Of a stretch of 64,000 nt of DNA, positions 1 through 64,000 are shown one piece after another (position 1 is the first letter of the stretch; each line of letters opens with the position of its first letter). Source of the stretch: Ruminococcaceae bacterium R-25 (GTDB lineage: Bacteria > Bacillota > Clostridia > Saccharofermentanales > Saccharofermentanaceae). The stretch is from positions 620,001 through 684,000 of the forward strand of contig QGFZ01000001.1 in assembly GCA_003149065.1 (NCBI GenBank). The letters are read 5' to 3'. The notes beneath the pieces were generated by a model. That model was not told where the DNA came from. It worked only from the letters and a program-made list of their open reading frames with translations, and made no database searches. The position numbers and the translations under genes are program-made.

Positions 1-734
1 GCTTCATCGAAGCAAACAGCAAAGGTACCGGGGAAGTGGGAATCAGATCCGAATGTGATGAGCTTTCCGCCCATTTCCTTATATCTGTTGATGATTGCAG
101 CATCCGGCAGGCACCTTGTAAAGCCGCCGGCCCTGTGCTTCTGGATCGATTTGGTGTTGATCTCAAGAGCTTTTTCTTTGGCGATCATGACCTCGAATAG
201 CCTGTCGAATTCTTTAGGTGTCTCTTCGTAGGTGATGAAGTCGTTCTTGTTTTCAGCATATCTGTTGATGTAGTCGTAGTGGGCTACAACGTCGAAATTA
301 TTACATTTCTCGCACATCTCAGCCATGATGTTAATGTATTCGCTGTGAAGCTCTTTTGCAGGCAGCTGGTAGCATTCGCGGTCAACATAGAAATCCTTGC
401 CCCTGAAGAGGTGAACGCTCATGAGAACGACATCCAGAGGGATAGAAGCTGCCACTTTGTCGATCTCTTCGGCAACATGGGTCTGATATCCGAATTCGAT
501 GCCTTTGAGGAGCTCGAAATCACCTGCCTTGGCGCGCCATTCCTCAAAAGTCTTATTGTATTCATCAAGGTCGAACATCCAGTTAAGGCCGTCGTCAACA
601 TAGTCTATTTCGTAGTGTTCAGTGATACCGAGCCTGTTAAAACCTTTGGATTTTGCCTCATTTATAAGCTCATCTATAGTCTGTCCTGCATCGACAGAGA
701 AGTGCTTTGTATGATTGTGTCCGTCAGTTATCAT
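1..734 (-). CDS. PHP-domain histidinol-phosphatase family protein (3' end cut by window edge)
   Basis: Reading the complement from an ATG at 732-734, preceded by AAGGGGA, gives an open frame of 244 codons that runs off the window start. It carries the PHP metal-phosphoesterase motifs in order: DGHNHTKHFS at the N-terminus, GITEHYE near residue 30, SVHLFRG in the middle and FGSDSHFP near the visible end, which supply the His/Asp/Glu metal ligands. The family hydrolyses L-histidinol phosphate in histidine biosynthesis (HisK/HisJ type), but close relatives act on other phosphoesters. No his genes are visible nearby, so the substrate is inferred. The gene is divergent from the aminopeptidase operon. 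The last C-terminal residues are missing only because the window ends. Confidence 0.85.
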   Translation of the reverse strand, partial: MITDGHNHTKHFSVDAGQTIDELINEAKSKGFNRLGITEHYEIDYVDDGLNWMFDLDEYNKTFEEWRAKAGDFELLKGIEFGYQTHVAEEIDKVAASIPLDVVLMSVHLFRGKDFYVDRECYQLPAKELHSEYINIMAEMCEKCNNFDVVAHYDYINRYAENKNDFITYEETPKEFDRLFEVMIAKEKALEINTKSIQKHRAGGFTRCLPDAAIINRYKEMGGKLITFGSDSHFPGTFAVCFDE

Positions 735-770
735 TTTGTCCCCTTAATTAAAAGATTTTATTTTACTTTA

Positions 771-779
771 TGGTATCAT
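771..779 (+). promoter_or_regulatory. Extended -10 promoter candidate for the aminopeptidase operon
   Basis: TGG followed by TATCAT forms an extended -10 (TGnTATcAT) 27 bp before the chosen ATG at 806, in the short gap between two divergent genes. No convincing -35 is seen at 17-bp spacing, so this rests on the extended -10 alone. Confidence 0.35.
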
Positions 780-805
780 AAGTTCATTAGAAAGAGGTGA
801 TACTT

Positions 806-2242
806 ATGCCCAAGAAAAAAGAAACCAAAAAGATCAAGACAAGCGAGCTTTTCGCTGAATTTCCCAACCTTTACGAGGTAGCTTCAGAAGATGATATGAC
901 AGCTACTTTTAATTTTGCCGAGGAATATAAGGCATTTTTGGATAATTCCAAGACAGAGCGCGAATTTGCAGCTAATGCCATTGCAGCAGCAGAAGACCTC
1001 GGATATGTTGATATCGCTACAAAAGATACCTTGAAGCCCGGTGACAAGGTTTACCAGAGCATTAAGGGCAAGGGCTTTGCAGCAGCTGTAGTCGGTAAGA
1101 AGGGACCTGCTGAAGGATTCAATATCCTAGGTGCCCATATCGATTCGCCCAGGCTAGATTTAAAGCCCAATCCGATCTATGAGGATAACGATACTGTTTA
1201 CTTCAAGACACACTACTATGGCGGCATCAAGAAGTATCAGTGGACAACGATCCCTCTTGCCGTACACGGCGTTGTATTTACAAACGACGGTAAGGCTCAC
1301 CAGATCGTAGTAGGTGAGAAGGACACAGATCCCGTATTCTATATCACTGACCTTCTTCCTCACCTCGGAAATGAACAGATGACAAAGAAGGCATCTGATT
1401 TCATTCCCGCTGAGGACCTTAACGTAATCATCGGCGGCATTCCCTGCACAGACGATAAGAAGTCTTCGGATATCTTCAAGGCAGGCGTTTTGAAGCTCCT
1501 TTTCGAGCAGTACGGCATCAAAGAGAAGGATTTCGTGTCAGCTGAGATCGAGATCGTTCCTGCTACACACGCAAGAGACGTAGGTTTTGACAGAGCTTAT
1601 ATTGCAGCTTACGGCCACGACGACAAGGTATGCGCTTATCCAGCATTAAGAGCACTTCTTGCTCAGGAAAAGCCCAAGAAGACATGTGTATGCCTCCTTA
1701 CAGATAAGGAAGAGATCGGCTCTTACTCCAACTCCGGCGCTACATCCAACCTCTATGAGAATTTCCTCATGGAAGTATTTGCAAAGGCTGAAGGCGGCAT
1801 CGATAAGTTCAACACTTTGAAGTTCCGCAAGGCTCTTGCAGCTACAAAGATGCTCTCAACAGACGTTACTACAGCTTACGATCCCAAGTACGCTTCCGTA
1901 TTTGAGAAGAACAATACTGCATTCATGTCCCACGGCCTTAAGATCGAGAAGTATACGGGTGCCAGAGGCAAGTCCGGCTGCTCTGAAGCTACAGGCGATT
2001 TCATCGCTGAGATCACAGATATCTTCGAAAAGAATTCTATCCCGTGGCAGACAGGCGAACTCGGACGTATCGATGCAGGCGGCGGCGGAACTATCGCTGC
2101 TATTATGGCTGAACTCGGTATGGACGTTGTCGATATGGGTGTTCCCGTATGGTCAATGCATGCACCTGTAGAGGTCATCTCCAAGATCGATCTTTATTAT
2201 CTGTACCTTGGATATAAGGCATTTATCGAGAACATCGGATAA
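806..2242 (+). CDS. M18 family aminopeptidase
   Basis: A 478-residue cytosolic metallo-aminopeptidase that removes N-terminal residues from peptides. Visible M18 hallmarks are GAHIDSPRLDLKP (first metal His/Asp) near residue 115, GHDDKVCAYPAL near 270, DKEEIGSYSNSGATSN (catalytic Glu pair) near 308, and the C-terminal SMHAPVEVISK with the last His ligand. Length fits the family. The start chosen is ATG 806, since AAGAGGTG at 792-799 sits at the right distance; an in-frame GTG at 797 lies inside that ribosome-binding site and is rejected. It is the first gene of a long plus-strand run and overlaps the next start by one base (TAATG). Confidence 0.93.
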   Translation: MPKKKETKKIKTSELFAEFPNLYEVASEDDMTATFNFAEEYKAFLDNSKTEREFAANAIAAAEDLGYVDIATKDTLKPGDKVYQSIKGKGFAAAVVGKKGPAEGFNILGAHIDSPRLDLKPNPIYEDNDTVYFKTHYYGGIKKYQWTTIPLAVHGVVFTNDGKAHQIVVGEKDTDPVFYITDLLPHLGNEQMTKKASDFIPAEDLNVIIGGIPCTDDKKSSDIFKAGVLKLLFEQYGIKEKDFVSAEIEIVPATHARDVGFDRAYIAAYGHDDKVCAYPALRALLAQEKPKKTCVCLLTDKEEIGSYSNSGATSNLYENFLMEVFAKAEGGIDKFNTLKFRKALAATKMLSTDVTTAYDPKYASVFEKNNTAFMSHGLKIEKYTGARGKSGCSEATGDFIAEITDIFEKNSIPWQTGELGRIDAGGGGTIAAIMAELGMDVVDMGVPVWSMHAPVEVISKIDLYYLYLGYKAFIENIG

Positions 2243-3801
2243 TGACTAAGAAAAGAACGGTAGAACGCAAAACTGCTATCAAGAACAGCATCGGAAGAAT
2301 AATTGTCTTCGGATTACTTGTACTTGCGCAGTTGGTAGGTTTTATCGTTCTTTTATATTATCTCGGAAGTTATTTCCCGCCGCTTGATATCGCTGTGAGA
2401 GCAATATCTTTGATCGTTGTTCTCGGTATCAATTCCAGGGACCATAACGGCGTATTTAAGCTTATCTGGGTAATCGTGATATTGCTGTTTCCGGTGCCCG
2501 GTCTGCTTTTCTATGTCCTGAACAACTTCTCGAGTTCCAAGCATAAGATCAAGAAGCGCCTTGAAAAGGTTGACATGATGGTTTTCTCCCATCTGAACTA
2601 TAACGACGATATTTTCGCCGAGTTTAAGGCAGAAGACCCTGCCAGGGCTTCAAATGCCAGATACTTGAGGGGTTTTGATTTCCCGATCTACGAAGGAACG
2701 GATATCAAGTATTACCCGGTAGCTTACGCTGCTTATAAGGCGCAGATTGAAGATATAAAGAAAGCCAAGGAATATGTCTATCTGGAGTATCATGCGATAG
2801 AGACAAAGGAAGCTTTTGAGCCTTTGCACGAAGCATTGAAGGAGAGAGCAGCAGCCGGTGTTGACTGCAGAGTCTTATACGATGATGTGGGTTCATTCCT
2901 TTTCATCAACAAGAACTTCGTAAGAGTTTTAGAGTCTGAAGGTATCAAGTGCAACGCATTTAACCCTGCATATCCGATCGTTTCACTGTTCATGAATAAC
3001 CGTGACCACAGAAAGATCACAGTTGTTGACGGCAAGGTCGGATATACGGGCGGGTATAACATCGCTGACGAGTATTTTAATATCGTAAATCCTTACGGTC
3101 ATTGGAAGGATAACGGCATAAGGCTTGAAGGCCCTGCTGTCCAGAGTCTTACTGCAATGTTCATCGAGATGTGGAACTTTGCGGACATGAAAAAGCGCGA
3201 TGACGATATGATGAAGTTCGAGGCGATCCCTCTGGTTCCCGTGGAAGGCGCTAAAGGTTTCTGTGTTCCTTATTGTGACAGCCCTTTGGACAATGAGCCT
3301 GTAGGTGAGAATGTTTACCTTAACATGATCAACAATTCTCAGGAATACTGCTGGATAATGTCTCCTTATCTTGTTTTGTCTGATGAGATCGCGAGAGCTT
3401 TGCAGATTGCAGCAAAAAGAGGCATAGACGTAAGGCTCATGACTCCCGGCATCCCTGATAAGAAGCTTACATACAGTGTAACGAGATCTTATTACAACAT
3501 GCTTATTACGAGCGGTGTCAGGATCTATGAGTATTCTCCCGGATTTAACCACTCGAAAACCTTCCTCTGTGATGACACATGCGCTGTTGTAGGAACGATA
3601 AACCTTGATTTCAGGAGCCTTTACCATCACTTCGAAAACGCAGTCTACATGTATAAGACGGATTGCCTTGACGACATTAAGAAGGACTTTATCGATACTT
3701 TTAATGAGTGCCGTGACGTTACCGAGAAATACAGGAAAAAACCTAATGTGTTTGTCTGGTTCTTTAAATCTATCTTACGTTTGATCGCACCGTTGTTATA
3801 A
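2242..3801 (+). CDS. cls: Cardiolipin synthase (phospholipase D family)
   Basis: A 519-residue membrane enzyme that condenses two phosphatidylglycerol molecules into cardiolipin and glycerol. Two hydrophobic segments lie in the first ~95 residues (around 18-45 and 70-95), followed by two PLD domains. The two HKD motifs are HRKITVVDGKVGYTGGYN near residue 255 and HSKTFLCDDTCAVVGTINLD near residue 438, both complete (HxKxxxxD). The C-terminus is hydrophobic. The start codon overlaps the aminopeptidase stop by one base, indicating translational coupling. The substrate assignment follows from family architecture; a related PLD-type lipid synthase cannot be excluded but is less likely. Confidence 0.93.
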   Translation: MTKKRTVERKTAIKNSIGRIIVFGLLVLAQLVGFIVLLYYLGSYFPPLDIAVRAISLIVVLGINSRDHNGVFKLIWVIVILLFPVPGLLFYVLNNFSSSKHKIKKRLEKVDMMVFSHLNYNDDIFAEFKAEDPARASNARYLRGFDFPIYEGTDIKYYPVAYAAYKAQIEDIKKAKEYVYLEYHAIETKEAFEPLHEALKERAAAGVDCRVLYDDVGSFLFINKNFVRVLESEGIKCNAFNPAYPIVSLFMNNRDHRKITVVDGKVGYTGGYNIADEYFNIVNPYGHWKDNGIRLEGPAVQSLTAMFIEMWNFADMKKRDDDMMKFEAIPLVPVEGAKGFCVPYCDSPLDNEPVGENVYLNMINNSQEYCWIMSPYLVLSDEIARALQIAAKRGIDVRLMTPGIPDKKLTYSVTRSYYNMLITSGVRIYEYSPGFNHSKTFLCDDTCAVVGTINLDFRSLYHHFENAVYMYKTDCLDDIKKDFIDTFNECRDVTEKYRKKPNVFVWFFKSILRLIAPLL

Positions 3802-3822
3802 CAAATATGAAAGGAAACATTT

Positions 3823-5091
3823 ATGTCTGTACGATTTTATAATTGCAGGATCCTCACGATGCAGGACAACAGCATAATCGAAGGTGAACTTTGGACTGAT
3901 AACGACAGGATAAGCTATATCGGACCTTCTGTTGATACTTCTGATAAGAAGTTCGACCGTGAGATCGACTGCAAAGGAAATCTTTTAATGCCGGGTCTTA
4001 AGAATGCGCATACTCATTCAGCTATGACTTTTTCGAGGTCATTGGCTGATGAATACTGCCTTAACGACTGGCTTCATAAAGCAATCTTCCCCAGGGAAGC
4101 TAAGCTTACTCCTGAAGCAGTCTACTGGTTCTCAAAGCTCGCTTATGCGGAATACTTGGCAGGCGGTGTTACATCCTGCTTTGATATGTATTTTTTCAAG
4201 GAAGAGAATGCAAAGGCTGCCGTAGAAACCGGCTTCAGGCATGTTTTCTGCGGTGCGGCTAATGATTACGGCGGCTTTGAAGATCTCGAAAGATACTATA
4301 ACGAGCTTAATTCATACGACCCGCTTATATCTTTCATCTACGGATTTCATGCTGAATATACGACCTGCGAAGATAACTTAAAGCTCATGTCAGAGCTCGC
4401 TCATAAATATGAGGCACCTGTATTTACGCATATTTCCGAGACTTCTGCTGAGGTCGAAGGCTGCAAGGAAAGATATGGTGTGACACCTGCAGTTCTTTTC
4501 GAAAAACTCGGTATCTTCGATTTCGGTGGCGGCGGATTCCACTGCGTCTGGTTCACAGATGAAGACAGGGATATCTTCAAGAAGCGTGGCCTCTGGTCCG
4601 TATTCAACGCGTGCTCTAATTTAAAGCTTGCGTCAGGCATTACACCTGTTTATAAGTTCATCGAAAAGGATATGAATATTGCGATAGGAACTGACGGCGC
4701 TGGCTCTAACAACGCGCTTTCAATGTTCCGCGAGATGTATCTTGATACAGTCCTTTCAAATGTTGAGACGAATAATGCTGCGGCAGTAGATCCGTTTAAG
4801 ATCCTTAAGGCAGGAACTTCTGGCGGCGCTCTCTGCATGGGACTTAAGGATTCTGACGTTCTCGCTGAAGGCAAGAAGGCAGACATCGTCATGATCGACA
4901 TGAATAAGCCTTCGATGCAGCCCGAAAACAACATTGCAAGAAATATCGTATACAGCGCAGATAACTCTGTCGTTAAGATGACCATGATCGACGGTAAGAT
5001 CCTTTATGAGGATGGTAAGTACACTACTATCGATCTGGACGAAGTTTATAAAGAATCCAATAAATTCATGAAGGAACTGTCTGATATCTGA
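3823..5091 (+). CDS. mtaD: Amidohydrolase, 5'-methylthioadenosine/S-adenosylhomocysteine deaminase type
   Basis: A 422-residue TIM-barrel amidohydrolase related to chlorohydrolases. The first metal site NAHTHSAM lies near residue 62, the third His in HISETSAE near 204, and the catalytic Asp in GTDGAGSNN near 290. The stretch SLADEYCLNDWLHKAIFP after the HxH motif is typical of MTA/SAH deaminases, which deaminate the purine ring in methylthioadenosine and S-adenosylhomocysteine salvage. Ribosome-binding site AAAGGAAA lies before ATG 3823. It sits two bases upstream of the exporter pair, in the same operon. Substrate is inferred; guanine deaminase or another aminohydrolase of this superfamily is possible. 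Confidence 0.82.
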   Translation: MSVRFYNCRILTMQDNSIIEGELWTDNDRISYIGPSVDTSDKKFDREIDCKGNLLMPGLKNAHTHSAMTFSRSLADEYCLNDWLHKAIFPREAKLTPEAVYWFSKLAYAEYLAGGVTSCFDMYFFKEENAKAAVETGFRHVFCGAANDYGGFEDLERYYNELNSYDPLISFIYGFHAEYTTCEDNLKLMSELAHKYEAPVFTHISETSAEVEGCKERYGVTPAVLFEKLGIFDFGGGGFHCVWFTDEDRDIFKKRGLWSVFNACSNLKLASGITPVYKFIEKDMNIAIGTDGAGSNNALSMFREMYLDTVLSNVETNNAAAVDPFKILKAGTSGGALCMGLKDSDVLAEGKKADIVMIDMNKPSMQPENNIARNIVYSADNSVVKMTMIDGKILYEDGKYTTIDLDEVYKESNKFMKELSDI

Positions 5092-5093
5092 TC

Positions 5094-6818
5094 ATGAAAC
5101 TTCTTTTTAGTCATATCGGTAAATACAAAGCTGCTTCGATCTTAAGCCCTGTGTTTAAGCTCCTTGAAGCATGCTTTGAATTGATCGTCCCGCTCATCGT
5201 AGCGGGCGTTATCGATAATGGTATCAAGAAAGGTGATTCAGGATACGTCTGGTCACATGTTCCGATACTCGTTCTGTTTGCTGTTGTCGGCTTTGCGAGC
5301 GCTATAACCGCTCAGTATTTTGCTGCTTATTCTGCTACCGGAATCTCATCTGGAATCAGAAAGAGCCTTCATGATAAGCTTCAGACATTATCTATTAGCG
5401 ATTATGAAAAGATCGGATCTTCCGGCATGGTAACGCTTCTTACTTCAGACGTTAACCAGATCCAGACCGGCATCAATCTCTTCTTAAGGCTCCTTTTGAG
5501 GTCTCCTTTTATCGTTGTAGGCGCATGCATAATGGCAGCGACAGTAAAGCCATCGATTGCTTTGATCCTGGTTGCATGCACAGCTTTGCTCGCTATAGTG
5601 ATTGCTCTTAACATGAAGTTTTCGATCATAAGGCACAGGGAATCCAGGTCAGGATTAGACTGCCTTGTTAAGAAAACTTCCAACGGCATAGCCGGTGAAC
5701 GTGTTATCAGGGGCTTTAACAAGACTAAAGAAGACTATCAGAAGTTTGAAGAAAATAGCCAAAATCTTAAGAAATCCCAGATAAAGGCTGCTGACTTTGC
5801 CGCCTGGCTTAATCCTTTGACTTATGCGGTAGTTAATCTCGGTATCTGTCTTTTGATCTACAGAGGTTCTGTTCATTTTAATGCAGGAACTCTTACAGAC
5901 GGTCAGGTAGTTGCACTCTATAACTACATGTCACAGATACTTATTGAGCTCGTTAAGCTCGCCAATCTCATTGTTTCAGTATCCAGAGCTTATGCGTGCC
6001 TTAAGAGGGCAGAAGGCCTGATGGAACTTAAGAGTACTGCAAATAACGGCACTAAAGTGCTTCCTGTAGGAACGCCTCTTGCAGTTTCCATGAAGAATGT
6101 CTCATTTACTTATCAGGGAAATGTTGAAGAGTCAGTTAAAGACTTTTCTATTGATATTAAGCCTGGTGAGACAATCGGCATCATAGGAAGCACAGGCTGC
6201 GGAAAATCCACAGCTGCTTCTCTTATTGCCGGAATCTATAACGCAGATGAAGGTGAGGTTGATATTAATGGTAAGAATATCAAGGATATCGCTGTTTCGA
6301 GCCTCTCATCTGCTGTCGCTATGAGCCTACAGAAAACAAGATTATTCAAAGGTTCACTCAAAGAAAATATTACGCTCGGCAGGAATTCTTTAACCAATGA
6401 AGATATTGAAATAGCTTGCAAGGCTTCCTGCAGTGATGATGTTATAGCAACTAAGAAAGAGGGCCTTGATTTCGTTATTTCTGACGGCGGCGCAGGCCTT
6501 TCAGGAGGCCAGAGGCAGAGAATTGGTATTGCAAGAGCGCTTGCCGGCAAACCGGGTCTTGTCATTTTAGATGACTCGACATCAGCTTTGGACTGGGGTA
6601 CAGAGAAGAAGCTTCTTAATAATCTTTCAAATCTTCCTGTTAAGCCCACGCTTATCCTTGTATCTCAAAAGGTCAGGACATGCATGAACTGTGACCGCAT
6701 TATCCTGATGGATGACGGTAAGATCGAAGCTGTTGCTCCTCACGAAGAGCTTCTTAAGATTTCAGAGAACTACAGATATATGAATTCTCTTCAGATGAAG
6801 GAAGGCGCCGTATCATGA
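5094..6818 (+). CDS. ABC exporter half-transporter, subunit with degenerate catalytic residues
   Basis: A 574-residue fusion of a six-helix membrane domain (residues ~1-310) and an ATPase domain (~335-574). Walker A is GSTGCGKSTAA near 364 and the signature LSGGQRQRIGIARAL near 468 is intact. Walker B reads LVILDDSTSALD, with Asp in place of the catalytic Glu, and the switch position reads VSQKVRT, with Gln in place of His. This pattern is known for the non-hydrolysing subunit of heterodimeric exporters such as TM287/288 and BmrCD. The stop overlaps the partner gene by 4 bp. Cargo is unknown: drugs, lipids or peptides are all possible. Confidence 0.92.
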   Translation: MKLLFSHIGKYKAASILSPVFKLLEACFELIVPLIVAGVIDNGIKKGDSGYVWSHVPILVLFAVVGFASAITAQYFAAYSATGISSGIRKSLHDKLQTLSISDYEKIGSSGMVTLLTSDVNQIQTGINLFLRLLLRSPFIVVGACIMAATVKPSIALILVACTALLAIVIALNMKFSIIRHRESRSGLDCLVKKTSNGIAGERVIRGFNKTKEDYQKFEENSQNLKKSQIKAADFAAWLNPLTYAVVNLGICLLIYRGSVHFNAGTLTDGQVVALYNYMSQILIELVKLANLIVSVSRAYACLKRAEGLMELKSTANNGTKVLPVGTPLAVSMKNVSFTYQGNVEESVKDFSIDIKPGETIGIIGSTGCGKSTAASLIAGIYNADEGEVDINGKNIKDIAVSSLSSAVAMSLQKTRLFKGSLKENITLGRNSLTNEDIEIACKASCSDDVIATKKEGLDFVISDGGAGLSGGQRQRIGIARALAGKPGLVILDDSTSALDWGTEKKLLNNLSNLPVKPTLILVSQKVRTCMNCDRIILMDDGKIEAVAPHEELLKISENYRYMNSLQMKEGAVS

Positions 6819-8536
6819 ATTTGAAATCATTAAAGCGCCTTTTCTCATATCTGAAGGGTTCTACCGGGATTGTTGTCCTTTCTGTCATTATCGGACTTTT
6901 ATTTGGCGGCGCGACTGTTGCAATTCCTTATTTTGCAGGAAGAGCAATCGACAGTCTGGGAGATACTGATACGCTCATCAAGTGTCTGTTTATAATCACA
7001 GGTCTTATCGTCGTTGCTGCTTTACTTCAGTTCATTCTTATCAGGATGAATAACCGCGTTGCATTTACGATCGGTCAAAACTTGAGGAACGCGACCTATT
7101 CTAAGATGCACAGGGTTAAGATGTCTTATATTGACAGGACATCAGCAGGTAAGCTCCAGAGCTTGATCATCAGCGATGTTGAAACTGTATCTGACGGAAT
7201 GCTTTTGTTCCTGAACCAGTTCGCTTCAGGAATTGCGACTATCCTGATCACACTTGTTGTCATGTTCTATATCAATTGGAAGATATCGCTTATCGTCGTA
7301 ATCTTTACGCCTGTATCGATAGCTGTTTCCACAGCTATTGCAAAGGGCGCATATAAGTCTTTTTCAAAGCAGGCTGAGATCAGGTCGAAGCAGACATCTT
7401 TTGTTGCTGAATCAGTAAATAATTTCAGAGAGTGCAAGCTTTATAACGTAACAGATAAGAGAACCGCAGGATTCGATGAGATCAACGGCGAATACCGTAA
7501 GACATCAACCAAGGCTACATTTTTATCTTCAATAAGCAACCCTTCATCAAGATTTGTAAATGCTCTTATCTATGCAGGAGTAGTACTTACGGGTTGCTTA
7601 TCTGGTATCGGCGGCGCTATAACTGTCGGTGCATTAACATCACTCTTAGCATATGCAAACCAGTTCATGAAGCCTTTTAACGACTTATCTGCCGTATATA
7701 CTGAACTTTCTGACAGTTTTGCATGCCTTGCCAGGGTTTTCGAGTATCTGGACAGCCCTGAAATACCTGAAGAAAAAGCAAGAGATGACCTTCCTTCGAA
7801 AGATGTCCAGTTTGATATTGAGTTTAAGAATGTCTCATTCTCGTATGTTGAGGGAAGACCTGTACTTAAGGATATCTCCTTTAAGGTCGGAAAAGGCGAA
7901 TCTTTCGCGATCGCAGGCCCTACGGGATGCGGAAAGACAACGCTTATCAATCTTTTGATGCGCTACTATGAGCCCGATTCAGGCGATATCCTCATAAACG
8001 GCAAGTCCATTAAAGATATTCCGAGATCTGAACTCCGCCATTATATAGGCTTTGTTTCGCAGGATACATGGCTTTCAGACGATACGGTAATGGAGAATAT
8101 CAGGTTCTCGGGAAGCCACATTTCTGAAGAACAGGCAATCGAGGCCAGCAAGAAGGCCGGATGTGATTCTTTTATCAGAAAACTGCCAAAGCGTTATAAT
8201 GAGATGTTGGATAACGAGAGAGATGATATCTCTGAAGGTCAGAAGCAGCTGCTTACCATAGCCAGGGCAATGGCTTCAGACCCTTCTATCCTGATATTGG
8301 ATGAAGCGACATCATCTGTTGACGTTGTTACGGAAGACCGTATTCAGAAAGCTGTCAAAAAGCTTCTGAACGGCAGAACAAGTATTATAATTGCGCACAG
8401 GCTCTCACAGATCACGTCCTGCGACAAGATCGTCGTAATAGACGGCGGTAAGGTCTCAGAGATAGGATCTCACGCTGAGCTCATCGCAAACGGCGGATTT
8501 TACAGTAAGCTCTACGCTTCGTACATATCCGGATAA
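6815..8536 (+). CDS. ABC exporter half-transporter, catalytic partner subunit
   Basis: A 573-residue membrane-ATPase fusion that pairs with the product of the preceding gene, whose end it overlaps by 4 bp. Walker A GPTGCGKTTLI is near residue 368, Walker B LILDEATSSVD keeps the catalytic Glu, and the switch His is present in IIAHRLSQ. The signature is altered to ISEGQKQLL near residue 470 (SEGQ instead of SGGQ). In a heterodimer this altered signature faces the degenerate Walker B of the partner, so one ATP site is canonical and the other is not. The complex sits in the cytoplasmic membrane; the cargo cannot be read from the sequence. Confidence 0.92.
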   Translation: MNLKSLKRLFSYLKGSTGIVVLSVIIGLLFGGATVAIPYFAGRAIDSLGDTDTLIKCLFIITGLIVVAALLQFILIRMNNRVAFTIGQNLRNATYSKMHRVKMSYIDRTSAGKLQSLIISDVETVSDGMLLFLNQFASGIATILITLVVMFYINWKISLIVVIFTPVSIAVSTAIAKGAYKSFSKQAEIRSKQTSFVAESVNNFRECKLYNVTDKRTAGFDEINGEYRKTSTKATFLSSISNPSSRFVNALIYAGVVLTGCLSGIGGAITVGALTSLLAYANQFMKPFNDLSAVYTELSDSFACLARVFEYLDSPEIPEEKARDDLPSKDVQFDIEFKNVSFSYVEGRPVLKDISFKVGKGESFAIAGPTGCGKTTLINLLMRYYEPDSGDILINGKSIKDIPRSELRHYIGFVSQDTWLSDDTVMENIRFSGSHISEEQAIEASKKAGCDSFIRKLPKRYNEMLDNERDDISEGQKQLLTIARAMASDPSILILDEATSSVDVVTEDRIQKAVKKLLNGRTSIIIAHRLSQITSCDKIVVIDGGKVSEIGSHAELIANGGFYSKLYASYISG

Positions 8537-8546
8537 AGGAGGAACT

Positions 8547-10040
8547 ATGGGAAACTATAAGTTCGAAGAATTTAAGACATATATCAAGGGCCGGAAAGCT
8601 GCAGTTATCGGCATCGGCATTTCCAATACGCCACTTATCAAGTGGCTCATATCACTTGGCGCTGACGTTACCGCATGCGACAAGAATACAGAAGAAGACC
8701 CTGTCTTGAGCAAGAATATTGCTGCTTTGAAGGAGATCTCCACGGATATTAAATGGTCTTTGGGCGAATCTTACCTTACTCATTTAAGAGATGAGCACTA
8801 CGATATCGTTTTCAAGACTCCGAAAATGAGATTTGAGACGCCGGAATTACAAGCATTAAAGGAAATGGGTTCTATTCTTACAACAGAGATGGAGCTTTTC
8901 ATGAACCTTTGTCCTGCTGAGATCTTTGCGATTACAGGCTCAGACGGAAAGACCACAACAACGACTCTTACAGCCGAGATATTAAAGCAGGCAGGATATA
9001 AGGTCTGGATCGGCGGTAATATCGGAACTCCGCTCCTTGACCGAGTTGCAGAGATCGAACCAGATGACAAGGTCGTTTTGGAGCTCTCATCTTTCCAGCT
9101 CCTTGGAATGAGCACACCTGCAGATGTTGCAATCGTTACCAATATCACGCCTAACCATCTGGATTTCCATAAGGACTACGATGAATATATCCAGGCTAAG
9201 GTCAATGTATTCAGAAATCAGGGCCCTGAAGGAAAGGTCATCCTTAATGCAGGTTGCGACTTAACTTATGAGATGAAGGATATCGCCAGAGGCAGAGTGA
9301 AGCTCTTTTCCGCAAACAAGGGCAAGGTAATGAGATCTGATTCACCTCTTTATCCCAGAGCTTATACGGAAGACGGCAGGCTCATTTATGAGGAAAACGG
9401 CAATATCTACGATATTTGCGGCATGGATGAGATCTTTATCCCCGGTGTTCATAATGTTGAGAATTTCCTGGCTGCCACATGTGCTGTTATTGACTATGTT
9501 AAGCCTGAAGATATCGCATATGTAGCCAAGAATTTCAAGGGCGTGCCTCACAGGATCGAGTTTATAAGAGAGATAGACGGCGTAAGGTGGTATAACTCTT
9601 CAATCGATACATCACCTAACAGATCGCTCAATACTATGAATGCTCTTGCAGCAAGAAACGAAAAGGGCGTTCTGATTTGCGGCGGCGCTGACAAGAAGTG
9701 CCTTTATAGCAAGCTTGGCGATGCGATCCTTAAGGTATGCGACAGGATAATTATCTACGGATCAAACGCTGATCTCGTTACGGACATTATTGCCAAGGAA
9801 GCTCACGGTCGCCAGTATGAGATCTACAGGATCCCTGATAAGGAAGGCGATGTCTACGAATTCCCTAAGACCCGTGACAATGTTGTAAATGCATATAAGG
9901 AAGCTATAGCCAAGGCCAGAGAGTGGGCAAAACCCGGAGAGATTGTTATTATGTCTTCTATAGGTACGTCCTACGATCATTTCAGACATTTCGAACACAG
10001 GGGCGATATGTTCAGAGACCTTGTTAACGAACTCAAATAA
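8547..10040 (+). CDS. murD: UDP-N-acetylmuramoyl-L-alanine--D-glutamate ligase
   Basis: A 497-residue cytosolic Mur ligase that adds D-glutamate to UDP-MurNAc-L-Ala in peptidoglycan precursor synthesis. The N-terminal Rossmann-like domain begins VIGIGISNTPLIKWL, the ATP-binding P-loop ITGSDGKTTTTTLTAE is near residue 128, and the middle domain has TNITPNHLDFHKDYDEY near 198. The C-terminal domain has the GGADKK motif typical of MurD near 378. It is somewhat longer than the common ~450 residues. AAAGGAGG lies just upstream of ATG 8547. It lies apart from any dcw cluster, in a run with other envelope genes such as uppP. Confidence 0.92.
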   Translation: MGNYKFEEFKTYIKGRKAAVIGIGISNTPLIKWLISLGADVTACDKNTEEDPVLSKNIAALKEISTDIKWSLGESYLTHLRDEHYDIVFKTPKMRFETPELQALKEMGSILTTEMELFMNLCPAEIFAITGSDGKTTTTTLTAEILKQAGYKVWIGGNIGTPLLDRVAEIEPDDKVVLELSSFQLLGMSTPADVAIVTNITPNHLDFHKDYDEYIQAKVNVFRNQGPEGKVILNAGCDLTYEMKDIARGRVKLFSANKGKVMRSDSPLYPRAYTEDGRLIYEENGNIYDICGMDEIFIPGVHNVENFLAATCAVIDYVKPEDIAYVAKNFKGVPHRIEFIREIDGVRWYNSSIDTSPNRSLNTMNALAARNEKGVLICGGADKKCLYSKLGDAILKVCDRIIIYGSNADLVTDIIAKEAHGRQYEIYRIPDKEGDVYEFPKTRDNVVNAYKEAIAKAREWAKPGEIVIMSSIGTSYDHFRHFEHRGDMFRDLVNELK

Positions 10041-10070
10041 GCTATAAAAGTTCAGGGTGGAGGAAAGTTT

Positions 10071-11753
10071 ATGGCTGATATGAATTACCGCAGATATAAG
10101 GCTCATCCGACAGTAGACCTGCCGGACCGTAAGTGGCCTTCAAATAAGATAACCAAGGCTCCGATCTGGTGTTCTGTTGACTTAAGAGACGGTAATCAGG
10201 CTCTCGAAGTCCCTATGACTCTGGAAGAAAAGGTCGAATTCTTTGAATATTTATGCTCCATCGGATTTAAAGAGATCGAGATCGGTTTTCCTGCAGCATC
10301 AGATACTGACTATAACTTTTGCAGGCACCTGATAGACAATAACCTGATCCCTTCAGACGTTGCGATCCAGGTTTTAACGCAGTCCAGAGAACACATAATC
10401 GATAAGACTATGGAAGCCGTAAAAGGCGCTCCTAACGTCATTATCCACCTCTATAATGCGACAAGCACTCTCCATAGGGATGTTGTTTTCGATTTCTCGT
10501 GCGACGAATGCATAAAGCTCGCAACAGACGGCGCGAAATTGATAATCGACAGGATAAATGAGGATAAGAGCGGCACAAACTTTATCCTCGAGTATTCTCC
10601 TGAAGCTTTTTCGGATACGGAACTGGATTTTGCCGTAAAGATCTGTGATTCCGTTCTTGATATCTGGAAACCTACTCCTGAAAAGAAGGTAATAATCAAC
10701 CTGCCAGAGACAGTTGAGTACCAGACAGCCAATGTTTATGCCGACCAGATCGAGTATTTCTGCTCGAAAACGAAATGGAGAGATTCGATAATCATCTCTC
10801 TGCATACCCATAATGACAGAGGTACGGCCGTTGCGACCTCGGAATTCGGCCTTATGGCAGGCGGCGACAGAGTCGAAGGCACTTTGTTCGGAAACGGCGA
10901 GAGGACCGGAAACGTTGATATCATTACGCTTGCGATAAACATGATGATGCTGGGTATCAATCCTGGCTTGGATTTTTCCAATATCAACAAGACTATCGAT
11001 ATCTATGAAGAACTCACAGGTATGAAGGTCGAGCCGAGACACCCATGGGCAGGAAAGCTCGTATTTACGGCTTTTTCAGGTTCCCATCAGGATGCGATCA
11101 ATAAGGGCAGAAAGAAGATGGAAGAAAGGGGAGAGACCATATGGGCAGTTCCTTATCTTCCTATCGATCCTAAGGATGTCGGAAGGGAATACGAGCCAAT
11201 TATCCGTATCAATTCCCAGTCCGGCAGGGGCGGAATCGCTTATGTTATGGAAACTTATTTCGGAGTCCAGCTCCCGAAGAGCTTCCAGCGTGATTTCCTG
11301 CCTGTTGTCAAGGCTGCGACTGAGGAAAACGGCATTGAAAACGAGCTCACTCCCCAGCAGATCTTTGATCTGTTCGATGACAAATATATCAATGTCCTTG
11401 AGCCTTACGGTCTTAAGAACTTCTCGGAAATGCAGGATTCCGATCAGGTATCCACAGTTGAAGCTCTCATAGTAGATCACGGTAAGGAAGTAACCATCAG
11501 GGGACAGGGTAACGGTCTTTTGGATGCATTTGTCAGGGGCTTCTGTGATTATACAGGCGTTGAATTCTCCATCGCGAACTATTCAGAGCACGCTATGAAG
11601 TCAGGTTCAGACTCTGCGGCTATCACATATATCGAAATAACCAATAAAGCCAACAAGAATACTTATATCGGAGCCGGAGTATCCAGCTCAGTCACAAAAT
11701 CTTCCGTTCGTGCCGTAGTTTGCGCATATAACAGAATGATTAATGTGTTATGA
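10071..11753 (+). CDS. leuA: 2-isopropylmalate synthase
   Basis: A 560-residue enzyme that condenses acetyl-CoA with 2-oxoisovalerate, the first committed step of leucine synthesis. The HMGL-like TIM barrel opens with SVDLRDGNQAL near residue 38 and contains HTHNDRGTAVA near 244 for metal binding. The C-terminal ~130 residues form the LeuA regulatory domain where leucine usually binds for feedback inhibition (GQGNGLLDAFVRGF near 482). Its length and N-terminal WPSNKITKAP region match the long form known from actinobacteria. Ribosome-binding site GGTGGAGGAAAG precedes ATG 10071. No other leu gene is visible in the window and no T-box or leader peptide is seen upstream. Confidence 0.93.
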   Translation: MADMNYRRYKAHPTVDLPDRKWPSNKITKAPIWCSVDLRDGNQALEVPMTLEEKVEFFEYLCSIGFKEIEIGFPAASDTDYNFCRHLIDNNLIPSDVAIQVLTQSREHIIDKTMEAVKGAPNVIIHLYNATSTLHRDVVFDFSCDECIKLATDGAKLIIDRINEDKSGTNFILEYSPEAFSDTELDFAVKICDSVLDIWKPTPEKKVIINLPETVEYQTANVYADQIEYFCSKTKWRDSIIISLHTHNDRGTAVATSEFGLMAGGDRVEGTLFGNGERTGNVDIITLAINMMMLGINPGLDFSNINKTIDIYEELTGMKVEPRHPWAGKLVFTAFSGSHQDAINKGRKKMEERGETIWAVPYLPIDPKDVGREYEPIIRINSQSGRGGIAYVMETYFGVQLPKSFQRDFLPVVKAATEENGIENELTPQQIFDLFDDKYINVLEPYGLKNFSEMQDSDQVSTVEALIVDHGKEVTIRGQGNGLLDAFVRGFCDYTGVEFSIANYSEHAMKSGSDSAAITYIEITNKANKNTYIGAGVSSSVTKSSVRAVVCAYNRMINVL

Positions 11754-11787
11754 TTTTTGGGTTTTTAGGAAAAGAGGTTTTTAAATA

Positions 11788-12663
11788 ATGTTTTGGGATT
11801 ATTTTGTTGCATTCATATTCGGTGTCGTCGAAGGCATTACGGAGTGGCTTCCTGTAAGCTCCACAGGACACATGATCATATTAAATGAGTTCTTAAAGCT
11901 CAATGTCTCACCTGAATTCTATGACCTTTACCTTGTAGTTATCCAGCTCGGCGCCATTATGGCCGTAGTTGTAATCTTCTGGAAAGAAATCTGGCCGTTT
12001 GGCATCAAGAATAACGAGCATCCTTTCTCGAAAACAGGTATCGGCCGTTATGTTATGAAGGATAAGATCATCTTGTGGCTTAAGATAGCTCTCGCATGTG
12101 TTCCTGCAGCTATCATAGGCGTTCTTTTCGACGACTGGCTCGATGAGCACCTCTATAACTATTTTGTCGTTGCTATCGCTCTTATCGTATTCGGTGTCGC
12201 ATTTATCGTTGTCGAATACTTAATGAAAAACAGAAATCCCGTTATCAAGACTGTAGGCCAGCTTAACTGGGGTCATGCTCTTGCAATCGGCCTTTTCCAG
12301 CTCTTAGCTGCGATCTTCCCGGGTGCATCAAGATCCGGTTCTACTATCGTAGGCTCTATCGCCATTGGAATTAAGAGGGAAGCAGCTGCTAAATTCACAT
12401 TCTTCCTTGCAATTCCCGTAATGTTCGGTGCGAGCCTTCTTAAGATCATTAAATATGACGGCGGCGTAACTGCTCATGAAGTAGGATTGCTTTTAGTAGG
12501 CATGATCACGGCATTCTTCGTCAGCCTTCTTATAATCAAGCAGCTTATGGCATTTATCAAAAAGCATACATTCTCTTGCTTTGGCTGGTACCGTATCGGC
12601 CTCGGTATTCTTGTTCTTATATTGGGTGCCTGCGGCATTATTGGCGGCGTTGCTCCGGTTTAA
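11788..12663 (+). CDS. uppP: Undecaprenyl-diphosphatase
   Basis: A 291-residue polytopic membrane protein of the BacA/UppP family, which dephosphorylates undecaprenyl pyrophosphate to recycle the lipid carrier for cell-wall synthesis and can confer bacitracin tolerance. The two conserved motifs are GITEWLPVSSTGHM near residue 14 and PGASRSGSTI near 173, holding the catalytic Glu, Ser and Arg. About seven or eight hydrophobic helices are visible. It is the last gene of this run. The following gap shows no clear hairpin terminator. Confidence 0.95.
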   Translation: MFWDYFVAFIFGVVEGITEWLPVSSTGHMIILNEFLKLNVSPEFYDLYLVVIQLGAIMAVVVIFWKEIWPFGIKNNEHPFSKTGIGRYVMKDKIILWLKIALACVPAAIIGVLFDDWLDEHLYNYFVVAIALIVFGVAFIVVEYLMKNRNPVIKTVGQLNWGHALAIGLFQLLAAIFPGASRSGSTIVGSIAIGIKREAAAKFTFFLAIPVMFGASLLKIIKYDGGVTAHEVGLLLVGMITAFFVSLLIIKQLMAFIKKHTFSCFGWYRIGLGILVLILGACGIIGGVAPV

Positions 12664-12716
12664 TATCCGATTGCCGAACATCTCTTTTATTTTTAATAAG
12701 TATATTAGCTTGTTTA

Positions 12717-12725
12717 TGCTATAAT
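12717..12725 (+). promoter_or_regulatory. Extended -10 promoter candidate
   Basis: TGCTATAAT is a perfect extended -10 element in the 98-bp gap after uppP. It would start transcription around 12732, about 30 nt before the TTG start at 12762, and would drive the run from the unknown protein through the DUF308 gene. The -35 region is weak. Confidence 0.5.
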
Positions 12726-12761
12726 TCACAATGAATTATTATGCGGACAGGAGAAGTCTCT

Positions 12762-13523
12762 TTGCGTAAATATATTTACAACAGCCGCGATGTAGCGGCT
12801 TACTTCAAGTATTTCTCGGTTCCGAGCTATCTTGAAGTGTCATATATGCAGTATATCTTTAATCTCGGAAGTAAGGTTCTGGCAGAGCCCCTTACCAGAG
12901 ATTTTGAATCTTTTAAGAAAGAAGTCTACAGGGAGCTTTATTTCCTGTGGGCTAACGGTTTTGAGGACGAAAGAGCCGATATTTCAAAGATGACCACCGA
13001 AGGTGATCTTTCCTTGATCTGTGATCAGGAATGCATCTGCCTTGAATCTTACATGAAGCTCATATGCCTTCATTTGATCTTTTCGGGCAATCTTCCTTAT
13101 ATCACATTGAATTTCACGGGCCTTATGACCCAGCTCGGCATAAAGTGCGATATGTCTTTATACGAAGCTAACTGTAAGACTGTCTGTGAATCATTGCAGC
13201 TTGAAGTTTTTGACACGTTCGGAAAACCTTTTGACCTTTCACTCGGCATTCCCGATGAGTTATTGCGCGTTTCTTTGAGCAAGGAGTTTAAGGAAGGCCT
13301 GGATAACAGGAACTTCAAGGAAACATTAAGGTCTGAACAGATGAACTGGCTTATGGATCTTAAGGATAAGTCCTTTAAGCTTTTCGGTTCGATCCAGCCC
13401 AGAAAGAAAACAACCAAGAGCCGTACTTCCGGCCAGTCAAATAAGAACTACAGGAATTCGGGCAGCAATGTAGTTCAAAGTAAGGTGCAGCCTAAGGGCA
13501 CGCCTAAAACATCTGAGAAATAA
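12762..13523 (+). CDS. Unknown soluble protein with a basic C-terminal tail
   Basis: I do not recognise this 253-residue protein. It appears soluble and mostly helical to about residue 215, with several Cys residues (CDQECICLES near 95). The last ~45 residues are low-complexity and rich in Lys, Ser, Asn and Gln (QPRKKTTKSRTSGQ onwards), which suggests a disordered, possibly nucleic-acid-binding tail. The start is taken as TTG 12762, because AGGAGA at 12749-12754 is well placed for it; an in-frame ATG at 12741 lies upstream of that site and has none of its own. It is followed after 15 bp by the large activase gene and is probably co-transcribed with it. Confidence 0.7.
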   Translation: MRKYIYNSRDVAAYFKYFSVPSYLEVSYMQYIFNLGSKVLAEPLTRDFESFKKEVYRELYFLWANGFEDERADISKMTTEGDLSLICDQECICLESYMKLICLHLIFSGNLPYITLNFTGLMTQLGIKCDMSLYEANCKTVCESLQLEVFDTFGKPFDLSLGIPDELLRVSLSKEFKEGLDNRNFKETLRSEQMNWLMDLKDKSFKLFGSIQPRKKTTKSRTSGQSNKNYRNSGSNVVQSKVQPKGTPKTSEK

Positions 13524-13538
13524 GTTGGAGGGTAAGTG

Positions 13539-16500
13539 ATGGATAAGGTATTTAAGCTTGGTCTTGATATCGGATCTACGACGATAAAGGTAGTTCTTTT
13601 GGACGGCGACAAGATAATCCACAGCGATTATCAGAGACATCATTCCGATGTTTCCGGCCTTTTAAATGAGCTTTTTGAGGATCTGAACAAGAAATTCCCC
13701 GGTATCGACGTTGATGTTGTAATTACAGGTTCCGGCGGACTTTCAGTAGCCAACTGGCTTGGTTTTAAGTTCACTCAGGAAGTTATGGCTGAGACTCAGG
13801 CAATCAAGACATATCACCCTGAGACAGACGTAATAATCGAGCTTGGCGGTGAGGATGCAAAGATCACATATATGCATCCTGTTCTTGAGCAGCGTATGAA
13901 CGGTACCTGCGCAGGCGGTACGGGTTCATTCATCGATCAGATGGCATCGCTCCTTCAGACAGATGCTGACGGCCTTAACAACTTTGCTAAAGACTACAGA
14001 TCGCTTTATACGATCGCTAGCCGCTGCGGCGTTTTCGCCAAGTCAGACCTTCAGCCCCTTATAAATGAAGGCGCTGCAAAAGAAGACCTCGCTGCATCTA
14101 TCTACCAGTCCGTTGTAAACCAGACGATCTCAGGTCTTGCATGCGGCAGACCTATCAAGGGCAATGTTACGTTCCTTGGCGGTCCTTTGTTCTTCAATTC
14201 CGAGCTAAGAAATGCTTTTGAGAGAACATTGGAAGGCAAGGTCGATTCTTTCTGGATGCCTGAAGAAGCCCAGATCTACGTAGCTTTGGGCGCTGCTTTA
14301 TCGGCAGACGGCAAGAATCCAGTTAATCTTTCTGATCTTCTCGAAAAGCTTAAGAACAGGGAAGGCTTCGTTCCGGACATCATCAGGATCGATCCTATTT
14401 TCAAGAGCAAGGAAGATAAGGAAGCTTTCGACGAGCGTCATAAGAAAGACCAGATCCCTGTTCTTGATATCAAAGAGCAGCATGGCGGACTTTTCTTAGG
14501 TCTTGATGCAGGTTCGACAACTACAAAGGCTGTAGTTATCAACAAGAACGGCGACCTCGTTTACACATACTATGCTAGCAACAAGGGTAATCCTGTAATG
14601 AGCGCAGTTGCGATCATGAAGGATATCTATTCAAAGATGCCCGAAGACTGCTATATCGCTCATTCTTGCGTTACAGGTTACGGCGAGAACATAATCAAAG
14701 CCGCTTTGAACATCGATATCGGCGAGATTGAGACAATGGCTCACTTCCAGTCAGCAAAATTCTTCTGTCCGGATGTTGATTTCATCATCGATATCGGCGG
14801 CCAGGATATGAAGTGCATGAAGATCAGGAACGGCGTTATCGATTCCATAATGCTTAACGAGGCTTGTTCTTCAGGGTGCGGTTCATTCATCCAGACATTT
14901 GCCCAGACTTTGGGCCTTACGACACCAGAGTTTGCTGAAGCTGCTTTGTCTTCCACAAAGCCTGTAGATCTCGGTACTCGTTGTACTGTATTCATGAACT
15001 CCAAGGTTAAGCAGGCGCAGAAGGAAGGCGCTTCCGTAGGTGATATCTCTGCAGGCCTTTCTTATTCAGTCGTAAGAAATGCGCTTTATAAAGTTATCAA
15101 GATCCGTGATACTGAGCAGCTCGGAAAGAATATCGTCGTTCAGGGTGGTACATTCCTTAATGACGCAATTCTCCGCTGTTTCGAGCTCGTATCGGGAAGA
15201 GACGTTATAAGACCTAATGTTGCAGGCTTGATGGGCGCTTTCGGTGCAGCTCTCATAGCAATGAAGAGATGCCATGAAGACAGCAGATCCAATGTGCTCG
15301 GTAAGGATGAGCTCGATTCATTCAAGATGGATACTGAGAATACCCAGTGCCAGGGCTGTACAAATCACTGCCGTCTTACTATCGCTACATTCTCCAACGG
15401 TACCAAGTTCGTATCAGGCAACCGCTGTGAGAGAGGCGAAGACTTAGCGCTCGACAGGGAACCTGCAAGCGATAAGAAGAAGCTTCCGAACCTTTTCGAT
15501 TATAAGTACTCCAGAACATTCAGCTACTATAAGCCTTTAAAGCTTGAGGATGCTCCAAGAGGCGAGATCGGAATCCCGAGAGTTCTTAACCAGTATGAGA
15601 ATTATCCTTTCTGGTTTACAGTACTTACAAAGCTCGGATTCAGAGTCCTTATTTCTGCCAGATCTTCACATAAGATCTACGAAGGTGGTATGGAGACGAT
15701 CCCTTCCGAGTCTGTTTGCTATCCTGCAAAGCTTGCTCACGGACATATTGAGAATCTTATAGACCGCGGCATTACCACGATCTTCTATCCTGATGTTCCT
15801 TACGAGAATATCGAAAACCAGAATTCCAACAATCACTATAACTGTCCAATCGTTTGCTCTTATCCGGAAGTTATCAGGAACAACGTTGAAAATCTCCTGG
15901 AAAAGAACATCAGATATCTTAATCCTTTCATGCCTTTGGATAATCTTGATAATGTGGCTCTCCATCTTACAGAGTGCTTCGATTATCTTGGCGTATCCGC
16001 AGAAGAAGCAAAGCAGGCTGTTGAGGCAGGCGCCGAGGAGTATTTCAAATACAAAGAAGACATAAGAAACAAGGGCCAGGAGATCCTTAAGGAGATGGAA
16101 GAAAAAGGCCTTAAGGGTATCGTTCTTGCTGGAAGACCGTATCATGTTGACCCTGAGATCAACCACGGTATTCCTCAGATGATCAATTCTTTAGGACTTG
16201 CTGTACTTACAGAAGATTCTGTAGCTAAGCCCGGTGTATTAAAGCGTCCTATCAGAGTCATTGACCAGTGGATGTATCATACGAGACTTTATGAAGCTGC
16301 AGCTTTCGTAATCACGAGACCTGACTTGGAGCTCGTTCAGCTTACTAGCTTCGGTTGCGGCCTTGATGCCGTTACATCTGACCAGGTTCAGGAGATACTT
16401 GAATCTTCAGGAAAACTCTATACGCTCCTTAAGATCGATGAAGTAAGCAACTTGGGTGCTGCAAGGATCAGAATGAGATCTCTTGTAGTTGCTATGAACG

Positions 16501-17969
16501 AGAGATTAGAACTCGAAGCAAACGGTCAGAAGACATTTAAAGCACCTGATGATTCAGAAGATGCTCCGTACACTCTCCGCAGAGTTGAATTTACAAAAGA
16601 GCATAAGAAGAATCACACTATCCTGGCGCCCCAGATGGCTCCTATCCAGTTTGAACTCGTGGAATCTGTTTTCCACAAGCACGGATATAAGCTCAAGCTC
16701 TTAAAGCAGGCAACGAGAGAAGATATCGAGTGCGGTCTTAAGTTCGTTAATAACGATGCATGCTTCCCGACGATCATCGTAATAGGACAGATGATCAACG
16801 CCATCTTAAAGGGTGAGATCGATCCTGATAATACAACTCTTGCGATCACTCAGACAGGCGGCGGATGCCGTGCTACAAACTATGTAGCGTTCCTGCGTAA
16901 AGCTCTGAAGGAAGCCGGATATCCGCAGATCCCCGTTATCACGATCTCTGCACAGAGATTCGAAAAGAATGAAGGCTTCGAATATACGATGTCATTTGCA
17001 TTAGATGCCATCAAGGCATTGTGCGCAGGCGACATGCTCTCAACATTGCTTTTGAGAGTAAGACCTTACGAAAAGGTTCCCGGTTCTGCAAATGCCCTTT
17101 ATTCTTATATCAACAGGATCGGCAGAAGATTATTTAATCCTAAGCTTGCAAATGACGATCTTACCGAGAGATATGATGTCATGATGCCTAACAGCTACTT
17201 CTCCAAGTCGATCGAGGAGAAGAAGGAGATCCTTGACTGCTTATCACAGATAGGCGTTGATTTCGATAATCCTCCGGTCATCACGAAGTATAAGGAATTC
17301 GTTAGGTTTGCAGTATCAAAGTTCGACGCACTGCCGCTTGCAGATATTCCCAGAAAGCCCCGTGTTGGTCTTGTAGGTGAGATCCTTGTTAAGTTCCAGC
17401 CTGATGCAAACAACAATGCTATTGACGTTATCGAATCAGAAGGCTGCGAAGCAGTTCTCCCGGGCGTTTTGGACTTCTTCCTTTATTGCGCATATAACCC
17501 GGTATGGCAGGCTCAGAACTTGGGAAAGAGCAAGAAGACAGGTTATATCATGAAGACTGCAATTAGATTTTTAGAGTCTTTGAGAAAGCCTATCAATAAG
17601 GAATTTGCGAAGACGAACGGCAAGTTCATGTTAAGCGAACGCATCCAGGAACTGGCTGAAAAGTCATCAACGGTATTAAGCTGCGGCAACTCATGCGGTG
17701 AGGGATGGTTCCTTACGGCAGAGATGATCGAGCTTATTCAGGACGGCGTTCCGAACATCATCTGTGCCCAGCCTTTCGCATGCCTTCCTAACCATGTAAC
17801 AGGTAAGGGCATGATCAAAGAATTAAGAAGACAGTATCCTAAGTCAAACATCGTTCCGATCGACTATGACCCGGGTGCTTCAGAAGCTAACCAGCTTAAC
17901 CGTATCAAGCTCATGATCAGCACAGCACGTGCAGTAAGAGAACAGGAAATAGCAGACGGAAACAAATAA
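13539..17969 (+). CDS. Giant BadF/BadG/HgdC-type activase fused to dehydratase-like domains
   Basis: A 1476-residue protein. Two ASKHA ATPase domains open with GLDIGSTTIKVV near residue 7 and GLDAGSTTTKAV near 319; each has a later Cys-containing loop (NGTCAGGTGSF and EACSSGCGSF) like those that hold the [4Fe-4S] cluster in 2-hydroxyacyl-CoA dehydratase activators. A Cys-rich linker (CQGCTNHC) lies near 604. From ~675 a DUF2229 region follows, then HgdB-like segments (AGRPYHVDPEINHG near 870, TQTGGGCRATNY near 1107). Standalone activases are ~260 residues. No dehydratase subunits flank it. ATG 13539 fits GGAGGG at 13527-13532 better than the GTG at 13536. Its true substrate is unknown. Confidence 0.85.
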   Translation: MDKVFKLGLDIGSTTIKVVLLDGDKIIHSDYQRHHSDVSGLLNELFEDLNKKFPGIDVDVVITGSGGLSVANWLGFKFTQEVMAETQAIKTYHPETDVIIELGGEDAKITYMHPVLEQRMNGTCAGGTGSFIDQMASLLQTDADGLNNFAKDYRSLYTIASRCGVFAKSDLQPLINEGAAKEDLAASIYQSVVNQTISGLACGRPIKGNVTFLGGPLFFNSELRNAFERTLEGKVDSFWMPEEAQIYVALGAALSADGKNPVNLSDLLEKLKNREGFVPDIIRIDPIFKSKEDKEAFDERHKKDQIPVLDIKEQHGGLFLGLDAGSTTTKAVVINKNGDLVYTYYASNKGNPVMSAVAIMKDIYSKMPEDCYIAHSCVTGYGENIIKAALNIDIGEIETMAHFQSAKFFCPDVDFIIDIGGQDMKCMKIRNGVIDSIMLNEACSSGCGSFIQTFAQTLGLTTPEFAEAALSSTKPVDLGTRCTVFMNSKVKQAQKEGASVGDISAGLSYSVVRNALYKVIKIRDTEQLGKNIVVQGGTFLNDAILRCFELVSGRDVIRPNVAGLMGAFGAALIAMKRCHEDSRSNVLGKDELDSFKMDTENTQCQGCTNHCRLTIATFSNGTKFVSGNRCERGEDLALDREPASDKKKLPNLFDYKYSRTFSYYKPLKLEDAPRGEIGIPRVLNQYENYPFWFTVLTKLGFRVLISARSSHKIYEGGMETIPSESVCYPAKLAHGHIENLIDRGITTIFYPDVPYENIENQNSNNHYNCPIVCSYPEVIRNNVENLLEKNIRYLNPFMPLDNLDNVALHLTECFDYLGVSAEEAKQAVEAGAEEYFKYKEDIRNKGQEILKEMEEKGLKGIVLAGRPYHVDPEINHGIPQMINSLGLAVLTEDSVAKPGVLKRPIRVIDQWMYHTRLYEAAAFVITRPDLELVQLTSFGCGLDAVTSDQVQEILESSGKLYTLLKIDEVSNLGAARIRMRSLVVAMNERLELEANGQKTFKAPDDSEDAPYTLRRVEFTKEHKKNHTILAPQMAPIQFELVESVFHKHGYKLKLLKQATREDIECGLKFVNNDACFPTIIVIGQMINAILKGEIDPDNTTLAITQTGGGCRATNYVAFLRKALKEAGYPQIPVITISAQRFEKNEGFEYTMSFALDAIKALCAGDMLSTLLLRVRPYEKVPGSANALYSYINRIGRRLFNPKLANDDLTERYDVMMPNSYFSKSIEEKKEILDCLSQIGVDFDNPPVITKYKEFVRFAVSKFDALPLADIPRKPRVGLVGEILVKFQPDANNNAIDVIESEGCEAVLPGVLDFFLYCAYNPVWQAQNLGKSKKTGYIMKTAIRFLESLRKPINKEFAKTNGKFMLSERIQELAEKSSTVLSCGNSCGEGWFLTAEMIELIQDGVPNIICAQPFACLPNHVTGKGMIKELRRQYPKSNIVPIDYDPGASEANQLNRIKLMISTARAVREQEIADGNK

Positions 17970-17986
17970 GAACAGTGAGGCTATAA

Positions 17987-20683
17987 ATGAGTACACTCCT
18001 TCTTGTTGACGGCAATTCGATTATTAACAGAGCTTATTATGCCGTAATAGGCAGAGCTCCCATGACTGCGCCTGACGGAACTCCCACTGGAGCCGTAAAC
18101 GGTTTCTTTAATTCCGTTCTGGGCGTAATGAAAGAATATAACCCTGATCATATGTGCGTTCTTTTCGACAGGAGAGAGCCCACATTCAGACATAAGATGA
18201 GCGTTGATTATAAGGCTAACCGCAAGGGCATGCCTGACGATCTTGCTGCACAGATGCCTGTTGTAAAGAACATCCTTGACCTTTACGGAATCAAGAGAAT
18301 GGAACTTGCAGGATACGAAGCTGACGATCTTATCGGCACTTTGTCAAAGCAGGGCGAAGAGCAGGGAATGAATGTCTATATCTTCTCCGGCGACCACGAC
18401 GATTTCCAGCTTATCTCAGACAAGGTATCTGTCATCATGCCCCAGTCCGGCAAAGGAAAAGAGCCCAGAGTCTTATTTGACCGCAAGATGTTCGAAGATA
18501 CATACGGAGTAAAGCCTGAAGTATTTGTTCAGGTAAAGGCCCTCATGGGTGATAACTCCGATAACATCAAGGGCGTTGAAAAGGTAGGCGAAAAGACTGC
18601 ATTTAAGCTTATCGCAGACTATGGTTCTTGCGAAGAAGTTTTCAATAACGCTGATAAGTTATCTCCGGCATTGGGAGAGAGAGTTAAGAATTCAAAAGAA
18701 CTTTTAGATCTTAATATCAAGCTCTGCACAATCGACAGGGAGTCTCCTGTTGAAGAAAATGCAAAAGACTGCGTTTATCCTTCATCTACCAGAGATTTTC
18801 CTGCTTTGTCCGGCGTTCTTAGCCGTCTGGCATTAAAGTCACTTATCAAGAAACTCGATCTGGAAGATGTTAAGCCTGCCGGATTCGTAACTACTGAAGA
18901 AGTCGATGACTTCGTAACGGGGATTAAGGATCAGGTCGAATCCTGCTTAAAGTCAGGACTTAATATCAAGTATGAAGCGCCTTCTTCTTTTGATTTCGAA
19001 AACCTTAACTGCGGTATTGATTTTGTTGATATTTCATCCGGAAACAAGATCATTATTCTCGACTGGAATTCCAAGACATTCTATGTAATTGATCCGGATG
19101 AGTTTAATAAGTTAAGTTCCGGCAAAAAGGTCATTCCTGCTTCATATGAATATAAGGACAGATCCAAGATCATTAAGGAACCTTTAAAGTCGGTTGAATC
19201 TGTTTTCGACTGCGAGATAGCAGGATATGTACTTAATGTGCTTTCAGGCAAGCCTGATCTTCAGAGGCTTTATGAGAGCATCATCAAATCCGCTTATCCC
19301 GTTGAGGAAAAGAAGGGACCTGTAAAGCAGCTCTCATTATTTGATGAGATCACAGAAGATGACGGTTCTTCCAAAGTCGAAGAGACTGCATCAAAGCTTC
19401 TTGCTGTTACGGCGATCGCGAAAGTGATCTCACGTGATATCGAAAACGATAAGGATCTTAAGAGTCTTCTTTACGACATCGAATTTCCGCTTGTAATCAC
19501 TCTTGATAAGATCGAGAGAAACGGCATGCATGTATCAGGCAAGAGGCTTTCCGAACTTCATAGCGAATATACAAAGCGTTTAGAAGATATCAGCGCCAGA
19601 GTTTACGATGAGTGTGGAACTGAGTTTAATATCTCATCACCCAAGCAGCTTGCAGATGTCTTGTACGGACCAAAGTATCTGAATCTTCCTTCAGGCAAGA
19701 AGGGCAAGAGCGGTGATTTTTCGACAGGAATCGACGAGCTTAAGAGATTAAGACATATGTCTCCTGCGATAGATAACATCATTAAGTACAGAGAACTCTC
19801 AAAGCTCGATTCCACATATGCAGTAGGACTAGCGAGGGCCATCAGGAGCGATTCGAGGATCCATACTACATTTACCCAGGCAATGACTAATACCGGAAGA
19901 TTATCTTCTACAGAACCTAATCTTCAGAACATTCCCGTAAGGACCGAAGAAGGCTCAAGATTAAGAGAAGCATTTACTGCTGAAGAAGGAAAGATATTGG
20001 TTGATGCCGACTATTCACAGATCGAACTCCGTCTTCTTGCGGCTTTGAGCGGTGATGAAGTAATGTGTTCTGCGTTCCTGGAGGGTGAAGACATCCATAA
20101 GAGAACTGCAGCCAAAGTCTATGGCGTTACTGAAGACATGGTTACTCACAAGATGAGAGCAACTGCAAAGACCGTTAACTTCAGTATCATCTACGGCATC
20201 TCCGATTACGGTCTTGCTACTGATCTCGGTATCAGCTACAAGGAAGCATCTGACCTCATTAAGGAATATAACAACCAGTTCCCGGGTGTCACTTCATATC
20301 TTGAAGCTTTAAGGAATTCGGGTGAGGAAAAGGGATATGCCGTAACTATGTATGGCAGAAAGAGGATCCTTAACGAACTTAAGAGCCAGAACAGGAACAT
20401 TAAGAATTTCGGTTACAGAGCGGCAATGAATACGCCCATCCAGGGTACTGCTGCTGACATTATAAAGATCGCTATGAACCGTGTTTCAAAAGCATTGGAA
20501 GAAAAGCTCCCTACGGCAAAACTCGTAATGCAGGTGCACGACGAACTCATATGCGAATGCAACATTGAAGATAAGGACCTTTGTGCTTCAATTCTTAAAG
20601 AAGAGATGGAAAAAGCAGCTTCATTAAGCGTGCCGCTCCTTGCAGAGGTCGGATTCGGAAAGGACTGGCTGGAAGCTAAATAA
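17987..20683 (+). CDS. polA: DNA polymerase I
   Basis: An 898-residue family A polymerase for Okazaki-fragment maturation and repair. The 5'-nuclease domain (residues 1 to ~290) begins LLLVDGNSIINRAYYA and has GDNSDNIKGVEKVG near 187. The middle region (~300-480) has the size of a 3'-5' exonuclease domain but lacks the DxE metal-binding motif, so proofreading is probably absent, as in many Firmicutes. The polymerase domain has DADYSQIELRLLAAL near 672 (motif A), KTVNFSIIYG (motif B) and QVHDEL near 848 (motif C). It overlaps coaE by one base (TAATG), and this polA-coaE order is common in Clostridia. Confidence 0.96.
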   Translation: MSTLLLVDGNSIINRAYYAVIGRAPMTAPDGTPTGAVNGFFNSVLGVMKEYNPDHMCVLFDRREPTFRHKMSVDYKANRKGMPDDLAAQMPVVKNILDLYGIKRMELAGYEADDLIGTLSKQGEEQGMNVYIFSGDHDDFQLISDKVSVIMPQSGKGKEPRVLFDRKMFEDTYGVKPEVFVQVKALMGDNSDNIKGVEKVGEKTAFKLIADYGSCEEVFNNADKLSPALGERVKNSKELLDLNIKLCTIDRESPVEENAKDCVYPSSTRDFPALSGVLSRLALKSLIKKLDLEDVKPAGFVTTEEVDDFVTGIKDQVESCLKSGLNIKYEAPSSFDFENLNCGIDFVDISSGNKIIILDWNSKTFYVIDPDEFNKLSSGKKVIPASYEYKDRSKIIKEPLKSVESVFDCEIAGYVLNVLSGKPDLQRLYESIIKSAYPVEEKKGPVKQLSLFDEITEDDGSSKVEETASKLLAVTAIAKVISRDIENDKDLKSLLYDIEFPLVITLDKIERNGMHVSGKRLSELHSEYTKRLEDISARVYDECGTEFNISSPKQLADVLYGPKYLNLPSGKKGKSGDFSTGIDELKRLRHMSPAIDNIIKYRELSKLDSTYAVGLARAIRSDSRIHTTFTQAMTNTGRLSSTEPNLQNIPVRTEEGSRLREAFTAEEGKILVDADYSQIELRLLAALSGDEVMCSAFLEGEDIHKRTAAKVYGVTEDMVTHKMRATAKTVNFSIIYGISDYGLATDLGISYKEASDLIKEYNNQFPGVTSYLEALRNSGEEKGYAVTMYGRKRILNELKSQNRNIKNFGYRAAMNTPIQGTAADIIKIAMNRVSKALEEKLPTAKLVMQVHDELICECNIEDKDLCASILKEEMEKAASLSVPLLAEVGFGKDWLEAK

Positions 20684-21288
20684 TGTTTGTATTAGGTATT
20701 ACAGGCGGTATAGGAAGCGGAAAGAGCACGGTAAGCGGGCTTTTGGCAGAAAGAGGACTTATGGTCCTTGATGCTGATGAGATCTCAAGAAGCGTAACAG
20801 GTCCCATGGGCAGGGCAATGCCTGAGATCGCTGAGACTTTCGGAAAGAGAGTCGTATCTTCCAACGGCGCACTTAACAGGAAGGCCATGTCTGATATTGC
20901 TTTTTCTGATAAGAATAAACTCGATAAATTAAGTTCTATCATTCACAGACATGTTTTCGAGCAGATCGATGAGACATTGCAGAAGGAAAAAGAGAAGGGT
21001 ACAAAGTGCGTCGTTCTTGACGTTCCGATCCCGGTTAATAAGTTCCGTGAATTATGCAATCAAATCTGGGTCGTAACATGCGATAAGGATGTGCGCCTTG
21101 CAAGACTCCAGAAGCGCGGAATGGAAAAGGAAGAGGCTGAAAGAAGGATCGCAGTCCAGATGACTGACGATGAGTACTGCGAATTAGGCGACCACGCTAT
21201 TGATAACTCATGGGATTTGGAAGACCTTAAGGATAAGGTTGAAGTCCTGATCCGCGAGCAGCTCTATGAGAGAGGTATCAGGATATGA
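20683..21288 (+). CDS. coaE: Dephospho-CoA kinase
   Basis: A 201-residue P-loop kinase that phosphorylates dephospho-CoA at the ribose 3'-hydroxyl, the last step of coenzyme A synthesis. Walker A GITGGIGSGKST is at residues 4-15, followed by DADEISRSVT near 32 (substrate-binding Asp) and the lid region RLQKRGMEKEEAERRI near 145. Length is normal for the family. It starts within the polA stop and overlaps the next gene by 4 bp, so the four genes from polA onward are translationally coupled. Confidence 0.95.
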   Translation: MFVLGITGGIGSGKSTVSGLLAERGLMVLDADEISRSVTGPMGRAMPEIAETFGKRVVSSNGALNRKAMSDIAFSDKNKLDKLSSIIHRHVFEQIDETLQKEKEKGTKCVVLDVPIPVNKFRELCNQIWVVTCDKDVRLARLQKRGMEKEEAERRIAVQMTDDEYCELGDHAIDNSWDLEDLKDKVEVLIREQLYERGIRI

Positions 21289-21620
21289 ACGTGTCTGCAT
21301 TCATAGCAGCTCTTATATTCCTGCTTATATCGATCGCGGCATTGGTATTCATTTTCGTCGGTAAAGCGCCTTTTTGTTCAGGCAAATACAGGTCTTTTTA
21401 CAGAGCTTCATGCGGTGTTTATATCAGCGGTGTTCTTCTTGTCCTGATATTTACTCTTATCATGAAGAGGCTCCCTCTGGTCTATGTTTTGATTTCAGAC
21501 ATCACGGTTACCGTTGTTTTCTGTTTTACTGTAGGTCTTATCTATTTCATGACGAGATCTATCGTTGAAGCAGCTGAAAAAGCTGAGAAAAAGGAGACTG
21601 ATGACAAGAGTAAAGAGTGA
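21285..21620 (+). CDS. Small membrane protein of unknown function
   Basis: A 111-residue protein with three predicted membrane helices (about residues 4-27, 44-62 and 67-92) and a charged cytosolic-looking tail rich in Glu and Lys (EAAEKAEKKETDDKSKE). I recognise no family. Its ATG overlaps the coaE stop by 4 bp, and its own end overlaps the next gene by 20 bp, so it is a genuine coupled gene rather than a chance frame. Its position suggests expression with the SanA-like protein downstream. Confidence 0.7.
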   Translation: MNVSAFIAALIFLLISIAALVFIFVGKAPFCSGKYRSFYRASCGVYISGVLLVLIFTLIMKRLPLVYVLISDITVTVVFCFTVGLIYFMTRSIVEAAEKAEKKETDDKSKE

Positions 21621-22251
21621 CAGCAAGGTAAAGAAGGTCATATTCAAGATCTTTATCGTATTAGTCGTTTTGGGACTTTTAGGTGTTCTTGCGGTCTCTT
21701 TGTTGAACCTTCATGTAATCGGTGATACGAAGTCTGAGGTCTATTCTCTTGAAAATTTTGAATCTTCTAATGAATGCCATTTTGAAGCAGTTATCGTTTT
21801 AGGCTGTGCTGTTTGGGACAATGGCCCAAGTCCGATGCTTGCTGACAGATTAAGGACAGCGGCTGCTGTATATAAGACCGGCTGTGCTGACTATATCCTG
21901 GTTACAGGTGACAGCGAAAATCCCGTTAAATACGATGAGACCGGAGCCATGAAGACTTTCCTTATCGATGAAGGAATTCCTGAAGACAAGATAGTCTGTG
22001 ATCCGTTGGGACTTTCGACTTATGAATCGATGATCAGAGCAAAGACTCTCTATAACATTTCAAGTGCAGTTGTTGTTACGACTGAATTCCATGTTCCAAG
22101 GTCTGTTTACGATGCAAAAGCTTTTGGTATAGTATCTGTAGGAGTCGAAGCTATTAATTCCGGATATGTTATTAAGCCGTATAATTATGTCAGGGAGTTT
22201 ATAGCTCGCGGCAAAGACTTTTTCTATGCATTGATCAAACCGGGTTATTGA
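21601..22251 (+). CDS. SanA/YdcF-type DUF218 membrane-anchored protein
   Basis: A 216-residue protein with one N-terminal membrane helix (about residues 12-34) and an extracytoplasmic DUF218 domain. Family motifs are VIVLGCAVWDNGPSPMLADR near 62, LVTGDSENPVKYDET near 100 and VTTEFHVPRSVYDAK near 160. Members such as SanA and ElyC affect envelope permeability and lipid-carrier metabolism, but the reaction is not settled. ATG 21601 is chosen because AAGGAG at 21591-21596 fits it exactly; upstream in-frame starts lie within the preceding gene. It ends one base before the next ATG. Confidence 0.85.
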   Translation: MTRVKSDSKVKKVIFKIFIVLVVLGLLGVLAVSLLNLHVIGDTKSEVYSLENFESSNECHFEAVIVLGCAVWDNGPSPMLADRLRTAAAVYKTGCADYILVTGDSENPVKYDETGAMKTFLIDEGIPEDKIVCDPLGLSTYESMIRAKTLYNISSAVVVTTEFHVPRSVYDAKAFGIVSVGVEAINSGYVIKPYNYVREFIARGKDFFYALIKPGY

Positions 22252-22252
22252 T

Positions 22253-22819
22253 ATGACTTCTAGCAACACCAAGAGATTACCAACATATATCGGCGGCATC
22301 TTTGCGATAATCGCAGGGTTCTTCTTTATTACGCTGCCTGAGATCTCTTCTGGTGTTATTGGTCTCTTATTTGGCATTGTTCTCTTTATCGCCGGAATTA
22401 CCGAAGTAATCGGTTATGTGATTACGATAAAGCAGTTCAGGGAAGAAAACTACGGTAAGGCTGCCGGTGCTGAGATCGTTCTTGTCTATTCCATTATTCT
22501 GATGGTGCTTGGCGGATTCTTTATCTTAAAACCTGATATCGTTCTGCAGCTTTTATCGACCATTGTAGGTCTGTTCTTCCTTGTTGACGGAATCGTAAAG
22601 CTCAGACAGGAGATATTCCTGTTTGTAAAAAAGGACCTCTACAGCTGGATGCTTTTGATCATGGCTGTGTTATTGATCGTTGCAGGAGTTGTTCTTCTTG
22701 CAAATGCGTTTAACGGCACAAGGAATATAATCGTTTTCTCGGGATGCGCATTTGTGGTGAGCGGACTTGAGACCTGCTTTTTGGGACTCTTTAAAAAGAA
22801 AGATAAAAAAGCCCGCTAA
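22253..22819 (+). CDS. HdeD-like DUF308 membrane protein
   Basis: A 188-residue protein with six hydrophobic helices arranged as three similar helix pairs, the arrangement of the HdeD/DUF308 family. The repeated pattern is a small-residue helix ending in a Gly-rich turn (GGIFAIIAGFFF, MVLGGFFIL, LLIVAGVVLL). The C-terminus is very basic (FKKKDKKAR). In E. coli HdeD is linked to acid resistance, but the role here is unknown. The stop codon lies inside the stem of the terminator that follows, so this is the last gene of its operon. Confidence 0.8.
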   Translation: MTSSNTKRLPTYIGGIFAIIAGFFFITLPEISSGVIGLLFGIVLFIAGITEVIGYVITIKQFREENYGKAAGAEIVLVYSIILMVLGGFFILKPDIVLQLLSTIVGLFFLVDGIVKLRQEIFLFVKKDLYSWMLLIMAVLLIVAGVVLLANAFNGTRNIIVFSGCAFVVSGLETCFLGLFKKKDKKAR

Positions 22820-22839
22820 GATTGATCTTATTGCGGGCT
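22810..22839. terminator. Bidirectional intrinsic terminator between DUF308 gene and ychF
   Basis: AGCCCGC pairs with GCGGGCT, enclosing a second stem TAAGA/TCTTA around a TTGA loop. A run of A lies on the left and a T-rich run on the right, so it can end transcripts from both convergent genes. Confidence 0.85.
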
Positions 22840-22869
22840 TTATATTTGGTTTGTTGATTTCCTTAAATA

Positions 22870-23964
22870 TCAGACGTTGAATCTGAATACTACGACGTCA
22901 CCGTCTTTCATTACATATTCCTTACCTTCGGATCTTACAAGACCTTTTTCCTTAGCTGCGTTATATGTGCCGCAGGCGATTAGATCATCGTAAGCTACGA
23001 CCTCGGCTCTGATAAAGCCTCTTTCAAAGTCTGAGTGGATCTTTCCTGCAGCCTGGGGAGCCTTTGTGCCGTTCTTGATCGTCCAGGCACGAACTTCTTT
23101 GGGGCCGGCTGTAAGGAATGAGATGAGACCGAGGAGGGTATAGGATGCGTTGATCATCTTATCAAGACCTGCGCTCTCGATGCCTAAATCTTCCAGGAAC
23201 ATCTCGCGGTCTTCGGGAGAGAGCTCGCCTAATTCCTCTTCGATCTTAGCTGAGATAACGACAACGCCGGAACCTTCCTTTGCTGCGATCTCTTTTACTG
23301 TCTGGACATAAGGAATGTCTTCGTTCTTTTTGATATCGTCTTCTGCGATGTTTGCACAGTAGAGAACAGGCTTCATGGAAATGAGCTGGAGATCTTTAAT
23401 GTACTCCTGTTCGTCATCTTCGAATGAAAGAGTTCTTGCAGACTTGCCTTCTGCGAGACAATCGTAGATCTTTTCGAATACTGCGAGTTCTTTAGCGAAA
23501 GCCTTGTCGCCGCCTTTCATCATCTTCTTTGTGCGGTCAATTCTCTTTTCCATGATTTCCAGGTCAGAAAGGACAAGTTCGATATCGATGGTAGCAATAT
23601 CGCCTGCCGGATCAGCATGGCCGTTTACGTGGATAACGTCAGGATCGTCGAAGCATCTTACAACGTGAACGATAGCATCGCACTCTCTGATGTTTGATAA
23701 GAACTTGTTGCCAAGACCTTCGCCTTTGGAAGCGCCTGCAACAAGACCTGCGATGTCAACGAATTCGACGACAGCGGGTGTGTATTTTTCAGGATTATAG
23801 ATCTCAGCGAGTTTATCGAGTCTCTTATCAGGAACTGAAACGACGCCTACATTAGGTTCAATAGTGCAGAAAGGATAGTTAGCTGCCTCAGCGCCTGCCT
23901 TTGTAATTGCGTTGAAAAGAGTGCTCTTACCGACATTAGGAAGTCCAACGATTCCAAGCTTCAT
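22870..23964 (-). CDS. ychF: Redox-regulated ribosome-associated ATPase YchF
   Basis: A 364-residue Obg-family P-loop protein that binds ribosomes and prefers ATP over GTP. G1 is [18 protein letters not shown] at the N-terminus, and the switch region has [15 protein letters not shown] near 33. G3 is [17 protein letters not shown] near 68, with a non-GTP-like NxxD-equivalent region later (YCANIAEDD near 203). The C-terminal TGS domain ends [10 protein letters not shown]. It is a single-gene unit, divergent from comM. GAGGTAT just before ATG serves as ribosome-binding site. Confidence 0.97.
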
Positions 23965-24000
23965 ATATATACCTCATTTTAATGTTATTTTTGCCTCATA

Positions 24001-24009
24001 ATTGTAGCA
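24001..24009 (-). promoter_or_regulatory. Extended -10 promoter candidate for ychF
   Basis: On the minus strand the sequence reads TGCTACAAT, an extended -10, 37 bp upstream of the ychF start. The phased TTTGTCGG array begins about 20 bp further upstream. The -35 match is poor. Confidence 0.4.
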
Positions 24010-24026
24010 CATTAAAAGCATAATAC

Positions 24027-24143
24027 TTTGTAGGTTGTTTGTCGGTATTTGTCGGGTAATTGTCGGCTCTTTTGTAGGTTTTTGTAACTTATCATCTGGT
24101 TTTGTCAGTTTTTGTCGGAAATCCTGTCGGTTTTCGTTGTCGG
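24027..24143. repeat. Helically phased TTTGTCGG-type repeat array
   Basis: About ten copies of TTTGTCGG or near variants (TTTGTAGG, TTTGTCAG, TTTGTAAC) fall with their central G at 24030, 24041, 24051, 24062, 24074, 24084, 24104, 24114, 24126 and 24139. Spacings are mostly 10-13 bp, or twice that once, which is close to one DNA helical turn. The array fills the gap between divergent ychF and comM. It is too short-period for a CRISPR array. Confidence 0.75.
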
Positions 24144-24214
24144 TTTTGCGATGTTTTCGTACTGATAATCCTGATTTTAAAAGCGTATTCTGCTTATAAA
24201 AGGAGGATACGGAA

Positions 24215-25735
24215 ATGCCAGCTAAACCTAATGTTGTACATATATATTCATGCTTTACGTCGGGCTCTGATTCGACCGTTTCTTTGATCGAAGTATCGAT
24301 ATCACCGGGCATACCGACATTCTCGGTAATAGGGCTTTGCGATTCTTCGATAAGGGAGTCTCAAGGCCGGATCAGGTCAGCTTTTAAGTCGGCGGGTTTC
24401 AATATGCCCAAAGGACACATTACGGTCGGTATAAGTCCTGCTTATATGAGGAAAGCGGGAACTGGTTTTGATCTTCCTATGGCGATGGGAATACTTTTTT
24501 GCTCAGGCCAGCTGTATCTTCCGCCAAACAGCAAAATCTACGCAGAAGGCGAGCTGACATTAGGCGGAGACATTATTGGAACACCGGGTGCATGTATCAG
24601 GCTTAAGACTGTACGTGATATGGATTTCGATTACAGGATCATTCCAGTGAGCGAATCTTCAGGTGCGGGCCTAGCCAGGTTTTCGGGACAGGCAATAACA
24701 AGACTTACTGATCTGAACAGCCTTTTTGACGGAAACAACTATAAGGAGGCTGAGTTTACTTATGATTGTCCTTTAACGTCAGATGAATATATCGATATCT
24801 CGAATTTGAAAGGGCAGGAGAAGACTAAGAGGGCACTTCTTATAAGCGCTGCAGGATTTCATAATCTGCTGCTTTTGGGGAGCCCGGGTTGCGGAAAGAC
24901 ACTGGCAGGGAAAATGCTTGCAGGCATTATGCCGAAGCTCAGTCCTGAAGAGTTATCCGATGTTTATTCAATGACTGAACTTGTTGAAGGCGAGAATGCG
25001 AAGATCAGTCTTGAAAGACCTGTGCGCATGATCGGTCCTAATATAACTGTCGGAAAACTTCTCGGGAGTTCAGTGAGCTTAACGCCAGGTGAACTTGCAC
25101 TTGCTAATCACGGAATACTGTTTGCTGATGAGCTTCCTCTATATAACTCCGAAGTGATCGACTTTTTGAGAAAGCCTCTTGAAGAACGCAAAGTTCATCT
25201 GATGAAGAAAGGTAATCTCTATTCCTTTGATACTAACTTCATATTCCTGGGAACTGGAAATCCCTGTAAATGCGGCCTTTATTACGAGAAAGGTGATAAG
25301 TGCAGATGTAATCCTAATGAGATAAGCAGATATATGTCTAAAATGTCCGGACCTTTTCTTGAGCGGATAGATCTTTTCAGCGAGATGAGATCCATATCAG
25401 GCAAGGACATGGCTTGTATCTATACAGGTGACAAAGAAGGCGAGAGCTTAAAGTACAGAGAGATTGTTCAAAGATGCTGGGATTTGGCACACAAAAGGTA
25501 TGGAGCCGGGCTCTTAAACGGTACTTTTCCTGACGGGGACATCAGAGATGTTTTAAGGATCCCTGAAAAGTCAGTTAAATATGCATCCGAAGTGTCGGAC
25601 AAGGGTTTCTTTACGGCAAGAGGATTTACCAGAGTCTTAAGAGTTGCAAGAACGATAGCAGATATAAAAGAAGCACCTGATGTTACAGTTGAAGACATTG
25701 CGGAAGCAGTTCAATACAGGAGGAGAGATTTCTGA
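24215..25735 (+). CDS. comM: ComM/YifB family Mg-chelatase-like AAA+ protein
   Basis: A 506-residue AAA+ helicase-like protein. ComM promotes branch migration during natural transformation. The N-terminal ChlI-like S5-fold domain has GIPTFSVIGLCDSSIRES near residue 30 and GFDLPMAMGIL near 83. The AAA+ core has Walker A GSPGCGKTLAGKML near 222 and Walker B-like LFADELP near 303, then GTGNPCKCG near 345 and the C-terminal Mg-chelatase domain ending with TRVLRVARTIADIK. AAAGGAGG lies before ATG 24215. It is followed at once by dprA, a typical pairing for DNA uptake and recombination. Confidence 0.92.
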   Translation: MPAKPNVVHIYSCFTSGSDSTVSLIEVSISPGIPTFSVIGLCDSSIRESQGRIRSAFKSAGFNMPKGHITVGISPAYMRKAGTGFDLPMAMGILFCSGQLYLPPNSKIYAEGELTLGGDIIGTPGACIRLKTVRDMDFDYRIIPVSESSGAGLARFSGQAITRLTDLNSLFDGNNYKEAEFTYDCPLTSDEYIDISNLKGQEKTKRALLISAAGFHNLLLLGSPGCGKTLAGKMLAGIMPKLSPEELSDVYSMTELVEGENAKISLERPVRMIGPNITVGKLLGSSVSLTPGELALANHGILFADELPLYNSEVIDFLRKPLEERKVHLMKKGNLYSFDTNFIFLGTGNPCKCGLYYEKGDKCRCNPNEISRYMSKMSGPFLERIDLFSEMRSISGKDMACIYTGDKEGESLKYREIVQRCWDLAHKRYGAGLLNGTFPDGDIRDVLRIPEKSVKYASEVSDKGFFTARGFTRVLRVARTIADIKEAPDVTVEDIAEAVQYRRRDF

Positions 25736-25736
25736 T

Positions 25737-26975
25737 ATGTGGGATGAGATAACAAACAGGAAGGCTGATTATTTTTATTCGGCTGTCATGCTTAATACCG
25801 ATATTAATTACAGGACTCTTAATGAACTTGCAGAAAGAAATGTTTTCAGATCTTACAGGGACTTATACGATAAAGAACTGCTTAACAGGATTGCAAATGA
25901 AGAATTTGATCTGAAGCCAGATACAGTCTATAAGATTAAAAGGCTTCTGGATTCTTATGTGGATATTAAAAAGATCGTAACTAAATACGAGAAGATCTCA
26001 ATGGAGAACCGTATAAATGTGGTATCAGTACTTGATAAAGCATATCCGTATAATTGGAAAGTCTTAAGCGGAATGCCAAAGGTCTTTTATACCAGAGGGA
26101 ATTATGCCCTGATCGATACCATGACTCTTCAAGGTTCTGTTGCGGTTGTAGGTTCAAGAAATCCAAGCAGGTATGCCCAGTATGCAACGGATAAGATCTG
26201 TAAAGAACTTGGAAATAAAGGGATAACGATAGTTTCCGGAATGGCCGCAGGTATTGACCGGCAGGCTCATATTTCATCTGTTAATACTGACGGAGGTACG
26301 GTTGCAGTTTTGGCCGGAGGCGTAGATAACATTTATCCTCCTGCAAATAAGGATATTTACGATCTTATAAGCATGAATGGCCTCCTGATATCTGAAATGC
26401 CGCCCGGGCAGATACCTTTAAGGCGTTATTTTCCGTCGAGAAACAGACTTATTGCAGGCCTTTCAGACTGCACATTGATCATGGAAGCCGGTAATTGCTC
26501 AGGCACCCTTCATACGGCTTCGTTTGCAGCTAACCAGGGAAAAGAAGTATTTGTACTGCCGAATAATATCTACTACGAAAATGCAAAGGGCGGATTAAAG
26601 CTCTTGGAAGACGGCGGAAATGTCCTGCTTGGTGCTGACAGCGTTATAGACAGCGTAACAAGATCTCTAATGTATAAGCACATGGAACTCGGATGCGCTT
26701 CTGAATTAAATTTCAGGAATGATAAGGATGATTTTACCGATAAGATCGATATCAATGCTCTAAGAGAACTCTCTAAAGTCAGACCGGATATGTTGACCGA
26801 TGAGAACTGGAAGACGATAATTACTGATGCGCTTACGTTAAAACCCCTTTGCGCAGATGAATTGTGTACTGTCACAATGCTCCCGTTTTATAAGGTTTCG
26901 ATCCTTTTGACAGAGCTTGAGCTTAATGGGACAGTTTGTCAGGAGAAGGGTAAGTACTCGTTGACATTTGTATAA
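25737..26975 (+). CDS. dprA: DNA-processing protein DprA
   Basis: A 412-residue single-stranded-DNA-binding protein that loads RecA during natural transformation. The Rossmann-like core shows VVGSRNPSRYAQYAT near residue 136, VSGMAAGIDRQAH near 169, GGVDNIYPPAN near 195 and FPSRNRLIAGLSD near 232. Helical N-terminal (SAM-like) and C-terminal winged-helix regions flank it. ATG 25737 is used because AGGAGGAGA at 25719-25727 serves it, one base after the comM stop region; earlier in-frame codons lie within comM. The end of the gene carries a TTGACA that may belong to the topA promoter. Confidence 0.94.
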   Translation: MWDEITNRKADYFYSAVMLNTDINYRTLNELAERNVFRSYRDLYDKELLNRIANEEFDLKPDTVYKIKRLLDSYVDIKKIVTKYEKISMENRINVVSVLDKAYPYNWKVLSGMPKVFYTRGNYALIDTMTLQGSVAVVGSRNPSRYAQYATDKICKELGNKGITIVSGMAAGIDRQAHISSVNTDGGTVAVLAGGVDNIYPPANKDIYDLISMNGLLISEMPPGQIPLRRYFPSRNRLIAGLSDCTLIMEAGNCSGTLHTASFAANQGKEVFVLPNNIYYENAKGGLKLLEDGGNVLLGADSVIDSVTRSLMYKHMELGCASELNFRNDKDDFTDKIDINALRELSKVRPDMLTDENWKTIITDALTLKPLCADELCTVTMLPFYKVSILLTELELNGTVCQEKGKYSLTFV

Positions 26976-26989
26976 TGATGATATATTTT
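26961..26989 (+). promoter_or_regulatory. Promoter candidate for topA
   Basis: TTGACA at 26961-26966 is followed after 17 bp by TATTTT at 26984-26989, or after 15 bp by TATATT at 26982-26987. The -35 lies inside the last codons of dprA and the -10 inside a perfect AT-rich palindrome. Confidence 0.45.
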
Positions 26990-27003
26990 TAATTAAAAAT
27001 ATA
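26982..27003. repeat. Perfect 22-bp AT-only palindrome upstream of topA
   Basis: The sequence TATATTTTTAA is followed directly by its exact reverse complement, with no loop. It ends 11 bp before the topA ATG and abuts the ribosome-binding site AGAGGGG. With no spacer it is more likely a protein site or a melting region than a terminator. Confidence 0.7.
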
Positions 27004-27014
27004 GAGGGGTACTT

Positions 27015-29180
27015 ATGAGTAAGAAATTAGTCATTGTTGAGTCTCCTGCCAAGTCAAAGACTATCGGCAGATATCTTGGAAGCGATTATATCATTTCAGC
27101 TTCGTTAGGTCATATCAGGGATCTTCCTTCCGGAAATCTCGGTGTAGATGTTAAAAATAACTTCAGACCTTTGTACATTACCATGAAGGGAAAGGAGAAG
27201 GTCGTAAGAGACCTTAAGCTCTTGGCTGCTGATTGCGACGAGATACTGCTCGCAACGGACCCTGACCGCGAGGGTGAAGCAATTGCATGGCACTTAGCCA
27301 AGGTCCTTAAGATCGATCCTGATTCAAAGTGCAGGATCACATTTAACGAGATCACTAAAACTGCAGTTCAGGAAGCTATTAAGAATCCCAGAGCCATCAA
27401 CATGAATCTTGCAAATGCTCAGCAGGCAAGACGAATCCTTGACAGACTCGTAGGTTACGAATTGAGTCCGCTTCTTTGGAAGAAGATCAGAAAAGGCTTA
27501 TCCGCAGGACGTGTACAGTCTGTAGCTACAAAGATCGTTATGGACAGAGATGCTGAGATCGACAGCTTTAAGCCTGAAGAATACTGGCTTATCAAGGCTC
27601 TCGTAACACCAGGAAAGAATTCTGATAAGTTCCTTTTGGGTTACTACGGCGTAGCTGAAGGCGATAAGATCAGAAAAGATGATCTTAAGTGCCTTGAAGA
27701 TGCTCAGGAAGTATTAGATGCTGTAGGATCAGGACCTTTGGTCGTTGATTCAGTCAAGAAGGGCAAGAAGGAGAGAAATCCTTATCCTCCGTTTACTACA
27801 TCAACACTCCAGCAGGAAGCATCAAAGAGATTAGGTTTCTCATCTAAGAAGACGATGTCTATTGCCCAGCAGCTCTATGAAGGCGTAGAGGTTGCAGGAC
27901 AGGGCCAGACAGCTCTCGTATCTTATATCAGAACTGACTCCGTCCGTATTTCGGAAGAGGCTGTTGCTGCTGCAAATAAGCTCATCAAGGAGAGATTCGG
28001 TAAAGAATATTGTTCTCCTTATAACAGACAGTATAAGAATAAGAATTCAGCTCAGGATGCTCACGAAGCTATAAGACCTACACATTTTGACTTAGACCCA
28101 AGAGACATCAGGTCTTCACTTACAAACGACCAGTATAAGCTCTACCAGCTTATCTGGGACAGATTCCTTGCTACACAGATGGCAGCATGCAAACTCGATA
28201 CAGTTACATGCCAGGCATCATGCAACAACAGGATCTTCAGAGCTACAGGTGAGACTGTTACATTTAAGGGATTCCTTGTTCTATACGATGATATCGCAGA
28301 AGATCAGAACAAGACTGACGATACAGACGGCAAGGCAATTATTCCGCCTCTTGAAGACGGCATGAAGCTTGAACTTTTGGACCTTAAGTCTTTGCAGAAG
28401 TTTACAACTCCGCCGCCGCATTATACAGAAGCTACACTTATCAAGGCTTTGGAAGAATACGGAATCGGCAGACCTTCAACATATGCGCCTACGATCTCTA
28501 CGATCCTTGACCGTAAGTATATTGAAAAGAACGGAAGACTTCTCCAGATCACAGATCTCGGAAAGATCGTTACAAATATGCTCGCTGAAAACTTCAGCGA
28601 GATCGTCGACCTCTCATTTACGGCTGATATGGAAACAAAGCTCGACGAAGTTGAAGAAGGTAAAGAAGAATGGGAAGAAGTACTTAATGCTTTCTATCCC
28701 GAATTCAATTCACAGATCAAGGCTGCCCAGGAATCTATCGATAAGATCACATTTGAGCCTGAAAAGACCGGTGAGGTCTGCCCCCAGTGCGGTGCAGAGC
28801 TCGTTTATAAGGAAGGCAGATACGGTAAGTTTATTGCTTGCTCTAATTTCCCTGAGTGCAATTACACAAAGAACATCGTTGTTTATGCAAAGGGCGTATG
28901 CCCCAAGTGCGGATCTGGACTTCTCGTACACAAGTCAAAGAAGTACAGAAACAAGTCTTTCTATACATGTGACAAGCAGGGAACAGATCCTAACTGCGAT
29001 TTCATCTCTTGGGATCTTCCTATCGAAGGCAAGTTCTGCCCTGAATGCGGCAGCTACATGATCCTTAAGCACTTCGGCAAGAAGGCTTATCCCAGATGTT
29101 CTAATAAGGACTGCGCAACAAACGCAAGAAAGAGCAGAAAATCTTCAGATAAGAAGAACGAAAACGAAGATGAAGAGTGA
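27015..29180 (+). CDS. topA: DNA topoisomerase I (type IA)
   Basis: A 721-residue enzyme that relaxes negative supercoils. The TOPRIM domain begins [18 protein letters not shown] and contains [15 protein letters not shown] near residue 80. The catalytic Tyr is in [12 protein letters not shown] near 304. The C-terminus carries zinc-ribbon motifs: CPQCGAEL and CSNFPEC near 590-615, CPKCGSGL near 633, and a third unit CPECGSYM with CSNKDC near 675-700. Length and order fit TopA. It overlaps trmFO by 11 bp, the order seen in many Firmicutes. The upstream palindrome could make its expression supercoiling-sensitive, which is inference. Confidence 0.97.
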
Positions 29181-30513
29181 TCCTGTTGTAACTATTATCG
29201 GTGCAGGTTTAGCCGGCTCCGAGGCCGCTAATATCTGTGCGCGTATGGGCGTTCATGTAAAGCTTTACGAGATGAAGCCTGTTAAATATTCTCCTGCGCA
29301 TCACTCTGAAAATTTCGCAGAGCTCGTCTGCAGCAATTCCTTAAGAGCTGCTGCCAGGGAAAATGCCATCGGTCTTCTTAAGGAGGAATTAAGGCATTTA
29401 GGCTCGCTCATAATGGAAGCAGCCGATAAGAGTGCTATTCCTGCAGGAGGCGCTCTTGCTGTTGACAGAGACGAGTTCTCAGGATTTATAACTGAATCTA
29501 TTAAGAACAATCCGCTTATTGAGGTTATTCCCGGCGAGGTTACGAAGATCCCTGAAGAGGGAATCGTTATCGTTGCGACAGGTCCTCTTACTGAAGGTGA
29601 TCTTTTCGAAGACATCCTTAGAGTAACAGGCGATACATCCGGCCTGCATTTCTTTGACAGCGCAGCACCTATCGTTACAGGCGATTCCATCGACATGACC
29701 AAGGCTTTCAGAGCTTCAAGATACGGCAAGGGCGGAGACGATTATATCAACTGCCCCATGACTAAAGAGCAGTATCTCGCATTCAGGGAAGAACTCGTAA
29801 ATGCCGAGAGGGCAGAGGTCAAGAATTTTGACAGAGAGATAGTTTTCGAAGGCTGCATGCCTATCGAAGTCATGGCTCAAAGAGGCGTTGATACGATGAG
29901 GTTCGGACCTTTAAAGGGCGTCGGACTTATCGATCCTGCTACGGGTAAAGAACCTTATGCTAATCTTCAGTTGAGACAGGATGACAGAGCCAAGACCATG
30001 TATAATCTCGTCGGATTCCAGACAAGACTTAAGTGGCCGGAGCAAAAGCGTGTTTTCGGCATGATCCCGGGTCTTGAAAATGCCGAATATACAAGATACG
30101 GCGTAATGCACCGTAATACGTTCCTAAATTCGCCTTTATATCTTTCATCTCATTACAGCTTGAGAGCTAAACCTGACATTTTCTTTGCAGGGCAGATCAC
30201 AGGCGTTGAAGGTTATATCGAATCCACGGCTTCAGGCTTTATGGCAGGATTCTATGCTGCCCAGAGAGCTCTTGGTTTGGAGCCATCTTATGAACCTGAT
30301 GCATGTACGGTTATCGGCTCTATGGCTCTTTATGTTTCCGATCCTAATATTAAGAAGTTCCAGCCTATGAATGCCAACTTCGGAATCGTAAGTCCTATCG
30401 AAGGAAGATTCAAGGGCAAGACAGCTAAGAAGGATAAGAATAATGCGCTTGCAGACAGAGCATTAGAGCACCTTAAGGCATTTGAAGAAAGCGTAGAAAA
30501 ACTTACCACATAA
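29170..30513 (+). CDS. trmFO: Methylenetetrahydrofolate--tRNA-(uracil-5-)-methyltransferase
   Basis: A 447-residue flavoprotein that forms 5-methyluridine at position 54 of tRNA with methylene-THF as carbon donor and FAD as reductant. The N-terminal FAD-binding motif is [20 protein letters not shown] at residues 8-28. Family motifs LVCSNSLRA near 52, [15 protein letters not shown] near 240 and [20 protein letters not shown] near 340 are present. The start overlaps the end of topA by 11 bp. The stop overlaps the next start by one base, so it is coupled on both sides. Confidence 0.96.
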
Positions 30514-31439
30514 TGGCTCAGGACATTAAAAACAGCAAAGATTTTGAAGAAAGAGCAAAAGGTCCTTTTGCTCATTTCTTTATATCCGGATGGAATCATC
30601 TGGTAAGGCTCATGGGAGTTAATGTCCTTTTCATGCTGTGTAATATTCCGGCTCTTGCGATTGCAGCAGGGTTTGCGATCGTTTTTATGCCCGGACTTAT
30701 CAATGCTTTTGATCTTGGTAAGTTTATAAGTGTGCCAGTTAATGAAGGCATGATAACTCCTATTGATACATATGCTGTTTCTTCACAACTTTTGATGCTT
30801 CTTTATGTGTTCTTCATTGTTTCGATCACGGCAAGTCTTCTTGTATGCGTAGGACCTTTCCAGGCAGGCTTTGCTCAGGTTTATAAGGACATAAGAAACG
30901 GTACGTCAGTTTCTTTATTCGGAAGCTTTAAGGTCGGCCTTAAAGAGAACTGGAAGAAGTCACTTGTATCGATGTTTATAGGGATCTTCTTTACTGCGGT
31001 TATCTTACTTGCAGTAAGCTTTTATCTTAATATGAAAACTGATGTCGGTATCGTTATCGGTACGGTTTTCTGCGTCCTTTTTGTTGCTTTTATACTTATC
31101 CAGAATTTCGTCTATAACCTGATGGTTATGACTGATCTTAAGCTCGGTCAGATCTATAAGAATGCCATATTGTTTATTCTGATAAGATTTGCTCCTTGCC
31201 TTGCTTTGGGAATAGTCGCAGCTCTTTTTTATGTAATTATCCCATTTTATCTTTTGATGTCGGCTTCTTATGTTACGCTCGGTGTCTTTGTTTTCCTTTA
31301 TTCCTTTGTTGTTGTTTCATGGGTCCAGTATGGACTTAGTTGCTATACGGGACATCTGGTAGATAAATATGTGGCAGAAGAAATAAAAGAAGAAAAATCA
31401 GAAGATGTTGAGTTAGAATTAGATAGTAAGGAAGACTAA
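30513..31439 (+). CDS. DUF624-like polytopic membrane protein
   Basis: A 308-residue protein with about six membrane helices. The N-terminal part, GPFAHFFISGWNHLVRLMGV then FMLCNIPALA, resembles DUF624/YesL proteins, which often sit next to sugar ABC transporters in Firmicutes but have no settled function. A soluble segment with FQAGFAQVYKDIRNGTSV lies in the middle, as in YesL. The C-terminus is acidic (EEIKEEKSEDVELELDSKED). Here the neighbour is a PP2C phosphatase gene 32 bp downstream rather than a transporter. Confidence 0.7.
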   Translation: MAQDIKNSKDFEERAKGPFAHFFISGWNHLVRLMGVNVLFMLCNIPALAIAAGFAIVFMPGLINAFDLGKFISVPVNEGMITPIDTYAVSSQLLMLLYVFFIVSITASLLVCVGPFQAGFAQVYKDIRNGTSVSLFGSFKVGLKENWKKSLVSMFIGIFFTAVILLAVSFYLNMKTDVGIVIGTVFCVLFVAFILIQNFVYNLMVMTDLKLGQIYKNAILFILIRFAPCLALGIVAALFYVIIPFYLLMSASYVTLGVFVFLYSFVVVSWVQYGLSCYTGHLVDKYVAEEIKEEKSEDVELELDSKED

Positions 31440-31471
31440 CTCATTACCTTTAAGGATAGATTTGGCAGGCG

Positions 31472-32368
31472 ATGTACGATTTTGACCTTTTGCCCGGCGA
31501 TACTGTTTTCGCGATCGAAGTAGCACTGGCATTATTTGCCATTGCTTTTGTGTCGTTTACTGCCATATCGATCTATACATTGATCAAGACTACTATTTTT
31601 CAGAAAAAGCACGAAGATAAATTAAAACTCATGGTTGACGTTGCTTATTTTCATGAGCGCGGAAAAAGAGGCAACCAGGAAGACTCCGTATATATTTCGC
31701 CATTGGAAAATCTCGAAACGAACGGCTTTGTCGCTGCATGTTCTGACGGCATGGGCGGACTTTTAAACGGTGAAGTCGTATCCAAATATGTAACCGATAC
31801 TTTGTCAGAAAAGTTTCCTTTCAAATTCGAAGACAGAGCTGAGATCGCGAAAATGATCACTGAGATCTCGGATAAGGTCTATGACGAATATCACTTGAGC
31901 GCCGGTGCGACCCTTGTTATGGTTCATATCTTGGATGATCTTTTAAACTTTTATAACCTGGGTGACAGCAACATAATCCTTATCAGAAATAACCATGCGA
32001 CTCTTCTTAATAACAAGCAGAATTATGCTGCGGTTATGATAAAGAAGTTTTCGGAAGGCGGTATTGATACTGTCGATGCTTATAAGGATTCGAGAGCAAG
32101 GGGCCTTACGGATTTTGTAGGAAACCATAAATGCAATGTCCAGATGACAAAAAGGCCGATGAGGCTCAGGGATAATGATATTATTATCGTAGGTTCGGAC
32201 GGCGTTACGGATTCGATGCCTTTAAACCGTATCGTAAGCCACATCCATTCTGACCAGAACGCGACAAGTATTGCCCGGATGATCAAGTATGGTGTTAAAT
32301 CGAGTAAAAATCCCAGACAGGATAATTACTCGGCGATTATTATCAAGCTTCGCAGGAGCACGGTGTGA
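31472..32368 (+). CDS. Membrane-anchored PP2C-family protein phosphatase
   Basis: A 298-residue protein with one N-terminal membrane helix (about residues 12-35) and a cytosolic PP2C domain. Metal-site motifs are GKRGNQEDSVY near 67, ACSDGMGGLLNGEV near 89, LGDSN near 167, VGSDGVTDSMP near 242 and RQDNYSAIII near 285, so all main Asp ligands are present and it should be active. PP2C enzymes dephosphorylate Ser/Thr residues, often opposite a Hanks-type kinase, but no kinase is visible in this window. It overlaps the following PP2C-like gene by 4 bp. Confidence 0.88.
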   Translation: MYDFDLLPGDTVFAIEVALALFAIAFVSFTAISIYTLIKTTIFQKKHEDKLKLMVDVAYFHERGKRGNQEDSVYISPLENLETNGFVAACSDGMGGLLNGEVVSKYVTDTLSEKFPFKFEDRAEIAKMITEISDKVYDEYHLSAGATLVMVHILDDLLNFYNLGDSNIILIRNNHATLLNNKQNYAAVMIKKFSEGGIDTVDAYKDSRARGLTDFVGNHKCNVQMTKRPMRLRDNDIIIVGSDGVTDSMPLNRIVSHIHSDQNATSIARMIKYGVKSSKNPRQDNYSAIIIKLRRSTV

Positions 32369-32907
32369 TAGAGTATTACACATTTAAGCACAGGGGAGAT
32401 GCCCTTGATTTTACGGACGAGGTTTTCTTAAGGCTCGTTCCGAATCTTACTGTTGCTCTGTTTTACGGAAGCAAACTTAAGGTAGCACCCAAAAGCCAGG
32501 CTTTATTGTTTTCTGAGATCCTTAACAGCGAAGAGGGCAGCAAGAGCATCGAATACTTATCTTCCGTATTCGATGAATGCCTTGATGAGGAATCTGAATA
32601 CCTTATCCTAAGAGTTATGAAAAACGGTGTTGAATGCTACAGGCGCGGAAGCGTGTTTGCCAAGATCGTAAAAGACGGGCAGATACATGTGCTCCCGAAC
32701 GGTATCTTTGGTCTTAATAAAGGCGACGGTATTGTCTGCGCAACATCCAATTTCTATAAGTATCTTACTAATGAAGGAATCTTGGCGGATGCTCTTGTAT
32801 CAGGTACGTGCAATGACTGGATGAATCTGATGGTAAGAAGAATATCAGACCAGTGCCAGCTTAAATGTGGAAATCTGTCTGCCGTAACGCTGATGCTTAA
32901 CGATTAG
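32365..32907 (+). CDS. Small protein resembling a degenerate PP2C domain
   Basis: A 180-residue soluble protein starting at a GTG that overlaps the phosphatase stop by 4 bp (GTGATAG arrangement). I recognise no named family. Its second half reads like the end of a PP2C domain: a short strand region, NKGDGIVCATSNFYKYL in place of the usual GDxxLLxSDG, and a final CGNLSAVTLML in place of the usual DNxSAIxxxL. The metal-binding Asp residues are missing, so if related it is catalytically dead. It may be a regulatory or substrate-binding partner of the active phosphatase. The homology is inferred by eye. Confidence 0.6.
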   Translation: MIEYYTFKHRGDALDFTDEVFLRLVPNLTVALFYGSKLKVAPKSQALLFSEILNSEEGSKSIEYLSSVFDECLDEESEYLILRVMKNGVECYRRGSVFAKIVKDGQIHVLPNGIFGLNKGDGIVCATSNFYKYLTNEGILADALVSGTCNDWMNLMVRRISDQCQLKCGNLSAVTLMLND

Positions 32908-35329
32908 TACCGTTTAAGTGACTTTTTAAAGCGAGCTTTATTATCCTTCTGGCAGACCTCTCGATATCTTCACCTGTTATAAGGCCTTTCTTATAAGCCT
33001 TCATTATCTTTGACGGAATATGAGGTAAGCCGGGCATAATAAGATCCGTTCCTGCTTTGCAGCAGAGTTCGTCAAGGCTCTCGTGGTGTCCTGTAGCAAA
33101 CCAGTCGGTCATGACGATTCCGTCAAAGCCCCATTCGTTTCTTAATATCTTTGTCTGAAGGTCGTAATTAAGAGCGGTGTAGATACCGTTGAGCTTATTG
33201 TAGCTGCACATGACAGCTTCTGGATTTTCACCGGTTATTGCGATCCTGAATGCCTTAAGATAGATCTCACGAAGCGTTCTTTCATCCATATTTGAGGATG
33301 AGACATTACGCTTTGTTTCCAGGTTATTTGCAGCAAAATGCTTTAAAGTAGGGAAGCACCCGTCTTTATCGTGAACGCCCCTGATCACATGCTTTGCCAT
33401 AAGGCCTGTAAGGACTGGATCTTCAGAATAATATTCGTAGTTTCTTCCGCACAAAGGATTTCTGTGAATGTTTAATGCAGGCGCGAGCCAGAAGACAACG
33501 CCGTATTCTTTCATTTCAGAAGCTACAGCGGTTCCCAACAATCTCGCATGATTAACATCCCAAGTCTGAGCTACAACAGTCTCAGAGGGCCATGAGGTGC
33601 AGTACTGATAGAAAAGCTCTTTGCCGTCTTTATCTTCGTCAGTTGTACCGATCTTCGAGATCTTATGTACATGTCTTAAAGATTCCGGCAGTGTAGGGAT
33701 CGCAAAAAGATTATGAAGAGGTCTTGTCGAGACCTTTGTAAGATTCAGTCCCTGCGGGCCGTCTGCCATAGGCATGGAATCAACGCCTTTATGGAAAAGC
33801 TTTGACGTTGTATATCCGACAGCACCAAATACTCTGTGTCTGAAAGGACCGAAGTAAGTCCTGCCGACTAAAAGCCTGCACATATCTTTGATCGAGAGAC
33901 CAGAAATGATCCTGTCTATCTCATCGTCCTTTTCGAGTTCCGGAGTCTTATAGGTGTGAGTAATTGTTTTTATCTCTGATGCTTTAATCGTATTCCTTCT
34001 TATATCATCGGGAATGTTTCTTGTGCTTTTATCGTGAATGATATAGTCGATATTGCGGCTTGTTCTTGTAATGTCTTCAGTCTTTTCCGTGATGCAGTCG
34101 CCGTCCAGCTCTAAAACGAGCAGGGGAAGATCATTTAAATAGATAACATATTCGCCCTGTTCCAATATGAACTGGTGCTTATCGTTGTCAAAACCAGCGA
34201 AATCTTTGAGGTCGAAACCAAGTGAAACGAAATCGCGTTTGCCGGGCTCGATAACAACGGTCTTAGTAAATGCCGCAAGGCTTCTTTTTTCTCTGATGAG
34301 CTTATTTTCTGGGCAGGATAACCAGAGCATAAGAACTTCACGGCCTTTGGTATCTCCTGTGTTAGTAACTTCAACATCAACAGACACTTTGGTCCTTCTG
34401 TTGGCACAGTATTTGACTTCAGATTTAAAAGTCGTATAGCTTAATCCGTAGCCGAAACTGTATCTCGGCTTGATGTTCTTTTTATCAAACCATCTGTAAC
34501 CGACAAAGATCCCTTCTTTGTAGTCTTCCTGGAACTTGTCAGGGTTTCTTTCAGAGAAAGTATCAGATGAAGGGTAGTCCTCGTATTTATATCCCCAGGT
34601 GTCAGCGAGTTTTCCTGAAGGAGTTACTTTGCCGGTAAGGATATCTGCCAGAGCATTTCCTGATTCCATGCCGCCCTGCATGAGAAGAACGACAGCGGAA
34701 AACTTTATCTCATCTAAGAATGATAGGTCTATTACAGCTCCGACATTTAAAACGAGGATAGAATCCTTATAGTGCTTTGTGATAGAACGCATGAGATTGA
34801 TCTCATCTTCTGTAGCATAGTAATCGCCGGGAATGTCTTTCCTGTCAGCGCCTTCGCCTGACTGTCTTGCCAAAACATAGACAGCCGTATCAGTATCTGT
34901 CTTGTTGTTAACAGCAGACCCGGCAGGAAGATAGAACGGATTATCAGCCGCATAATCCATATGTTCCATGAAAGGAACCTTGCGCATGGCTTTCTTTAGA
35001 TACGTCTTATATTCATGAAGCTTTCTTTCGAACAGCTCATCGTATTCATCAAGCCAGTCTCCGGTTGTAATAGTGATACCGGCATTCTTTAATCCGTCTT
35101 CTATATTTACGTTATATCTTGGGTTGTTTTCGCCTGAACCGGTACCTCCGAAAACAGTATGCCTTGCGCCTGCACCGTAAAGAGCGACTTTTTTGGTTTG
35201 AAGAGGGAGGATGCCGTTATTTTCGAGAAGCACGATACCATCAGCACTGATAGTCCTCGCGAGATCTCTGTGTTCTGATTCCCGCTCAGATACAGTCGTG
35301 CTTTTCTGTGCATAGAAAACAGGCTTCAT
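32897..35329 (-). CDS. Glycoside hydrolase family 3 beta-glucosidase, circularly permuted
   Basis: An 810-residue enzyme with GH3 domains in swapped order. The GH3 C-terminal alpha/beta domain comes first (GIVLLENNGILPL near 31, GTGSGENNPRYN near 62, then GESG-free LNVGAVIDLSFL), followed by a fibronectin-III-like part (VEVTNTGDTKGREVLMLWLS near 314). The catalytic barrel comes last: MADGPQGLN near 527, WLAPALNIHRNPLCGRNYEY near 625, FPTLKHFAAN near 667 and nucleophile Asp in GIVMTDWFA near 756. No signal peptide, so it probably acts on imported oligosaccharides. Similar order is known from Ruminococcus albus and Butyrivibrio. It starts one base after tgt and overlaps the convergent gene by 11 bp. 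Confidence 0.92.
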   Translation of the reverse strand: MKPVFYAQKSTTVSERESEHRDLARTISADGIVLLENNGILPLQTKKVALYGAGARHTVFGGTGSGENNPRYNVNIEDGLKNAGITITTGDWLDEYDELFERKLHEYKTYLKKAMRKVPFMEHMDYAADNPFYLPAGSAVNNKTDTDTAVYVLARQSGEGADRKDIPGDYYATEDEINLMRSITKHYKDSILVLNVGAVIDLSFLDEIKFSAVVLLMQGGMESGNALADILTGKVTPSGKLADTWGYKYEDYPSSDTFSERNPDKFQEDYKEGIFVGYRWFDKKNIKPRYSFGYGLSYTTFKSEVKYCANRRTKVSVDVEVTNTGDTKGREVLMLWLSCPENKLIREKRSLAAFTKTVVIEPGKRDFVSLGFDLKDFAGFDNDKHQFILEQGEYVIYLNDLPLLVLELDGDCITEKTEDITRTSRNIDYIIHDKSTRNIPDDIRRNTIKASEIKTITHTYKTPELEKDDEIDRIISGLSIKDMCRLLVGRTYFGPFRHRVFGAVGYTTSKLFHKGVDSMPMADGPQGLNLTKVSTRPLHNLFAIPTLPESLRHVHKISKIGTTDEDKDGKELFYQYCTSWPSETVVAQTWDVNHARLLGTAVASEMKEYGVVFWLAPALNIHRNPLCGRNYEYYSEDPVLTGLMAKHVIRGVHDKDGCFPTLKHFAANNLETKRNVSSSNMDERTLREIYLKAFRIAITGENPEAVMCSYNKLNGIYTALNYDLQTKILRNEWGFDGIVMTDWFATGHHESLDELCCKAGTDLIMPGLPHIPSKIMKAYKKGLITGEDIERSARRIIKLALKSHLNGTNR

Positions 35330-35330
35330 A

Positions 35331-36449
35331 TTAACCTAATCTCTCGTAGAACTCTTTTCTGAAATCTCCGAGACGGTCTTCTGCGATTGCCTGACGGATC
35401 CTTTCCATGAGGACCAGGAGGAAATAGATATTGTGATATGTGCAGAGTCTTAAGCCGAACATCTCGTTTGCCTTGATCAGGTGTCTGACGTAAGCAGCCG
35501 AGAAATTGGTGCATGCGTAGCAGTTGCAGTCAGGATCCATGGGACCGAAATCTTCTGCGAACTTCTTATCTCTGATTATCTTTTTGCCGTAATCGGTAAG
35601 GATCGTTCCGTGTCTGCCCATTCTGGTAGGAAGGACGCAGTCAAACATATCGACGCCTCTGCACGAGCCTTCGATGAGATAATCGGGAGTACCGACACCC
35701 ATCAGGTATCTTGGCTTTTCTTCAGGCATGAGGGGAACTGTGCAGTCGATCATGTCGATGAAAAGGTTCTTGGGTTCACCGACGGAGATTCCTCCGATAG
35801 CAAAACCGGGAAGATCAAAAGAAGTGATCGCATCAGCGCTCTTTTTTCTGAGATCAGGATACATTGAACCCTGGATGATACCGAACAAAGCCTGTTCGTC
35901 AGGTCTCTTATGAGCTTCGATACAGCGCTCGAGCCATCTTGTTGTCCTTGCCTGTGATCTGTCAGCATAAGAATGCTCAGAAGGGTAAGGGCAGCATTCG
36001 TCAAAAGCCATTATGATGTCAGCGCCAAGATCGTTTTGTACCTGCATTGAAATCTCAGGTGTTAAGAAGAGCTTTCTGCCATCGATGTGTGAACTGAATT
36101 TAACGCCTTCTTCCTTGATGTCCTTGGGCTTGGAAAGAGAGAAAACCTGGAATCCGCCGCTGTCTGTAAGGATGGCGCCTTTCCAGTTCATGAACTTATG
36201 AAGACCGCCTGCTTTGGCAACGATATCGCTGCCGGGTCTGAGCCAGAGGTGGTATGTATTGGAGAGCATGATGCCTGCGCCCATTCCATATACTTCTTCA
36301 GGGCTCATGCCTTTTACGGAAGCCTGTGTTCCTACAGGCATGAAGGCGGGCGTCATGAAGGTCCCGTGAGGTGTGTGGACCTTACCTAATCTCGCACCTG
36401 TCTGGGCGCATGTGTGAATGTGCTCGTACCATACGGGAAAGTTGGACAT
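35331..36449 (-). CDS. tgt: tRNA-guanine transglycosylase (queuine tRNA-ribosyltransferase)
   Basis: A 372-residue zinc enzyme that exchanges the wobble guanine of GUN anticodons for preQ1. Motifs are [18 protein letters not shown] near residue 24, [10 protein letters not shown] near 94, [10 protein letters not shown] near 144, GGISVGEP near 215, and the zinc ligands CNCYAC near 305 with the distant His of YHNIYF. The start is ATG 36447-36449, one base after the queA stop and served by TTGGAGAA; a longer frame upstream lies inside queA. It is co-transcribed with queA, its functional partner in queuosine synthesis. Confidence 0.97.
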
Positions 36450-36450
36450 A

Positions 36451-37488
36451 TCAGTTCTCCAAATCAGTAATGAACATTGCGTCGCCGAAAGAGAAGAACC
36501 GGTATTCTTCTTCGACTGCATGCTTGTATGCGTTTAATACATTTTCTCTGCCTGCCAAGGCTGATACCAACATTATCAATGTTGATTCAGGCAAATGGAA
36601 GTTTGTGATAAGTGAATTAACACACTTAAACTCATAGCCGGGATAGATAAAGATCTGCGTATAGCCTGAAGCCGGCATCATTTCAGGATCGTTGGAAGCA
36701 ACGGTTTCAAGAGTTCTCGTTGACGTGGTTCCGACTGAGATTATTCTTCTGCCTTCGCTTCTGGCTTTTCTTATGATGTCTGAAGCTTCCTTGGGGAAGT
36801 CATACCACTCGGAATGCATCTCGTGATCTTCAATTGTCTCAGCCTTAACGGGTCTGAATGTTCCAAGACCTACGTGTAGCGTAAGCTCAGCGATCTCAAC
36901 ACCCATAGCCTGTAATTCGGCCAGCAGTTCTTTCGTGAAGTGAAGACCTGCAGTAGGAGCAGCGGCAGAACCTGAATCCTTGGAATATACAGTCTGATAA
37001 CGCTCAGGATCATCAAGCTTCTCATGGATATAAGGCGGGAGTGGGATCGTTCCTGCTTTATCAAGGACTTCTTCCCAAACACCTTTGAATTCAAATCTTA
37101 TAATCCTGTTGCCGCTCTCAAGCACCTGTTCGCACTCGGCTTCAAGTTCGCCGGGAATAAAGGTCATGCGCTTGCCTTCTCTGACTTTTTTGCCCGGGCG
37201 TGCTAATGTCTCCCAGTGATTGTCGTCGATCCTCTTTAAAAGAAGAAGCTCAACCGGGCTTTGTGTATCAGAACGGACGCCAAGTAATCTGGCAGGAATA
37301 ACTCTGGTGTTGTTGATTACAAGAACGTCTCCTTTTCTAAGGAATTTCTTGATATCAGGGAAGTGACCGTCAATTGTTCTGCCGGTCTTTTTGTCGAGTA
37401 CCAAAAGGCGTGATGCCAGACGGTCCTTTGTGGGAACCTGGGCAATGAGCCTCTCGGGCAGATCGTAGTAAAAATCAGAAGTTTTCAT
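36451..37488 (-). CDS. queA: S-adenosylmethionine:tRNA ribosyltransferase-isomerase
   Basis: A 345-residue enzyme that transfers the ribosyl group of S-adenosylmethionine to preQ1 in tRNA to make epoxyqueuosine. It begins [19 protein letters not shown] and has the family blocks [16 protein letters not shown] near 63, VELLLLKR near 86, [14 protein letters not shown] near 183, [14 protein letters not shown] near 210 and INTSRTL-like [10 protein letters not shown] near 260. The start ATG 37486-37488 is chosen by family N-terminus; the frame remains open for 18 codons upstream. It heads the queA-tgt-glucosidase unit. Confidence 0.96.
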
Positions 37489-37592
37489 ATTCCATGCCTT
37501 ATTAATAAAAATATAACGACAGAAGTTTATCACAAAATACAAGAAAATGCGGATTCACATATCGGTATTTGATATAACAAGAATAGTTGGTT

Positions 37593-37601
37593 TGCTAAAA
37601 T
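37593..37601 (+). promoter_or_regulatory. Extended -10 promoter candidate for the epimerase gene
   Basis: TGCTAAAAT, an extended -10, lies 31 bp before ATG 37632, in the 143-bp gap between divergent queA and the epimerase gene. No good -35 is visible. Confidence 0.35.
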
Positions 37602-37631
37602 TTTCGAAAATACAACATAAGGAGAATCCCT

Positions 37632-38648
37632 ATGAGAGCATTATTCATCGGCGGAACAGGCACTATCAGCAGTGCTATCACAAGAAAACTCGCAAAAGAT
37701 CCTTCCTGGGAATTGTGGCTTATCAATAGAGGAAACAGGGCAGATACGGTTCCTGAAAATGTCCATCAGATAGTATGTGACATCAATGATGAGGATGCTG
37801 TCAAAAAAGCTCTGGAAGGCATGACCTTTGACTGCGTCGGTGAATTTATCGGATTTACCGTAGATCAGGTCGAGCGTGACTACAGGCTTTTTAAGGACAT
37901 TACCAAGCAGTATATCTATATCAGCTCAGCTTCCGCATACCAGAAGCCTGCTGCAAGCTACATAATCACCGAAGGAACCGCTCTTGCAAATCCTTACTGG
38001 GAATATTCCAGAAACAAGATCGCCTGTGAGCAGTTCCTGATGGAAAAGTACAGGGAAGAGGGTTTACCGGTAACGATCGTAAGGCCCAGCCATACATACG
38101 ATGAGAGATCAATTCCTCTAGGTGTTCACGGCAAGAACGGCTCATGGCAGGTCGTAAAGCGCATGATGGACGGAAAGCCCGTTATCATTCACGGTGACGG
38201 TGAATCCTTATGGCATCTGACATTTAACGAAGATTTCGCAAACGGTTATACGGCACTTATGGGCAACCGTCATGCGATCGGTGAGGCTTTCCAGATCACG
38301 GGAGATGAGGTTCTCACATGGAACCAGATCTACCAGACCATTGCGGATGCTCTTGGAGTTGAACTTAAGGCTTACCATGTATCATCAGAGCTCCTTACTG
38401 CATTGGGACCTGATTATGACTTTGAAGGAAGCCTTACAGGCGATAAAGCCGTTTCAGTGGCGTTCGATAACTCTAAGGTAAAAAGACTTGCTCCTGACCT
38501 TAAGACCAATGTGCCTTTCCATAAGGGCGTAAGGCTTGCATTAAACTACATTCTGGACCACAAAGAGTGCAGGAAAGAGGACCCTGAGTTCGATAAATGG
38601 TGCGACAAAGTCATCGAAAATATCGAGAATATGAAAAAGAACTTTTGA
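37632..38648 (+). CDS. NAD-dependent epimerase/dehydratase (extended SDR family)
   Basis: A 338-residue Rossmann-fold protein. The nucleotide-binding motif is LFIGGTGTISSAITRKLA at residues 4-21, the catalytic Ser/Thr region is YIYISSASAYQKP near 97, and the YxxxK pair is in YWEYSRNKIACEQ near 120. The C-terminal half has the substrate-binding pattern HLTFNEDFANGYTALMGN near 196. Overall it resembles atypical SDRs of the CSP41/isoflavone-reductase-like type rather than GalE. A nucleotide-sugar or other small-molecule substrate is likely but not predictable. AAGGAGAA precedes ATG. It stands alone between queA and trpB2. Confidence 0.82.
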   Translation: MRALFIGGTGTISSAITRKLAKDPSWELWLINRGNRADTVPENVHQIVCDINDEDAVKKALEGMTFDCVGEFIGFTVDQVERDYRLFKDITKQYIYISSASAYQKPAASYIITEGTALANPYWEYSRNKIACEQFLMEKYREEGLPVTIVRPSHTYDERSIPLGVHGKNGSWQVVKRMMDGKPVIIHGDGESLWHLTFNEDFANGYTALMGNRHAIGEAFQITGDEVLTWNQIYQTIADALGVELKAYHVSSELLTALGPDYDFEGSLTGDKAVSVAFDNSKVKRLAPDLKTNVPFHKGVRLALNYILDHKECRKEDPEFDKWCDKVIENIENMKKNF

Positions 38649-38725
38649 GATTGTTCGAAAACTATTGTGCAAAATATATATTTTTTGTTGTAAAATAAAT
38701 CAGTTTTTTCGAAGGGAGACAAATT

Positions 38726-40093
38726 ATGTCTGAGATTCCTTATAAGATTTACCTGTCAGAGAAGGAGATACCTACAGCTTGGTATAACGTCCGTGCTGAC
38801 ATGAAGAATAAGCCCGCACCGCTTCTTAATCCGGGTACAGGCGAGCCTTTAAAGGCGGAAGATCTTTATCCCATCTTCTGTGAAGAGCTTTCCAAGCAGG
38901 AAATGAACAATACTGATCCCTGGATCGATATCCCCGGTGAGATCGTTGATTTCTATAAGATGTACAGACCTTCTCCGCTCGTAAGAGCATACTGCCTTGA
39001 GAAGGAACTCGGAACTCCCGCACACATCTACTACAAATTCGAAGGCAACAACACTTCCGGTTCACATAAGCTCAATTCTGCTATCGCTCAGGCTTATTAC
39101 GCTAAGAAGCAGGGCCTCAAGGGTGTTACTACAGAGACAGGTGCAGGCCAGTGGGGTACAGCTCTTTCAATGTCCACAGCTTACTTCGGACTTGACTGCC
39201 AGGTTTACATGGTTAAGGTATCCTACGAGCAGAAGCCTTTCAGACGTGAAGTCATGAGAACTTATGGTGCTACAGTTACACCTTCTCCTTCAATGACTAC
39301 AAACGTAGGCCGCAAGATCAATGAGCAGTTCCCCGGAACAGACGGTTCTTTGGGCTGTGCTATCTCTGAGGCTGTTGAAGCTGCAACATCGCAGGAAGGC
39401 TACAGATATGTATTAGGTTCTGTTTTGAGCCAGGTATTGCTCCACCAGTCAGTTATCGGTCTTGAGACAAAAGCTGCACTTGATAAGTACGGCATCAAGG
39501 TTGACACGATCATCGGCTGCGCAGGCGGTGGATCCAACCTCGGTGGTTTGATCTCACCCTTCGTTGGCGAGATGCTCAGAGGCGAAGCTAAGTATGACAT
39601 CATTGCAGTTGAGCCTGCTTCATGTCCTTCACTTACAAGAGGTTCTTATGTTTACGACTTCTGCGACACAGGCCGCGTTTGCCCTCTCGCAAAGATGTAT
39701 ACATTGGGTTCCAACTTCATGCCCGCACCTAACCACGCAGGCGGCTTAAGATATCACGGTATGAGCTCTATCGTTTCACAGCTCTATGATGACGGATATC
39801 TCAGAGCTACATCAGTTAAGCAGACTGACGTATTCGCAGCTGCAGAGAAGTTTGCAAGAGTTGAGGGTATCCTTCCTGCACCTGAGAGTTCACACGCAAT
39901 CAAGGTTGCTATCGACGAAGCTCTTAAGTGCAAAGAGACAGGCGAAGCAAAGAACATCGTATTCGGTCTTACAGGTACAGGTTATTTCGACCTCGTTGCT
40001 TACCAGAAGTACAACGACGGCGTTATGGATGACTACATTCCTACAGACGACGATATCGCTAAGTCTCTTTCTCAGTGCCCGAAGATCGGCTGA
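38726..40093 (+). CDS. TrpB2-type tryptophan synthase beta-like PLP enzyme
   Basis: A 455-residue fold-type II PLP enzyme. The PLP lysine lies in NNTSGSHKLNSAIAQAYYA near residue 114, the substrate loop in TETGAGQWGTALS near 137, and the phosphate-binding Gly-rich loop in GCAGGGSNLGGL near 263. The long N-terminus (EIPTAWYNVRADM) and overall length mark TrpB2, not the classical ~400-residue TrpB1. TrpB2 makes tryptophan from indole and serine and usually does not need TrpA. No trp gene lies nearby, so indole salvage is a plausible role. AAGGGAGA precedes ATG and a strong terminator follows. Confidence 0.9.
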   Translation: MSEIPYKIYLSEKEIPTAWYNVRADMKNKPAPLLNPGTGEPLKAEDLYPIFCEELSKQEMNNTDPWIDIPGEIVDFYKMYRPSPLVRAYCLEKELGTPAHIYYKFEGNNTSGSHKLNSAIAQAYYAKKQGLKGVTTETGAGQWGTALSMSTAYFGLDCQVYMVKVSYEQKPFRREVMRTYGATVTPSPSMTTNVGRKINEQFPGTDGSLGCAISEAVEAATSQEGYRYVLGSVLSQVLLHQSVIGLETKAALDKYGIKVDTIIGCAGGGSNLGGLISPFVGEMLRGEAKYDIIAVEPASCPSLTRGSYVYDFCDTGRVCPLAKMYTLGSNFMPAPNHAGGLRYHGMSSIVSQLYDDGYLRATSVKQTDVFAAAEKFARVEGILPAPESSHAIKVAIDEALKCKETGEAKNIVFGLTGTGYFDLVAYQKYNDGVMDDYIPTDDDIAKSLSQCPKIG

Positions 40094-40117
40094 TACAGTT
40101 TATTATTTAATCTATAT

Positions 40118-40150
40118 AGCGGGGTTGCTATTACGGCAGCCCCGTTATTT
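40118..40150 (+). terminator. Intrinsic terminator after trpB2
   Basis: CGGGGTTGC pairs with GCAGCCCCG (one G.U pair) around a seven-base loop, followed by TTATTT. It separates the gene from the next plus-strand gene. Confidence 0.85.
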
Positions 40151-40223
40151 ATGAATAGTTATTGAAAATAGAACCTTAAATCAATAAAATTGTTTTTAGC
40201 TAATTGGATAGGGGAGATCGTTA

Positions 40224-41144
40224 ATGGCTGATTTCGATAATGATTGGAAGATAACCGGCACGCCGGATCCTGCTACACCGGATCCGCAGCCTCATCAGGT
40301 ACAGGCTCCAGCTCAGCCTGTTTTTCAAGCACCTCAAACTGCACAGCCTCAGGCCCAGTCTGCTTTCAAGCCGGCACCTGCAGCACAGCCCCAGGCGCCT
40401 GTTCAGGCATTCGTGCCGCAGGGAAGCAGACCTGTTCAGCCAAATCAGCCTGTAGTTATCGGATATAACGTCAATGGACCTGTTTACCGTAATGCCAACG
40501 GCTTTGTAATGCCTGCACGTCAGGAAGACCATACGGCTGAAAGAGAGGCTAATCTTAATGAGATCGCCAAGATGATCAATCATTTTTCACCGAAGGTCGA
40601 TGTTTTCCAGGATTATGAGAACTGCTATAAGGATATTTTAAAGTACACAAAAAGGAGTGTTGCGCCTTTTGTTTGGGGGATCCTCACCATCCTTCACAGC
40701 TTTATAGTTTTCTTTATTGCTTTTACATCAAAATTTAAGAACACCATTCTTATCTATTCGATAGTTGCTATAGTCATTCTTCTTTTTGGTGCAGCCTTGA
40801 TCGCACTATTTTTTATTAAGAAAAAGAGACATGCCCAAAAACTGGAAGAGCTTTATGTTAAATTCCAGGAATTATCTGACCAGCTTAAGATAATCTATAA
40901 CGGTTACAGCAACTGCGCTCTTCCTTCTGAATATACGGATCCGAGGCTTTTGTACCAGTTCCAGTCTATGATCTATCAGGGAAGGGTATTTTCCATAGGA
41001 GCTGCTCTCAATTCATTGCTCGCTGCGCCCGGCGTTTATCAGAAGATAATGAGTGCCAAGAAGGAATTTGAATTAGATACCGCAGAAAAGTTCAACGGTA
41101 AGGCATGCTTCTTTAATGCTGTACGCTTTTTCGGAATTAAGTAG
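40224..41144 (+). CDS. Unknown membrane protein with Pro/Gln/Ala-rich N-terminal region
   Basis: I do not recognise this 306-residue protein. Residues ~10-75 are low-complexity and rich in Pro, Gln and Ala (PDPATPDPQPHQVQAPAQP onward), probably disordered and cytosolic. Two hydrophobic helices follow at about 150-175 and 180-203, then a basic stretch (KKKRHAQKLEELYVKFQEL) that could form a coiled coil, and a soluble C-terminal part. There is no signal peptide. GGGGAGA lies before ATG 40224. It is convergent with, and overlaps by 8 bp, the histidine kinase gene; no terminator lies between them. Confidence 0.7.
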   Translation: MADFDNDWKITGTPDPATPDPQPHQVQAPAQPVFQAPQTAQPQAQSAFKPAPAAQPQAPVQAFVPQGSRPVQPNQPVVIGYNVNGPVYRNANGFVMPARQEDHTAEREANLNEIAKMINHFSPKVDVFQDYENCYKDILKYTKRSVAPFVWGILTILHSFIVFFIAFTSKFKNTILIYSIVAIVILLFGAALIALFFIKKKRHAQKLEELYVKFQELSDQLKIIYNGYSNCALPSEYTDPRLLYQFQSMIYQGRVFSIGAALNSLLAAPGVYQKIMSAKKEFELDTAEKFNGKACFFNAVRFFGIK

Positions 41145-42771
41145 TACTGTCGTTATTCATCTTTGACAGCTGTTCACGGCGCTGTACTGTCGGGATCGTT
41201 ATCACAAAGCACGCGCCGCCTTTTTCTTTGTTATAAGCTTTTACGGAGCCGCCGTGTTCTTCGGCGATTGCCAATGCCAGTGCAAGACCGATACCGTGCT
41301 TACCGTCTGCGCCTTTTGAGAAACGCTCGAAAAGGTGTTCTGCGACTTCCGGAGCAATACCCGGGCCGTCATCTGAGATCTCAAATACGACTTTATCTCC
41401 GTTTTCGGTCTTATAAGATCTGAAAGTAACTGCCGTCTTGCAGTATCTTAAACAGTTGGAGAAGATGTTTTCGAGACATCTTATGAGGTCATTCTCGTTG
41501 CCGTAGATATATGCGTTCTTAAGCTTGATATCATTGATGATGGCCTTGTCTTCGTGAATGAAGTTGCCTCTGACCTTATCGATTATAAGATCGCAAATTT
41601 TCCTTGCGTTGATCGTCTGCTTTTTGACTTCATAGTTTCCGCTCCTGCTCATGTCCATCTTGGAGATTGAGAGGAGGTTTTCAACTAGTCCTGACAATCT
41701 CCCGGTCTCATCTATAATGACGTCAATAGCGTTATTTCTTTCCTCGTCACTTTCGAAAACACCGTATTTAAGACCTTCGGCGTAACCCTGGATAGACATC
41801 AGTGGAGTTCTAAGTTCGTGTGAAGCGTTTTGGAAGAATGTCTTCTGTTCTATATCAGATTCTTCGAGCTTGTAGGCCATCTGATTCATTACGTCTCCCA
41901 ATTCCGAGAGCTCTTTACTGACGATGTGTCCCCTTACGGGTTTAAAGTCTCCCTTTGCGATTCGTTTAGCAAACCTTGAGAGCTTCTGGGTAGAGAAGAT
42001 GAGAGGATATGTCATCAGGATACTCAAGATACCTGCGATAATGCTCGCAAGAAGGGCAGCCTGAACGAGCGCAAGTGAGTTAGCCGCCATGAATGAATAG
42101 TAGGATGCGGAGTTTACATAGACGCAGAGATAGTAATTTGAGAACAATTCATCGATAGGAGACCGTTCGTTGTTTTCGCCGATCTGAATATCCGTATTTG
42201 CGGGATCTTTATGTGCCTGTTCTCTTGGTGCAAAACCAACAGTTCTGTAATAAACGATAGTGCCGTCCAGATCTATCGTCTGAGTCTTATTGAGAGCCTC
42301 ATAGCCGTTTTCTTCTATTACTTTGCTGATAACCTTTTTCGAAGTATTTGTATATGAAACAGAATAATAAGCATTTGGCCAGAGGACAGTAAAGTTCCCG
42401 GTACGCTCGTCCAAAGTGTAAAGCGCGATGCTTGCCTGGTTTGAGAGGTTATCGGAAGTTGCGATAGAATTATAAAGATATTCTCTTATTGCCGCATCGG
42501 CATTCTCGTCTTCGGGGTCGAGCTGCAATGTAAATGTCTGGGTCAAGCTCTGTGTTGATTCAACAGCTTTATCGAGACGGCTGTTGCACTGATCCTTGAT
42601 GTAATCTTTGAAGATGGACTGGATATAGATGTTGATGATAAAAACGGCCAAAATGATAATAACGATCTCGACCGCATAAAAGTGCAGCGAGATCGGTATT
42701 CTTATAGCCGATTTATTTTTTGAAGGCTTTTTTGTTGATTTAAACCATGCCTGAGCAGGCTTGTCAGTCAT
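41137..42771 (-). CDS. Sensor histidine kinase (two-component system)
   Basis: A 544-residue membrane kinase. A membrane helix near residues 32-52 and another near 228-250 flank an external sensor region of ~175 residues. HAMP follows (residues ~250-305), then HisKA with the phospho-His in FFQNASHELRTPLMSIQGYA near 315, and HATPase_c with N box ENIFSNCLRYC near 443, DDGPGIAP near 475 and GKHGIGLALALAIAEEHGG near 500. It starts within the stop of the regulator gene (TAATG). The stimulus is unknown; neighbours suggest envelope sensing, which is only inference. Confidence 0.92.
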   Translation of the reverse strand: MTDKPAQAWFKSTKKPSKNKSAIRIPISLHFYAVEIVIIILAVFIINIYIQSIFKDYIKDQCNSRLDKAVESTQSLTQTFTLQLDPEDENADAAIREYLYNSIATSDNLSNQASIALYTLDERTGNFTVLWPNAYYSVSYTNTSKKVISKVIEENGYEALNKTQTIDLDGTIVYYRTVGFAPREQAHKDPANTDIQIGENNERSPIDELFSNYYLCVYVNSASYYSFMAANSLALVQAALLASIIAGILSILMTYPLIFSTQKLSRFAKRIAKGDFKPVRGHIVSKELSELGDVMNQMAYKLEESDIEQKTFFQNASHELRTPLMSIQGYAEGLKYGVFESDEERNNAIDVIIDETGRLSGLVENLLSISKMDMSRSGNYEVKKQTINARKICDLIIDKVRGNFIHEDKAIINDIKLKNAYIYGNENDLIRCLENIFSNCLRYCKTAVTFRSYKTENGDKVVFEISDDGPGIAPEVAEHLFERFSKGADGKHGIGLALALAIAEEHGGSVKAYNKEKGGACFVITIPTVQRREQLSKMNNDSTT

Positions 42772-43511
42772 TAGTCCTGATTGTCTCCGTCGTCTTCGTC
42801 ATCTGCTTCTTCGGTTGTTCTGTCTACGAGTCTGAAGCCGTAACCCCAGATAGTAGATATTTTAGCATCTGACTTTGAAATTTTCTTCCTTAATCTTTTA
42901 ACGGTGTCGTCAGCAACTCTGGTTTCGACCTGAGTCTCATAACCCCAGATCTTGTCAAGCAGCTCAGCTCTCGATACAGCTCTGTCCCTGTTTGAGATAA
43001 GGTAAGTGAGGAGCTGGTATTCATTAGGTGTAAGAGGGAGGGGCTTGCCCTGCATTGTTGTCTCTTTGGTTTTTCTGTTGATGATGATGTCGGCAAATTC
43101 GTAAACGGCATCATTATCAGGTTTATCACCGGTCTTGCCAGTGATCTCTTCCTGTCTCTTGAGGATGGATTTAACCTTCGAAACGAGCTTGATAGGTGAG
43201 AAGGGTTTTGTGAAATAGTCATCACTGCCCATATCAAGACCCTGGATATAGTCGGTGTCGCTGTCCTTAGCCGTGAGCATGATGATCGGAACATTAGATG
43301 TCTTACGGATCTCCTTAAGAATGAAGAAACCGTCGTGACCGGGCATCATTACGTCAAGGATGATGAGATCTGCGGGCGAGTTTGAAAATACTTCGAAAAG
43401 CTTATCGCCTGTGGGGAAGCCTGTTACGTGGAATCCTTCTCTTTCTAAGAATGTCTTAAGCAGGTTTCTGATATTATCGTCATCGTCAGCGATATAAATA
43501 AGTTTGTTCAT
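42771..43511 (-). CDS. OmpR/PhoB-family response regulator
   Basis: A 246-residue DNA-binding regulator paired with the kinase that follows it. The receiver domain has the acidic pocket IADDDDNIRNLL at residues 5-16, phospho-Asp in LIILDVMMPGHDGF near 53, LTAKDSDTDY near 83 and KPFSPIKL near 105. The C-terminal winged helix has LTPNEYQLLTYLISNRDRAV near 158 and ETRVADDTVKRLRKKI near 195. The start is ATG 43509-43511, preceded by GGAGATAAT; an ATG four codons earlier would put that site inside the gene. The C-terminus is acidic (EEADDEDDGDNQD). Confidence 0.93.
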   Translation of the reverse strand: MNKLIYIADDDDNIRNLLKTFLEREGFHVTGFPTGDKLFEVFSNSPADLIILDVMMPGHDGFFILKEIRKTSNVPIIMLTAKDSDTDYIQGLDMGSDDYFTKPFSPIKLVSKVKSILKRQEEITGKTGDKPDNDAVYEFADIIINRKTKETTMQGKPLPLTPNEYQLLTYLISNRDRAVSRAELLDKIWGYETQVETRVADDTVKRLRKKISKSDAKISTIWGYGFRLVDRTTEEADDEDDGDNQD

Positions 43512-43614
43512 TATTATCTCCATGTGTTCGATTTTTTACCAATTCATTCTATATTAATTTTTTTGGATATTTGATTTTAAAATGGTGCAAATATGAGGAA
43601 ATAGAGCAAAAAAC

Positions 43615-43643
43615 TTTAGTTTTGAATTGGTTTATGGTTTAAT
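43615..43643 (+). promoter_or_regulatory. Promoter candidate for galE
   Basis: TTTAGT at 43615-43620 and TTTAAT at 43638-43643 are 17 bp apart, and TGG before the -10 makes it an extended form. It lies 37 bp before the galE ATG in the gap divergent to the response regulator. Confidence 0.45.
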
Positions 43644-43680
43644 TTGTTTGCTTAACAGAAAGAAAGTTGAGGAGATATTT

Positions 43681-44703
43681 ATGTCTACAGTACTTGTTAC
43701 CGGCGGAAACGGATATATCGGTTCACATACAGTTATTTCTCTTCACGAGAACGGTTACGACGTAGTGATCGCTGATAACCTCTCGAACAGCAAGATGGAG
43801 GTTCAGAACCGTCTTGAAAAGATTACCGGTAAGAGATTCAAGTTCTACAACGTTGACTGCTGCGATATAGATGCCTTAAGAAAGGTTTTCGAAGAGAACA
43901 AGATAGATGCAGTTATTCATTTCGCAGGCCTTAAAGCAGTCGGCGAATCAGTTAAGATACCTTTGGATTATTATTCAAACAATATCGGCAGCATGATAAA
44001 CGTATGCCGCCTTATGACGGAATTCGGCGTAAACAACCTGGTATTCAGTTCTTCAGCAACCGTTTACGGTTCCAGCGAGGATGTTCCTTTTACGGAAGAG
44101 AGCCCTCTTGGCGTATGCACAAACCCTTACGGCTGGACAAAGTGGATGCTTGAGCAGATCTTAAGAGACTATGCTAAGTCAGAGCCTTCAAAGAGGATCT
44201 GCCTCTTAAGATATTTCAATCCTGTAGGAGCTCACGAGAGCGGCCTTATCGGTGAAGACCCGAGAGGAATCCCTAATAATCTTTTCCCTTATATTTCAAA
44301 GGTTGCAGGCGGCACATTAGAGTGCCTTACTGTTTTCGGAACAGATTACAACACACCTGACGGAACTTGCCTTAGAGACTACATCCACGTAGTAGACCTC
44401 GCAGAAGGCCACGTAAAAGCGATCAAGTACCTTGAAAAGACTGATGAGCCCGTCTGTGTATTTAATCTTGGTACAGGAAAGGGAACTTCAGTAAAAGAAG
44501 CAGTTGCTGCTTTCGAAAAAGCCTGCGGTCATGAGATCAAGCACGTTTTCGGTCCCAGAAGACCAGGCGATATTGCAGTCTGCTATGCTTCCACAAAGAA
44601 GGCAGAAGAAGTACTGGGCTTTAAGGCTCAATATGGAATCGATGAGATGTGCTCATCCTGCTGGAAGTGGCAGACAATGAATCCGGAAGGTCTTAAGGAC
44701 TGA
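43681..44703 (+). CDS. galE: UDP-glucose 4-epimerase
   Basis: A 340-residue extended SDR enzyme that interconverts UDP-glucose and UDP-galactose. Motifs are VTGGNGYIGSHTVISL at residues 5-20, the Ser/Thr segment FSSSATVYGSSEDVPF near 122, the catalytic Tyr and Lys in NPYGWTKWMLEQ near 150, and LRYFNPVGAHESGLIGEDP near 178, which is typical of GalE. The start is ATG 43681, served by GAGGAGATA; the frame is open 18 codons further upstream. It precedes an LCP-family gene by 21 bp, consistent with supply of sugars for wall polymers. Confidence 0.95.
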   Translation: MSTVLVTGGNGYIGSHTVISLHENGYDVVIADNLSNSKMEVQNRLEKITGKRFKFYNVDCCDIDALRKVFEENKIDAVIHFAGLKAVGESVKIPLDYYSNNIGSMINVCRLMTEFGVNNLVFSSSATVYGSSEDVPFTEESPLGVCTNPYGWTKWMLEQILRDYAKSEPSKRICLLRYFNPVGAHESGLIGEDPRGIPNNLFPYISKVAGGTLECLTVFGTDYNTPDGTCLRDYIHVVDLAEGHVKAIKYLEKTDEPVCVFNLGTGKGTSVKEAVAAFEKACGHEIKHVFGPRRPGDIAVCYASTKKAEEVLGFKAQYGIDEMCSSCWKWQTMNPEGLKD

Positions 44704-44724
44704 TAAGGATCTTAAAGGATAATT

Positions 44725-45948
44725 ATGGATAATCGTAATAAAAATGTGAGAAGTCATTCTGATGCAGAAGCATTCCAGTATGGCTTTTCCAAAGATGTAA
44801 CAAGAAATAAAGCAAAAACAAATCGCAAGACCAAAAAGCTCAATCACATGAAGATCCGAGTGGTAGGCGGCGTTATCGCCGGCCTTTTGGGCGTTCTTGT
44901 CGGTCTCGCATTATTCGGTCTCTGGTATAAAGATTATCTTTTAAACCAGATCACATATGAGACGACAGATTCAAACCAGATCGCAACTATCATTGACGAA
45001 AACGGCGAGACTGTTGTTTTAAATGAAGTAATGGAATCTACAAAATTCACTTATGTTCAGGATACTCCGGTTAAGAACTTCCTCCTGATAGGTATCGACA
45101 GCAGAAGCAGTAAGTACAGTAAAGACGGAAAAGGTGACAGATCCGACGTTATCGTTGTAATGTCCATTGATTCCAATAAGGGTACGATCAAGCTCGTTTC
45201 TATCGCAAGAGACTCTTATGCTTATTTCCCGGGCTACTCAAAGCCTCATAAGATCAATGCTGCGATGTCTTACGGCGGACCTACATTATTGCAGGCCACT
45301 GTCGAAAACTGCTTGAGGATCAAGATCGACGGCTATGCATATGTTAATTTCAGCCATATGGCCAACATAATTGATGCTGTCGGCGGAGTTTATGTAAACA
45401 TGACATCCGGCGAAAAGAAGGTCGCAAACCAGTATATACGTGAACTTTCAAAGACAGCTGCGCTCATCACCGATACAGGCAATGAGACTTGGCTCAACGG
45501 AACTCAAGCAGTTGCCTATGCCAGGGTCAGATATGTCGGTAACGGTGACTACGAACGTATGGAAAGACAGGTCGAAGTCTTAAGGAGCGTCATGAAACAG
45601 TACATGAAGCTGTCAGCTGCTAAAAAGCTCGCCTGCATGGATGATGTTCTTGGCGCCATAGTAACCAATATCGATAAAAAAGATGTTGAGAAGTATGCAA
45701 TGGATTTCCTTCCTTCTTTGAAAAAGGCTGAGATGCAGTATCTCCAACTCCCGATCGACGGATGCCTTAACCAGGGTACCTATGGCGGCGAGTGGAGCAT
45801 GCGTGTCAACTGGAATGCTATGATCCCTTATGTTCAGGAATTCTTCTATGGCGAGAAGTATGATTTTGACCCTGTAAAACTACCGCCGAAAGCACCTGAA
45901 TTAAGTAGTTGCAAGACGGATATACCACTCGAAAAACTCATTCACTAG
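44725..45948 (+). CDS. LytR-CpsA-Psr (LCP) family wall polymer ligase
   Basis: A 407-residue protein with a basic cytosolic N-terminus, one membrane helix at about residues 48-70 and an external LCP domain. Family motifs are FLLIGIDSRSSKYSKDGKGD near 114 (with the catalytic-site Arg/Asp residues), GRSDV-equivalent RSDVIVVMSID near 134, SIARDSYAYFPGY near 154, KINAAMSYGG near 171 and MANIIDAVGGVYVNM near 210. LCP enzymes attach teichoic acids or capsular polysaccharides from lipid carriers to peptidoglycan. Co-location with galE supports a role in wall glycopolymer attachment. Confidence 0.92.
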   Translation: MDNRNKNVRSHSDAEAFQYGFSKDVTRNKAKTNRKTKKLNHMKIRVVGGVIAGLLGVLVGLALFGLWYKDYLLNQITYETTDSNQIATIIDENGETVVLNEVMESTKFTYVQDTPVKNFLLIGIDSRSSKYSKDGKGDRSDVIVVMSIDSNKGTIKLVSIARDSYAYFPGYSKPHKINAAMSYGGPTLLQATVENCLRIKIDGYAYVNFSHMANIIDAVGGVYVNMTSGEKKVANQYIRELSKTAALITDTGNETWLNGTQAVAYARVRYVGNGDYERMERQVEVLRSVMKQYMKLSAAKKLACMDDVLGAIVTNIDKKDVEKYAMDFLPSLKKAEMQYLQLPIDGCLNQGTYGGEWSMRVNWNAMIPYVQEFFYGEKYDFDPVKLPPKAPELSSCKTDIPLEKLIH

Positions 45949-45975
45949 TGTTTTTGACTTTTTTTGATTTTCGTA

Positions 45976-46004
45976 TTGACAGTCACCCGATTAAGAATTA
46001 TATT
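45976..46004 (+). promoter_or_regulatory. Sigma-A promoter of groESL
   Basis: TTGACA at 45976-45981 and TATATT at 45999-46004 are separated by exactly 17 bp. The predicted start of transcription falls at the left edge of the CIRCE element. Confidence 0.85.
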
Positions 46005-46013
46005 TTGTTGTGG

Positions 46014-46040
46014 TTAGCACTTAAGGTAATAGAGTGCTAA
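46014..46040 (+). promoter_or_regulatory. CIRCE operator (HrcA binding site) of groESL
   Basis: TTAGCACTT, nine bases, then GAGTGCTAA: one mismatch from the CIRCE consensus TTAGCACTC-N9-GAGTGCTAA. The symmetry extends to GGTTAGCACT/AGTGCTAACC. It lies between the promoter and groES, where HrcA represses heat-shock genes in Gram-positive bacteria. hrcA itself is outside the window. Confidence 0.95.
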
Positions 46041-46071
46041 CCGCAATTTCATTGTATTGGAGGTCTTTTTT

Positions 46072-46359
46072 ATGACAATTAAGCCCTTAGCAGATAAGGT
46101 AGTAGTAAAGAAACTTCAGGCTGAAGAGACAACAAAGAGCGGCATTATCCTGTCCTCCGGTGCTCAGCAGAAGCCTCAGATCGCAGAGATCATTGCAGTA
46201 GGTCCTGGCGGAATCGTAGAAGGCAATGAGATAAAGATGGAAGTCAAAGTAGGCGAGAAGGTAATCATCCGTGATTATGCCGGCACAAACGTTAAGCTCG
46301 ACGGCGAAGAGTACATCATCGTACGCCAGGATGACATCGCTGCTATCGTTGAAGATTGA
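46072..46359 (+). CDS. groES: Co-chaperonin GroES
   Basis: A 95-residue co-chaperonin that caps the GroEL folding cage as a heptamer. It begins MTIKPLADKVVVKKLQAEE, contains the mobile loop region ETTKSGIILSSGAQQKPQ near residue 18 and ends with EYIIVRQDDIAAIVE. The start ATG 46072 follows GGAGGT; an upstream in-frame ATG at 46057 lies before that site. It is separated from groEL by 24 bp and controlled by the CIRCE operator. Confidence 0.98.
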   Translation: MTIKPLADKVVVKKLQAEETTKSGIILSSGAQQKPQIAEIIAVGPGGIVEGNEIKMEVKVGEKVIIRDYAGTNVKLDGEEYIIVRQDDIAAIVED

Positions 46360-46365
46360 TTATAA

Positions 46366-47997
<1,632 letters not shown>

Positions 47998-48010
47998 TCG
48001 AACGCTATTG

Positions 48011-48061
48011 TTGCGCTCGCTAGGTCCTCCGCGCGGAGCTTGTGCGGAATCGCTCGCGCAA
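48011..48061. repeat. GC-rich palindromic element downstream of groEL
   Basis: A perfect 12-bp palindrome CTCCGCGCGGAG (48027-48038) is nested between TTGCGC (48011-48016) and GCGCAA (48056-48061), giving a cruciform or hairpin. It is much richer in GC than its surroundings and has no T-run, so it is not the terminator. It may be a REP-like repeat or act in mRNA stability. Confidence 0.55.
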
Positions 48062-48091
48062 TCAATATCGTTCTCACATATCAAAAACCTT

Positions 48092-48121
48092 AAGGGCCGC
48101 TCCGGTTGGGGCGGTCCTTTT
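48092..48121 (+). terminator. Intrinsic terminator of groESL
   Basis: AAGGGCCGCTCC pairs with GGGGCGGTCCTT through two G.U pairs around a GGTT loop, followed by TTT. It lies 95 bp after the groEL stop. Confidence 0.85.
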
Positions 48122-48199
48122 GTGAATGAATGAAGAGGGGGCTTTTAAATGAAAGAAGAGGAGGCCCTTTTGGGTGAATGAGTGAGGCGTGGGTCTTTT
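48122..48199. repeat. Three degenerate 25-28 bp direct repeats ending in CTTTT
   Basis: Three units lie head to tail at 48122-48146, 48147-48171 and 48172-48199. Each has a GTGAATGA-like start, a purine-rich middle (GAAGAGG) and ends GGGCTTTT, GGCCCTTTT or GGGTCTTTT. A fourth partial start (GCGAATGACTG) leads into the inverted repeats that follow. No coding frame is preserved. Confidence 0.6.
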
Positions 48200-48204
48200 C
48201 GGCG

Positions 48205-48318
48205 AATGACTGAAAAAATGACTGATTTCGGGTTTTCAGTCACTGTTTGAGTCATTTTCACCCCAAAATGACTGGAATAGTGACTGTTTTGGGAAAAATT
48301 GTCTTTGTTTGAGTCATT
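48205..48318. repeat. Two tandem imperfect inverted repeats with identical 20-12-20 geometry
   Basis: Copy 1 has arms 48205-48224 and 48237-48256; copy 2 has arms 48267-48286 and 48299-48318. Each has 20-nt arms and a 12-nt loop, and the copies are 10 bp apart. Arms in copy 1 pair at 17 of 20 positions. In copy 2 most changes keep pairing through G.U. All left arms begin AATGACTG and right arms end GTTTGAGTCATT. They look like a mobile or structured non-coding element, not a terminator, because no U-run follows. Confidence 0.7.
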
Positions 48319-48410
48319 CGCATGATAAAGAACTTTACAAGCGAATCGCTCGCCGAAAGAAGTGCTCTTCACGTGTTAGAAATTTGACCTGCACCTCGCC
48401 CATCACTTTC

Positions 48411-48524
48411 ATTGACGAAAATCTGTACGGAAATGACCAAAATCGTCAATAAATCCGTCAATCAGAGGCCTTTTTGACGATTTTATTGACAGTTTGAGCT
48501 GTTTTCGTACAGTTTTTCGTCAAT
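48411..48524. repeat. 114-nt imperfect hairpin with 54-nt arms
   Basis: Arm 48411-48464 and arm 48471-48524 are reverse complements around the 6-nt loop GAGGCC. The outer 19 nt match at 18 positions (ATTGACGAAAATCTGTACG against its partner), and the inner 35 match at about 23 with no gap needed. It holds no plausible coding frame. It could be a small MITE-like element or a structured RNA. Confidence 0.7.
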
Positions 48525-48627
48525 CGGCCAAGCACCGTGTTTTTGTGTGCTTTTCATCATTCAACCAGGCACCGCTTTCGCGTCATGCCGACTTATTTTT
48601 CATAGACGGCTAAAGCACCCAACATTT

Positions 48628-48656
48628 TTTACTTAACACCTCTATTTGTGTATAAT
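48628..48656 (+). promoter_or_regulatory. Promoter candidate for the gene at 48678
   Basis: A perfect -10 TATAAT at 48651-48656 stands 17 bp after TTTACT at 48628-48633. The ATG lies 22 bp downstream, after the ribosome-binding site GAGGTG. Confidence 0.55.
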
Positions 48657-48677
48657 AACTCCTGTTTGAGGTGAATC

Positions 48678-49310
48678 ATGTTACAGGACAGTTTTATTGA
48701 GACAAGCGTTAAGCGCAAGACAGGCTTTACTGAGGTAATTTTCAACACATTCCTTATTACTGCCTGCATAATCACGATTTTCTTTATTAATTTCATTCCG
48801 CTGTCACTCGGTTATAATGCCTGGTTTATTACCGGTATTATTTCGTTTGGTATCGTTGCGGGCGTTGTTATCCTCATTAAGCGTGAGAGCAAGATATATG
48901 AGATCGAGATGTCCAATGACCTGGTAGATTGTGCCGTGATCCACTCTGATAATAAGCGTGATGATCTTTTGAGCTTTTCCATAAAAGACTGCGAATATAT
49001 TGGCCCTGTTACTTCAGACAGGTATGAATCTGACAAAGCTGACAGCAATCTTGTAATCAAGATGACTGACTTTAAGAACTTCGATATAGAGGATACTTAC
49101 TGGTATTTTCTGGTCGTCAATGAAGGCTATAAGATTATGCTCGTCTTCCATTACAAGGAAGAGATGTATCCGGTCTTCAGAAGATATAATCCCAGAAACA
49201 CTATAGCTATGGCGATGCCCAGGAAATCGAAGCCTGTTGAAACTGAAAAGACGAAGAGCGCTGAAAAATCCAAAGCCGCTGAAGAATTCAAGGAAGCCGA
49301 AAATGAGTGA
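48678..49310 (+). CDS. Unknown membrane-anchored protein with charged tail
   Basis: A 210-residue protein. Two membrane helices lie at about residues 20-42 and 48-67 after a short basic N-terminus (SVKRKTGF), then a soluble domain of about 110 residues and a Lys/Glu/Ala-rich tail (KTKSAEKSKAAEEFKEAE-like). It resembles small two-helix proteins of unknown function common in Clostridia, but I cannot name the family securely. GAGGTG precedes ATG 48678. It overlaps the thioesterase gene by 8 bp, so the two are translated together. Confidence 0.7.
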   Translation: MLQDSFIETSVKRKTGFTEVIFNTFLITACIITIFFINFIPLSLGYNAWFITGIISFGIVAGVVILIKRESKIYEIEMSNDLVDCAVIHSDNKRDDLLSFSIKDCEYIGPVTSDRYESDKADSNLVIKMTDFKNFDIEDTYWYFLVVNEGYKIMLVFHYKEEMYPVFRRYNPRNTIAMAMPRKSKPVETEKTKSAEKSKAAEEFKEAENE

Positions 49311-50073
49311 GGTCGTAAAGTTCACTGATATGGAGGCTTATTGCAAGGCTACCGAATGCGGTATCGGCGATAAGCTCTATTGCTCCACATTGATCGGTGA
49401 TCTGCAGGAGGCCGCCGAGAGAAGTTCTTATGCGCTCGGCTATGGCACTGATTTCCTTAAAGATAATGAGATCTGCTGGATCATATTGAAGATGAGGCTC
49501 CATTTTACTGAGCTTCCGTCCTGGCATGAGACATTCAGGATCAGGACTTGGGCAAATTATTTAGATAAGTTCTATTTCGGCCGTGATTTTGAGATCTATT
49601 CGAGTGATAACAGGCTCATCGGCATGGCAACTTCCGTTTGGATCCTTGCTGACTGGAATACGCACAGGCCCGTTATCGCCAATAAGCGTCCGGAACTTCC
49701 GCCGCCGCTTATTCAGGATCCGAAGCTCGTATTCGGTGAAAAGTGCCCCAAGATAAGATTTCCTGACAGAAATGAAGTTGCAGGTGAGTCCGACAAGCCT
49801 GTGATCATCAAATATGCTGATTTCAACGAACTTGACCGCAACAGGCATGTAAATAATTCCAGATATACAGCCTGGGCTTACGACGCGCTGTTTAAGTGCG
49901 GCTATGACGTGACTCTTATTGAGGATCTCGTGATAAATTACAACAGCGAGGTCAAGGCAGGGGAGAAGGTCGAACTTTTCATTTCGGAAAAGGACGGCAA
50001 ACTCACTGTTTTCGGCTATAAGAACATTGATACCAAGGTGTTTGCCGTTGAAATAACCATGAGAAGCGTCTAA
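49303..50073 (+). CDS. Acyl-ACP thioesterase
   Basis: A 256-residue protein with two hot-dog domains, the arrangement of bacterial acyl-ACP thioesterases related to plant FatA/FatB. They release free fatty acids from acyl carrier protein. The first domain has ILKMRLHFTELPSWHETF near residue 66 and TWANYLDKFYFGRDFEIY near 83. The second has DFNELDRNRHVNNSRYTAW near 173, where the Asn and His are the likely catalytic residues. ATG 49303 is chosen with AAGGAAG upstream; longer frames lie inside the preceding gene. No other fatty-acid genes are near. Confidence 0.88.
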   Translation: MSEVVKFTDMEAYCKATECGIGDKLYCSTLIGDLQEAAERSSYALGYGTDFLKDNEICWIILKMRLHFTELPSWHETFRIRTWANYLDKFYFGRDFEIYSSDNRLIGMATSVWILADWNTHRPVIANKRPELPPPLIQDPKLVFGEKCPKIRFPDRNEVAGESDKPVIIKYADFNELDRNRHVNNSRYTAWAYDALFKCGYDVTLIEDLVINYNSEVKAGEKVELFISEKDGKLTVFGYKNIDTKVFAVEITMRSV

Positions 50074-50121
50074 CATTCTCAATCATTTTTGCCTATTTGC
50101 GCTTTTTTGTTTTTCTTACTT

Positions 50122-50130
50122 TGTTATAAT
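50122..50130 (+). promoter_or_regulatory. Extended -10 promoter candidate for the Gld-like ABC operon
   Basis: TGTTATAAT is a perfect extended -10 with the start of transcription near 50137 and the ATG at 50163 after GGAGGTAG. It lies in an 89-bp gap with no other features. The upstream T-rich stretch has no clear -35. Confidence 0.5.
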
Positions 50131-50162
50131 AGAGAGTTGTATCAGACTTTCTGGAGGTAGCA

Positions 50163-51116
50163 ATGATCGAGATTAACAATCTTGTGAAGAGATATGGCGA
50201 CAAAAACGCGGTTAAAGGCATCTCTTTCACAGTAAATGATGGCGAAGTCCTCGGCTTCCTGGGACCTAACGGTGCAGGCAAGACCACAACGATGAATATC
50301 ATTACCGGATATCTTTCATCTACTTCCGGTAGTGTAAAAGTAAATGGTCACGATATCCTTGAAGAACCTGAACTGGCGAAAAAAGAGATCGGATACCTTC
50401 CTGAGAATCCGCCTCTTTATACCGACATGACCGTTAAGGAGTATTTGAATTTCATCTGCGATCTTAAGGGTGTTGCCAAGGAAACGCGCAAGAATCAGCT
50501 CGAAAATATCGTTGCCATGGTTAAGATCTCAGATGTCTATGGCAGACTTATCGGAAACCTCTCAAAGGGTTATAAGCAGAGAGTCGGTATTGCCCAGGCT
50601 CTGGTCGGCAATCCGTCGATCCTTATCCTTGACGAACCTACAGTAGGTCTTGACCCTAACCAGATCATTGAGATCAGAAGACTCATCAAAGCACTTTCAA
50701 AGAATCATTCTGTAATCATCAGCTCACACATTCTTTCTGAGATCCAGGAGATTGCTGACAGAGTTGTTATCATCAACAGGGGCAAGATCGCTGCTATTGA
50801 TACGATCAGTGACCTTTCAAAGAGACTTTCTGGCCAGTCAAAGCTGCTTTTGACATTCAGAGGTCCTGTAAAAGATGCTATTACCAAGATACGCACTGTC
50901 AGAGGCATAAGTTCTGCTGTATCGAGAGTAGTAGACAGCAAGTTCTCACAGGTAGAGATTACGATTGCAGCCAGTGATACGACTGACACGAGAATTGCTA
51001 TTTTCGACTTAATGGCCAGGGAAGGATGGCCGATTTTAGAATTCCGTTCATTGGATCCTTCTCTTGAAGAAGTCTTCCTCAGCATTACTTCAGGCAAAGG
51101 AGGCGTTAAGTCATGA
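50163..51116 (+). CDS. ABC transporter ATP-binding protein, GldA/CcmA-like
   Basis: A 317-residue ATPase. Walker A is GPNGAGKTTTMNIITGY near residue 38, Q-loop in GYLPENPPLY near 78, signature LSKGYKQRVGIAQAL near 134, Walker B LILDEPTVGLDP near 155 and switch His in ISSHILSE near 188. A C-terminal ~80-residue extension (SGQSKLLLTFRGPVKD onward) is typical of the Gld/NatA-like subfamily. It works with the ABC-2 permease that overlaps its stop by 4 bp. The cargo is unknown. Confidence 0.92.
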   Translation: MIEINNLVKRYGDKNAVKGISFTVNDGEVLGFLGPNGAGKTTTMNIITGYLSSTSGSVKVNGHDILEEPELAKKEIGYLPENPPLYTDMTVKEYLNFICDLKGVAKETRKNQLENIVAMVKISDVYGRLIGNLSKGYKQRVGIAQALVGNPSILILDEPTVGLDPNQIIEIRRLIKALSKNHSVIISSHILSEIQEIADRVVIINRGKIAAIDTISDLSKRLSGQSKLLLTFRGPVKDAITKIRTVRGISSAVSRVVDSKFSQVEITIAASDTTDTRIAIFDLMAREGWPILEFRSLDPSLEEVFLSITSGKGGVKS

Positions 51117-51874
51117 CAGCTATCTTTAAGAGAGAATTCTTATCCTACTTCAGATCTCCTGTCGGATATGTGGCAATCGCTTTATTCTCATTCCTTTCAG
51201 GTTTCATTTTCTATTCCCAGTTCGCAGTAGGAACTGTAGACATTGCGAGCGAAGTAATTACGCTCAGAAGCTTTTTTGTAGTTATAGTTCCGATCATTAC
51301 GATGGGACTTCTTTCCGAGGATAAGAAGAGGGGAACGGATATCCTGTATTACACGACACCCGTTAATCTCTTTAACGTGGTTATCGGCAAGGTCCTCTCA
51401 GCATTCGCTTTATATGCGATTATGTTCATCAATGTTATTATTCACATCATCGTTACTGTCTGCTGCGGCGGCGTGTTCGGTGTTGGTGCTGTAGGAACTA
51501 TCATCGTATTCTTCTTTATGGCTTTTATGTATATCGCTATCGGTCTTTTTGCTTCTGCAATAACAGACAGCCAGATCGTTTCCGCTATCGTTGCGTTCAT
51601 CATTATTCTTGTTACTCAGATACTGGGTACTATCGGTGATTATCTCGGTAATGCTTTTACTTCTGTCTTTTCAGGTCTTAATTCCAAGTTCGCGTATGCA
51701 GTAGGAAATGCGATTTCAAAAGCCATTACATGGCTTGATCCATTCTTGAAGACTCAGGATTTTCGCTTGGGAATATTCTCCGTTTCTTCTCTCATTTTCC
51801 TCGTTTCTGTTGGTATCCTGTTCCTCTATCTGACATTCAGGGTGCTTGATAAGAAGCGCTGGAGCCAGAATTGA
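51113..51874 (+). CDS. ABC-2 type permease, GldF-like
   Basis: A 253-residue polytopic membrane protein with about six helices. It begins TAIFKREFLSYFRSPVGYVA, the usual N-terminal amphipathic pattern of GldF-type permeases, and contains GLLSEDKKRGTDILYYTTPV near residue 66, which matches the conserved Glu-rich coupling segment of this family. The gene overlaps the ATPase gene by 4 bp. Together with the next gene it forms a GldAFG-like set, which in Bacteroidetes is needed for gliding and in other bacteria has unknown export roles. Confidence 0.88.
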   Translation: MTAIFKREFLSYFRSPVGYVAIALFSFLSGFIFYSQFAVGTVDIASEVITLRSFFVVIVPIITMGLLSEDKKRGTDILYYTTPVNLFNVVIGKVLSAFALYAIMFINVIIHIIVTVCCGGVFGVGAVGTIIVFFFMAFMYIAIGLFASAITDSQIVSAIVAFIIILVTQILGTIGDYLGNAFTSVFSGLNSKFAYAVGNAISKAITWLDPFLKTQDFRLGIFSVSSLIFLVSVGILFLYLTFRVLDKKRWSQN

Positions 51875-51888
51875 CGGAGGTGTTTGGC

Positions 51889-53388
51889 ATGCAAAACAAA
51901 GTAGTTACTGAAAATAAAAATACTGATAACCGTTCGGATAAGATAAAGCTCTATTCGATCGGTGCTGTCGTTCTGCTTATTGCAATTCTTGTTTTGGCAA
52001 ACGTTCTTTTTGAGAAGATCCTGGGTAAGGCTCTTACTTTCGATTTTTCTGATAATCTGTCAAATTCATTGTCACAGGTTTCCATTGATTATCTTGATTC
52101 ATTGCCTGCTGATACCAAAATCCAGGTTGTCGGACTTTTTGAAAAGCCTGATAACATTTCCGGAACACCTTATCAGTATATAATTCCGCTCTTAGACGAT
52201 TATGTTAAGAACTCAAAAGGCAAGGTTACAGTTGAATATGTTGATCCTAATGTAAATCCGCAGATTATAAATCAGCTCGATCCTACGAATTCTTTTGATC
52301 TTCAGAATAATCTTGAGTCTTTTGTTATCAAAGTAAATGATAACATTAAGATCGTTTCACCTTATGATTGTTATTCTTACGATTCTGATTATCTTTCACG
52401 CGGTTACTATTATGTAATCGGAAACAATACTGAATATACTCTCACAAATTCAATGTATATTCTTACTCAGGGTTATTCCTGTAAAGCCTATGTTGTTACC
52501 GGCCTTGCCGAAAAGGGAAACATATATCTTTCTTCGATTCTTGAAGGTATGGCTATTGAGTATAATGAGCTTCCTGTTTCCGAGAATTTCACGATCCCTG
52601 AGGATTGCGATCTGTTGATCCTTAATGGACCTAACAGCGACATTTCAGAAAAAATGCTTCTGGCAATGACAGAATATGTCTCCAAAAACGGAAAATTATT
52701 GGTCTCAGTTAATTTCAACCTGAATAATGTAGGTGAGAGGTATCCCAGACTTAATCAGCTTTTGAACCAGATCAATATCAATGTTGATCCGGCCCTGATC
52801 TCAGAGAACGATCCCTGGCATCAGCTTGGAGGATTAACAATTGATACTTCCGTTAATACTGTTGATGATTTCAAAGATTATGTAAAAACAGGTGCACTGC
52901 ACAGTTCTTATGCCAGATCTGTAAGTGCTGCGAATCCTTTAAAATCAAACGTTGCGGTTTATCCCGTTCTGGTTACCAGCGAAAATGCATCCACTGTTGA
53001 ACTTGACAGCAGCGGAAACAGCATTGCCGGTACGTCTATTGACGGAAAACAGTTTAATGTCTGCATGTATGCTGTAGGTGAAGGTTCTGATCCTGTAAAA
53101 GCATTTGTTTTCGGTACGACAAATTTCACTTCTGACGAATATATAAGCGCATACGGTCTGAATGACTCAAATGTGACATTCATTAAATCATGCATCAGAG
53201 AACTTACGTCTACAAAGAATGTTTCAGTATTAGATGTTGCTACCAAAAATGTTGATAATTACACAATTAATACTGATAAGGCTACAGCTTCTGCTTCAAC
53301 GGCAGTCTTGATTGTCTTTATGATCCTGATCCCGTTGGCTCTTGTATCAGCTGCAGTCATTATTTATGCAAAGAGGAAGAGCCTCTGA
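51889..53388 (+). CDS. GldG-like ABC auxiliary protein
   Basis: A 499-residue protein with one membrane helix near residues 22-43, a large external domain, and a second helix at the very C-terminus (TAVLIVFMILIPLALVSAAV). The start of the external part, DFSDNLSNSLSQVSIDYLDS near 53, is the hallmark of GldG/ABC_transp_aux proteins (a strand, then SxxxxxxLxxL). A GIFT-like region follows. ATG 51889 with GGAGG at 51876-51880 is preferred over the TTG at 51871, which lies in the permease stop. It should sit in the membrane with the permease. Confidence 0.85.
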   Translation: MQNKVVTENKNTDNRSDKIKLYSIGAVVLLIAILVLANVLFEKILGKALTFDFSDNLSNSLSQVSIDYLDSLPADTKIQVVGLFEKPDNISGTPYQYIIPLLDDYVKNSKGKVTVEYVDPNVNPQIINQLDPTNSFDLQNNLESFVIKVNDNIKIVSPYDCYSYDSDYLSRGYYYVIGNNTEYTLTNSMYILTQGYSCKAYVVTGLAEKGNIYLSSILEGMAIEYNELPVSENFTIPEDCDLLILNGPNSDISEKMLLAMTEYVSKNGKLLVSVNFNLNNVGERYPRLNQLLNQININVDPALISENDPWHQLGGLTIDTSVNTVDDFKDYVKTGALHSSYARSVSAANPLKSNVAVYPVLVTSENASTVELDSSGNSIAGTSIDGKQFNVCMYAVGEGSDPVKAFVFGTTNFTSDEYISAYGLNDSNVTFIKSCIRELTSTKNVSVLDVATKNVDNYTINTDKATASASTAVLIVFMILIPLALVSAAVIIYAKRKSL

Positions 53389-53389
53389 T

Positions 53390-54865
53390 ATGAAGTCAGT
53401 AAAGAATCTTCTTGTTCCGTTTATTATCCTGGTTGCGTTGTCTGTATTCGCAGCTGTATATTTCATTGCCGACAGCTTTGCAAAGAAGAAGGTAGACGAG
53501 AACGTTGAAGGTACATTTACAGTCTTTACCTGCAGTGCAAGTGAAATAACCGGCATTTCTGTCAGGAACAACGAGAGCGGCTACACAGCAGTTGTTAAAT
53601 GCTCAAAAGACGGTGCGGGAAACATTGTCTGCGAATTTGCAGGTGACGATTATAAGTCTTCCGAAAAGTATTCACAGTCCAAGCTTTTGTCTTTTGTTAA
53701 TGCCTTGTCGAATTTCTACAGCGGGACCAAGATAAGTGCTGAAGGCCGTTTGGCTGATTTCGGACTGGATAACCCCAGATTCAGGATCACTATTGAAACT
53801 GTTTCCGGCACAACAAATATACTTTTGGGCATTAAATCACCCGATAACCAGTATTGCTATTTGTGCATTGAAGGAACATCTGATGTTTATACAGTTGAAG
53901 TCAACAAAGAAAATTATGCTGAATCCAGAGGAATTGATTTCTACGAATCCCTTATCGTTAAAATCGATTACAATGACGTTAAGACCGTACACTTTGACAG
54001 AAAGACTGACGGTTTAACGCTTGATGCAAAAGTAATTGTTAATGACAGCGGAATGACGGACTTTGAGCTTTATTCGCCTTATGTTCACGGCACGAGCGGT
54101 TATTTCGGCACGATGTTCGATACGCTTTCAAACATAACGATCGTTGATTTCGTAGAGATCGGCGCAGCTGAACTTAAAGATTACGGTCTTGATGTTCCGG
54201 TATATCATTTTGTTTTCAATATGACTAACGGTTCGAAAACGGAATATTTCTTTAGTAAACCCATCAACGGTTATTACTATGGTTATATCAACGGAACAAA
54301 CAAGTATTTCATGCTTTCTGAATATCAGCTTAACAGTCTTGATATCGCTGAGAATGTGCTTATCGATCCTTATATCTGCTATTGCTATGCCAAGGATTAC
54401 ACGACGATCATCGGAACATATAAAGACAAGTCCTTTAAGTTAGAACTTGATATTCCTTCCGGTAATTCAATTGTTGCCGAAGAATCAACAGTATCTTTAG
54501 ACGGCAGAAATGCCAAAATCACCGATTCAGCAGGCAGGTCATACTGTTCAGTTCTTTTCGAGAGTATTGCCTGCATTAAGATTGGCGGTGTTGAGGTTGC
54601 TGATAAGACAAAACCTTCATCTGAAGCTGAACTTACTCTTACCTTTATTGACAAAAACTATGTTACGACTGTTTATGAATTCTATCCTAAGGGTACGGAT
54701 TCCTACTATGTCTTCAAGAATGGAGAGTACATGAATTTCTATGTGTACGCTTCTGAAATATTTAACGATGGCGGTTCTGACACATATAACTACGGTTATT
54801 GGAGAGCTTATGAACTTCTGTACAAGGCAATTACTGATAACATGAACGGAATATACGATTTGTAA
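53390..54865 (+). CDS. DUF4340-containing membrane-anchored protein
   Basis: A 491-residue protein with a single N-terminal membrane helix (residues ~5-27) and an extracytoplasmic region. It starts with one DUF4340-like unit: FTCSASEITGISVRNNESGY near 43, then KLLSFVNALSNFYSGTKI and RLADFGLDNPRFRITIET near 120. A second unit appears near 200-260 (VKTVHFDRKTDGLTLDAK, LKDYGLDVPVYHFVF). DUF4340 genes commonly follow gldG in this type of operon. The ATG at 53390 follows AAGAGGAAGA, one base after the previous stop. Role unknown, probably a partner of the ABC complex. Confidence 0.82.
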   Translation: MKSVKNLLVPFIILVALSVFAAVYFIADSFAKKKVDENVEGTFTVFTCSASEITGISVRNNESGYTAVVKCSKDGAGNIVCEFAGDDYKSSEKYSQSKLLSFVNALSNFYSGTKISAEGRLADFGLDNPRFRITIETVSGTTNILLGIKSPDNQYCYLCIEGTSDVYTVEVNKENYAESRGIDFYESLIVKIDYNDVKTVHFDRKTDGLTLDAKVIVNDSGMTDFELYSPYVHGTSGYFGTMFDTLSNITIVDFVEIGAAELKDYGLDVPVYHFVFNMTNGSKTEYFFSKPINGYYYGYINGTNKYFMLSEYQLNSLDIAENVLIDPYICYCYAKDYTTIIGTYKDKSFKLELDIPSGNSIVAEESTVSLDGRNAKITDSAGRSYCSVLFESIACIKIGGVEVADKTKPSSEAELTLTFIDKNYVTTVYEFYPKGTDSYYVFKNGEYMNFYVYASEIFNDGGSDTYNYGYWRAYELLYKAITDNMNGIYDL

Positions 54866-54869
54866 AGTG

Positions 54870-56084
54870 ATGAACAGGGAAATGGATAATAGCAAAGGAA
54901 AAGTAAAACCTAATAAAAAGAACCAAAAGCCTTCGCCCAAGAAAAAGGACGGAAGCATATCTCAGAATGCAATAAGAAAAGCGCTTACGATCGCAGTAAT
55001 GATCTTCTCGCTTATGCTTATCATCAGCATCGCCTTGATCTTTGTCGTATCTAAAAAGATCGAATCTCTGGCAGGTGCCGATGCTCAGATCAAGCTCTCG
55101 GCTCAGGGCGGTTTCTCGTGTGAATATTCAGAAGCTCAAAAGCTCTATCCTTATGGTGACGGCGTTATCAAGGTCACTTTGGAAAGAATCGCTTATCTTA
55201 ATCTTTCAGGTAATGAGGTATTCTCACAGCCGGTATCTTACAAGAACCCTCAGTGTGCTATATTCGGCGATTATGTAGCTGTCTTTGACAGAGACGGTTA
55301 TAACTTCACGGTCCTTGATAAGGACGGTATCTGGTACAGCAAGCCTATGGCTAATCCGATCAAGGCGGTCCAGATGTCCGATGCCGGCTTCATCGCTGTA
55401 ATTACAGGCGGTGAGGACTCTTTCGGAGATGTCACTTTATATGACAGGACAGGAAACCAGCTGGCTGTTTGGACATCTTATAACTCAGGTTTCCCTGTAT
55501 GCTGCGCATTTAACAGCGATTCCTCGCTCCTTGCCGTATCAACTATCAACACGAGCGGTGCCGTCATAGTGCCCTATATCAGAGTTTTCTCTATATCCAG
55601 GAACGATAAGGGTTACGAAGTGCAGGATAATGCGGTTTATACGACTGATGACAACGTTATATTCGCATCTCTGTACTATGTCGGAAACAAGCTCTGCTGC
55701 TTTACTGCAAATTCATTATATGAGGTCAAAGATAACAATCTGGCCAGGATGAACTATGATTTTTCTGCGATCAGCTACGTTAAAAACGTCAACGGAAACC
55801 TGTTCATCACATATTCTGACGGTATCAGCCAGTTAAGCAAGCTTGCAGTTATCGATTCTAAGGACAGCATCCTTTATAACTCCAACATCGGAACGAATAT
55901 CGTTGCTGTTACGCAGAATAAGAACACTTACGCGATAAGCGTCGACAGGCGAGTCTTCATCGTTAATTCCAACGGCGTGATCACCAACGATTATGCAGTT
56001 GACGAAGATATCATCAGAATGAACTTCATTTCCGGGAATAAGCTCTGTGTCGTATCGGCGAGCGGTGTCCACACGATTAACTAA
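54870..56084 (+). CDS. Membrane-anchored beta-propeller-like protein (DUF5711-type)
   Basis: A 404-residue protein with a very basic cytosolic N-terminus (KVKPNKKNQKPSPKKKDG), a membrane helix near residues 35-60, and an external region built of about seven repeats of roughly 40-45 residues. Each repeat has a pattern such as NPQCAIFGDYVAVFDRDGYN or SGNKLCVVSASG, as in beta-propellers with DUF5711. Its start is uncertain: GTG 54867, ATG 54870 and ATG 54882 are all in frame and the ribosome-binding site is weak. It is most likely an accessory part of the preceding ABC system. Confidence 0.72.
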   Translation: MNREMDNSKGKVKPNKKNQKPSPKKKDGSISQNAIRKALTIAVMIFSLMLIISIALIFVVSKKIESLAGADAQIKLSAQGGFSCEYSEAQKLYPYGDGVIKVTLERIAYLNLSGNEVFSQPVSYKNPQCAIFGDYVAVFDRDGYNFTVLDKDGIWYSKPMANPIKAVQMSDAGFIAVITGGEDSFGDVTLYDRTGNQLAVWTSYNSGFPVCCAFNSDSSLLAVSTINTSGAVIVPYIRVFSISRNDKGYEVQDNAVYTTDDNVIFASLYYVGNKLCCFTANSLYEVKDNNLARMNYDFSAISYVKNVNGNLFITYSDGISQLSKLAVIDSKDSILYNSNIGTNIVAVTQNKNTYAISVDRRVFIVNSNGVITNDYAVDEDIIRMNFISGNKLCVVSASGVHTIN

Positions 56085-56093
56085 GGTGATCTT

Positions 56094-56744
56094 ATGGAAA
56101 CTGAAGTAAAGCTTGCGTTTAAAGATAAAGACAGTCTTTTCAAGGTAGCACTGTCAGAAGATTTCCGTAAGTTTTTAGGGGATTCTGATCCTGAGACGAT
56201 GCTTCTCGAAAACAGTTATCTCGACACAACTGACATGAAGATCTTAAAGCGCAATGCGTCCGTAAGGCAAAGGCACGTTAAGGGTACAGAAGATTATTTT
56301 GAAGAGACAGTAAAGTTCAGAGGCGGCGCTTCAGGCGGTCTTCACAGAAGATTTGAATGGAATGTAAGACACGAAGGAAAGTTCTCTATTGAAGATTTTA
56401 AGAGCCTTGCAAAAGAGCATGGTGACCCTGTAAAACTTTTAGATATTGTTTTCGATGGTGTCGAAAACGATGACCTCACAGTTCTTTGCTTCAATTCATT
56501 TCAAAGAACCGTTTACGAACTTGAGTATAAATCTAGCAAGATCGAAGCATGCTTTGATTCGGGGCTTATCAAAAATTCAGACGGTTCAAAGACTGATGAA
56601 ATATGCGAATTAGAACTTGAATTGATCCAAGGCGACGAAGATGACCTCAAGGAATTATCAGGCCTTATCAGTTCAAAATTCGATTGCCATCCGTTGGATA
56701 AAAGTAAATTTCAGAGAACGCTCGAATTAGCAAAAAGGGGATAA
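56094..56744 (+). CDS. CYTH-domain protein (triphosphate tunnel metalloenzyme family)
   Basis: A 216-residue protein that opens METEVKLAF, the ExExK signature of CYTH proteins, and has a second basic and acidic patch pattern (NSYLDTTDMKILKRNASVRQ near residue 41, then EETVKFRG near 65, ELELELIQGDEDDLKE near 177). The fold binds triphosphate-containing molecules or polyphosphate; members are adenylate cyclases, thiamine triphosphatases and inorganic triphosphatases. Which reaction occurs here cannot be read off. It lies 9 bp after the propeller-like gene and 7 bp before the next one, so it is in the same operon. Confidence 0.85.
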   Translation: METEVKLAFKDKDSLFKVALSEDFRKFLGDSDPETMLLENSYLDTTDMKILKRNASVRQRHVKGTEDYFEETVKFRGGASGGLHRRFEWNVRHEGKFSIEDFKSLAKEHGDPVKLLDIVFDGVENDDLTVLCFNSFQRTVYELEYKSSKIEACFDSGLIKNSDGSKTDEICELELELIQGDEDDLKELSGLISSKFDCHPLDKSKFQRTLELAKRG

Positions 56745-56751
56745 TAAGCTT

Positions 56752-58017
56752 ATGAAGAGTACAGTTTATGATTGCATCATTGTAGGAGGAGGCGCATCGG
56801 GCCTTTATTGTGCCGCGCAGCTCGCCAGGACCGCATTTTATTCAGGCAAGAAGATCCTGATAATCGAAGGCGGAAGCAGAGTAGGAAATAAGCTCGCGCT
56901 TACAGGAAGCGGCAGGTGCAACCTCACAAATACAGCGATAGAGATCGACAAGTATAATACCGACGATCAGGTTAAACTCGAATCCTGCCTTAACAGATAC
57001 GGTGAGACCGATACGAGTTATTTCTACGAAAACGTACTTGGTGTCGTACTTGAGCAAAAGGGTACACTGGTCTATCCTGCAACCCTTAAGAGTTCTACGG
57101 TTGTTGACAGCTTAAGGTTCTATCTGGAAGACAACAATGTTCAGACTGTATTAAAAGAGCACGTTGTAAAGATCACAAAGATCGACAATATCTTTAACGT
57201 TAATACCGACGCTGATAAGGAATACATTACCAGAAATCTCGTTATCGCAACGGGCGGAATAACTTATCCGAATACCGGTTCTACGGGCGATGTCTTAAAG
57301 CTTGTTGAATCAATCACTGATAAGACATGCTTTGTTCCTTTCATGCCTGCGCTTACTACGCTCTCAGCCGATATGCCCGGCATTAAGGGTATGGCTGGAA
57401 TCAGGTGCAGGGGCGATGTTAAGATCGTTGATTCCAATGGCAATATCAAGGCCCAGTCAGAAGGAGAGATCCTGTTCACTAAAGAAGGCGGAATCTCAGG
57501 AATCTGCGTAATGGACGTATCTGACAGCGTTGTAAGACTTTTCGAAAACGGTGATAAGGATGTTAAGGCAGTCCTAAATCTCACAGGCAAGTCGGGCGGC
57601 GAGATCTTGCAGATGATCTACATCAGAAGAGAGATGTATCCTCACAGAAACTGCTCTGATGCACTGTCCGGAATGCTCCTTAGAAACGTTACCGACTTCG
57701 TTATGAAGAAGATGGGCCTTAAGGCTGACAAGATGACCTTAAGGGAATTAGATGACGCCAAGCTTATAGAGCTGACAAACCTCTTATGTGCTTTCCCGAT
57801 CCCTATCACAGGCTACGGCGGAGCTGATAAAGCACAGGTTGCATCAGGCGGATTTAAACTCTCCAAGTTAGATGACAACATGCAGGTCAAGTACTGTAAC
57901 GGCCTTTATATAATCGGCGAGGCTGTTAACGTCAACGGTATCTGCGGCGGTTATAATTTGCAGTGGGCATGGACCTCTGCAGCTCTTGCAGCGGAAGGAA
58001 TATCTCAAAATGTTTGA
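56752..58017 (+). CDS. HI0933-family FAD-dependent oxidoreductase
   Basis: A 421-residue flavoprotein. The Rossmann motif is CIIVGGGASGLYCAAQLART at residues 6-25, the GRCNLTN sequence typical of HI0933/YhiN proteins is in LALTGSGRCNLTNTAI near 53, and LVIATGGITYPNTGSTGD lies near 167. The C-terminus carries the second FAD segment NGLYIIGEAVNVNGICGGYN near 388. Function in this family is not settled; some members reduce or bind unknown substrates. It overlaps the following flavoprotein gene by 8 bp. Confidence 0.88.
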   Translation: MKSTVYDCIIVGGGASGLYCAAQLARTAFYSGKKILIIEGGSRVGNKLALTGSGRCNLTNTAIEIDKYNTDDQVKLESCLNRYGETDTSYFYENVLGVVLEQKGTLVYPATLKSSTVVDSLRFYLEDNNVQTVLKEHVVKITKIDNIFNVNTDADKEYITRNLVIATGGITYPNTGSTGDVLKLVESITDKTCFVPFMPALTTLSADMPGIKGMAGIRCRGDVKIVDSNGNIKAQSEGEILFTKEGGISGICVMDVSDSVVRLFENGDKDVKAVLNLTGKSGGEILQMIYIRREMYPHRNCSDALSGMLLRNVTDFVMKKMGLKADKMTLRELDDAKLIELTNLLCAFPIPITGYGGADKAQVASGGFKLSKLDDNMQVKYCNGLYIIGEAVNVNGICGGYNLQWAWTSAALAAEGISQNV

Positions 58018-59647
58018 GATTAGAGTTATTCCGAAAGTAACTTCTGATAAACCCACAAATAAGAAGCCTGATTCTCTCCTCATAATCGAACAAATAAAGA
58101 AGTCAGGCAATAAAGCCATGCGCATGGGATTAAAAGAACTGGAAGACGGTTCCAAAGTCCTTGATATCTCTAAAAAATTCGTTGATGCCAGACACGGCAA
58201 AGTAGTGATCAATTATAGATTTGATTTCATCTCTCAAGACGAAAAAGAGGCTTCGGAAAAAGAAGCTGAATCTGTAGCAATCCCTTACGAAGACTCATTT
58301 GAAGATGTTAGTTCCTTTAAGCGTCCCATAGTTGTAGGAACAGGTCCTGCAGGTCTTTATTCAGCGTTGATCTTAGCTAAATACGGCTTAAGGCCAATCG
58401 TTTTAGAGCGCGGATCTGAAATGAGTCAGAGAATCGCAGATACTGAAGCGTTTAAGAACGGCAACGGCAGGATAAAGCCCAATTCGAATATACAGTTCGG
58501 AGAGGGAGGAGCAGGTACATTTTCTGACGGAAAGCTCTATTCCGGCATCAGTTCAGGCCTTAAAGATTTTGTCTTAAGATCCATGATCGCTCACGGAGCG
58601 CCTCATGATATCTTATACGACGCGCACCCTCATATCGGTACGGACAGATTAAGAAAAGTCGTAACTAGCGTTAGGGAAGAGATAATAAAACTTGGCGGTG
58701 AAGTCAGATTTAATACAACTTTTTTAGGCTATAAAGCTGAGAATGGTGCCCTCAAAAACATTACTGTTTCCGATGAAATAGGAACTTATGAGATCCCTTG
58801 TGACCGTTTGATCCTGGCTATCGGTCATTCCAGCAGAGACACTTTCAGGGCATTGAACCGTTTAGGTTTGGAGATGCAGTCAAAGCCATTTTCTGTCGGT
58901 GTCAGGATCGAGCATTTGAAGAAAGATATAGATCTTGCCCAGTACGGCTTTGATTCCGATAATTCAGCCGACATCACACCTGCTATCTATAAACTTTCCT
59001 GTGATACCAAGACCGGCAGAAAGCTTTATACATTCTGCATGTGTCCGGGCGGTGAAGTTGTTGCTGCACAGTCTGATGACAAGAGCGTCTGCACAAACGG
59101 TATGAGCTTAAGAGCCAGAAATAATACAAATTCCAACAGTGCAATCCTGGTTCCTGTTGACTCTAATGACTACGGCGACGGAATTCTTGACGGCATTAAG
59201 TTCCAGGAAGATCTCGAGCATAAGGCATTTATTGCCGGCGGAAGCACAGGAAAAGCTCCTTCAGTAAGATACGGCGACCTTATACAGAATAAGAAAACCA
59301 CGGAATTCGGTAAGGTTAAACCTTCTTTCATGCCCGGCATAACCAATGCGGATCTTAAAGAAGTTTTCCCTGATGAGATCCTGGAGACGATTAAGGACGG
59401 AGTTGAGAAGATGGGTAAGAGGATCAAGGGCTTTGACGATCCCGACAGTGTTCTTACAGCGGTTGAAGCCAGAAGTTCATCTCCCGTCAGGATAGTAAGA
59501 GATCCTGAGACACTCCAGAGCATCACGGTTAAAGGCATTTTCCCGTGCGGTGAAGGTGCAGGATATGCGGGAGGAATCATGTCTTCAGCGATCGACGGTA
59601 TAAAATGCGCCAATAAACTTGCCGTTTCTTTGCTCGATAACTTATAA
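58010..59647 (+). CDS. FAD-dependent dehydrogenase (COG2509-type)
   Basis: A 545-residue flavoprotein. An N-terminal ~100-residue domain of unknown role (beginning MFEIRVIPKVTSDKPTNK) precedes the Rossmann motif VVGTGPAGLYSALILAKYG near residue 107. Further motifs are PNSNIQFGEGGAGTFSDGKL near 160, GGEVVAAQSDD near 345 and GIFPCGEGAGYAGGIMSSA near 512. Relatives are annotated only as FAD-dependent dehydrogenases. ATG 58010 follows GGAAGGAA and overlaps the previous stop by 8 bp; a TTG eight codons earlier is less likely. It ends the operon that starts with the Gld-like ABC genes. Confidence 0.85.
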   Translation: MFEIRVIPKVTSDKPTNKKPDSLLIIEQIKKSGNKAMRMGLKELEDGSKVLDISKKFVDARHGKVVINYRFDFISQDEKEASEKEAESVAIPYEDSFEDVSSFKRPIVVGTGPAGLYSALILAKYGLRPIVLERGSEMSQRIADTEAFKNGNGRIKPNSNIQFGEGGAGTFSDGKLYSGISSGLKDFVLRSMIAHGAPHDILYDAHPHIGTDRLRKVVTSVREEIIKLGGEVRFNTTFLGYKAENGALKNITVSDEIGTYEIPCDRLILAIGHSSRDTFRALNRLGLEMQSKPFSVGVRIEHLKKDIDLAQYGFDSDNSADITPAIYKLSCDTKTGRKLYTFCMCPGGEVVAAQSDDKSVCTNGMSLRARNNTNSNSAILVPVDSNDYGDGILDGIKFQEDLEHKAFIAGGSTGKAPSVRYGDLIQNKKTTEFGKVKPSFMPGITNADLKEVFPDEILETIKDGVEKMGKRIKGFDDPDSVLTAVEARSSSPVRIVRDPETLQSITVKGIFPCGEGAGYAGGIMSSAIDGIKCANKLAVSLLDNL

Positions 59648-59719
59648 TCGCCATATTTTCGATAATTAGAGTTATTATATCGGTAAGATAGAAAGAACAT
59701 GTTTTAAGGAGGATAAGAT

Positions 59720-60004
59720 ATGAACAGTGAGAAGAATACAGCCGTTGTAACGGTTTTGGGTAAGGACAGAGTCGGTATCATTGCTGATGTTTCCCGTCTT
59801 TTAGCTGATTACGGCATCAATATCAATGATATTTCACAGACTATCCTTGATGATATCTTCACAATGGTCATGATGGTCGACCTCAAAGATCTTGTAATCG
59901 AAGAATCCGATATTTCAGATAAGCTCACAGAACTGGGCAAGAAGCTCGGCGTACAGATCACTATCCAGCACACCGGACTTTTCAATGCTATGCACACTAT
60001 CTGA
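59720..60004 (+). CDS. ACT-domain protein (UPF0237 family)
   Basis: A 94-residue protein made of a single ACT domain (NTAVVTVLGKDRVGIIADVS near residue 5, then DYGININDISQTIL), a fold that binds small ligands such as amino acids. The family occurs next to the PFL (UPF0210) gene in many Firmicutes and archaea, as here, with a 24-bp gap. It probably regulates or assists that partner. AAGGAGGATAA lies before the ATG. It is a close relative of GcvR-like regulators, but the ligand is unknown. Confidence 0.9.
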   Translation: MNSEKNTAVVTVLGKDRVGIIADVSRLLADYGININDISQTILDDIFTMVMMVDLKDLVIEESDISDKLTELGKKLGVQITIQHTGLFNAMHTI

Positions 60005-60028
60005 TCTTCCTTATTTTGCGAGGCGTTT

Positions 60029-61387
60029 ATGATTAACGAACATGAAATAATCGAGACAATGCAGATGTTCAACAGCCAGCATCTGGATATCCGTACTATC
60101 ACTATGGGTATCTCTCTTATGGACTGCGCTGCTCCCACGGTAGAAGAATCCTGCAACAGGATCTATGACAAGATCTGTAAATATGCAGGAAAGCTCGTTG
60201 AGACAGGCGAACTTATCAGCAAGAAATATGGTATTCCGATCATACACAAGAGAATTTCCGTAACTCCTATATCTATTGTTGCTGCAGCTTGCGGCGCTTC
60301 TGATTACACACCTTTTGCACAGGTTCTTGATAAAGCTGCCAGAACATGCGGCGTTAACTTCATTGGCGGTTTTTCAGCTCTCGTACAGAAGGGCTATACA
60401 AATTCCGATAAGGTATTGATAAATTCAATTCCTGAAGCATTAGCTTCTACTGAATTCGTATGCTCGAGCATCAATCTGGCTTCCACAAGGACCGGTATCA
60501 ACATGGATGCCGTAAGGAATATGGGTGTCATAATCAAAAAGACTGCTGAAGCTACAAAAGATAAGGGCGCTTTAGGATGCGCAAAGCTCGTTGTTTTCGC
60601 AAACGCACCTGAAGATAACCCGTTCATGGCAGGAGCTTTTTTAGGACCCGGTGAACCTGAATGCGTTATCAATGTTGGTATTTCTGGCCCCGGTGTTGTT
60701 AAGCACGCATTAGAAGGCGTTAAGGGTAAGGACTTGGGCGTCGTTGCAGAGACGATCAAGAAAGCTGCATTTAAGATTACAAGAGTAGGTGAGCTCGTTG
60801 CAAGAGAAGCATCTGAAAGACTTAAGGTTCCTTTCGGAATTATCGACTTGTCGTTGGCACCTACACCGGCTGTCGGCGACTCTGTTGCAAGACTTTTGGA
60901 AGAATTCGGACTTGAGACATGCGGCACATGGGGCACGACTGCAGCGCTTGCAATGCTTAATGACGCTGTTAAGAAGGGCGGAATCATGGCATCTTCTTAT
61001 GTCGGTGGCCTTTCCGGTGCGTTCATTCCTGTATCAGAAGACGAGGGCATGATCGCTGCTGCAAGATCCGGTTCTTTAAAGCTCGAAAAGCTTGAAGCAA
61101 TGACATGTGTTTGCTCAGTCGGCTTAGACATGATCGCTATTCCCGGTGATACTTCTGCAGAAACTATCTCCGGAATCATCGCTGACGAGATGGCGCTCGG
61201 TACATTTAACAACAAGACTACAGCCGTAAGACTCATTCCTGTACCAGGTAAAACGGTAGGTGACAGCGTTGAATTCGGCGGACTTCTCGGTACTGCGCCG
61301 ATCATGGACGTTAATAGAGCTTCATGTGCTGATTTCATTCACAGAGGCGGAAGGATCCCTGCGCCGATCCATTCAATGCGTAACTGA
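60029..61387 (+). CDS. PFL family protein (UPF0210)
   Basis: A 452-residue protein recognised by [20 protein letters not shown] near residue 11, [12 protein letters not shown] near 79 and [19 protein letters not shown] near 271. The family is named from a remote likeness to pyruvate formate-lyase but its reaction is not known; the usual glycyl-radical motif is not seen. It follows the ACT-domain gene, as in many genomes, and GAGGCG precedes ATG 60029. A TGATAATC gap of five bases separates it from the next gene. Confidence 0.88.
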
Positions 61388-61392
61388 TAATC

Positions 61393-62142
61393 ATGAAGAA
61401 GGAGAAACCGACAGTTCAGAACCAGATTCCGGCAGATGAAGCCGTGGAAACTGTTTCAGAAGCCGGCAAGAAGTCAAAAGCCAAGCGCTTTTGGGAATAT
61501 GTTACTGACTATAAACGCTCGACGGTAGCTTTGACGCTGCCGTCTGCTATTTTCGATATTTCCTATTCCGGTTTTCTCCTTGCGATGTCGATCGTGTTCT
61601 TCTCGTATTGGCTCTTCATGATGTCTTTTTATACTTTCCTGCTTTTCTGGATAAGGATCCTTGTCCTATACAGAGCGGGAAGAGGAGCCGTCTTTAAGGG
61701 CAAGCGCTTTTCAGAGAGAAGAAACTACAGAAAATTTTGCTGGAACCTCATATTCCTTGATGCGATCATTGCATTCAATATGTTCGTGATAGTTAAGTTT
61801 AATGTGCTTCACAACTATTCCGGGTTCCTGATATATATTTTCGGAGCTTATGTTTTTTATAAGGTTACTCTGGCAGTTATCAACCTTTTTAAGGCTCATA
61901 AATCCAAGTCTCTTACTGCTTTGTCATTAAGAAAGATCGGTATCACCGATGCGATGGTCTCAACACTTGCGTTGGAGTGGGCTTTGTCTCACAGGGAATT
62001 CGGTGATTTCTCATTTTTCCTGGCAAAGTTCGAAAAATATATCGGCATAGCAGTAGTTGCGGCCATTTTCCTGATGGGATTTGGCGGACTTATTACCTGT
62101 GCCAGGTTAAAAGCAAAAGAAAAGAAAGAAGGAAAAGTTTAA
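61393..62142 (+). CDS. Polytopic membrane protein of unknown function
   Basis: A 249-residue protein. The N-terminal ~35 residues are charged and likely cytosolic (KSKAKRFWEYVTDYKRS). Five to six hydrophobic helices follow, including ALTLPSAIFDISYSGFLLAM and YTFLLFWIRILVLYRAG. No family is recognised. Its ATG follows the PFL stop by five bases, and its stop abuts the ATG of the amylase gene with no gap, so it is translated with both neighbours. Confidence 0.7.
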   Translation: MKKEKPTVQNQIPADEAVETVSEAGKKSKAKRFWEYVTDYKRSTVALTLPSAIFDISYSGFLLAMSIVFFSYWLFMMSFYTFLLFWIRILVLYRAGRGAVFKGKRFSERRNYRKFCWNLIFLDAIIAFNMFVIVKFNVLHNYSGFLIYIFGAYVFYKVTLAVINLFKAHKSKSLTALSLRKIGITDAMVSTLALEWALSHREFGDFSFFLAKFEKYIGIAVVAAIFLMGFGGLITCARLKAKEKKEGKV

Positions 62143-63453
62143 ATGTGGTACGAAGAATCAGTGTTCTATCAGATCTATCCTCTGGGTTTCTGCGGAGCGC
62201 CTTTCGAAAATGACGGTATATTGGAAAACAGGATCCTTAAAGTTATCGACTGGATCCCTCATATGAAAAAGCTCGGCATCAATGCCATCTATTTTTCGCC
62301 CGTATTCGAATCCGATACTCACGGTTATAACACCAGAGATTACGGCCTGATCGACAAAAGACTCGGTACCAACGACGATTTTAAAAAGGTGGTTGATGCT
62401 CTTCATAAAGAAGGGATCAGGGTTGTTTTAGACGGCGTCTTTAACCATGTAGGCAGAGGCTTCTGGGCTTTTAAAGATGTCCAGGAAAAGCGCTGGGATT
62501 CACCTTTCAAAGACTGGTTTCATATCTCATTTGAAGGCAATTCCAATTATAATGACGGATTCTGGTATGAAGGCTGGGAAGGTAATTATGACCTCGTAAA
62601 GCTTAACCTCAGAAACCCTGCTGTAATCGACCATATCCTTGATAAGGTAAACTACTGGATCGACTTTTTCGACATTGACGGATTAAGACTTGATGTCGCA
62701 TATTGCTTAGATCACGAGTTCTTAAGAAGACTTCGTGAATTCACAGATTCCAAGAAGAACGATTTCTTCCTTTTGGGAGAAGTCCTTCACGGCGAATACG
62801 GCAGGATGCTTAACGACATGCATCTTCATTCTCTTACAAACTATCAGTGCTATAAGGGAATCTATTCATCTTTCAATTCAGCCAACATGTTCGAGATAAT
62901 GCATTCTCTCATGAGGCTATTCGGACCTGAGGACTGGACAGTCTGCAGGGGAGCGCATTTGTTATCTTTTGCAGATAATCACGATGTAACAAGAATTGCT
63001 TCGATCTTAAGCGATGAGAGAAATCTCCCGCTTGTATATACACTTGTATACACAATGCCCGGAATACCTTGTGTTTACTATGGTTCAGAGTGGGGAACAA
63101 AGGCCAGGAAAGAAGAGGGCGATCCAGCGCTCAGAGCTTGTTTTGAAAAGCCTGAATGGAATTCTCTTACGGATCACATAGCTAAACTTTCCGAGATCAA
63201 GAAAGACTCCAGAGCCTTAAATTACGGTGGCCTCCGCATTGTTGTGCTCACAAATAAGCAGTGCATTTTCGAGAGGAACTCCGGTGACCAGAGAGTTATG
63301 GTTGCGATCAATATGGACGATAACCCGTATACAGCTCATTTCGATGCAGGCTGCGGCCAGGCAAAAGAACTGATCTCAGGCACGATCCACGATTTCGGCG
63401 GCGGCTCTACATTGCAGCCTAAATCATCCGAGATCTGGCTCATGGAAAGATAA
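62143..63453 (+). CDS. Alpha-amylase family (GH13) glycosidase
   Basis: A 436-residue cytosolic enzyme without a signal peptide. It starts EESVFYQIYPLGFCGAPF like cyclomaltodextrinases and neopullulanases but lacks their N-terminal domain. GH13 motifs are DGVFNHVG near residue 99, nucleophile Asp in DGLRLDVAYCLDHEF near 185, acid/base Glu in FLLGEVLHGEYG near 208 and DNHDVTRI near 280. A short C-terminal beta domain ends the protein. It probably cleaves maltodextrins after import. ATG abuts the previous stop, so expression depends on that operon. Confidence 0.9.
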   Translation: MWYEESVFYQIYPLGFCGAPFENDGILENRILKVIDWIPHMKKLGINAIYFSPVFESDTHGYNTRDYGLIDKRLGTNDDFKKVVDALHKEGIRVVLDGVFNHVGRGFWAFKDVQEKRWDSPFKDWFHISFEGNSNYNDGFWYEGWEGNYDLVKLNLRNPAVIDHILDKVNYWIDFFDIDGLRLDVAYCLDHEFLRRLREFTDSKKNDFFLLGEVLHGEYGRMLNDMHLHSLTNYQCYKGIYSSFNSANMFEIMHSLMRLFGPEDWTVCRGAHLLSFADNHDVTRIASILSDERNLPLVYTLVYTMPGIPCVYYGSEWGTKARKEEGDPALRACFEKPEWNSLTDHIAKLSEIKKDSRALNYGGLRIVVLTNKQCIFERNSGDQRVMVAINMDDNPYTAHFDAGCGQAKELISGTIHDFGGGSTLQPKSSEIWLMER

Positions 63454-63535
63454 GTTCACTGCAACATTTTTGGTTTATTAACTGTATTTAAGGCAAATGC
63501 TAAGGATAACTATGTCCTTTTACGGAGGTCATTTC

Positions 63536-64000
63536 ATGAAAAAGACAGTTTTGTTATTGACTGCGGCTATTGTTATCGGAGCTTTGCTTTCATCCTGCAG
63601 TATCTTTCCGCCTGATGAGACCACGGGTGCGTCACCATATAACGATTCTGTTGCATCTGAGATATCTCGTGTATTGGCTTCATCTGACGGTCCTTCTTAT
63701 ACGGCGATGCCGATAGATTTCAATCCCAAGGATTACGGCCGCATCATTCCCAATATGGTTTCATACAAAGAAGATATGTGGGAAAAAGAAAAGGACTCAT
63801 TCCTTTATTCGTTTACAACGCTTGACGGCGAGATCATCTGCGGACCTCTTTTTGATTATGTTTCATACAGCGAAAATGCAGGCGCTTATATTGTCAGAAG
63901 AACCGAAAACGGTGTAAGCAAATATGGTTTCTTATCTAATAACGGTGCTGTTTTCACAGGTCTTATTTTTGACGGCGCAGCCGAAGCGCAGAATATTGAT
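63536..64000 (+). CDS. Lipoprotein, 5' part (cut by window end)
   Basis: An open frame of 155 codons that runs off the window. The N-terminus is a type II signal peptide: MKKTVLLLTAAIVIGA followed by the lipobox LLSSC, with Cys near residue 20. The mature part begins with an Asp/Ser-rich segment and then shows a pattern resembling WG-type repeats (LDGEIICGPLFDYVSY, RRTENGVSKYGFLSNNG, VFTGLIFD). ACGGAGGTC lies just before ATG 63536. It is probably surface-exposed; the function is unknown. Confidence 0.75.
   Translation, partial: MKKTVLLLTAAIVIGALLSSCSIFPPDETTGASPYNDSVASEISRVLASSDGPSYTAMPIDFNPKDYGRIIPNMVSYKEDMWEKEKDSFLYSFTTLDGEIICGPLFDYVSYSENAGAYIVRRTENGVSKYGFLSNNGAVFTGLIFDGAAEAQNID

Follow-up and report, generated by a model that had tools for sequence, protein, structure and literature searches.

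A helically phased array of TTGTCG words as the very probable control region of comM, a DNA-uptake gene, in a relative of Saccharofermentans

Background

What is an array of short T-rich words, repeated once per turn of the DNA helix, doing in the gap between the divergent genes ychF and comM, and to which of its neighbours does it belong? The array lies in the window, by which we mean the whole 64-kb stretch of DNA analysed here, and an earlier sequence-only reading had described it as about ten phased words that might bend the DNA or align numerous copies of a protein along a single helix face. Control regions shared among DNA-uptake genes have precedents; in the ComK regulon of Bacillus and the ComX/SigX regulon of Streptococcus one motif is common to comEC, comEA, dprA and recombination genes. 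A second point of reference is Spo0A, whose binding site, the 0A box, has the core TGTCGAA with base contacts at G2, C4 and G5, and which influences competence in B. subtilis (PMC3485338). Among the matches listed in a search of open-licence PMC papers, which is not proof of absence, no title dealt with the switching of DNA uptake in this group of Clostridia.

Results and discussion

The array exceeds shuffled sequence and belongs to comM

The ychF-comM gap measures 250 bp and holds ten TTGTCG-like words between 24028 and 24142 (Table 1), separated in order by 11, 10, 11, 12, 10, 20, 10, 12 and 13 bp. Against a null model of 2000 dinucleotide shuffles of the 250 bp, the gap contains eight words with at most one mismatch to TTTGTCGG (shuffles: mean 0.44, maximum 5) and nine with at most two (mean 3.38, maximum 9, P 0.0015), and its longest chain of words in steps of 9-13 bp has five members where no shuffle exceeded four; this chain is the longest of its kind on either strand of the window. 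The words fit a period of 10.70 bp best, with a phase coherence of 0.85, and if ten words are scattered at random with a minimum distance of 8 bp, the spacing taken alone gives P 0.016. Phasing by itself is therefore significant and modest at this locus, and it is the genus-wide data below that carry it. The array is confirmed as a real observation: the words sit where the sequence-only reading had placed them, its distances to the extended -10 of ychF (24001-24009) and to comM (24215) are correct, it was right that this is not a CRISPR array, and its suggestion of many protein copies on one helix face fits the phasing. The exact word TTTGTCGG occurs three times in the window, every time inside the array, with one further copy on the opposite strand, and for this reason a role as a DNA-uptake signal (DUS) is unlikely.

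Table 1. Coordinates of the array and of neighbouring features in the window
Feature	Coordinates	Strand	Basis or remark
ychF, divergent neighbour	22870..23964	-	NCBIfam YchF 505.8 bits, cut-off 279.2
Predicted extended -10 of ychF, TGCTACAAT	24001..24009	-	sequence
Match to one arm of dispersed ~140-bp repeat	24024..24158	+	66.1 bits, E 2.4e-19 (not independent, see text)
Array, left part	24028..24065	+	promoter-type tandem boxes 10-11 bp apart
Array words 1-5	TTGTAG 24028, TTGTCG 24039, 24049, 24060, TTGTAG 24072	+	
Array words 6-10	TTGTAA 24082, TTGTCA 24102, TTGTCG 24112, CTGTCG 24124, TTGTCG 24137	+	
Array, right part	24072..24142	+	six words from TTGTAG 24072 to TTGTCG 24137
Two degenerate words, TTGCGA 24146 and TTCGTA 24156	24146..24161	+	same stretch aligned in close relatives
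Alternative comM -10, GATAAT	24164..24169	+	conserved in same relatives
Likely comM -10, TATTCT	24186..24191	+	24 nt after last degenerate word (24156)
comM ribosome-binding site, AAGGAGG	24200..24206	+	sequence
comM, YifB-type Mg-chelatase-like AAA ATPase	24215..25735	+	Pfam Mg_chelatase E 2.7e-57, ChlI, Mg_chelatase_C
dprA, next gene after comM	25680..26975	+	Pfam DNA_processg_A E 1e-63, DprA_WH

The gene downstream bears the name comM as a label from the earlier reading, and the true start of dprA, which follows it, may lie further downstream than 25680. On the other side, the first array word would cover the -35 position of the putative ychF promoter. Which neighbour the array serves is indicated by related genomes. 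Chained TTGTCG words precede comM at 15 of 17 loci in the genus (P <= 0.035 each), the exceptions being L011, cut by a contig end, and L017, which has no chained words. At two of the comM loci (L015 and L016) the array is kept with a gene other than ychF upstream, so that it is assigned to comM, and an attachment to ychF is rejected. The earlier reading had described the array by its place between ychF and comM; the link is to comM and to further DNA-uptake genes, and not to the pair as such. Beyond the genus a chain of words occurs at 3 of 12 comM loci, and TTGTCG itself lies within 200 bp upstream at 7 of the 12, against 0.46 expected, nine control words occurring in 0-1 of these loci each; the associated P of 8e-8 assumes independent loci, and three of the twelve (G020, G026, G029) represent one genus. 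Several of these outgroup boxes, from other families of the order, read TTGTCGAA. In this relative of Saccharofermentans the array very likely acts as the control region of comM, a DNA-uptake gene. The comparisons that the earlier reading had proposed, with shuffled sequence and with related genomes, thus leave the array standing, since word number and chain length exceed the shuffles and relatives keep the words at comM.

One promoter geometry and one set of target genes

The named relatives in the genus-wide sample are Saccharofermentans MAGs and Ruminococcaceae, Clostridiales and similar records, several of them with sheep, goat, water buffalo or deer in the title. A strict triple, TTGTCG-N4-TTGTCG-N4-TTGTCG, is present in 42 of the 59 genomes, and its backward control in none. 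A search for further copies, likewise suggested by the earlier reading, found TTGTCG-N2..7-TTGTCG 25 times in the genome of the window (backward control 10), exactly N4 in 16 of these cases and including the pair in the window array itself (TTGTCG-N4-TTGTCG at G000:C1:644039, G000 being the window's genome). Compact arrays there stand before comM-dprA, comEC (whose divergent neighbour is a YihA/YsxC GTPase gene by NCBIfam), comEA, a TadA-like operon, recA and two nuclease-like genes, and another before a pilin-like operon, beyond an IS110 insertion; the remaining pairs fall inside open reading frames, in the intergenic array L078 or in dispersed repeats. Pfam supports the naming of comEC, comEA, recA, comM, dprA, the T2SSE ATPase and its T2SSF partner in this genome. 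L078 itself (G000:C2:398196-398223) is a triple TTGTCG array in 11-bp steps; the next same-strand gene lies some 550 bp away, and no target was assigned to the array.

Seven genomes were picked for their many triple hits, and 40 of their 41 or 42 sites were used, leaving out one G018 site at a contig edge and one G005 hit; targets were assigned by tblastn with proteins of the window's genome and some members of the nuclease-like family. On this basis 35 of the 40 sites precede comM (4), comEC (1), comEA (6), the TadA-like operon (6), the pilin-like operon (6) or genes of the nuclease-like family (12, of which one, L151, starts 425 nt from its array). The five other targets are a Gp49/RelE-like gene, HicA, two PD-(D/E)XK-type genes, one recognised by Pfam below its cut-off and one by eye, and one gene to which nothing was assigned. 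Those in G041 and G018 (L114, L119, L121, L135), where the array stands before Gp49/RelE-like, HicA and PD-(D/E)XK-type genes, are toxin- or nuclease-like genes within the uptake regulon. At comEC, chained words occur at 14 of 18 loci of the genus, with P <= 0.04 at 12; they are absent or weak at 4 of 18 comEC and 2 of 17 comM loci. None of the 40 sites belongs to recA, where an array was seen only in the window's genome. The region upstream of that gene (L075) also carries TTGACA/TAGAAT, which we take to be a promoter, and the palindrome GAACAAATGTTC, which resembles a LexA box.

The distance from array to promoter is nearly fixed. Measured from the end of the last word, a TANNNT motif begins at 23-24 nt in 37 of the 47 arrays scanned (relatives supplied 40 and the window's genome seven, its comM array not included), where 1000 shuffles averaged 2.4 and never exceeded 10. 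Eight arrays make up a weaker second peak at 33-34 nt, which could be explained by a further degenerate word adding a helical turn. No -35 element was seen at the usual distance in the aligned promoter rows inspected, and for that reason the promoter looks like one at which an activator is placed next to the polymerase. The comM array of the window is degenerate, its final words resting on register, and has a rival -10 at 24164; this hexamer and TATTCT at 24186 are both conserved in G004, G006 and G007. The two degenerate words at 24146 and 24156 would carry the 10-bp register on to 24161, as far as the promoter.

One promoter motif is thus common to comEC, comEA, the comM-dprA operon and the pilus genes, the labels of the latter being tentative, which is the pattern of a competence regulon, and the array is almost certainly a regulatory operator of a DNA-uptake gene set. 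Its resemblance to the ComK and ComX/SigX regulons lies in the single motif at comEC, comEA, dprA and recombination genes, but the motif and the candidate regulator are different ones, and TadA-like and pilin-like operons are included. The regulon thereby places a TadA-like ATPase operon beside ComEC and ComEA, and flags the nuclease-like family as likely DNA-uptake genes.

Several of these names need qualification. The best NCBIfam match of the TadA-like ATPase is the TadA family, at 255 bits and under the cut-off of 373, and the 303-aa 'tadZ-like' protein has no family in Pfam or NCBIfam. Co-regulation and the single T2SSE match in each of G022 and G024 suggest that the uptake pilus is of Tad type; five T2SSE matches, four of them over cut-off, occur in the window's genome, and because of these other pili may serve there. 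A Tad-type pilus is reported to be coupled to DNA uptake in Liberibacter (PMC8513845); the likeness is in the type of pilus, but here the link is one of shared regulation only, and the window's genome, by contrast, carries other T2SSE ATPases too. The pilin-like operon, named from the look of its N-termini and recognised in the window's genome by likeness to L120 and L123, has no pilin family by Pfam or NCBIfam. In the window's genome an IS110 transposase gene (NCBIfam) lies between its triple array and the operon (L071, G000:C1:951000-961000), and in the relatives read the array directly precedes the operon. One protein of the operon, of 335 aa (L071 722-1729, minus strand), matches Pfam CDI_toxin_EC869_like with 27 bits, exactly the cut-off. 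The nuclease-like family is multi-copy, with members of about 260 aa that share conserved R-S-E, D, E and G positions and resemble PD-(D/E)XK nucleases; the window's genome has two paralogous genes of about 270 aa (L079 5085-5900 and L080 5035-5835, in reverse-complemented coordinates). In Pfam the first member had no match and others had scattered weak ones (best rve, E 0.0055), and the tentative label 'nuclease-like' comes from the conserved polar positions and from weak PDB profile matches to Bax1 endonuclease (E 0.041) and endodeoxyribonuclease I entries (0.23-0.42).

A Spo0A-type protein as candidate regulator

The sequence-only reading had been able to name no known operator that the words match, and on this point it has to be corrected, since they resemble a known operator type, the Spo0A box with its core TGTCGAA. 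Like the boxes that Bacillus and Clostridioides carry in their abrB and spo0A promoters, they combine a TGTCG core, including the contacted G, C and G, with a T-rich flank; the core with G2, C4 and G5 is present in the five exact TTGTCG words of Table 1 and also genus-wide. Unlike the classical box, in which AA follows, the words of the window's genome end in GG or AG, and within the window the exact words are followed by GG or similar and never by AA, so that the box of the window's subgroup reads TTGTCGG. The AA is found in G001, G016 and G041, where many words read TTGTCGAAA, and at some outgroup loci. The arrangement differs too, in that the arrays consist of three to about twelve boxes in tandem, 10-11 bp apart and in a single orientation, before DNA-uptake genes.

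A family profile finds one gene for a protein of about 180 aa with a Spo0A-type domain, in single copy, in 56 of the 59 genomes of the genus. The Pfam profile Spo0A_C alone matches in 52 of the 59 at E <= 1, some of these surely by chance, and over its cut-off in 30; it also matches in all 12 order-level genomes outside the genus. The regulator sequence set (A1) consisted of twelve extracted sequences, and extraction yielded sequences from 17 of 38 loci. The protein of the window's genome has 179 aa and scores 28.7 bits against Spo0A_C (cut-off 25), its only Pfam match at E <= 0.01; no receiver domain was recognised, and NCBIfam has no family for it. The gene was not found in G005, G033 and G056, where full-length ligA is missing as well. 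In G000 and G008 ligA (LigA by NCBIfam) adjoins the regulator gene, these five genomes being those in which ligA was checked. Because the neighbour is lacking too, the locus is probably missing from the three assemblies, and a true absence of the regulator from G005, which has arrays, is disfavoured.

An AlphaFold model built from 34 relatives (34 of 40 loci) has a mean pLDDT of 79.6, and about 88-98 in the effector part. It aligns with the Spo0A effector domain at Z 12.3 (1fc3) and 11.4 (1lq1, a DNA complex), the next fold scoring 5.3, although the aligner's notes advise caution for helical folds below Z of about 13 and this domain is helical; folds other than Spo0A, at Z of about 5 or less, were set aside. 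Foldseek ranks the same Spo0A entries first with weak E values (about 0.2-0.4, best 0.19), and the sequence match in the PDB is weak as well (E 0.028). The N-terminal part, of about 55 aa, is conserved and of its own kind; residues 1-65, modelled at lower confidence, are possibly a remnant receiver fold. The presumed base-reading recognition helix has the pattern E-R-x-x-R, its E, R and R being kept in 33, 34 and 34 of 34 sequences. These should correspond to Spo0A residues 213, 214 and 217 if the 120-residue chain spans 148-267, and we take residues 213 and 214 to be ones that touch bases.

The likeness to Spo0A therefore comprises the effector domain, by Pfam and by fold, and the recognition-helix pattern. 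The differences are a length of about 180 aa, the lack of a recognised receiver and the distinct N-terminal part, together with boxes directly at comEC, comEA and comM and genomes in which SpoIVA does not reach its cut-off. SpoIVA, the one marker from which loss of sporulation was judged, was over cut-off in none of the 59 genomes, with one weaker match in G070, and was detected in the control, Bacillus subtilis. As no receiver was found and SpoIVA is over cut-off in none, the Spo0A-type domain seems to have outlived sporulation.

We regard it as quite probable that this protein is the binder of the array. Confidence is limited because its gene is unlinked, is not visibly autoregulated and does not co-vary with the arrays, and because the window's boxes end in GG. 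TTGTCG lies within 300 bp upstream of the gene at 1 of 40 named loci, and so there is no sign of autoregulation; in G000 its surroundings showed no com gene. The strict triple is absent from 17 of the 59 genomes, the majority of which keep the regulator, so that the two do not co-vary in this sample. These same observations (the distance from com genes, the GG endings in the window's subgroup, the protein retained where strict triples are not) count in favour of the array being a competence-regulon operator bound by a different regulator, the Spo0A-like protein doing something else. That explanation is unlikely, though it is the best of the alternatives: the core bases of the array are those that Spo0A contacts in the 0A box (PMC3485338), the presumed base-reading residues are kept in 33-34 of 34 sequences, and TTGTCG stands upstream of comM at 7 of 12 loci from other families, in genomes that have a Spo0A_C match.

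The array is probably, then, a multi-site operator that activates comM-dprA within a competence regulon, with the Spo0A-like orphan protein as its candidate binder. The words would be tandem Spo0A-type boxes one helical turn apart, in Saccharofermentans-like Clostridia, and the binder an orphan of about 180 aa, encoded once per genome and beside ligA where checked, that has an effector domain of Spo0A type and lacks a recognised receiver. Its copies would sit side by side on a single helix face, ending just upstream of the -35 region, and would bring RNA polymerase to a promoter with a -10 and no -35. We infer that the protein binds the words, that it activates, and that the cells take up DNA; the likeness of the words to the sites of Spo0A, the master regulator of sporulation, suggests that a shortened relative of Spo0A has been reused to switch on DNA uptake. 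Since operator, promoter geometry, target gene set and one candidate protein are all named, this reading is testable in vitro, and it would provide an example in which the DNA-binding domain of a sporulation regulator has persisted in a new role after sporulation was lost.

Dispersed copies of the phased repeat

Phased words of this kind are not confined to promoters. The window array matches one arm of a dispersed repeat of about 140 bp (Table 1), a score that is not independent because the window is one of the nine sequences from which the repeat model was built, and positions 24060-24157 are 75% identical to one copy. The family has twelve arms in the eight sources searched, and the window's genome gives 13 matches, namely the same twelve arms and the recA array. 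Eight of the twelve form four inverted pairs with short spacers, the other four, the window's among them, being single, and ten show no net indel over the matched length despite much sequence divergence. By eye, the consensus consists of about 13 T-run words, mostly ending in GG or AG, every 9-12 bp with a mean of about 10.5. The search covered 39 of the 59 genomes of the genus and found a match in 18 (G000 counted), some of them ordinary promoter arrays; inverted arm pairs occur in G038, G044, G015 and G034. Behind two of the dispersed copies no -10 was seen by eye, and a promoter meaning for these repeats was dropped.

It could accordingly be supposed that the window array is for the most part one more copy of a REP/MITE-like repeat that came to lie in the comM promoter, with little regulatory role, and the match itself, the intergenic position of other copies and the lack of a visible -10 behind two of them agree with this. 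The idea is partly compatible with an operator, but as a replacement for it we consider it improbable: in more distant relatives the same position before comM is occupied by compact arrays, the long form persists there in the close relatives G004, G006 and G007, whose comM promoters match the repeat model too, and the -10 in register is conserved. Least credible of all, and close to negligible, is that the words work through curvature intrinsic to the DNA, or as a site for a nucleoid protein, instead of through a specific activator; this would suit T-tracts with a period of about 10.5 bp, present in the long repeat arms as well, but not the exact recurrence of the TTGTCG core beyond a mere T-run, the fixed orientation, a distance to the -10 fixed to about 1 bp, or target genes that form one functional set.

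The dispersed arms may be decoys, platforms or simply mobile repeats. Joining them to the competence operator, we lean towards a history in which sporulation was lost, a Spo0A effector domain was kept, lost its recognised receiver and became a dedicated competence activator of ComEC, ComEA, ComM-DprA, a Tad-type pilus and the nuclease-like family, and its boxes multiplied into phased arrays, the 13-word arms, often in inverted pairs, serving as long binding platforms or decoys for the same protein. Intergenic inverted pairs of arms made of TTTGTCGG-like words are seen at L292 (3992-4291), L291 (4024-4323), L290 (3862-4140) and L289 (3994-4291), and one inverted pair follows a pheT-like gene, at the place where other species have the pilin-like operon and its array.
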